From a virus, in IMG/VR virus record IMGVR_UViG_3300022868_000107, positions 1 through 22,355 of that record: 22,355 bases of DNA, one strand, 5' to 3'. Made by a program: the position numbers and the translations under genes. The notes below the pieces were generated by a model that worked only from the letters and a program-made list of their open reading frames with translations, ran no database searches and had not been told where the DNA came from. Numbering within the stretch: position 1 is the first letter of the stretch; each line of letters starts with the position of its first letter. Positions 1 through 22,355 of the stretch are shown here, one piece after another.

Positions 1-358
1 CCTGCAATTGACTTACGAGAGTTGCTTCTGATATCTGCGCTCCGGTGAGAACTGCCGCTGTCGCGGCAACGCTTTCCTCTTCTCCTCTCCAATATCCTGC
101 TACGAGTGCACCGCCTGCGTTTACTGAGTTTGGCTGTGTAGCGAAAAAACTTGATGCGTATAAGCTCATTGCGCTATCAGAACCGAAGTCCGAGGCTACG
201 CTTGCGGAATCGGTATACATTTCATAGCGATTAGCAGTTGAGATTGTTCCGTCTTGCTGAGATGTCATAATTGCTACGACATTCATTTGATCTCTGTCTG
301 CTATTTCACCGTCGGCGGAAAGAGAAACATTGATTACATTACTGATATTTGCGCTCAT
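1..358 (-). CDS. DUF3383-type phage tail sheath-like protein (3' part missing)
   Basis: The ATG at 358 follows a strong ribosome site (AAGGAG, 7 nt spacer), and the frame stays open for 119 codons to the window edge, so only the N-terminus is present. The protein starts MSANISNVINVSLSADGE and has a stretch about time or position steps (YTDSASVASDFGSDS) followed by a segment ending FFATQPNSVNAGG. This is the pattern I know from DUF3383 proteins, which sit where the tail sheath gene sits in contractile-tailed phages. The position directly after the tail-completion genes agrees. Family assignment is from memory of the pattern; the sheath function is inferred. Confidence 0.72.
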   Translation of the reverse strand, partial: MSANISNVINVSLSADGEIADRDQMNVVAIMTSQQDGTISTANRYEMYTDSASVASDFGSDSAMSLYASSFFATQPNSVNAGGALVAGYWRGEEESVAATAAVLTGAQISEATLVSQLQ

Positions 359-369
359 TGATTAGCTCC

Positions 370-858
370 TTAATTATCTATGATTAATGTTGTCTCTGCT
401 GTATCTATTCGTAACGTGTCGATATTTGCCGAGATACTATACTGTACGTTAATTGTTGATTCTATACGATTGTTATACTTCTGACCAGTTAAAATTTTAA
501 TGTCGGTAAGACCAGAAGATTTATGTACTGCGATTCCGAGTGTGTTCTGTAGTTCGATTGATGATTGAGATTGGAGATAAAGAGAAAATTTGTTCGCCGT
601 CGTCGAAGCTGAATCGCCATAAAACGAAATTATGACTGGAAGCAACCACTGTTCTTGATACTCCATTACCTCATTTGTAGCATCGAAGTATTGACCACTA
701 CCGAGCCGCTTCGCTGATATTACGCTATCGATACCGATATAATTTTTCTCAAAACCGTCTAGAGTAAAATTAAGACGACCTATTCGAATAAGACTTTCGT
801 CGGTATATCCGAGAAGATCACGGACGAACATTGCTGTTTTTCTCAAGCCTTCATTCAT
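370..858 (-). CDS. Neck/tail terminator-like protein (LIC_12616-like)
   Basis: This 162-residue soluble protein begins with MNEGLRKTAMFVRDLLGY and is rich in beta-strand-like segments, with a WLLPVIISFYGDSA core near residues 71-84. Size, composition and position (last gene before the DUF3383 gene) fit the phage neck or tail terminator proteins that cap the tail tube, as in the LIC_12616 family. Its stop lies 11 nt before the DUF3383 start and its start is 1 nt after the preceding stop, so translation is probably coupled. No catalytic motif is visible. The assignment rests on position and overall look rather than a diagnostic motif. Confidence 0.55.
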   Translation of the reverse strand: MNEGLRKTAMFVRDLLGYTDESLIRIGRLNFTLDGFEKNYIGIDSVISAKRLGSGQYFDATNEVMEYQEQWLLPVIISFYGDSASTTANKFSLYLQSQSSIELQNTLGIAVHKSSGLTDIKILTGQKYNNRIESTINVQYSISANIDTLRIDTAETTLIIDN

Positions 859-859
859 A

Positions 860-1210
860 TTATGGCACCACCGTTTCAGTTACTAAAGGACGCACAGTTT
901 CTTCGGCGATGCACTCTATATACCCATACCCGTTCCAAGAGCCTCGCTGAATAACTTTATAGTCTTTCCCGTCGAATTGTACAAGCTCTTCCAGTTCGAT
1001 GGCTTCTCTAGTATGTAATTGAATGTATTGCAATGCCCAGTTTATCGTTACTGAGTTGAGCGCTTCTTTCTCTGCAACTTGAACGACGATAAGTTGATTT
1101 CGAAACACCGATGTATCGGTTTCGACGAAATTAGTTGTTGCGCGTGTTACTGTTTTCACGATGATCGTTCTTTCCCAGGATCGTAAAACATCTGACATAT
1201 CTGGTAACAT
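860..1210 (-). CDS. Small head-tail connector protein, unrecognised family
   Basis: About 116 residues; I do not recognise a named family. The sequence reads as a beta-rich single domain (RTIIVKTVTRAT, then EELVQFDGKDYKVIQRGSW near the C-terminus), which resembles small head-tail adaptors or stoppers. I prefer the ATG at 1210, which overlaps the upstream stop as TAATG and has GGTGG about 7 nt upstream. A GTG at 1225 would add five residues. It lies between an HK97 gp10-like gene and the terminator-like gene, where a connector or stopper is expected. Confidence 0.5.
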   Translation of the reverse strand: MLPDMSDVLRSWERTIIVKTVTRATTNFVETDTSVFRNQLIVVQVAEKEALNSVTINWALQYIQLHTREAIELEELVQFDGKDYKVIQRGSWNGYGYIECIAEETVRPLVTETVVP

Positions 1211-1668
1211 TATCTCACCACCCACGTTATCGCATTTCGAAGAATGCCTGTGTCTATCAATATTTTAGAAGAACCTTTCAAATCCTTTGTCGTCTGCGTA
1301 ATATCTTTCCACTGACCGAACCCGCCAGTTTTAAAAGCATCGATCACAACGTTTCGAGCTTGAACACCGATGATCCCAAGTGCTGATCTCGCGCTCTTTC
1401 CATCAATGAGAACCTTTTTGAACTGTGATTCTATAGTTCCTGTCATCTTTTTTCTTTCTACGTCGAATGGCATACGAAGAAAAGATCGCATCGGAACGCC
1501 TGCGCCGTATTCATGCGATGCCCCTACCTCTATTATCGATATTCCGTCTTCGTAAGCTTCACCGCCGACCTTTTCAAGAGGCAAGCCAACAGCGACAGAT
1601 AAACGTTTTGCGTCTTCAAGATTTCGTAGGTAAGCACTAGTTTTTTTGAGAAAGGCTTCTGGTTTCAC
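1210..1668 (-). CDS. HK97 gp10-like / phage virion morphogenesis protein
   Basis: This 152-residue protein carries two hallmarks of HK97 gp10-like tail-completion or virion morphogenesis proteins: GVPMRSFLRMPFD around residues 57-69 and the C-terminal DTGILRNAITW around residues 138-148. The gene starts with GTG at 1668, overlapping the previous stop as GTGTGA, with AAGGAG ten nt upstream. It probably acts at the head-tail junction or in tail completion. It is one of four small genes between capsid and sheath genes, the usual head-tail connector cluster. Confidence 0.7.
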   Translation of the reverse strand: MKPEAFLKKTSAYLRNLEDAKRLSVAVGLPLEKVGGEAYEDGISIIEVGASHEYGAGVPMRSFLRMPFDVERKKMTGTIESQFKKVLIDGKSARSALGIIGVQARNVVIDAFKTGGFGQWKDITQTTKDLKGSSKILIDTGILRNAITWVVR

Positions 1669-2015
1669 ACAAAATATGCTCCTTGAAATCTAGCTGTCAA
1701 AGTCAGGTATGCGACACCGTAGCGTGTTGATCTGTACCACGCCGCGCTACTGCTCGATGTTGGAGATGCGTTTGAATAGCTTATTGAGACACTTCCCACT
1801 CCCTTCGATGACTCTTCTTTTGTTGAGCTAGTTCCTGATGACGTTTGCTGTATAAGAAGGTGTGCGAGCAGGTTTAAGATGATCTCGACGCCTTCGTCTG
1901 TATACTCTCCGCCATAATAATATTGGTAAATTTCAATTAGAGCAGGAAGATATGTATCGACATCGGATGTAGAGATTTCTGGAAAACGTGCTTTGAAATC
2001 TTCTATTACAGTCAT
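1665..2015 (-). CDS. DUF4054 family head-tail connector protein
   Basis: The 116-residue product opens with IEDFKARFPEIS, has a helical middle with LLAHLLIQQ (residues 49-57), a Ser/Thr-rich stretch with GVGSVSISYSNA, and ends in a WYRSTRYGVAYLTL segment. This order (FxARFPE, AHLL, SVGSVSVSY, TRYGxxYL) is that of DUF4054 phage proteins, which occupy the head-tail adaptor position. Its stop overlaps the next gene start by 4 nt. No strong Shine-Dalgarno precedes the ATG, which lies just after the upstream stop, so coupling is likely. Confidence 0.75.
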   Translation of the reverse strand: MTVIEDFKARFPEISTSDVDTYLPALIEIYQYYYGGEYTDEGVEIILNLLAHLLIQQTSSGTSSTKEESSKGVGSVSISYSNASPTSSSSAAWYRSTRYGVAYLTLTARFQGAYFV

Positions 2016-2016
2016 G

Positions 2017-2424
2017 CTATTTCACGAGTTTGAATTTTTTAATCTCTATATGATGATTGATACGTTTCATGAATTTAACGTCTTTGATCTTTTCGGTTGG
2101 AATTTCAAGCGTTTGTTTAGAGTCTATTGAAAAACCAGAAATTTCATATCTGTTTATCGATATGTTTTTAATTGTAATCCGCACAGGCAATACTTCGATA
2201 GCCTCTGGAATTGTGGGAGTGTTGATATCTTCTACGACCTCTGTGATCTCTTCTTCTATCTCCAGGGCAGGAAAAAGCTCGGCAAGACAGGGTTTTATCC
2301 CTGCCAAGCCAAGTTTTTTGAGAATAGTCTTTTTGTTCCATCGCTTGTCGATCTTAAGCCCTTCCGCTATTGCTAACGATTGAAGCTGTGAAAGAGTCTG
2401 ATGCTGTGTACTATTCTCTTTCAT
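2017..2424 (-). CDS. Unknown protein with SAP/HeH-like N-terminus, between capsid and connector genes
   Basis: This 135-residue protein is not one I can assign to a family. Residues 10-40 (TLSQLQSLAIAEGLKIDKRW, then NKKTILKKLG) look like a SAP or HeH-type helix-extended-helix fold, often seen in small phage head proteins. An acidic linker (EIEEEITEVVEDI) follows, then a beta-rich C-terminal part. It starts 2 nt after the capsid stop with AGGA eight nt upstream. Its place directly after the major capsid gene suggests a virion or head-completion role, but this is inference. Confidence 0.5.
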   Translation of the reverse strand: MKENSTQHQTLSQLQSLAIAEGLKIDKRWNKKTILKKLGLAGIKPCLAELFPALEIEEEITEVVEDINTPTIPEAIEVLPVRITIKNISINRYEISGFSIDSKQTLEIPTEKIKDVKFMKRINHHIEIKKFKLVK

Positions 2425-2426
2425 TA

Positions 2427-3389
2427 TTAAAGTCCTGTGAGGATTCGTCCACCTGAATCTTCGAGGATATCAAGACCCGCGATACGATACTTGCTATCAA
2501 CGCGATAGTCAAAGCTTGTGTTCTTAACAATCTCGCCTACTGTTAAAGGTACTGGAATTCTCATTTTCATGACTTCTTCGTTTGAACTAAAGGCAATCGT
2601 TACCGTAGCGGCACTTATGCTTTCTGCGCGGAACGTTGCGGAGAATGTAATAGAAGAGAAGTTCTCTCTTAGTGCATTCATTACGCTCTTATTTCCTGCC
2701 GCAGTATTCATCATTGTTGAACTCATGGTATTCATAACAGACACCGGAAGTATAACGTTGTCAGCCATGTATCCAGGAGTGTTATTTACTGCCGACCATT
2801 GAGCTACGATCAATTCTGCTATTTCGTCATACGACTCTTGAGCTGTAAGGTTTGCTATTATATTACTAGCCGCTCCAGAGGTGAAACCTGCATAGTTTAA
2901 AAGCCCTGTATCGCCTGAAAGATCAGGAATACCGATGAAACCGACTGTGTCGACTTCGCGCTGATAAATCTTGTTAGTAGCTTCGATATAACGACTGACA
3001 AGATTTATGTTGCCAAGGTCGGCTTCGTTGATCTCATCATCATTCCAAGTTGAGAACGCTTCGCGAACTACAACCTTCATGTAGGAATCTTCGCCAGAAA
3101 GACTGATCTTGCCCTTATTAGCAGAAGCATCGCCAGCAGTTGAAAAAGCTCCTTGATCTCTGATCCTTAAAGACTGAATACGACGAGCATATCCACCAGA
3201 ATTGTCAACCATGATACCTGAGTTCATGAAAGCAAGCTCTGGATAGAGTTTTTCAAAAACTTTAGGATCGACTGCTGTTAAATATCTATCAAGAACGACA
3301 CCTGCGGCGGCGTCTTTGAATCCTTTATTGCTCCCAGAATCAAGAAAAGACTTAAATGATTCGAGGTTGTATAATTGTCCGATTTTCAT
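2427..3389 (-). CDS. Major capsid protein, DUF2184 family
   Basis: This 320-residue protein has the organisation of DUF2184 proteins, the HK97-fold (encapsulin-like) major capsid subunits of many myoviruses. An N-terminal arm with AAAGVVLDRYLTAVDPKVFE is followed by REAFSTWNDDEINEA near residues 109-123 and a C-terminal SFDYRVDSKYRIAGLDILED segment. Length matches the family (about 300-330). A strong site (AAGGAG, nine nt spacer) precedes the ATG, as expected for the most abundant virion protein. The cement gene and the protease-scaffold gene are immediately upstream, a standard order. Confidence 0.85.
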   Translation of the reverse strand: MKIGQLYNLESFKSFLDSGSNKGFKDAAAGVVLDRYLTAVDPKVFEKLYPELAFMNSGIMVDNSGGYARRIQSLRIRDQGAFSTAGDASANKGKISLSGEDSYMKVVVREAFSTWNDDEINEADLGNINLVSRYIEATNKIYQREVDTVGFIGIPDLSGDTGLLNYAGFTSGAASNIIANLTAQESYDEIAELIVAQWSAVNNTPGYMADNVILPVSVMNTMSSTMMNTAAGNKSVMNALRENFSSITFSATFRAESISAATVTIAFSSNEEVMKMRIPVPLTVGEIVKNTSFDYRVDSKYRIAGLDILEDSGGRILTGL

Positions 3390-3411
3390 TTTTTTAATCT
3401 CCTTTTGATTA

Positions 3412-4317
3412 TTATGATAAAACTACGCCATCGTTAGCGATTACACGCCATACAAGAGCGCCTGCTACTGTAGCGGCTTCAAGTTTAATATACTGCCCTG
3501 CTGTGTCGAATGTCATAACAGTATTACCCGCAACATTTATTCCGCCTGCACAAGTAACCGCAAGGTCGCCCGCATCTACATCAAAGCTTAGTAGTAGTGA
3601 TGTACCTGCAAGAGAAGGTATAGCAAGACTTCTTGTGTCAACAACGCCTGTTGATGTCAAAGCCATTGTTGCCGAACGAGTGACAGGTATTACGCCCGCA
3701 TCGCTAGGGTCAGCGATAGCTACTGGAGCTTTAGGATAAAGCTCGGCAAGAGCCGCTTCGACTTCGATTTCAGCAGTGAAACCACCAGTATCAAGAACGC
3801 TTATTGCTGATGCCGCGTGTGCGCCTGTAGCGTCGCCGATGTGTGTTGCGATATCTCCTGGAGGAGGAGTTATGTAAATCAACCACACGTCAGTTTTCAT
3901 CTCTTTAATAAATTCTGCGTTGACTGCAACGTCGGTGTTTGTTGCTGTAGCAAGACCATCGTTTGCGCCGCCGTCGTTAGAAACATAAACACGCTCAAGG
4001 AGAGTAGGTGTTTCGCCTGTCTTAACTGCGACTGTGACAAGACCTGAGTGAACATAATCTATTTGGCTGTAGATATCTGAATCTACTGTATCGCCATCTT
4101 CAAGATCGCTTGCGACGTTACGGATAACGACACCGGCAATAGTTGGAGTAGCAGAACCATCGAGCTTGTCGATACTTCCTGTTTCTAGTTTTGCAAAACG
4201 ACCGACTACGATCCCGTCTTCAAAAACTGTTGTGTTTAGTTCGACGTTACCAGCACCGTAGCGTTCACCCGCTCCGACGTTAGCAATGTCACTTGAATAA
4301 GCTTCAGTAAATGCCAT
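3412..4317 (-). CDS. Capsid cement/head-fibre protein (gp24-like N-terminus plus C-terminal beta domain)
   Basis: A 301-residue protein in the decoration-protein slot between scaffold and capsid. Residues 1-155 look like a structural cement protein: GERYGAGNVELNTTVFEDG, AKLETGSIDKLDGSATP, and a middle devoted to short beta strands. A linker HIGDATGAHAASAISV (about 158-173), of a type seen in phage head or tail fibres, leads to a C-terminal beta-sandwich of about 100 residues rich in Ala, Thr and Val. The extra C-terminal domain suggests a surface-exposed fibre on the head. A strong AAGGAG site lies 8 nt before the ATG. Confidence 0.68.
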   Translation of the reverse strand: MAFTEAYSSDIANVGAGERYGAGNVELNTTVFEDGIVVGRFAKLETGSIDKLDGSATPTIAGVVIRNVASDLEDGDTVDSDIYSQIDYVHSGLVTVAVKTGETPTLLERVYVSNDGGANDGLATATNTDVAVNAEFIKEMKTDVWLIYITPPPGDIATHIGDATGAHAASAISVLDTGGFTAEIEVEAALAELYPKAPVAIADPSDAGVIPVTRSATMALTSTGVVDTRSLAIPSLAGTSLLLSFDVDAGDLAVTCAGGINVAGNTVMTFDTAGQYIKLEAATVAGALVWRVIANDGVVLS

Positions 4318-4319
4318 TT

Positions 4320-4910
4320 TTATAGCTCCTTGTTTGCTATCTCATCGAGAGGATGAGCGGTTTTGTGGTCGCCGAACTTTTTATATTCAGCGGTTTTTTT
4401 TAGCAGCTTAAATGCTAAAGGAAGTTCAGCATCGCTGAATTTACTTGTTGATTCTGTAGACAAAGCATCTTTCATGATGTCATCAGATGTCTTTCCCTTA
4501 AAATCGTAATCTTCATCAAGAAAATTTCGAGCTTTGTCGACTACTTCGGAATATACCTTTACAGCTTTATCGGCGAACTCTTTCGATTGCTTGATTAAAG
4601 CATCTTTGAAATCAGCATCAGAAAACTTAGGCTTTTCTTCTTCGTCTTTTTTTTCTTCGTTCATTTCTTCATCTTCGACGGGAATATCTTTCTTTTCTTC
4701 TTCTACAACGGTTTCTTCGTCTTCTGTAGGAACTTCTTCTGTTGAGTTAGTTTGTGCCATAGCTATAATTTCTTGTAGTGCGGGCATAATCTTTTGAAGT
4801 TCTTCAAGAGATAGCGTTTTTATTGCGTCAGGTAGTGACATTGCAATATCGACGACTTGCTCAAGATTAACCTGACCTTCTTCGTCTTTGAAAACTTTGT
4901 GGATTTCCAT
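4320..4910 (-). CDS. Possible nested scaffold gene, internal start in the protease gene
   Basis: An in-frame ATG at 4910 follows a strong internal ribosome site (AGAGGA-AAAGAA-ATG) exactly at the junction between the DUF2213 protease and the acidic scaffold part. Initiation there would give a 196-residue, protease-free scaffold sharing the stop of the full gene. The known precedent is lambda Nu3, made from an internal start within gene C. What is seen is the site and its placement; that it is used is inference. Confidence 0.5.
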   Translation of the reverse strand: MEIHKVFKDEEGQVNLEQVVDIAMSLPDAIKTLSLEELQKIMPALQEIIAMAQTNSTEEVPTEDEETVVEEEKKDIPVEDEEMNEEKKDEEEKPKFSDADFKDALIKQSKEFADKAVKVYSEVVDKARNFLDEDYDFKGKTSDDIMKDALSTESTSKFSDAELPLAFKLLKKTAEYKKFGDHKTAHPLDEIANKEL

Positions 4911-5435
4911 TTCTTTTTCCTCTTTTTTTATCATTTTTCTATCTAAAAAACTGCACAGCTCCCCGCAACGACCTGCATATACTGCGGCGAGGTGGTGAGG
5001 TACAAGGTTTACTTGTTCAAAATCGAACTCGTTATGTTCAATTAAATCACCGAAGTACCCGAGTGATAATTGCGTTTTATTCTGCAATCTCTCGACGTAT
5101 TCATCAGTAAGATATAAACTATTTTTAATTGCGACGCGTGTCTTTGTGCAATCATCGACGAAATCAACCATCGAAGAAGCCTCAACCCGGCTTCCAGTGT
5201 CAGGAGCTGGAGTATCGAGATCGATATGTTCGTCGGTAAGAGGTATACCATTCATCGACATAGCGACGTTTGAAATTGTAGCGGGAGAACGGTATACGGT
5301 GAAAACCTTGTCAAAAGGCTCGATTGAAAGCTCTGAACCTAAATATTCAATGACACCATCGCGAACGCTTCTAACCGTTTTAGTCGATGGGCTGTATATT
5401 GCGATGTCAGAAAATCTTTTGGAGAGCATTGTCAT
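4320..5435 (-). CDS. DUF2213 prohead protease fused to acidic scaffold
   Basis: The N-terminal 165 residues match DUF2213, a phage maturation protease group: PLTDEHID carrying a likely catalytic His, TQLSLGYFGD carrying a likely nucleophilic Ser, and VNLVPHHLAAVYAGRCG, the family's conserved histidine-containing end. The remaining 200 residues are helical and strongly acidic (several runs of Glu around residues 235-275), as in scaffolding proteins removed during maturation. I start at the ATG at 5435, which has AGG seven nt upstream; a TTG at 5441 and an ATG at 5429 are alternatives. A promoter-like pair lies just upstream. Catalytic residues are inferred from pattern. Confidence 0.8.
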   Translation of the reverse strand: MTMLSKRFSDIAIYSPSTKTVRSVRDGVIEYLGSELSIEPFDKVFTVYRSPATISNVAMSMNGIPLTDEHIDLDTPAPDTGSRVEASSMVDFVDDCTKTRVAIKNSLYLTDEYVERLQNKTQLSLGYFGDLIEHNEFDFEQVNLVPHHLAAVYAGRCGELCSFLDRKMIKKEEKEMEIHKVFKDEEGQVNLEQVVDIAMSLPDAIKTLSLEELQKIMPALQEIIAMAQTNSTEEVPTEDEETVVEEEKKDIPVEDEEMNEEKKDEEEKPKFSDADFKDALIKQSKEFADKAVKVYSEVVDKARNFLDEDYDFKGKTSDDIMKDALSTESTSKFSDAELPLAFKLLKKTAEYKKFGDHKTAHPLDEIANKEL

Positions 5436-5466
5436 TGACAAACCTGAACTTAAGTATTAAAAATTT

Positions 5467-5495
5467 ATGGTATCTTATATTATATAAGGCGTCAA
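5467..5495 (-). promoter_or_regulatory. Sigma-70-like promoter before the protease-capsid genes
   Basis: Reading the minus strand, TTGACG (5495-5490) and TACCAT (5472-5467) are separated by exactly 17 bp. The pair lies in the only gap of the late gene cluster, about 30 nt before the protease start, so it could boost head gene expression. The -35 box matches five of six consensus bases, the -10 four of six. Confidence 0.5.
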
Positions 5496-5505
5496 ATAGT
5501 TTCTT

Positions 5506-6087
5506 TTAAGTCAGATCGCTCTCTCTCCATTGAACTGTTGCAAGCGATGGGACAGTTCCTGCAAAAGGAGTTAGCTTTATTGTTAGAATATCTCCGACGT
5601 TTGTCACGTTATTATATTCAAGACCTAGCCTTCCCATTATTTCTTCTTTCGCTAGCAAACTTGATTCGCTTCCAGAAGAAACAACAAAACCAGAGGCGAT
5701 CTTCGTTCCTCCTGTTACTGCTGTTGCTGAAACGTCATACTCTACATCGCTTGAACTATCAGCAGATACCCACGATGCGCCTGTTAGCGTTGCGTTGATA
5801 TAGACTTCATATAAAGAATTTCCTGCGGCAAAGATATCTGTTCCTATTGGAATTATAGTTTTGTCTGTCGACTTAACTCTAATAGATAAAATTGGCAAGC
5901 TAGATGATGTTACGTCTCGAAGTGTTATTCCGTTACCCGTTGAGAAAATCACGGCTTCGGTGTCATCGGGCGTTTCATCTCCAAGTTTTTCAACAAGTAA
6001 GTCTGCAATATTTACATACGAACCATCTTCTTTTATTCTGCGACCTGTAATTGGTGTCTGCCACCCTAGCTGTGTAAGCCATCTCAT
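5506..6087 (-). CDS. Unknown probable virion protein between MuF-like and protease genes
   Basis: I do not recognise this 193-residue protein. It opens with MRWLTQLGWQTPITGRR, is rich in Ser, Thr, Val and Gly with beta-strand periodicity throughout, and has no membrane segment or Cys. The C-terminal GDILTIKLTPFAGTVPSLAT resembles beta-sandwich decoration or spike domains. AAGGAG lies eight nt before the ATG at 6087. Its place between the MuF-type gene and the protease gene makes a minor capsid or decoration role likely. Confidence 0.6.
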   Translation of the reverse strand: MRWLTQLGWQTPITGRRIKEDGSYVNIADLLVEKLGDETPDDTEAVIFSTGNGITLRDVTSSSLPILSIRVKSTDKTIIPIGTDIFAAGNSLYEVYINATLTGASWVSADSSSDVEYDVSATAVTGGTKIASGFVVSSGSESSLLAKEEIMGRLGLEYNNVTNVGDILTIKLTPFAGTVPSLATVQWRESDLT

Positions 6088-6102
6088 ATCAAATACTCCT
6101 TT

Positions 6103-6897
6103 TTATTCGTTTTCATCAATGATTAGCGAATAATCGCATCTGCATTGAAAGTCAATTCCCGGCAACAATGTCTTTCCATCGACGCTTGAATACAAGCCCT
6201 CTGAAAGATCGAACTCTTTTCCATCTCTTGCAGCGTGTGATGGTCTCACACGTTCATCTGATGCAGTCGACCAGATTGCTTTCGTAATGCCTAACTTTTG
6301 CGCCCGTACTTTCGTCAATAAGCTGTTGAATGTACTAGTCTGAGTGCGTGCCATCATATTAGCATTATTTTTACTCTTATCTACTATTTCGTTGAATTCT
6401 GTCAAGACATCGCTTAACGAACCGCCTTCGGACATTACGCGCAAACTGTTCGCCGTGAAGTCCTCAAGGGTTTTATTGCGTAGCCTTTGAACCCAAACTT
6501 CTGTTTCTATTCTAAAAGCGTTTATCGTAGACTTGAGACCTTCTTCTTTTATCAGAACTCGCGTATCAATACCGATTTCTTTCTCGACGGCATCGTAGAG
6601 CACTTTCTGGTTGCGCCTGTTAATCTTTCCTGTAGTTTGTTCAACGAGGCTTTCGATCCTATCATCGCTGTACTGACGAAAGAGCTTTCGTTTTACGCGA
6701 TTAACGAGCTTTAAGAAGACGACAGCGAAGTTTCCAACCTGTGCGTCGGAGAACTTTTCTACCGTTACTTTACTCATTTCATCAAAGACTTGATTCTTGA
6801 AACGCTTTGAAATCTGATCGACCATTTTCACCATTTCCGATGAAAACTCTCTTTCTACTGATCTTAATGGGGAAGGTGTTTTTATGTTTTTAGGCAT
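6103..6897 (-). CDS. MuF-like head morphogenesis protein (SPP1 gp7 family)
   Basis: About 264 residues. The N-terminal two thirds are helical and basic. The C-terminus carries the MuF signature: MARTQTSTFNSLLTKVRAQK, then WSTASDERVRPSHAARDGKEF, then PGIDFQCRCDYS, with the conserved His and Cys residues. These proteins bind the portal and go into the procapsid. The gene overlaps the portal gene end by 8 nt. I take the ATG at 6897, which has GGTGA five nt upstream; GTG (6906) and TTG (6909) are in-frame alternatives. Confidence 0.85.
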   Translation of the reverse strand: MPKNIKTPSPLRSVEREFSSEMVKMVDQISKRFKNQVFDEMSKVTVEKFSDAQVGNFAVVFLKLVNRVKRKLFRQYSDDRIESLVEQTTGKINRRNQKVLYDAVEKEIGIDTRVLIKEEGLKSTINAFRIETEVWVQRLRNKTLEDFTANSLRVMSEGGSLSDVLTEFNEIVDKSKNNANMMARTQTSTFNSLLTKVRAQKLGITKAIWSTASDERVRPSHAARDGKEFDLSEGLYSSVDGKTLLPGIDFQCRCDYSLIIDENE

Positions 6898-8140
6898 CTT
6901 CTTCACCAATTAATGCTTTAACAACGGTATCGACAGGTTCTTCCTCTTCGTCCTTAACTTCAGGGAAAAATGAGTCAAACTTATCTTTTACAACGACGGC
7001 GTTTTCCTCAAGATACTTTGTATGATCCTCTCCAAGCTCCCAAAGGGATTTTGCGTTTAGTATTACCTTTGTCTCAAACTCGATACGCTCCTCCGGTGTC
7101 CGACCCTGGTTAAGCTTGAACTCTACGACGTCAAGTCCTAGCTTTGAAAATAGCTGATTGATCGGCTCTTTTAAATAATCCTCCTGCATAACCTCTATCG
7201 TGTCCTGGAAGATTCTCATCTCATTATCACCAGAGCTGTTTAGACCTTTAACGTTCTCGCCGACGAGAACAGCCATGGGGATTCCTGTTACCATTGCTAG
7301 TCGTCTTAGTGTGATACCATCAGCGTCGGCAAGATTCGTAAGAGTCTGGTTTACTGTGAAAGCGTCATCTTCCGCATCGAGCAACCCTGCCCCATATATA
7401 GACCGCGCCGTTTCCACTCTGCTGAAATATTCTTTTATATGAGAGTCCGTCTTTGACATCATGGCGTCTTTAAGCCCTGCGACTTTATAAAAAAGCGTCG
7501 AGTTCTTTTCCAATATCGTCGGCGTGGCTCTTTCGACAATGCTGTCATTTATAAGCTGACTATATATAAACTCAAATTCACTGATTCCCCCGTACTGATA
7601 CATTGCTTTGTCATATTCGGTAGGCTCAACGTATGTAAAATCAATTACTCGACTATGATGAAATGAGATCCCCCGCACAGCATAAAATTTCGGCATAAAA
7701 TATCTAGAGTCCATGAGATCGAGAGAAGGATTTATTGCTGTTACCATGTCACCGGAGAAGACCTTCATCTCAACATTTTTAGGGTCGAACTTCCCCCTTG
7801 CCGGCGTTGACATATCCTCGCCCTTATTATAGAGAACGATAACACCTCTACCGAATCCCAACATGAATCGTACAGCCGATTTTATTTTTTTCTCTAAGAT
7901 GTTTTTATATACGACCTCATCGCTCAAGCTTTTGAATTGCAGTGTATCTTTAAGAGCATACCCCGACTTTAGTCTTACAATCTTTGACCCTATCCCAGTT
8001 TTATATATTGCTCTAAGCTCGTCAAACTGAACGCCGCTATGAGTAACTTTGTTATTATTTATCGCGTTTCGCGTGTTAGCAAGATTATTAATTATATCAG
8101 TGATACCATCAACGAACCGTGATTTAAATGTTTTACTCAT
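6890..8140 (-). CDS. Portal protein, DUF1073 family
   Basis: This 416-residue protein fits DUF1073 portal proteins: an N-terminal helical region (AIYKTGIGSKIVRLKSGYAL), a RFMLGFGRGVIVLY strand, FHHSRVIDFTYVEP near residues 160-173, and ADGITLRRLAMVTGIPMAVLVGENVKG near residues 273-300, typical of the portal wing/stem part. An acidic tail ends the protein. It follows the large terminase by 9 nt and precedes the MuF gene, the standard packaging order. AAGGA sits six nt before the ATG. Portals form the dodecameric vertex channel for DNA. Confidence 0.87.
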   Translation of the reverse strand: MSKTFKSRFVDGITDIINNLANTRNAINNNKVTHSGVQFDELRAIYKTGIGSKIVRLKSGYALKDTLQFKSLSDEVVYKNILEKKIKSAVRFMLGFGRGVIVLYNKGEDMSTPARGKFDPKNVEMKVFSGDMVTAINPSLDLMDSRYFMPKFYAVRGISFHHSRVIDFTYVEPTEYDKAMYQYGGISEFEFIYSQLINDSIVERATPTILEKNSTLFYKVAGLKDAMMSKTDSHIKEYFSRVETARSIYGAGLLDAEDDAFTVNQTLTNLADADGITLRRLAMVTGIPMAVLVGENVKGLNSSGDNEMRIFQDTIEVMQEDYLKEPINQLFSKLGLDVVEFKLNQGRTPEERIEFETKVILNAKSLWELGEDHTKYLEENAVVVKDKFDSFFPEVKDEEEEPVDTVVKALIGEEDA

Positions 8141-8149
8141 TTTATTTCC

Positions 8150-9370
8150 TTATAATAATTTACTATAATCAATATTATATCGTTTCATCGCGGGCTCGAG
8201 GGCATAGCGAATTCCATCGATGAAATGGTTATAAGTGTCTACAATAGAGGGCATTATGTCTCCTGTAAGTCTGTCAACCTTGTAGCTATATAACGCCATT
8301 TCGTTAGCCGTTCCAGTACAGCGCGGATGAACTATTATCTTTCGATGACTTTTCATGAAAGCGATACCATCTTCAACGCTACCTTTTCCCTTCGTACAGC
8401 CAATAATCCTTGGAAGTCCCTTTCTTTTCAAGAAAGATATTGATTCTGGTCGAGCGCAGTCGGCACGAATCACGTATTTTTCTATATCCGGTATGTGTTT
8501 TTTCACGAAATCGGCGGTGTCATCGAGTTCAAGACCTACTTTGCTGCAGTCATATTCAATATAGAGGTTTTCGTCGTGTATCCAACATTTCACTGCGGCT
8601 GTGGGATCCGTCGAAAATCCAAAATCCAGCCCGAAGTAAGCACCGTCCCAGTCTTTCTGCGGAGTAAAGTCTTCGACCGACCATTTGTTGTGGAAGACTG
8701 AGGCTTCGTCGTTTTTGAGGTAAGCGCCGTTCCACACGTGGTTATAGGTTGCTGGACTCATAATGTCGCGGTCTCTGAGGCGCTGGGCTTCCAGTACATC
8801 AGAAAACCACGGGTTTTCATGGTGAGAAATCTCTACTATGGCAGCATTCTTTGGGGGATTTTTTACGAATCTCTTATCTACTGGGCTATTTTCACGCTTA
8901 GGATTCCATATTGCTATAATCTCAGATTTGGGCGCTCTAATTGTGGGTTCAAGAGCTAGCCAACCCTCCTCACCTAGATCTTCAGCCTCTTCCACTATAC
9001 ATAAATTTATGTGGCTCAACGACTTAATAGAAGACGGGGAGTTCCTAATTCCCTTAAAGATAAAAACCGTGCCATTGGAGCCTTTTATATAATCAACACC
9101 AACGTCATAAGCAGCAGCCAACCATGGCTTTGACTCTATTGCATTTTTTAGCTCGGCATGGAAGCTGTATTTTATAGAAGACTGAAACTCTCGCACGCAT
9201 AATATTCGCAAAGGTTCTTTATATCCCCATACTGCCGCCATTAAGGCGCACGAAAATGACTTCGAGCCCCCGCGACCACCCCTGAGCGCCCTGTACCGGA
9301 AAGTCCCAAGTGGCGGAGCTAAGATAGGGATTAATTTCGGGGGCAATTCTATTTTAGCTTTTGTCATCAT
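8150..9370 (-). CDS. terL: Terminase large subunit (PBSX XtmB/Terminase_3-like)
   Basis: This 406-residue motor protein has a P-loop GGRGGSKS (residues 31-38), a Walker B strand NLCIVEEAED (122-131) with the catalytic Glu, a coupling region IIAIWNPKR (151-159), and the RNase H-like nuclease start GLDFGFSTDPTA (247-258). C-terminal segments VIRADCARPESI and DTYNHFIDGIRYALE supply further acidic residues. It translocates and cuts the concatemer at the portal. The gene overlaps the small subunit end by 17 nt. The family resemblance to PBSX-type terminases suggests, but does not prove, headful packaging. Confidence 0.93.
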   Translation of the reverse strand: MMTKAKIELPPKLIPILAPPLGTFRYRALRGGRGGSKSFSCALMAAVWGYKEPLRILCVREFQSSIKYSFHAELKNAIESKPWLAAAYDVGVDYIKGSNGTVFIFKGIRNSPSSIKSLSHINLCIVEEAEDLGEEGWLALEPTIRAPKSEIIAIWNPKRENSPVDKRFVKNPPKNAAIVEISHHENPWFSDVLEAQRLRDRDIMSPATYNHVWNGAYLKNDEASVFHNKWSVEDFTPQKDWDGAYFGLDFGFSTDPTAAVKCWIHDENLYIEYDCSKVGLELDDTADFVKKHIPDIEKYVIRADCARPESISFLKRKGLPRIIGCTKGKGSVEDGIAFMKSHRKIIVHPRCTGTANEMALYSYKVDRLTGDIMPSIVDTYNHFIDGIRYALEPAMKRYNIDYSKLL

Positions 9371-9785
9371 GAACTTTCCCGTCTACCATCGATGGCGCAA
9401 CGATCTCGATAATCGTAGGAGCTATGCTTTCACCTTTTGTCGTAACGTCGACCTTCTCGACATAAAAGCCAGAACATTTTCCACGATTAGTTTCCGCGTT
9501 GACAGCGGCGGTGAATTGACCAGCTTTTGATGCCATAGAAGATAAGATTTCAAGTCTTTCAAGGTGAGCCTCAATGCTATAGCCTACCTTATCAAGCACT
9601 GGAGCGCGTATCTCTTCGCGCCTTGCCCTTATCTTGCCGTTACTTGCAAGTATTGAAGCCTTCTCGCATATAGTCTTGTCTGTCATCTTTTCAGCGTTGT
9701 AAGCTTTCCTATAAGCGTCGGATTGGTTCATTCCCTCTTCAAGGAGCTGCGCAAACTTTTCTTGCTTCGGTGTTAAATCAGTCAA
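9354..9785 (-). CDS. terS: Terminase small subunit (PBSX XtmA/Terminase_2-like)
   Basis: The 143-residue protein opens with LTPKQEKFAQLLEEG followed by NQSDAYRKAYNAEKM and a helix-turn-helix with ANGKIRARREEI, the standard Terminase_2 pattern for DNA recognition. It begins with a TTG at 9785; AGGAG is nine nt upstream, inside the end of metK, and no Met occurs before residue 19, so the TTG start is favoured. It binds the packaging site and recruits the large subunit, encoded next with a 17-nt overlap. Confidence 0.87.
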   Translation of the reverse strand: MTDLTPKQEKFAQLLEEGMNQSDAYRKAYNAEKMTDKTICEKASILASNGKIRARREEIRAPVLDKVGYSIEAHLERLEILSSMASKAGQFTAAVNAETNRGKCSGFYVEKVDVTTKGESIAPTIIEIVAPSMVDGKVHDDKS

Positions 9786-9789
9786 AATA

Positions 9790-10971
9790 TTAAACTCCTA
9801 AATCTAAGAATCTTTTAAGGTCATTTATTCTGTCGATTTTTTCCCATGTAAATCCTTTCTCACATCTTCCAAAGTGTCCACCAGAAGCCGTATTTCTGTA
9901 TACAGGTCTTTTTAAATCAAGACTCTCAATTATTCCTCGTGGAGTCATATCGAACACATTTCTAATCGCTTTAGTTAATTGATAATCTGACACTTTTCCT
10001 GTATCAAACGTATCCACCTTTATTGACACAGGCTCTGAAACTCCGATTGCATAGGCAAGCTGTATCTCGCATCTCTTGGCAAGCCCTGCCGCGACGATGT
10101 TTTTAGCGATATATCGTGCCATATATGCACCTGACCTGTCGACCTTTGAAGGGTCTTTTCCAGAAAAGCAGCCACCACCATGACGAGCGATTCCACCGTA
10201 GGTATCGACAATGATCTTACGCCCCGTAACTCCACAGTCTCCTTTAGGACCACCTATAACGAATCGTCCTGTAGGATTTATATGGTAGAGAGTCCTATCG
10301 TCGAGAAGGTTTTCAGGGATGACATCTTTGATGAGAGCAAGCATATCCTTATGGATAGTATCATAGTCGACGTCGGCTGAGTGTTGCGTTGAGATTACGA
10401 CAGCTTCGACACGCTGAGGGGTATTATTTTCATCATATTCTACGGTTACCTGGCTTTTTGCGTCGGGACGAAGGTAGGCAATATCATCATTGACACGACG
10501 GTTTTGCAACTCTTTGATAAGAGCGTGTGATAGCATTATTGGTAACGGCATAAGTTCTGGTGTTTCATCACAAGCATATCCGAACATCATGCCCTGATCT
10601 CCAGCGCCTTGCTCTTTATGAAGCCCCTCTCCGTTTGTAACGCCTTGCGATATATCCTTAGACTGCTTCTTGATATTGACAAGTACAGCACAGGACTCCG
10701 AGTCGAATCCTAAAGATGAATCATTATATCCAATTTCTTTAATAACATTTTTTGCTATATCTGAGCAATTAACGTAAGTCTTTGTTGTTATCTCACCAGA
10801 TATCACAACAAGTCCTGTTGATACAAGTGTTTCACATGCAACTCGAGATTCTGGATCATCGGTGAGACATGCATCAAGAACGGCGTCTGATATCTGGTCT
10901 GCTATTTTATCAGGATGACCCATCGAAACGGATTCAGATGTGAAAAATGATATTGATCTTGAATTTTCCAT
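9790..10971 (-). CDS. metK: S-adenosylmethionine synthetase
   Basis: Makes SAM from methionine and ATP. It is full length (393 residues; bacterial enzymes about 380-400) with all main signatures in order: [17 protein letters not shown] with His19 and Asp21, [54 protein letters not shown] and [19 protein letters not shown]. The usual GGGAFSGKDP has Cys for Ala here. No damage is visible, so the enzyme should be active. It lies between a DNA methyltransferase gene (24 nt upstream) and terS (stop 4 nt away), inside the late operon, and is unusual cargo for a phage. AAGGGG precedes the ATG by ten nt. Confidence 0.96.
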
Positions 10972-10994
10972 TTATATATTACCCCTTGATCTTG

Positions 10995-12230
10995 CTAAGA
11001 TCTTAAAACACCAAAATTTATCCCTGTTTTTTCATTAGTAGCCTGCTTCCCTGTAAAATCCTGCCATCTATTTATTATGACGTCACAATACCTCGGATCT
11101 AGCTCAATAGAATAACTTGTCCTTCCAGTCTTTTCACATGCCAATACTGTTGTTCCTGATCCGCAAAACCCGTCAAAAACAACAGCTCCTTTCCTTGAGC
11201 TATTAGTGACTAAGTACTCAAAAAGAGCTACAGGCTTCATTGTAGGATGTTCAGCATTTCTTTGAGGTCTGTCAAATTCAAGAAGCGTTGTTTGTTTTCT
11301 ATCAGTTTCCCACGTATGAGCAGCTCCATCTTTCCATCCATAAAGACATGGCTCATGCTGCCAATGATAATCCTGACGTCCTAAAACAAATGCATTCTTA
11401 GCCCATATCAGGCATTGTCTTACTTTTAAACCAACATCTCTACATGTACCTCTGAAATTATACCCTTCTGAATCAGCATGCCAAATGTAAAACGATGCGC
11501 CCTCTTTCATTATATTATGTGCAGATGAATAGCTATCTTTAAGAAACGACCTGAAACTTTCGTCATTCATCGAGTCATTTTCTATTGTTAATGAGTCCGC
11601 AGTCTTTCCCTCGTAAGCAACATTATAAGGAGGGTCAGTCAACCATAAATCAGCTTTAACATTACCCATAAATGATTCAACTAATTCAATATCAGTGCTG
11701 CTTCCACATAAAAGCCTGTGATCTCCAAGCTTCCATATATCCCCTACCCTTGACATAGGCTTTTCTGGCAACTCTGGAAGCTCGTCAGGATCAGTAAGAC
11801 CCTCTGTTCCTCCCTCTCCATCTTTTTCAAACCCTATCTCTTCGAAGTCTTTTTCAGTAAAACCAGTAGTATCAACATCAAATCCAAGAGCCGAAATCTC
11901 TTCAAACTCTATGCGAAGTAGTTCATTATCCCACTCTGCAAACTCTGCCATCTTATTCACAGATATGCGAAATGCTTTCAGTTTTGCTTCTGTCATGTCA
12001 TCAGAAATAATGACAGGGACTTTTGCCATATTTAATTTTTTAGCAGCTTTAAGACGAAGGTGACCGTCAATTATAGTACCGTCTGACTTAACCAATATCG
12101 GTATTCTAAAACCAAATTCTCGTATACCTGCGGCGAAATTATCTACTGCGTGATCGTTTTTCCTAGGATTCCTTGCGTACTCGATCAATCTTTCGATATC
12201 CCAGTACTCTATCTCCATCTTTTCTTCCAT
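10995..12230 (-). CDS. ParB-domain DNA methyltransferase fusion (beta-class N6/N4 amino MTase)
   Basis: 411 residues in two parts. Residues 1-130 form a ParB/Srx-like domain with GTIIDGHLRLKAAKKLN (51-67). Residues 160-410 are an amino-methyltransferase with DPPY (199-202), then HPTMKPV (328-334), then FDGFCGSGTT (352-361) and ELDPRYCD (376-383). Motif IV precedes motif I, which defines the beta class. It should methylate adenine or cytosine amino groups in a specific DNA site using SAM. No cognate endonuclease is seen, so it is an orphan. A strong site (AAGGA, six nt) precedes the ATG. The ParB part may aid DNA scanning or binding; that is inferred. Confidence 0.92.
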   Translation of the reverse strand: MEEKMEIEYWDIERLIEYARNPRKNDHAVDNFAAGIREFGFRIPILVKSDGTIIDGHLRLKAAKKLNMAKVPVIISDDMTEAKLKAFRISVNKMAEFAEWDNELLRIEFEEISALGFDVDTTGFTEKDFEEIGFEKDGEGGTEGLTDPDELPELPEKPMSRVGDIWKLGDHRLLCGSSTDIELVESFMGNVKADLWLTDPPYNVAYEGKTADSLTIENDSMNDESFRSFLKDSYSSAHNIMKEGASFYIWHADSEGYNFRGTCRDVGLKVRQCLIWAKNAFVLGRQDYHWQHEPCLYGWKDGAAHTWETDRKQTTLLEFDRPQRNAEHPTMKPVALFEYLVTNSSRKGAVVFDGFCGSGTTVLACEKTGRTSYSIELDPRYCDVIINRWQDFTGKQATNEKTGINFGVLRS

Positions 12231-12231
12231 C

Positions 12232-12378
12232 TTAATTCCTTCCTTCCAAATTGTTTTGCTTCGAGGTGCAATGTACTATATCTCCGAGAGGGGTGCAATA
12301 TCGATCCGAGCCTTCTAGAACGCCGCTCGCTGTTCCATCTGGAATGTCTGTTGTCGTAATGCTTTCGTCTTTACTCAA
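12232..12378 (-). CDS. 48-residue small protein, TTG start, overlapping neighbours
   Basis: An open frame from a TTG at 12378 to a TAA ending just before the methyltransferase start. The TTG has a textbook ribosome site (AAGGGG, seven nt) lying inside the end of the preceding gene, which it overlaps by 8 nt. Its own end carries the GGAAGGAAGGA used by the methyltransferase. The protein (SKDESITTTDIPDGTASG, then a DRYCTPLGDIVHC segment with two Cys) is not one I recognise. The packing of signals supports a real gene. Confidence 0.55.
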   Translation of the reverse strand: MSKDESITTTDIPDGTASGVLEGSDRYCTPLGDIVHCTSKQNNLEGRN

Positions 12379-12526
12379 TGCCTATCCCCTTCAGCTCTCC
12401 GTAAGTCTTTTCATGTAGCTCTATCATATTTTTGAAGATATAGTACGTTGATCGCATCTCATCTATTGTCTTCCTCATCGAGGCTATCTCAGCCTTTAAA
12501 GCCTCAATTTCTTCTTTATCACTCAT
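12371..12526 (-). CDS. 51-residue coiled-coil small protein
   Basis: An ATG at 12526 overlaps the upstream stop (ATGAGTGA), so translation is probably coupled. The protein is almost entirely helical and heptad-like: MSDKEEIEALKAEIASMRKT, then IDEMRSTYYIFKNMIELHEK. It resembles short phage coiled-coil proteins without known function. The gene ends in a frame that supplies the ribosome site for the next small gene. Confidence 0.6.
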   Translation of the reverse strand: MSDKEEIEALKAEIASMRKTIDEMRSTYYIFKNMIELHEKTYGELKGIGIE

Positions 12527-12716
12527 CGCTGCTACTTCTTACAAGATCAGGCTTCCACAACTCCTCACCATCAACTATCTCTGGCGTACAGCTATCGAAA
12601 GCGATGTAATAGTGTTCTTCCCCAATCGTACAACCTCCGAAATGTCTAGCGGTTGAAAGCTGGGAGTTTGTCCAGGTCTCGTACGGTATTCTATCTGGGT
12701 ATTTAATCATTGCCAT
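12519..12716 (-). CDS. 65-residue small phage protein, unknown
   Basis: Product begins MAMIKYPDRIPYETWTNSQL and continues with two Cys (GGCTIGEE and DSCTPEIVDG) and aromatic residues (HYYIAF, LWKPDL). I recognise no family. Starts at 12716 or 12710, overlapping the end of the gene before it, with AGAAG upstream of the second. It is the second of four tiny overlapping genes leading into the methyltransferase. Confidence 0.6.
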   Translation of the reverse strand: MAMIKYPDRIPYETWTNSQLSTARHFGGCTIGEEHYYIAFDSCTPEIVDGEELWKPDLVRSSSDE

Positions 12717-12876
12717 CTTCTATGATTGTAGCGAGTTCGCTGATCTTTGAATCAGTATCGCTGAGCGAAGCTGGAGGTGTTTGTGTCATGTATCTTTCTA
12801 CTGTATCATTTGCATAAGCATACCAATGAACGCTTGATACTGTTTCTTGTCGTTGTAAATTTGGTGTTGCTTCCAT
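12703..12876 (-). CDS. 57-residue small protein, unknown
   Basis: The ATG at 12876 has AAAGGA six nt upstream; the frame ends with a TAA at 12703 and overlaps the next gene by 14 nt. The product starts MEATPNLQRQETVSSVHWYA and has a low-complexity middle (TQTPPASLSDTDSKISELAT) with an acidic end. No family is recognised. It is the first gene of the small-gene string after the tRNA. Confidence 0.6.
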   Translation of the reverse strand: MEATPNLQRQETVSSVHWYAYANDTVERYMTQTPPASLSDTDSKISELATIIEDGND

Positions 12877-13066
12877 GATATTTCCTTTGTTTTGTATTTT
12901 TAAAAATACGACGCGGGTAATTACTCCCGCGCCACCTTCTAGGATCCACTACAGATTTCCAGATTGACTCTTACGTCACTAGTAAACGTCTTCGTCTCAC
13001 AGCATATCTGATATGATAGTGCATTGTCTATCATCCAGCTCGCGACTGCTGGTCTGAAGGAATTAA
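12877..13066. other. Gap between tRNA and small genes with several short inverted repeats
   Basis: No convincing gene is seen in these 190 nt. On the minus strand there is a 7-bp stem (ATGATAG with CTATCAT, around 13019-13034 on the plus strand numbering), a CCAGC/GCTGG hairpin just after the tRNA, and ACGT half-sites around a CTAGT core near 12973-12990. A 31-codon frame starting with the ATG at 13034 ends in this gap but lacks a usable ribosome site. The stretch may be an RNA-processing leader or the remains of further tRNA-like genes. Confidence 0.35.
12894..12931 (-). terminator. GC hairpin with T-run, terminator- or attenuator-like
   Basis: Minus strand: CGCGGG and CCCGCG (12931-12926 and 12917-12912) form a 6-bp all-GC stem with an 8-nt loop, followed by TCGTATTTTT. 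The T-run is half of a perfect 16-bp palindrome (GTATTTTTAAAAATAC, 12894-12909). It lies 18-36 nt before the start of the 57-residue gene, so it may attenuate read-through into the methyltransferase operon. Confidence 0.42.
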
Positions 13067-13143
13067 ACCGCGGAGCCGGACTTGAACCGGCGACCTAGTG
13101 AAGGATTTCCCCCATCTCTCTCTACCAACTGAGCTATCCGCGC
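13067..13143 (-). tRNA. tRNA-like gene with aberrant anticodon arm, possibly tRNA-Phe(GAA)
   Basis: The minus strand has TAGCTCAGTTGGTAGAG (box A-like D arm) and a perfect T arm (GCCGG-TTCAAGT-CCGGC), with AGGTC just before it and an acceptor stem of six bp plus a G-G mismatch at position 1. Between D arm and T arm there are 26 nt instead of the usual 22. The best anticodon stem I find is GATGG/CCTTC with one T-T mismatch and the loop GGGAAAT, giving GAA (Phe), but position 33 is G rather than T. No CCA is encoded. It is either a degenerate or unusual phage tRNA; the isotype is uncertain. Confidence 0.6.
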
Positions 13144-13147
13144 TTGT

Positions 13148-13555
13148 CTAGTATTTTAATTTAATGCATGTTCTCGGTATCTCACTATACAGCTTTTTAG
13201 CCTCTACTTTCCATATCTGATTGTCATCGTGGTATATCAAACCCGACATTACATCAAAAAAAAGCTTCTGTGCATTATCAATATCGATTTTCTTCGTGTG
13301 CTTGATTCTGTTCTCAAGCATTAACACCCGATTACGCTTTGTGGTGCTTTTGACAATGGGCATATAAAAGACGATATCAACTTCTATTGCTGAATGTATG
13401 ATATCACCCTTAAACTGCTGTGAGATTATATTACCGATGGACTTCTTCATCTTCGCCGCCGGATCGTAAACCCTCGTAAACCCACCGCATCGCGAAAACC
13501 TGGGACGTGGCTGCCCCTTCGGATCTCCTGGTACTGTAATCGTTATCTCCGGCAT
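13148..13555 (-). CDS. rusA: RusA-type Holliday junction resolvase
   Basis: About 135 residues with the RusA layout: GDPKGQPRPRFSRCGGFTRV near the N-terminus, then HTKKIDIDNAQKLFFDVMSG and YHDDNQIWKV. The Asp residues of IDIDN and HDD are the expected metal ligands. The enzyme cuts four-way junctions made during replication and recombination so that DNA can be packaged. I start at the ATG at 13555, five nt after GGGG; a GTG at 13561 would add two residues. It follows a strong promoter and precedes the tRNA by 5 nt. Confidence 0.9.
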   Translation of the reverse strand: MPEITITVPGDPKGQPRPRFSRCGGFTRVYDPAAKMKKSIGNIISQQFKGDIIHSAIEVDIVFYMPIVKSTTKRNRVLMLENRIKHTKKIDIDNAQKLFFDVMSGLIYHDDNQIWKVEAKKLYSEIPRTCIKLKY

Positions 13556-13656
13556 AATCACCCCAAAGATTAAGCATCGTCTTCGTTACACTATTATTGA
13601 AACCCTTGCGATTCCGTAGTTCAATAGCTTTAAATTGCGTTGTCAAGTATGTCACG

Positions 13657-13685
13657 ATTATATCATAAAGCCTTTACTATGTCTA
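13657..13685 (-). promoter_or_regulatory. Strong sigma-70-like promoter for rusA and downstream genes
   Basis: On the minus strand TAGACA (13685-13680) and a perfect TATAAT (13662-13657) are spaced by 17 bp, about 100 nt before rusA. This is one of the best consensus promoters in the window. It could drive rusA, the tRNA, the small genes, the methyltransferase, metK and the packaging genes as one long transcript. The region 13562-13740 otherwise holds no supported gene. Confidence 0.7.
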
Positions 13686-13740
13686 TCAGCGTATTGTTTT
13701 CGATGATTTTATTTCTCTTTTGCACCGATACAAAGATCAA

Positions 13741-13956
13741 CTAACGTATTATCATTACAAGCATGATAAAAAGCACAAAAAGAAAACCCGTAAAAATAAG
13801 CTTTGCCTTTGCCCAGTTTGCAAGATTTCGATTAGTGTTTCCGCTAAATGCGAGTATAAGCAACGTTATAATACTCACGAACGGTATTATCGATAAAAAA
13901 AGCATGCCGACCCACTCTCCTACTGAAACTTCTTCGTTGTTGTTGTTTTGTATCAT
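13741..13956 (-). CDS. Small membrane protein with two transmembrane helices
   Basis: This 71-residue protein has a polar Asn/Glu-rich start (MIQNNNNEEVSVGEW), a first membrane helix MLFLSIIPFVSIITLLILAF (18-37), a loop GNTNRNLANWAKAK, and a second helix LIFTGFLFVLFIMLVMII (53-70). It is similar in style to short membrane proteins seen in prophages, without a known function; a holin would be possible, but there is no endolysin beside it. The start overlaps the upstream stop as ATGA. It is the last gene of a seven-gene string. Confidence 0.68.
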   Translation of the reverse strand: MIQNNNNEEVSVGEWVGMLFLSIIPFVSIITLLILAFSGNTNRNLANWAKAKLIFTGFLFVLFIMLVMIIR

Positions 13957-14159
13957 TTTCCCTTCTCCTGTTGTTTTATTAGCTTGTCGACTTGATCTTC
14001 TACATCTTCAATTCTTTTATATATAGAAACGAACGACTTTAAGAATTGTGAAAGTATATCCTTTTGATGGTCAACACATTCAGCCTGTGACTCCGCTATT
14101 TCTAATAACCGTTTTATGTTATTCTCGATTTTCTCGTGTTTATCAAATCCGCAACCCAT
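13953..14159 (-). CDS. 68-residue coiled-coil protein, unknown
   Basis: I start at the ATG at 14159, which has AAGGA six nt upstream; an earlier ATG at 14189 lacks such a site. The product is helical, with MGCGFDKHEKIENNIKRLLE followed by heptad-like segments and an end in KRIEDVEDQVDKLIKQQEKG. The MGC start is also compatible with membrane anchoring by the Cys, but no signal peptide is present. It overlaps the following membrane-protein gene by 4 nt, so the two may work together. Confidence 0.62.
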   Translation of the reverse strand: MGCGFDKHEKIENNIKRLLEIAESQAECVDHQKDILSQFLKSFVSIYKRIEDVEDQVDKLIKQQEKGK

Positions 14160-14160
14160 C

Positions 14161-14271
14161 TTATTTCCTTCCCCTACGTTTAATATCATTTTTTAAATCC
14201 TGAGTTCTCATGTGTATACAACCGCAACTGAACCCGCCGACCCAAGCTACTATTGCAATAAGTATCATCAT
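14161..14271 (-). CDS. 36-residue single-helix membrane peptide
   Basis: A short gene: ATGATG at 14271 overlaps the preceding stop (TGA within ATGATGA), and AAGGA lies eight nt upstream inside the previous gene. The peptide starts with a hydrophobic helix (MMILIAIVAWVGGFSCGC) and ends in a basic tail (NDIKRRGRK), which would put the tail in the cytoplasm. Function unknown; small phage membrane peptides can be lysis- or exclusion-related. Confidence 0.6.
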   Translation of the reverse strand: MMILIAIVAWVGGFSCGCIHMRTQDLKNDIKRRGRK

Positions 14272-14513
14272 CTCTTTGTTCCTTCTAGTTCTTTATTGAG
14301 CGGCGTTCTTGGATCGATTGCGAATAAGCATTCCTTCACCTTCATAAGTGCGAAAAAAAAGTGTTCTTTTCTATCCTCAACACATACGCAATTTACTAGT
14401 TCCCCTATGTCTCTTAATATAGAGTGCATTTCTTTGTGTTGCCTATTTATTCTTTCTTCTATTGTTTCGTCTTTGTAATATTCATCATCATAATGATCGT
14501 AATCTTGTTCCAT
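14268..14513 (-). CDS. 81-residue acidic-to-basic small protein, unknown
   Basis: Starts with an acidic, Tyr-rich stretch (MEQDYDHYDDEYYKDETIEE) followed by a helical part containing NCVCVED and HFFFALMKVKECLFAIDPRT. No family recognised. AAGGA lies seven nt before the ATG. Its end overlaps the 36-residue membrane peptide gene. Confidence 0.62.
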   Translation of the reverse strand: MEQDYDHYDDEYYKDETIEERINRQHKEMHSILRDIGELVNCVCVEDRKEHFFFALMKVKECLFAIDPRTPLNKELEGTKR

Positions 14514-14517
14514 GCTA

Positions 14518-14739
14518 TTATCCTTTTTTAATTTGTTGTATTCTTCCCTCTAGCACGTATTTTTCGTGACTGAGATAATATATTGCATGTTTTGCGTCGT
14601 TGTTAGACAGTGAGCCAAGAGCGACACTAGCTACGATGTCATCGAGTGCGATAACGCACTCTTTGAGAGTAGTGCGTAGTCGTGAGAGATCCGCGATCGT
14701 GTCGTTAAAGTTGCTGATTTCGGAGATATTCATCGTCAT
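14518..14739 (-). CDS. 73-residue helical small protein, unknown
   Basis: Several in-frame ATGs are clustered at the start (14751, 14745, 14739, 14733). Only the one at 14739 has a good ribosome site (GAGGA, five nt), so I use it; the one at 14751 overlaps the upstream stop as ATGA. The product has a helical centre (ADLSRLRTTLKECVIALDDI) and ends in KKG. No family recognised. It ends 4 nt before the next gene start. Confidence 0.6.
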   Translation of the reverse strand: MTMNISEISNFNDTIADLSRLRTTLKECVIALDDIVASVALGSLSNNDAKHAIYYLSHEKYVLEGRIQQIKKG

Positions 14740-14747
14740 TTTCATCC

Positions 14748-15023
14748 TCATTTATAATATCGCTGACTCAAATCCCAGTCCATCAAAGCTTCTAGTTCTT
14801 CTCTTGTCTCCGTCTTATTAGCCATTCCTGCTCTCACTTCGCAACCCTCTATTATTATAGAACTTCCGTCCGTGAAGAATACAGTTGTTTCACCTTCGCA
14901 CCAGTCTTGATCTATTTCATCTACTCTTTCGTCGCTAAAAGTAGCTTCTGAGTTTGTTACGCCCAGCATATTGATCACTTCTTCTTTTGTGTTATTAGTT
15001 GTGATTTCTGTTGCTATGTTCAT
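14748..15023 (-). CDS. 91-residue acidic protein, unknown
   Basis: Acidic protein with a central beta-like segment (GETTVFFTDGSSIIIEGCEV, residues 44-63) and a helical end (TREELEALMDWDLSQRYYK). I see no known family. GGGG lies seven nt before the ATG. The leader immediately before this start is nearly repeated in front of the 65-residue gene upstream, suggesting a shared translational signal. Confidence 0.62.
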   Translation of the reverse strand: MNIATEITTNNTKEEVINMLGVTNSEATFSDERVDEIDQDWCEGETTVFFTDGSSIIIEGCEVRAGMANKTETREELEALMDWDLSQRYYK

Positions 15024-15051
15024 CGTATTGCCCCGTGTTGTTGTTTTGTTC

Positions 15052-15249
15052 TTACATGTAAATTAAAGTTGAATACTTCTTGCTATCGTCTATATAGTCA
15101 ATTTTAGCTCCACATTCACTATTGCTTATCTTTAGCAGTTCTCTAGCCATCTTTTTTGCCTCTTTGTATGTTGCACTATAACCTATCGGTGAAAAGCATT
15201 TAGTGTATTTATTGACTGTGCTGATTCTGTATTCTCTGCTGTATTTCAT
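15052..15249 (-). CDS. 65-residue small basic protein, unknown
   Basis: Product MKYSREYRISTVNKYTKCFS, followed by a helical segment EAKKMARELLKISN and a Cys near the end. It could be a small alpha-beta domain. AAGGAG is seven nt before the ATG. It is the first gene of the leftward string that runs to 13741, directly behind a predicted promoter. Confidence 0.6.
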   Translation of the reverse strand: MKYSREYRISTVNKYTKCFSPIGYSATYKEAKKMARELLKISNSECGAKIDYIDDSKKYSTLIYM

Positions 15250-15283
15250 TGTATTGCTCCTTGTGTTGTTGTTTTATAGTTTA

Positions 15284-15312
15284 ATAATACAATAATACAA
15301 CATTAACCACAA
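15284..15312 (-). promoter_or_regulatory. Leftward promoter for the small-gene string
   Basis: Minus strand: TTGTGG (15312-15307), 17 bp, TATTAT (15289-15284), about 35 nt before the first gene. The spacer and -10 box consist of a tandem 8-bp repeat (AATAATAC twice on the plus strand, 15283-15298), possibly a regulator site. The -35 box is weak (three of six). Confidence 0.4.
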
Positions 15313-15356
15313 CCTCTTTCTTTTTTTTATCATCTTTTTCTTCCACAATCTTTTAC

Positions 15357-15388
15357 TTGTACTTTTAAAGTACATTATATATAATGTA
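15357..15388 (+). promoter_or_regulatory. Rightward promoter covered by two perfect palindromes (operators)
   Basis: TTGTAC (15357-15362) and TATAAT (15380-15385) are 17 bp apart, 31 nt before the regulator's ATG. Two perfect palindromes overlay the boxes: TGTACTTTTAAAGTACA (15358-15374) on the -35 and TACATTATATATAATGTA (15371-15388) on the -10. They share TACA ends. Such sites in front of a ribbon-helix-helix gene are the expected layout for autorepression. Confidence 0.68.
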
Positions 15389-15416
15389 ATACAAAACAAA
15401 AAAGATGGTGAATATA

Positions 15417-15635
15417 ATGTCAGAACCAAAGATCGGTCGACCTAAAAAGTTTAAAGACGGCGAAACTGTATGTGTCAGAATGGATAAAGCATACAAAGAA
15501 TATCTGAGTCATTGCGCTCACAACGAATCGATAAGACTGAACGAGAATATAAACTTAAGTTTACTAATAAGAAAAGCTGTTGAGAAACTTTATCCGAATA
15601 ACTCAACTTTTGACATGTTCCATGAAAAGAAGTGA
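15417..15635 (+). CDS. Ribbon-helix-helix (CopG/Arc-like) transcription regulator
   Basis: 72 residues. The layout fits a ribbon-helix-helix repressor: a basic start IGRPKKFKDGE, a single beta strand TVCVRMD, helix KAYKEYLSHCAHNE, then LSLLIRKAVEKLY as the second helix. Dimers would put the strand in the DNA major groove. I use the ATG at 15417, with GGTG six nt upstream; an ATG at 15405 has no ribosome site. The promoter region carries two perfect palindromes. It is a lone plus-strand gene between leftward operons, followed by an overlapping membrane-protein gene. Confidence 0.68.
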   Translation: MSEPKIGRPKKFKDGETVCVRMDKAYKEYLSHCAHNESIRLNENINLSLLIRKAVEKLYPNNSTFDMFHEKK

Positions 15636-15811
15636 AGAAACTTATAAAAATGATAATCTTTATATTTACACTCGGAATACTATCATCTCTATATATAGCG
15701 ATTTTAACGCCTGTTCTTGTTATCACTTTCGCGTCGGTTTTAGTGATTATTTTGTGTAGCTTTATCTTGTCTGTATACGAGTATGCTTATAAGCGCATAT
15801 CAAAAAAATAG
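15632..15811 (+). CDS. 59-residue membrane protein with two transmembrane helices
   Basis: A GTG at 15632 overlaps the regulator's stop as GTGA, so it is probably co-translated. The product is nearly all hydrophobic: MKKLIKMIIFIFTLGILSSL, then YIAILTPVLVITFASVLVII, with a basic end YKRISKK that would face the cytoplasm. An in-frame ATG at 15650 is an alternative start. Function unknown. The pairing with a ribbon-helix-helix gene is formally like a toxin-antitoxin pair, but nothing else supports that. The end of the gene overlaps the terminator of the convergent operon. Confidence 0.6.
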   Translation: MKKLIKMIIFIFTLGILSSLYIAILTPVLVITFASVLVIILCSFILSVYEYAYKRISKK

Positions 15812-15838
15812 GGTTATAACGAATTTCCGCTACAACCC
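15802..15838 (-). terminator. Rho-independent terminator of the leftward 16899-15851 unit
   Basis: Minus strand: an 11-bp stem (GGGTTGTAGCG with CGTTATAACCC, two G-U pairs) and a 6-nt loop GAAATT are followed by TATTTTTTT. The G-U pairs become mismatches on the plus strand, so the signal works leftward. It lies 13 nt after the stop of the 113-residue gene. Confidence 0.85.
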
Positions 15839-15850
15839 CATATCTTCCAT

Positions 15851-16192
15851 CTAAGAAAGATTTTCGTCAAAAACGTTGTCTAAGAGCTTAAGCATTATCA
15901 ATCTATCGAAGCCAAGACTTTCGCCGTAGTCGACCATTAGCGACGCAATACCCTCGAATTTTGAAACGTCGGTATATCCAATCTGCTCGACTTCTTGAAT
16001 TAAAGCATTCATCGCATTGCTAAGAGCATCGTAATTCTCTGTCATTTCTTTGACATCTTCTTCTGATTCTCCGTCTTCGTTTCTAAAGACTTCTTTATTT
16101 CTAAAGCCCTCTTTTACGATGTTCTTTTGCTCGTGCAGCTCATCAATTAGATCGCTGATTGTATATCCAGCGTAACATCTCTTTTCTTTCAT
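15851..16192 (-). CDS. 113-residue acidic helical protein, unknown
   Basis: Acidic protein, all-helical by eye: YTISDLIDELHEQKNIVKEG, an acidic stretch NEDGESEEDVKEM, then SNAMNALIQEVEQIGYTDVS and a C-terminal LIMLKLLDNVF. No family recognised. GAGG lies five nt before the ATG. It is the last gene of the Hc1-SpoVG transcription unit. The 100-nt gap before it (16193-16292) holds a small ACGCC-GTAA-GGCGT hairpin and nothing else I can support. Confidence 0.62.
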   Translation of the reverse strand: MKEKRCYAGYTISDLIDELHEQKNIVKEGFRNKEVFRNEDGESEEDVKEMTENYDALSNAMNALIQEVEQIGYTDVSKFEGIASLMVDYGESLGFDRLIMLKLLDNVFDENLS

Positions 16193-16292
16193 ATTACCCT
16201 CTCTAAGTCCTTTGTTTGTTTAACCTGTCAAATCACCCATCGCAACCACCGTTAACGCCTTACGGCGTCTCTATGTGCGACTAACCTCTACT

Positions 16293-16712
16293 CTAAAACG
16301 GCAAGTCATCGCCGAACGTCATACTCGGAGCAGCTTCAACCGGAGTAGCTCGCTGAACATTCGTTTGAGTATTTGTGTAGTATCCGCTGCCCGTGCTTTC
16401 TGCAATCTCGTCTTTCGTGGGTAGAGGTTGCGACTGCTGCGTACCTTCTCCATAAGAATGATAGGCGTCTTTTATCGAATTTTGGAAAGACCAGTATTTA
16501 TCTTTCTCTGGAAATCCGACATATGTACGATACTTATCGACGCCATCTTTATTATATTTACGAGAAGGCAATGAGGCAAAGATCTCGCCTTTATTATTCT
16601 CAACTATTCCAATATCATTGATTGTAATGCCCATATCGACGAGTTCAACGTCGCACATCGCTTTCGTTCTTCCGCTTTCGAATCGGTAGAGTCTAGTTAT
16701 TTTTATTTGCAT
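16293..16712 (-). CDS. SpoVG-like nucleic-acid-binding protein with an SSB-type acidic C-terminal tip
   Basis: Residues 1-85 look like SpoVG: ITRLYRFESGRTKAMCDVEL, then ITINDIGIVENNKGEIFASL and the PSRKYNKDG turn, matching the SpoVG beta-sheet plus basic region. The middle (85-125) is a Gln/Pro/Thr-rich linker, and the protein ends TFGDDLPF. That acidic-hydrophobic end is the mark of bacterial SSB (usual form DDDIPF), which recruits repair and replication partners. No OB-fold SSB is seen in this window, so this protein may fill that role. AAGGAG lies five nt before the ATG. It overlaps the Hc1-like gene by 20 nt. Confidence 0.8.
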   Translation of the reverse strand: MQIKITRLYRFESGRTKAMCDVELVDMGITINDIGIVENNKGEIFASLPSRKYNKDGVDKYRTYVGFPEKDKYWSFQNSIKDAYHSYGEGTQQSQPLPTKDEIAESTGSGYYTNTQTNVQRATPVEAAPSMTFGDDLPF

Positions 16713-16899
16713 TGCTTCTCCTTAAGTCTAATTCTACCGCTGATATACGTCGAAACTCTTTGAACTTTTTGCCCAGCTTCACTGAAGCTACTCGTGCACG
16801 CTGACAAGCGCGCTTCTTTCCTGCAACAGTTTTTACAAGATCATTTCCAAGGAGAACCATGTCTTCAAGAATCTCGTGTGCTAAATCTATTGTTTCCAT
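16693..16899 (-). CDS. Histone H1-like (Hc1-type) small basic protein
   Basis: I start at the ATG at 16899 (about 68 residues), with GGGA upstream; an earlier ATG at 16923 sits on the promoter -10 box. The core LVKTVAGKKRACQRARVASV followed by KLGKKFKEFRRIS resembles the N-terminal part of Chlamydia-type Hc1 histone-like proteins, where GNKAAAQRVR-type motifs occur. Such proteins bind DNA non-specifically and could condense or organise phage DNA. It is co-transcribed with the SpoVG-like gene. Confidence 0.62.
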   Translation of the reverse strand: METIDLAHEILEDMVLLGNDLVKTVAGKKRACQRARVASVKLGKKFKEFRRISAVELDLRRSNANKNN

Positions 16900-16923
16900 A
16901 TTCGAGTCCCGTGTTAAAATCAT

Positions 16924-16952
16924 ATTATAGCATATCTTGAGATACCTAACAA
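16924..16952 (-). promoter_or_regulatory. Promoter with central palindrome, Hc1-SpoVG unit
   Basis: Minus strand: TTGTTA (16952-16947), 17 bp, TATAAT (16929-16924) preceded by TGC, an extended -10. The spacer contains the perfect 12-bp palindrome TATCTTGAGATA (16933-16944), a likely operator. It starts a complete unit that ends at the terminator near 15802. Confidence 0.7.
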
Positions 16953-16959
16953 CACGTTT

Positions 16960-17256
16960 TTAATCGATCTGATACCAGTAACTTCCTCTGTTAGTCCCAT
17001 ACGATCTTGGGTTTTTATACCCAGAACTTTGAGCTTTGCTTATATCATCGATGCGATCCTGACGCGATCTCTTGCGCGAGATATCCCTGTCTTCTTTCAT
17101 GCAATCCTCATCCATGCAGAACCATGACATGCTACCATCACGCTCTCTGAAAGCGTGTCCTTTCGTGCCTCCGCACCTCAAGCATGTCATCTCACTTTCT
17201 GGAACTGGACGAGATAGTTTAATGTATCTTCCTTCATGTATTCTCTTAGTAATCAT
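16960..17256 (-). CDS. 98-residue zinc-finger-like protein at the end of the replication operon
   Basis: A small protein with CLRC (Cys25, Cys28) and WFCMDEDC (Cys47, Cys52), spaced as a zinc ribbon, then a basic, charged helix and a Tyr/Ser-rich end. I recognise no named family. The ATG at 17256 lies inside an inverted repeat and right behind a TATTAT-like box, with no ribosome site; it may be leaderless or use the ATG at 17190 (before Cys25). It follows the helicase loader gene by 93 nt. Confidence 0.65.
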   Translation of the reverse strand: MITKRIHEGRYIKLSRPVPESEMTCLRCGGTKGHAFRERDGSMSWFCMDEDCMKEDRDISRKRSRQDRIDDISKAQSSGYKNPRSYGTNRGSYWYQID

Positions 17257-17300
17257 AATAATATACAGTTAGTTTTAAACAAGCTGTATATTATCATGAT
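17252..17300. repeat. 17-bp imperfect inverted repeat over the zinc-finger gene start
   Basis: The arms ATCATAATAATATACAG (17252-17268) and CTGTATATTATCATGAT (17284-17300) match at 16 of 17 positions with a 15-nt spacer. The left arm contains the ATG (minus strand) of the zinc-finger gene. It may be an operator or an RNA hairpin that hides the start codon. Confidence 0.6.
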
Positions 17301-17349
17301 GGTGATGATTATTAAATAGTTTTTTATAAAATAACTAATTAATTTCTTT

Positions 17350-17925
17350 TTATTTACCTTCTTGTCGAAGATCGTGCATATTGAAAAGGTCTATTATAGT
17401 ATTCTCTGTCGCGAAAAGTCTGCTTGATATTCTTTGACCATAAACATCATAAAATTCTTTCTTTGACAGGTTGCTAGTTATAATAGTCGGAGACATCTCT
17501 TCATATCTGTAATCTATAGCATCAGTTAAAACCTCTTCACGCCAGTCTGTATGTCCTGACGAACCTATGTCATCTAGTATGATGATATCATCATCAATCA
17601 ATGTCTGCATGTAGTGAAGATAATCTCCGTTTGAAGAACTTCCGATTGAAAGCCTTATAAGCCTTAGAAACTTTCGCTCATCATAGGCTCTTATGCTACT
17701 AACCTTGTCATGAAGTTCCGCAAGCAACGCAGAGCATAGATATGTTTTTCCTACGCCTGCTGTGCCTATTACCACTAAGAAGTTTTTGGGTTTAGCGAGC
17801 CATCCCGATATCCGTTCAGAAGCTTTAAGATTAAACCCTGTTCTGGCAAGGCTTGCTCCGATGAATCTCTTTCCGAAAAAAACTCGTTGTAACTCTTCTG
17901 ATTTTTGTGTAGCTTGGATTTGCAT
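17350..17925 (-). CDS. DnaC/IstB-type helicase loader ATPase
   Basis: 191-residue AAA+ ATPase. Walker A GTAGVGKT (54-61), Walker B DIIILDDIG (113-121), sensor I TIITSN (147-152) and Arg-finger region QRISSRLF (164-171) are all present. DnaC/DnaI-type loaders put the replicative helicase on the origin with the initiator. The ATG at 17925 has AGGA ten nt upstream, inside the initiator gene, which it overlaps by 151 nt in another frame. The N-terminal 50 residues are needed for the usual family layout, so I keep this start. Confidence 0.88.
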   Translation of the reverse strand: MQIQATQKSEELQRVFFGKRFIGASLARTGFNLKASERISGWLAKPKNFLVVIGTAGVGKTYLCSALLAELHDKVSSIRAYDERKFLRLIRLSIGSSSNGDYLHYMQTLIDDDIIILDDIGSSGHTDWREEVLTDAIDYRYEEMSPTIITSNLSKKEFYDVYGQRISSRLFATENTIIDLFNMHDLRQEGK

Positions 17926-18782
17926 TTTGCATTATTCCTGTTTTGTGATTTATGTGATGAGCCTTGAGAGCTGTTTTCTCTTGAGGCTCTTTTTTTGTGT
18001 TCTCTGTTTCTTACTATTGTTCCTTCTAAGAACTTCCACCAGTCATAAATAGCGCTATCGTAGTTTATAAGCGCTTTCCATCCATAGTCTATTTCTTCTA
18101 TAGACCAGTCAACTTTCTTATTTACAACAACTCTTATAAGCTCCGTTCTATTAATTATCGTTGTCGACCCATCCTTCTCCTTGATCTTTATCTCAGAAAT
18201 AGGCGACCTTTCTGGGTCGTCCCTTACAACTTCCGAATTAGGATCTTTCTGATTAGGATCATTACATGGGTGATTTTCACCCTTAGGCTCAAGGGTGATT
18301 TTCACCCATGGGTGATTTTCACCCTTAGGCTTTTCATCTTTTGTTTTCTTGCCTAAGCTCCATTGTAGAATCCAGCTGTCTCTACAAGCCTTACCGTTTT
18401 CTTTATTGTAAAGCTCATCAAACCTCTTTCCCATTTTTTCTTGATTTTGATATAAAACATAAGACGATCGCTTCTGACCGCCAATTCCAGTAAAGGAAAC
18501 GATTGAAAGAAGAGGAACTCCCATTTCTACTGTTGGAAGTTTTAGCTCTCGTATTATCTTCTTTAGCTTTTGATCGCCCCACCCCAGTTCTTCCATTATC
18601 GTATCTTGTATTTTTGTAAACGTGTCAAGCTCTGAAATATAAGCTAGGAACATAAAATGATCGGAGTTTAAGCGTATTGCGTTGCCGTCTTTAGGCATAA
18701 ACGATAGATATCTTAGTATCTTTGGAATCTGAACGTATGGTGATTTTGCATGTACTGTAAAAGTGTCTTCTTGATCTGTCAT
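17775..18782 (-). CDS. Phage replication initiator (winged-helix N-terminus, DnaD-like layout)
   Basis: 335 residues. An N-terminal helix-rich domain (DHFMFLAYISELDTFTKIQD, about 42-61, then a winged-helix-like LGWGDQKLKKIIRELKLP) is followed by a charged linker with the repeated peptide PKGENHP, then a C-terminal part with IDYGWKALINYDSAIYDWWK and a basic Ser/Asn/Lys-rich end. The order initiator then loader is typical of phage replication modules. The linker region carries a cluster of dyad DNA repeats that may be the origin. GGAG lies five nt before the ATG. The last 50 codons overlap the loader gene in another frame. Confidence 0.75.
   Translation of the reverse strand: MTDQEDTFTVHAKSPYVQIPKILRYLSFMPKDGNAIRLNSDHFMFLAYISELDTFTKIQDTIMEELGWGDQKLKKIIRELKLPTVEMGVPLLSIVSFTGIGGQKRSSYVLYQNQEKMGKRFDELYNKENGKACRDSWILQWSLGKKTKDEKPKGENHPWVKITLEPKGENHPCNDPNQKDPNSEVVRDDPERSPISEIKIKEKDGSTTIINRTELIRVVVNKKVDWSIEEIDYGWKALINYDSAIYDWWKFLEGTIVRNREHKKRASRENSSQGSSHKSQNRNNAKCKSKLHKNQKSYNEFFSERDSSEQALPEQGLILKLLNGYRDGSLNPKTS
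18265..18331. repeat. Iteron-like repeat cluster inside the initiator gene (candidate replication origin)
   Basis: Three exact copies of the dyad GGGTGATTTTCACCC lie at 18268-18282, 18293-18307 and 18310-18324. The first and third are part of a 25-bp exact direct repeat (18265-18289 and 18307-18331). The middle copy is in a different reading frame, giving VKIT where the others give GENHP, so the repeat is kept as DNA, not as a peptide. Lambda-type origins with iterons inside the initiator gene are the precedent. Confidence 0.72.
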
Positions 18783-18826
18783 ATTATCTCCGTGGCGGTA
18801 AATGTTTAATTTATAAATATTTAAGC

Positions 18827-18855
18827 TTGAGAAGAATACGAACTTTGTGTAGTAT
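18827..18855 (+). promoter_or_regulatory. Possible rightward promoter in the non-coding region
   Basis: TTGAGA (18827-18832), 17 bp, TAGTAT (18850-18855). A transcript from about 18862 would contain no sizeable frame and would end at the terminator at 19042-19075, giving an RNA of about 210 nt. The -35 matches five of six, the -10 four of six. Confidence 0.42.
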
Positions 18856-18998
18856 TAATGCCTTATTATAACGAATAATAACTTTTTTGGTATTAACGTG
18901 AAATTGATACCATGAAAATTCAGGCTATGTTACACTTTTGATAGTTCGTGTTCTTCTTCAACTAAAGACACTCTACTATTGAAAGGCTTTATTTAAAA

Positions 18999-19025
18999 GA
19001 GAAAAAGCGCTATAACGCTTCTTTT
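18999..19025. terminator. AAGCG/CGCTT hairpin with flanking A- and T-runs
   Basis: Stem AAGCG-CTATAA-CGCTT (19005-19020) flanked by A-rich left and T-rich right sequence, so it could end transcription in either direction. It lies between the non-coding element and the stronger terminator at 19042. Confidence 0.4.
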
Positions 19026-19041
19026 AAAATAGCTGACTATT

Positions 19042-19075
19042 AAACCCTTGTCACTACGGTGCCAGGGGTTTTTTG
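19042..19075 (+). terminator. Strong rightward Rho-independent terminator
   Basis: A 13-bp stem with one T-C mismatch around a TACG tetraloop (19042-19071) runs into six T residues. The reverse strand has no T-run, so it works rightward. No plus-strand gene precedes it, which points to a non-coding transcript or insulation of the region. Confidence 0.8.
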
Positions 19076-19117
19076 TTTCCCGCGAAAGCAGTAACTTTTA
19101 CGTCAAAACGATGACAC

Positions 19118-19148
19118 AAAAAAACCCCGCTATCCGAAGAAAGCGAGG
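19118..19148 (-). terminator. Leftward Rho-independent terminator after the 99-residue gene
   Basis: Minus strand: CCTCGCT and AGCGGGG form a 7-bp stem (one G-U) with a 10-nt loop TTCTTCGGAT, followed by seven T residues. It lies 36 nt after the stop of the 99-residue membrane protein and closes the repressor operon. It is tail-to-tail with the rightward terminator at 19042. Confidence 0.85.
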
Positions 19149-19184
19149 TAAACAAAACAGGGCTGGGCTGAACGAGACCTCACT

Positions 19185-19484
19185 TTACAGAGCAGTAGGT
19201 TCACTGTCAACTTTTTTCCTCATCTCGGCAAGATATCTACCCTCTAATTCGGCAAACTGGGCGGCTCTGTTGGCTTTCATCTTCCTCTCTTGCATAATGT
19301 GTAAGTCTAACGACTCTTTTAGCGTAGCGAGCCTTAAAGACGTTAAATTTATGTCAGCTCTTAGACAGTCAATAACGGCATCCAAAGCCTTGAAAACAGC
19401 TTCGTCGTTTTTTTGCATCTTCAAAAAAAGAAATATAAGCACGCAATGGCATACGGGTATAGTTAGAATTAAAGCTATAATCAT
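19185..19484 (-). CDS. 99-residue membrane-anchored coiled-coil protein
   Basis: One N-terminal membrane helix (MIIALILTIPVCHCVLIFLF) is followed by a long charged helix (about residues 22-95) with heptad-like pattern (AVFKALDAVIDCLRADINLT, then RKMKANRAAQFAELEGRYLA). This layout is like an inner-membrane spanin, but no outer partner or endolysin is near. Its place behind a Cro-like repressor makes an exclusion or lysogenic function equally possible. AAAGGA lies just before the ATG, and the start overlaps the previous stop as ATGA. Confidence 0.62.
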   Translation of the reverse strand: MIIALILTIPVCHCVLIFLFLKMQKNDEAVFKALDAVIDCLRADINLTSLRLATLKESLDLHIMQERKMKANRAAQFAELEGRYLAEMRKKVDSEPTAL

Positions 19485-19576
19485 TTTCCTTTCCTCTCGT
19501 TAAGATAAATTGTAATCAGTAGCACTGCCAAAACAGTGCATATCATCGCGTATTGAAAATTTTGTAGTCCCTGCAT
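19481..19576 (-). CDS. 31-residue single-helix membrane peptide
   Basis: The ATG at 19576 has a strong site (AAGGAG, five nt). The peptide MQGLQNFQYAMICTVLAVLL continues with ITIYLNERKGK: one membrane helix and a basic end. The stop overlaps the start of the 99-residue gene, and it starts 9 nt after the repressor's stop, so all three genes are probably translated together. Function unknown. Confidence 0.62.
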   Translation of the reverse strand: MQGLQNFQYAMICTVLAVLLITIYLNERKGK

Positions 19577-19585
19577 CGCAACTCC

Positions 19586-19789
19586 TTAATCTTCGAAATC
19601 TTCTGGAAAGACAAGCTCGTATTTTGAGATCTCACCGTTAGAGAGCTCGTGTAGCTGTCTCGCTATCGTGACCGATGGTTTGCGTCTTCGTGTGCATAAT
19701 GAACACATGTGAGTGTAAGATATTCCTAGTGTTTTAGCGACGTGTACCTGAGTGATACCGTTCTGTTTTAAATATTCTTGTATTTGCAC
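19586..19789 (-). CDS. Cro-like helix-turn-helix repressor
   Basis: 67 residues. A helix-turn-helix is clear: IQEYLKQNGITQVHVAKTLG, then ISYTHMCSLCTRRRKPSVTI, ending in ARQLHELSNGEISKYEL and an acidic tail. This looks like Cro/CI-type small phage or plasmid repressors. I start at the GTG at 19789 with AAAGGGG five nt upstream; the frame extends far upstream but has no start signal and crosses the promoter. A TTGACA/TATACT promoter with a palindrome precedes it, suggesting autoregulation. It is divergent from the recombination operon. Confidence 0.8.
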   Translation of the reverse strand: MQIQEYLKQNGITQVHVAKTLGISYTHMCSLCTRRRKPSVTIARQLHELSNGEISKYELVFPEDFED

Positions 19790-19813
19790 AACATCCCCTT
19801 TGGTTTTTGTTAT

Positions 19814-19842
19814 AGTATAAGTTACACAATATATAGTGTCAA
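19814..19842 (-). promoter_or_regulatory. Near-consensus leftward promoter with operator, Cro-like gene
   Basis: Minus strand: TTGACA (19842-19837), 17 bp, TATACT (19819-19814). Between and over the boxes lies ACACAATATATAGTGT (19824-19839 on the plus strand), a palindrome with one mismatched pair, and TTATAGTATAA (19810-19820) is an 11-bp palindrome with a central base over the -10. These are good operator candidates. Confidence 0.8.
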
Positions 19843-19885
19843 TGCTTATATTAACCAGAAAAGTGCGTGTATGTGAAACAAAGTG

Positions 19886-19915
19886 TTGCATCAAAGTATC
19901 CACCTGTGTTATATT
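19886..19915 (+). promoter_or_regulatory. Rightward promoter for the recombination operon
   Basis: TTGCAT (19886-19891), 18 bp, TATATT (19910-19915) with an upstream TGT (extended -10). It lies 34 nt before the first gene and about 45 bp from the leftward promoter, so one repressor could control both. Confidence 0.55.
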
Positions 19916-19948
19916 TACATCATAAACAAAACGCAAGGAGGACATAAC

Positions 19949-20131
19949 ATGCTGATAACATTTTACGATTTTGTAGAAGAATGGGAAGAAAACTGTGACA
20001 CCTGTGTCCATTGCGGAGACAGCATGCCAATAAGCGACGGCGGAAGCCTCCACGGTGAAGATGGTTATACATGCTTCATAAGGGGATACTCAGACGAGGT
20101 AATCGACGCATACTTAGAGGAGTGTATTTAA
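19949..20131 (+). CDS. 60-residue Cys-rich protein, first gene of the rightward operon
   Basis: The ATG at 19949 has a nearly perfect ribosome site (AAGGAGG, seven nt). The protein is acidic, with CDTCVHCGDS, a further Cys in DGYTCFIRGY and one at the end (EECI), suggesting metal binding. I recognise no family. Its stop overlaps the next ATG as TAATG. First-gene position suggests an early regulatory or host-takeover role, which is inference. Confidence 0.65.
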   Translation: MLITFYDFVEEWEENCDTCVHCGDSMPISDGGSLHGEDGYTCFIRGYSDEVIDAYLEECI

Positions 20132-20322
20132 TGACAGATCACATACTAACAATGGCGATAGACGCTCACTACGAGCCGACTCTACTTGAATGCTTTCACT
20201 GCAAAGAAATGTTCTACGACGAAATAGTCTACGAGTCAAAACATAATGAGGAGTTCGTCTTTTGCAGCGAAGAATGCAAAGATGAGTTCGATACTAACAG
20301 AGAACAAGAGGAAGTAGCATAA
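20131..20322 (+). CDS. 63-residue zinc-finger-like protein
   Basis: The ATG at 20131 has GAGGAG eight nt upstream. Two Cys pairs, CFHC (residues 20-23 or so) and CSEEC (about 46-50), separated by about 22 residues, are spaced as a treble-clef or zinc-ribbon site. The end is acidic. Both neighbours overlap it by 1 nt. No family name is known to me. Confidence 0.65.
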   Translation: MTDHILTMAIDAHYEPTLLECFHCKEMFYDEIVYESKHNEEFVFCSEECKDEFDTNREQEEVA

Positions 20323-21206
20323 TGTCACTGATACCGCATAAGAAGATCGTAGATATATACGCTAGAATGGGTTATGAAGAGGCTTCTGTATATCCTTCTG
20401 ATGAGATAACAATAATGAGGTCAAAGCACGATGGAGAGTTCATGACGATAACGGGGTCTTCATGGAAAAAGGGTTATCACGACAAATTCGAAGAAGAAAA
20501 AACAGAGATAAACAAACAAAACGAGGAAGGCAAAATGAATGAAAATATCAAAACTACGGCAGAAGAAGAAAGTAAAGACGTTAACACTGAAAACAAGGGA
20601 GGCTTCACCATCACGCATGGCGGCGTTACGTCTACGGATGGAATTGGAAAGCTCTCTTTAGCTTTAGCAAAAGCGCAGGGATCTTTCGATCCTGTTACAA
20701 AGGATAAAGTTAACCCACATTTTAAAAGCTCCTTTGCATCTATAGACTCAATATTAAAATCGACAAGAGTTCATCTATCTAATAATGAGCTTATCTTAAT
20801 GCAATTCCTATCCGGAGATCAGAATACAGTAATAATAATAAGCCGAATAATGCATTCTTCGGGGCAGTGGATACAATCAGAAGTTTCGTGCAAAACTGAA
20901 CGTAATACAGCGCAGGGGCTCGGAAGCGTAACAAGTTATATGAGAAGATATGCTATGGCAGCTCTTCTTAATATATCAGCCGACGAAGACGAAGACGGCA
21001 ACGCAGCATCTTTTATAGATAAAAACCAGATTTCATCAATAGAAAGAATGCTCGAAAACTATCCCGAAGTTAGACGTAAAATGATTGCTGAATATAAAGA
21101 ATTCAAGCTTATGCCTGCCGATTTATATCTTGAGAACATTGAAAAGATAAATAAAAATATAAAATATATTGATGACAAGAGACTGGCTGACAAGCAAAAA
21201 GGATAA
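20322..21206 (+). CDS. erf: ERF family single-strand annealing protein with extra N-terminal region
   Basis: 294 residues. Residues 107-230 show the ERF domain: GKLSLALAKAQGSFDPVTKD, NPHFKSSFASIDSILKSTR, SGQWIQSEVSCKTERNTAQG, then SVTSYMRRYAMAALLNISAD. ERF proteins anneal complementary strands in phage recombination, usually with an exonuclease; a YqaJ-type nuclease follows here. The first 71 residues are not part of the family and read like a small separate protein. An internal ATG at 20535 with GAGGAAGG upstream would give an ERF of usual length. Both products are possible. Confidence 0.88.
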   Translation: MSLIPHKKIVDIYARMGYEEASVYPSDEITIMRSKHDGEFMTITGSSWKKGYHDKFEEEKTEINKQNEEGKMNENIKTTAEEESKDVNTENKGGFTITHGGVTSTDGIGKLSLALAKAQGSFDPVTKDKVNPHFKSSFASIDSILKSTRVHLSNNELILMQFLSGDQNTVIIISRIMHSSGQWIQSEVSCKTERNTAQGLGSVTSYMRRYAMAALLNISADEDEDGNAASFIDKNQISSIERMLENYPEVRRKMIAEYKEFKLMPADLYLENIEKINKNIKYIDDKRLADKQKG

Positions 21207-21735
21207 CCCTCAACAAGCGAACGATATGCAAATTCGAAACGTGGTATGCGAAAACTGTCGGAAAGTTTTCGATAGAGACGTAAATCGACACAAAAGAGCG
21301 GAACATCACTACTGCTGCATGAAGTGTGGACACGAACACGCTCTGAAGCTTAATCTCGAAGAGGCTGTCGGAAAAAGGTTTGGGAATCTCGTTGTGTTGC
21401 GATACTGCGGCAAAGATGTCCACGGTCGCAATATGTGCCTTACTCGATGCGATTGCGGTGCTGAAACGGTGAAGGCTTTAAGTCTCGTAAGGTCTGGTAA
21501 ATCAACACGATGCGATAGGTATTGCGTGGCAGATAAAAAAGTAAAGGAGAAGGCTAAAAAAGAACTTGAAGACTCAATAAAAGAAAAACGCATAACCAAA
21601 TCGGTTAAGACTTTTATTCGAGAAATGAGCGATGGTTCAGAAGAATACATCAATCTTATAGCTAAGATGTATCGCCTCGAGAAAGAAGAAGTAGAGGAAA
21701 TATTAAAAGGAGAGGAATTACAAAATGACAACTAG
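21172..21735 (+). CDS. Zinc-finger phage protein, unknown role
   Basis: About 187 residues. It has an N-terminal double finger (CENC, then YCCMKCGHEH), a segment VGKRFGNLVVLRYCGKDVHG followed by RCDCGAETVKALSLVRSGKS and two more Cys, then a basic helix-rich C-terminus. The GKRFGNLVVL-RCDCG pattern is common in phage DNA-associated zinc proteins. The start is uncertain: ATG at 21172 overlaps erf by 35 nt without a good ribosome site, and ATG at 21226 is an alternative just before the first finger. Confidence 0.68.
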   Translation: MTRDWLTSKKDNPQQANDMQIRNVVCENCRKVFDRDVNRHKRAEHHYCCMKCGHEHALKLNLEEAVGKRFGNLVVLRYCGKDVHGRNMCLTRCDCGAETVKALSLVRSGKSTRCDRYCVADKKVKEKAKKELEDSIKEKRITKSVKTFIREMSDGSEEYINLIAKMYRLEKEEVEEILKGEELQNDN

Positions 21736-21943
21736 ATACAAAGGAGTATATGTAACTTTCGACAGAGACATCAGAGACGATGACATCGAGCCGACACTTA
21801 CTGCGATAAAAATGATTAAGGGCGTCTGTGATGTTACAACCAAAGAAGTCAATTTCGATGACTACTCAGCGAGAGCGGTAGTCAAAAGCGAGCTTGAGTT
21901 AAAAGCATACAAGGCGCTGCAAAAAGTGTTTAAAGGGGAATAA
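21725..21943 (+). CDS. Small conserved phage protein, unknown
   Basis: 72 residues. The text KGVYVTFDRDIRDDDIEPTL, then IKMIKGVCDVTTK and an acidic FDDYSARAVVK end, is a pattern I have met in many phages near recombination genes, always unnamed. AGGA lies eight nt before the ATG, which overlaps the preceding gene by 11 nt. It may bind a recombination partner; function unknown. Confidence 0.7.
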   Translation: MTTRYKGVYVTFDRDIRDDDIEPTLTAIKMIKGVCDVTTKEVNFDDYSARAVVKSELELKAYKALQKVFKGE

Positions 21944-21948
21944 CGACC

Positions 21949-22355
21949 ATGAAAACATTTAATCTTACCCAGAAATCAGAAGAGTGGAAAAGCTTTAGAC
22001 TTAAGCATTTGGGTGCGTCGGAGTGCGCGTCAATATTAGGCGTTTCTCAATACGAGGGAAATACCCCTTTAGATGTTTGGGAGAAGAAGACGGGAAGAAG
22101 TTTTGATACTTTCAACGGTAATAAATTTACTGAATACGGTGAGAAACTCGAGCCTTTAATTATGGAAGAGTATTCACGCTTTAAAAATATGGTCTTTGAA
22201 AACCCCACATGTGAGAGCGAAACGCATCCATTTATATCTGCTTCTTTCGATGCACATAATTTTGAACATAATATGATAGCAGAATATAAAGCGAGCATGT
22301 ACCCCAAACTCTCAAACTGCTTACGACTAAACAGCGTCGAGGCTGTGAAGGAGAT
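21949..22355 (+). CDS. YqaJ/lambda-exonuclease-type nuclease (3' part missing)
   Basis: The ATG at 21949 follows AAGGGG by eleven nt and the frame runs 135 codons to the window end. The visible part shows KSEEWKSFRLKHLGASECAS, then ILGVSQYEGNTPLDVWEKKT, GEKLEPLIMEEYS, SASFDAHN (Asp101) and AEYKAS (Glu112, Lys114). These are the family's metal- and DNA-binding motifs, spaced like the Asp-Glu-x-Lys set of lambda exonuclease. It would trim 5' strands to make the 3' tails annealed by ERF. The start is complete; the C-terminus lies outside the window. Confidence 0.88.
   Translation, partial: MKTFNLTQKSEEWKSFRLKHLGASECASILGVSQYEGNTPLDVWEKKTGRSFDTFNGNKFTEYGEKLEPLIMEEYSRFKNMVFENPTCESETHPFISASFDAHNFEHNMIAEYKASMYPKLSNCLRLNSVEAVKE

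Follow-up and report, generated by a model that had tools for sequence, protein, structure and literature searches.

Introduction

The acidic tail of single-strand binding proteins (SSBs) is generally regarded as part of the OB-fold SSB. In E. coli this tail, which ends in the SSB-Ct hexapeptide DDDIPF (PMC5872125), is a docking site common to at least 17 genome-maintenance proteins (PMC7145534). The SpoVG family (PF04026), described from B. subtilis, S. aureus and B. burgdorferi, has another fold, and its characterised members bind RNA as well as duplex DNA, the latter with a degree of sequence preference (PMC3688583, PMC12472547), a basic doublet (K50-R51 in S. aureus, R53-R54 in B. burgdorferi) being required for binding to DNA (PMC3688583). 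Genes for SpoVG are also known from phages, where they have been interpreted as genes of sporulation or as auxiliary genes (PMC10294663, PMC8940887). A further point of comparison is the early module of Lactobacillus phage c5, which runs from ORF25 to an exonuclease, an SSB and NinB/Orf, the OB-fold SSB ending in NDYPF and lying four genes downstream.

Here we describe a protein from a viral record of 22.4 kb that is probably a fragment (the whole stretch of 22,355 nucleotides is termed the window), which consists of a SpoVG domain, a disordered linker and an SSB-type tip, and has no OB fold. We refer to this architecture as SpoVG-tip. It shares with E. coli SSB the order of an N-terminal nucleic-acid-binding domain (in SpoVG-tip a putative ssDNA-binding one), a disordered linker and a terminal DDxPF, the hexapeptide DDDIPF itself recurring in many relatives, and it shares with phage SSBs a place among replication and recombination genes, but unlike SSB it lacks the OB fold. 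Similarly, domain, length and predicted order of strands and helix are those of the SpoVG family, from which it differs by the added linker and tip and, in phages, by its setting in replication modules. We found no account of SpoVG in Marinimicrobia, or of SpoVG with an SSB tail, in the part of the literature covered, such that novelty is provisional. An SSB tail on an unrelated fold, present throughout an order of marine bacteria and in phage replication modules, together with resident SSBs that are tail-less in part of that order, would make the movement of a docking hub between proteins testable, and would suggest a possible function for phage spoVG genes previously assigned to sporulation or to auxiliary roles.

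A SpoVG domain joined to an SSB-type tip

The preliminary description had taken the N-terminal 85 residues of the window protein to be SpoVG-like and the C-terminus to be a linker with the SSB-type end GDDLPF, and both assignments held. Although the initial family search overlooked the gene, hmmscan matches residues 1-85 to PF04026 over profile positions 1-81 of 82 (E=1e-7), the score of 32.4 bits exceeding the curated cut-off of 29.6. A profile built from the window protein and its relatives matches the solved SpoVG structures 2i9z, 2i9x and 2ia9 (E=1e-17 to 5e-15), and AlphaFold2, supplied with an alignment of 15 relatives, predicts a domain of six strands and a C-terminal helix at a pLDDT of about 90, followed by a disordered tail in which the linker falls below 50 at residues 91-94 and 99-129. 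Structure prediction of the two parts, which had been proposed as a check, thus returned a confidently predicted domain and a disordered tail, with no OB fold; likewise, there was no match to PF00436. In Foldseek searches the model resembled that of the Clostridium phage phiCP7R SpoVG in a viral library (E=1e-4), and gave nothing significant against the PDB. The score against the NCBIfam SpoVG equivalog NF009749 is 22 bits, far below the cut-off of 108, and we therefore regard the protein as a member of the SpoVG family and not as the orthologous regulator.

As in characterised family members, a basic doublet follows a PS motif: R51-K52 occupies the site of the S. aureus and B. burgdorferi doublets required for DNA binding. 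Elsewhere the doublet is mostly QK in Neomarinimicrobiota, where the first residue is usually Q, and RQ in one viral relative (L174), which counts against a role in SSB work.

The C-terminus reads TFGDDLPF, and P138 and F139 are invariant across the alignment of relatives, among which the linker of the window protein is not alignable. Residues 86-139 thereby hold both a disordered linker and the acidic DDxPF tip of bacterial SSB, and residues 46-139 give weak alignments with the C-termini of NCBIfam SSB models (E=0.02-0.09). As a measure of chance, endings of the form (D/E)(D/E)(I/L/V)PF occur in only 2 of 6,409 six-frame ORFs of at least 60 aa from 80 terminase-selected viral loci, and no other ORF in the window ends in (D/E)(D/E)xPF. 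A weak profile match to anti-RecBCD protein 2 (E=0.11) was treated as chance.

Replication and recombination genes around the SpoVG-tip gene

The features of the window are collected in Table 1. On the minus strand the order is the 335 aa protein, the DnaC-like loader, the zinc-ribbon-like ORF, the Hc1-like ORF and SpoVG-tip, with RusA further downstream, while the ERF and YqaJ genes lie on the opposite strand. The Hc1-like ORF overlaps the start of the SpoVG gene by 20 nt, and the two are possibly translationally coupled. Most of the replication and recombination inventory of the preliminary description was recovered, namely the loader, ERF, RusA and the exonuclease; its initiator corresponds to the 335 aa protein by position, with no family match.

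Table 1. Features of the SpoVG-tip gene and its surroundings in the window
Feature	Position	Strand	Basis or remark
SpoVG-tip protein ORF	16293..16712	-	139 aa
SpoVG domain, residues 1-85	16458..16712	-	Pfam PF04026; AF2; Foldseek
Linker, residues 86-133, mostly predicted disordered	16314..16457	-	AF2, alignment
SSB-type acidic tip GDDLPF	16296..16313	-	sequence; alignment
Hc1/HctA histone-like ORF, 76 aa	16693..16923	-	Pfam PF07432 25.2 bits, cut-off 23.5; NCBIfam HctA weak
Cysteine-rich protein, 98 aa	16960..17256	-	primase-type zinc-ribbon similarity, weak, below cut-off
DnaC-like helicase loader	17350..17925	-	phrog_50 E=3e-32
335 aa protein in initiator place	17775..18782	-	without family match; position only
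RusA Holliday-junction resolvase	13148..13561	-	PF05866 E=2e-30
ERF single-strand annealing protein	20322..21206	+	PF04404 E=1e-21
YqaJ-type exonuclease, cut by window end	21949..22355	+	PF09588 E=1.4e-18; complete in overlapping contig L002

The overlapping contig L002 extends 1,251 bp past the right end of the window. Neither the in-house SSB profile nor family scans of the early ORFs found an OB-fold SSB in the window or in these additional 1.25 kb, in keeping with what had been said of the window at the outset. Direct searches of IMG/VR and a phage collection gave no homologues of the window protein, and none of 50 viral records with the same terminase contains SpoVG, so that the gene does not appear to travel with the packaging genes. 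Further along the same record, an S-adenosylmethionine synthetase resembling metK (9790-10971, minus strand) can be read from the sequence, adjoined by a fusion of ParB_N and a DNA methylase at 10995-12230.

Recurrence in other phages

A degenerate DNA pattern composed of a SpoVG motif, a gap, (D/E)DxPF and a TAA stop was run against all 84,980 species of genome_contigs and gave 12 loci, 11 of them SpoVG domains ending in DDDIPF, EDDIPF or DEDVPF; ten of these carry Neomarinimicrobiota or Marinimicrobia titles, and one is titled only 'bacterium'. Viral SpoVG-tip proteins amount to seven distinct sequences in eight contigs (L147, L165, L167, L169/L175, L171, L174, L176), all of the contigs being fragments. 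This set derives from two pattern scans and a profile scan, and most members were retrieved by a pattern that demands the tip, L147 and the window protein being the viral examples found without that demand. A survey of viral SpoVGs for acidic tips, suggested in the preliminary description, is thus positive for these seven, with the bias just described, and negative for the gut-virome proteins L003-L011, which likewise carry a SpoVG domain on sequences filed as phage but in which, where they could be read to the stop, the tip is absent; these were set aside. The C-terminus of L147 is AGLPF, preceded by a masked stretch. L174 shares a central insertion with the window protein, with which it pairs weakly in a tree with few resolved forks.

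The gene neighbourhoods are again those of replication. In G187, G183/G186 and G181 SpoVG-tip lies directly 3' of an uncharacterised gene, separated by at most 4 nt or overlapping it slightly, and is followed downstream by a DnaD-like loader (phrog_2514, E about 1e-31 where scanned) and, in G187, by RusA. In G180 it precedes a Lin1244-type initiator, and in G185 it stands between an HTH_36 initiator and a gene that looks RusA-like by eye. No PF00436 match was found in the eight viral records, and the in-house profile, which detected the SSBs of two Lactobacillus phage controls, found no OB-fold SSB in the eight contigs; the search covered OB-fold SSBs and, in part, other folds. In seven of the eight records SpoVG-tip is the only ORF ending in (D/E)(D/E)xPF. 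A weak SSB-profile match in L180 was set aside as a structural-type protein by its sequence.

The first viral scan, with a strict DDLPF, gave 30 loci with tipped proteins other than SpoVG. DDLPF ends several unrelated viral families (L012, L016, L021, L030, L033, L013 and others), and at least some of these proteins do not have the look of an SSB by eye.

SpoVG-tip and the resident SSB of Neomarinimicrobiota

Conservation in bacteria was surveyed without requiring the tip, the genomes being species representatives, mostly MAGs, for which no completeness figures were available. SpoVG occurs in 13 of 120 sampled Neomarinimicrobiota genomes and in 34 of 41 genomes of one order of the phylum, that of G055. 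All 37 Neomarinimicrobiota proteins with a readable stop terminate in -PF, in 33 cases as (D/E)(D/E)(I/L/V)PF, on linkers of about a dozen to about sixty residues that cannot be aligned with one another; conservation of the tail in relatives, on which the earlier proposal depended, is therefore borne out. Sister SpoVGs are found in 19 of 296 genomes of the phylum to which G188 belongs, a MAG with a Bacteroidetes title, and 18 of the 19 are without the tip. The contrast between 37/37 and 1/19 indicates that the tip is a specific addition and not a property of the domain. The single exception, L284 of G226, ends in STDLPF and is possibly an independent gain outside Neomarinimicrobiota. In both contigs looked at for chromosomal context (L128 and L133), SpoVG-tip lies directly upstream of an apparent succinate dehydrogenase cytochrome b gene.

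These bacteria also have an OB-fold SSB: searches recovered it from 36 of the 41 genomes of the order and from every other Neomarinimicrobiota genome in which it was sought. In 13 genomes that lack a tipped one (G051, G054, G055, G058, G060, G191, G192, G193, G195, G197, G199, G203, G204), however, the main OB-fold SSB ends at the OB fold, with no remnant of a tip in the 300 nt downstream; tail-less SSBs account for about a third of the genomes in the SpoVG-tip order. The tail-less proteins are L141-L145, L248-L252, L254, L256, L258 and L259, and no other tipped OB-fold SSB was found in most of their genomes. SpoVG-tip is present in 12 of the 13 genomes with only a tail-less SSB and was not found in the remaining one, G199, which is probably a MAG; it is thus sometimes the only carrier of the tip found in a bacterial genome. 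Both kinds of SSB, one tail-less and one tipped, occur in G201. Conversely, nearly all SpoVG-lacking Neomarinimicrobiota examined carry a tipped SSB, G080 being ambiguous. A Fisher test on the table of tail-less SSB and SpoVG-tip (12/24 vs 1/19) gives p=0.02 with relatedness ignored, and the tail-less label must change two to three times on the SSB tree, one change being owed to a divergent row. Many Neomarinimicrobiota carriers of SpoVG-tip also have a tipped OB-fold SSB, in which case the tip on SpoVG must often be redundant. Of 14 genomes with a tail-less SSB, only 8 yielded PriA_C, which counts against a docking role.

Interpretation and alternatives

The order of parts, the synteny, the conserved tip, the failure to find any OB-fold SSB in the phage contigs and the tail-less SSBs of the bacteria together speak for a carrier of the SSB docking peptide that has no OB fold. 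On balance, and with some reserve, we favour the reading in which SpoVG-tip is such a carrier, probably serving as an SSB replacement in phages and perhaps providing the tip in trans in some bacteria. The suggestion that a different fold does SSB work accordingly survives in part. It agrees with the fold, the tail, the replication setting and the failure to find an OB-fold SSB in the window, the adjoining 1.25 kb or the eight contigs, and it is the leading interpretation for the phages, where the protein probably stands in for SSB; in the bacteria SpoVG-tip coexists with an OB-fold SSB, and 'second carrier of the tip' is there a more exact term than 'substitute'. In some of them it perhaps supplies the docking tip in trans.

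In the mechanism that we envisage, the SpoVG domain would sit on ssDNA, or on structured nucleic acid, arising from phage replication and from recombination by ERF and YqaJ, while the terminal D-D-L-P-F would dock in the SSB-Ct pocket of proteins with which the host repairs DNA and restarts replication, such as RecO, PriA, RecQ and primase, and so bring them to the phage DNA, with SpoVG-tip in the role otherwise filled by an OB-fold SSB. In the one Neomarinimicrobiota order with a near-universal chromosomal SpoVG-tip, the same protein would supply the tip in trans where the OB-fold SSB has no tail. The affinity for ssDNA, the docking of partners and the functional replacement of SSB that this entails are what we infer from the architecture and its setting. 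A more elaborate version, in which the SSB of the order has been reduced to its DNA-binding core and forms a two-protein system with SpoVG, which gives the tip in trans, while phages, that of the window included, use SpoVG-tip as a full non-OB SSB, is tentative, and we would sooner doubt than adopt it.

The duplex DNA and RNA binding of tested SpoVGs counts against a protein that coats ssDNA, and the phage may use the SSB of its host. In this context the protein could be a hijacker or decoy and no SSB at all, the SpoVG domain binding certain sites in phage DNA or RNA while the tip captures host SSB-interacting proteins in competition with host SSB. The tested SpoVGs are indeed sequence-selective DNA- and RNA-binding proteins (PMC3688583, PMC12472547), and a complete tipped SSB is also present in many bacterial carriers; yet in a dozen bacterial genomes with a tail-less SSB no tip carrier other than SpoVG-tip was found, and its conservation as a chromosomal gene there is something for which a decoy role does not account, such that we consider this explanation rather unlikely.

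Alternatively, the tip might recruit nothing, the C-terminus folding onto the basic surface of the domain as a nucleic-acid mimic, after the proposal made for Hfq. RNA chaperones, Hfq among them, are regulated by acidic tips at the C-terminus (PMC5606850), and members of the SpoVG family bind RNA, but what persists across unrelated linkers is the terminal P-F after acidic residues, the signature of the SSB-Ct, and not acidity alone, and autoregulation of this kind appears improbable. The same conservation in all 37 Neomarinimicrobiota proteins, of an ending that is rare in random ORFs, bears on the very improbable case that the protein is a SpoVG regulator of the ordinary kind, picked up by phages in the way of other regulators of sporulation or septation, with a tail of no importance; while earlier readings of phage spoVG genes would favour it, both the position of the gene in replication modules and the distance from the equivalog cut-off argue to the contrary.

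The gene preceding SpoVG-tip

The genes directly upstream of SpoVG-tip in other phages (L179:9780-10331, L183:11313-11699 and L164:4072-4647) contain motifs that recall ERF/Rad52-like annealing proteins (NKTSALENCETSAVGRALG). These motifs suggest a putative annealing protein, an identity that was given no weight in the interpretation above. Family searches offered no confirmation: neither Pfam nor NCBIfam gave a match, the PHROG matches were only to families of no assigned function, hhalign gave no similarity to the ERF of the window, Foldseek produced no confident match and there was no sequence relative in the PDB.

Homologues of the gene that precedes SpoVG-tip in G181 occur in Lactobacillus phage c5, as ORF25, and in Pelagibacter phage HTVC106P. 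Unlike c5, G181 has SpoVG-tip directly downstream of this gene, and no OB-fold SSB was found there. In HTVC106P the next gene encodes a different small protein ending in SKQIPF (gp15, L296:3461-3829), which belongs to another family and is possibly a further carrier of the tip that is not an SSB.

Follow-up and report, generated by a model that had tools for sequence, protein, structure and literature searches.

Three identical dyads inside an orphan phage gene: a candidate replication origin within a putative initiator gene

Why should a single gene of an uncultured phage carry three identical dyads near its middle, and are they there for the protein or for the DNA? The window analyzed here is the whole 22,355-bp virus record, and it contains exactly three exact copies of GGGTGATTTTCACCC, each with perfect 6-bp arms and a 3-bp centre. 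Since the containing gene lies on the minus strand, the coding-strand form of the dyad is GGGTGA-AAA-TCACCC. The gene and the elements of the array are as follows.

17775-18782, minus strand: putative replication initiator gene encoding P0001 (335 aa), which holds the dyads; an ORF whose N-terminal domain resembles that of viral initiator L008
18268-18282, no strand: dyad copy 1, GGGTGATTTTCACCC, encoding GENHP
18293-18307, no strand: dyad copy 2, the same 15 bp in the other reading frame (VKIT)
18310-18324, no strand: dyad copy 3, the same 15 bp in the frame of copy 1
18302-18315, no strand: composite 14-bp palindrome TCACCCATGGGTGA, seen in the sequence and made up of half-sites of dyad copies 2 and 3

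The dyad array and the coding sense of the gene

The start-to-start distances between the dyads are 25 bp and then 17 bp, which shifts the middle dyad into a frame other than that of its two neighbours: copies 1 and 3 read GENHP, while copy 2 reads WVKITL. In the third frame the dyad would open with a stop (GGG-TGA), so only two frames are usable by it, and the array occupies both. Copies 2 and 3 are separated by a gap of 2 bp and together make up the 14-bp palindrome. On the plus strand of the window the GGGTGA half-site occurs only at the three dyads, and no further copies of the dyad were found in the record outside the array. When up to three mismatches were allowed on both strands, seven matches to GGGTGATTTTCACCC were obtained against 0.35 expected, a number that was reached in none of 100 shuffles.

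The array was compared with a null model in which synonymous codons were permuted inside the gene, with the protein and the codon usage preserved. Three dyad copies were obtained in 0 of 10,000 such shuffles and two copies in only one of 10,000, and any repeated perfect dyad in 0 of 2,000. The coding sense thus fails to explain the array. A preliminary description of this DNA had held that three exact 15-bp dyads lie inside the gene, that the middle one is in a different frame from the outer two, and that coding cannot account for their identity, and all of this was borne out. The same result bears on a role of the repeat at the protein level, as a peptide serving the linker. PKGENHP is indeed encoded by two of the copies, and in-frame 15-bp repeats (e.g., PQVEN) occur in a number of other initiators, but the middle copy encodes WVKITLE and the shuffles never yield the three copies. 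This is the last in rank of the four alternatives weighed here, and it is scarcely credible.

Copies 1 and 3 have 25 bp in common at a distance of 42 bp (14 codons), so that an in-frame duplication could account for the outer pair, but for that pair alone. The middle copy lies in the other frame with its flanks inverted and its centre unchanged, which indicates that it was at the level of DNA that the copies arose or were retained. The 25 bp shared by the outer copies would suit a neutral history, in which a recent duplication or the insertion of a mobile palindromic element was tolerated in a disordered linker, but the middle copy speaks against it. The scatter of copies expected of dispersed palindromic elements (REP or RPE type) was not observed, as the record holds only these three, and initiators unrelated to one another have this short dyad in their linkers as well (see below). 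Neutral repeats, third in rank among the alternatives, are very improbable.

The array might also act as RNA, with hairpins in the transcript acting on the initiator-loader operon at the level of transcription, RNA stability or translation. The 91-nt transcript indeed folds far better than its shuffles (-34.5 kcal/mol, z -6.3), but any DNA dyad array folds in this way, and DNA parameters give the same z. There is no Rfam match at the array, and such arrays recur in initiator genes while their arms change from one relative to another, as would be expected of protein binding sites. A function as RNA, the second of the alternatives, is accordingly judged improbable.

The repeats had also been called conserved as DNA. 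This applies only within the array; the sole relatives of the gene that came to light belong to two further contigs of this virus (L004 and L005), 99.98% identical. Both contigs extend past the right end of the window, and each has one inserted base relative to it at about position 21211, near the end of an Erf-like ORF (20322-21206) and within the ORF at 21169-21735.

The containing gene and its surroundings

The gene product and the regions flanking the array provide the following additional features.

18510-18623, minus strand: putative helix-turn-helix region in the N-terminal domain (residues 54-91), from a profile alignment with the L008 family
18183-18362, minus strand: putative linker (residues 141-200), encoded by the array and its flanks and delimited by residue composition
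17350-17925, minus strand: DnaC-like helicase loader gene, next downstream of the P0001 gene (phrog_50, E 3.1e-32; IstB_IS21, E 5.5e-12)
18226-18264, no strand: candidate AT-rich unwinding stretch, weak, 67% AT, with a 15-bp direct (tandem) repeat at 18230-18259

The array spans residues 153-171 of P0001, ~450 bp into the gene. The linker is 18% hydrophobic and 73% disorder-promoting, compared to 37% and 40% hydrophobic residues on its two sides. Features of a lambda-type origin are found here, namely repeated dyads in the middle of a putative initiator gene, their independence of the reading frame (two frames and the codon-shuffle null) and a helicase-loading gene directly downstream, which encodes the DnaC-like loader. 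The best AT-rich flank, at -46.4 kcal/mol per 40 bp, is within the least stable 10% of the gene; it is weaker than that of lambda (-44.1) and than those of most, or at least several, relatives. A GC-skew minimum near 19 kb was not used, as it coincides with a gene-strand switch.

P0001 was found to match no family in Pfam, PHROG or NCBIfam and no sequence in the PDB, and because of this lack of a family match its role as an initiator is one that we infer. It has no match to the Pfam family Phage_rep_O even at E 10 (the protein of an unrelated virus, L006, scores 33.9 bits against a cut-off of 28.7) and none to the RepA_N domain (the Enterococcus initiator L048 scores 95.9). No homologues beyond the same virus were found in viral contigs (two scans), phages, plasmids or the PDB. 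Structure prediction for P0001 alone gave a pLDDT of 36, too poor for use, and prediction of the N-terminal domain aligned with L008 relatives gave 46, likewise too poor for use and unable to confirm the helix-turn-helix. Foldseek yielded no significant match in PDB or BFVD; some weak PDB matches were winged-helix proteins, but these were not taken as evidence.

Elsewhere in the window, a complete S-adenosylmethionine synthetase gene with all three Pfam domains (9790-10971) has as its immediate same-strand neighbour an N6/N4 DNA methylase gene (10995-12230); with this pair (9790-12230) the phage possibly supplies the methyl donor for methylation of its own DNA. A tRNA-Phe (GAA) gene is located at 13066-13144 on the minus strand.

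Recurrence of the layout in other initiator genes

In a first scan, viral contigs were searched with a pattern of two such dyads, and the matches besides the same virus were L006 and L008. The Phage_rep_O protein of L006 also matches phrog_678 ('replication initiation O-like'), and its gene, which adjoins a DnaB-type gene, contains two exact copies of the same dyad, mid-gene, in two frames and with 23-bp spacing (GENHPAPRVKITP). The L008 protein matches phrog_428 ('replication initiation protein'), and its gene carries GGGTGATATTCACCC twice, mid-gene, in two frames and with 25-bp spacing. A search for the same dyad spacing in homologous initiator genes had been proposed beforehand; the dyads were indeed found in the initiator genes of L006 and L008, with the 25-bp spacing in the latter, but the only homologues of P0001 itself were those of the same virus.

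A looser scan added Bacteroides phage B40-8, with three copies of GGGTGAAAATCACCA in two frames, as well as L012 and L015, also with dyads in two frames. Where it matched structural genes, the copies were for the most part unequal, rich in GC and confined to a single frame. The Enterococcus RepA_N initiators L048 and L050 contain an identical dyad, GGGTGAAAATCACCC, mid-gene, with all copies in one frame. The four annotated iterons of lambda occupy frames 0, 2, 2 and 1 of gene O.

The specificity of the motif was assessed with a scrambled-arm control pattern (GTGGA...TCCAC, twice) in viral stretches. It matched 27 stretches, of which ~22 were counted in initiator genes, mostly in linkers; nine of the proteins were scanned with profiles, and the remaining loci were assigned from near-identical N-terminal sequences. 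Seven of the nine match replication-initiation or DnaD-like PHROGs, the exceptions being L071 and L092. The set comprises just a few distinct families, and many of its members have their repeats spaced by 15 bp, in frame. With GAGTG as a third arm, a single match was obtained, outside initiators. Since the scrambled-arm control yielded at least as many initiator matches, the view that recurrence of this exact dyad is special was rejected, and the dyad is not special in itself. Dyad arrays are common in the linkers of phage initiator genes, and their arm sequence varies.

This pair of dyads is frequently found outside initiators when bacterial chromosomes are considered, e.g., where ATPase-like genes have their 5' ends, and the motif is thus not diagnostic on its own; in virus L011 the pair lies between genes. 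These locations bear on a further alternative, that the dyads are control operators: P0001 itself, or a repressor of the phage, would act on them to regulate either the P0001 gene or the loader gene that follows it. An operator role would be natural for the intergenic pair of L011, and pairs at or near gene 5' ends (bacterial L035, L039 and L042) point the same way, but the array of the P0001 gene is well inside the gene, in the linker, where the dyads of initiator genes recur, and there is no operator-like copy at the start of the P0001 gene. Control operators are the foremost of the alternatives, yet still unlikely. In the three bacterial loci (Gemmatimonadota and an uncultured bacterium) the GGGTGA...TCACCC sites are 22 bp apart, and the genes encode similar ATPase-like proteins with an ARQTGKSTL motif; the pair is possibly an operator there.

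A candidate origin and its putative initiator

When 20 initiator N-terminal domains were compared with that of P0001 against shuffles, the nearest was that of L008 (z 6.7; next best 2.8), whose gene has the same dyad arms as the P0001 array. In hhalign, P0001 and the L008 family were aligned over residues 54-91 with P 7e-4, at a probability of just 27%. Two relatives of L008, L096 and L097 (~60% identical to it), carry a different dyad, TGTTGAAATCAACA, twice and in the same place. They read GITDH.WRKS in the helix region, versus GWTEYQYKKS in L008, and their similarity to the P0001 N-terminal domain (z 1.4-1.6) is far below that of L008. These comparisons, which involve few sequences, fit recognition of the dyad by the N-terminal domain. 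The P0001 helix residues follow L008 over its relatives at 9 versus 4 positions, which is not significant (p 0.13). Among Bacteroides phage initiators, L056 and L057 are 70-92% identical to L065 after the linker, not before it, and the linker repeats differ, as if the N-terminal domain and the dyads had been swapped as a unit.

Taken together, the three dyads most probably represent iterons for dimers of the encoded putative initiator and the core of the phage replication origin (probability roughly 0.78). This interpretation is based on the codon-shuffle null, on the DnaC-like loader gene next door and on the finding that other initiators show the same layout. It is further based on the location of the scrambled-arm matches, mostly in initiator linkers, on the three frames used by the lambda iterons, on the shared arms of L008, which has the nearest N-terminal domain, combined with the lower similarity of the relatives bearing TGTTGAAATCAACA, and on the established placement of the origin within the initiator gene in lambda and pSK41 (PMC7466680, PMC6022878, PMC5703833). 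Against it stand the lack of a match of P0001 to any initiator family, the lack of a usable structure model, the weak AT-rich flank, and the fact that some bacterial genomes, as well as an intergenic region of one virus, carry the same dyad pair away from initiators. The DNA role proposed in the preliminary description, that of lambda-type iterons bound by the protein encoded around them, is thus supported, as coding fails to explain the repeats, a loader gene adjoins and the layout recurs.

The gene would then encode an N-terminal domain that binds DNA, followed by a tolerant linker, the coding DNA of which serves as the origin, and by a C-terminal part. Through its N-terminal domain the initiator would occupy all three dyads, and, once bound, it may bend and pack the DNA and open the neighbouring AT-rich stretch. 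Helicase loading would presumably then pass to the DnaC-like loader, whose gene lies immediately downstream.

In the lambda origin, the dyad iterons midway along gene O are occupied by dimers of the O protein, which also destabilise the AT-rich tract next to the iterons (PMC6022878, PMC7466680). Both that origin and the P0001 array contain several hyphenated dyads with an A-rich centre, mid-gene and in several frames, and in both cases a helicase-loading gene comes next (P in lambda, the DnaC-like gene here). However, lambda has four dyads of 18 bp, compared to three of 15 bp at distances of 25 and 17 bp in the P0001 gene, and the arms differ; moreover, O belongs to Phage_rep_O, to which P0001 is not assigned by profile, and the AT-rich region is weaker here. 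Rep of plasmid pSK41 attaches to mid-gene boxes through an N-terminal winged-helix domain, and the linker encoded there is dispensable (PMC5703833). RepA_N plasmid initiators of this type resemble P0001 in having their sites, the Rep boxes, in the gene centre, and the dyad of the Enterococcus proteins L048 and L050 is identical to that of P0001, but it is confined to one frame there versus two here, and P0001 has no RepA_N match. The L008 family (phrog_428-like) shares with P0001 the dyad arms, the 25-bp spacing, the use of two frames and the closest N-terminal domain; L008 has two copies with the coding-strand centre ATA, whereas the P0001 array has three copies, and L096 and L097 use TGTTGAAATCAACA. 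L006 has the same exact dyad in two frames, but in two copies with 23-bp spacing, and its Phage_rep_O protein, encoded beside a DnaB-type gene, has no detectable similarity to P0001.

It is conceivable, though doubtful, that the GGGTGA-AAA-TCACCC site is a shared origin code, recognised alike by Phage_rep_O, RepA_N, L008-like proteins and the orphan P0001, with exchange of the N-terminal domain and linker dyads moving origin specificity between phages and plasmids.

The location of an origin within an initiator gene has been known since lambda, and the novelty lies in a further probable example of it, this time in an orphan gene. An uncultured phage with a family-less replication protein thereby gains a candidate origin and a putative initiator, both of them testable. 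Frame-independent dyad arrays in the middle of genes can flag initiators that are overlooked by protein profiles, and natural pairs of N-terminal domains and dyads offer a route to determining which residues recognise which site.
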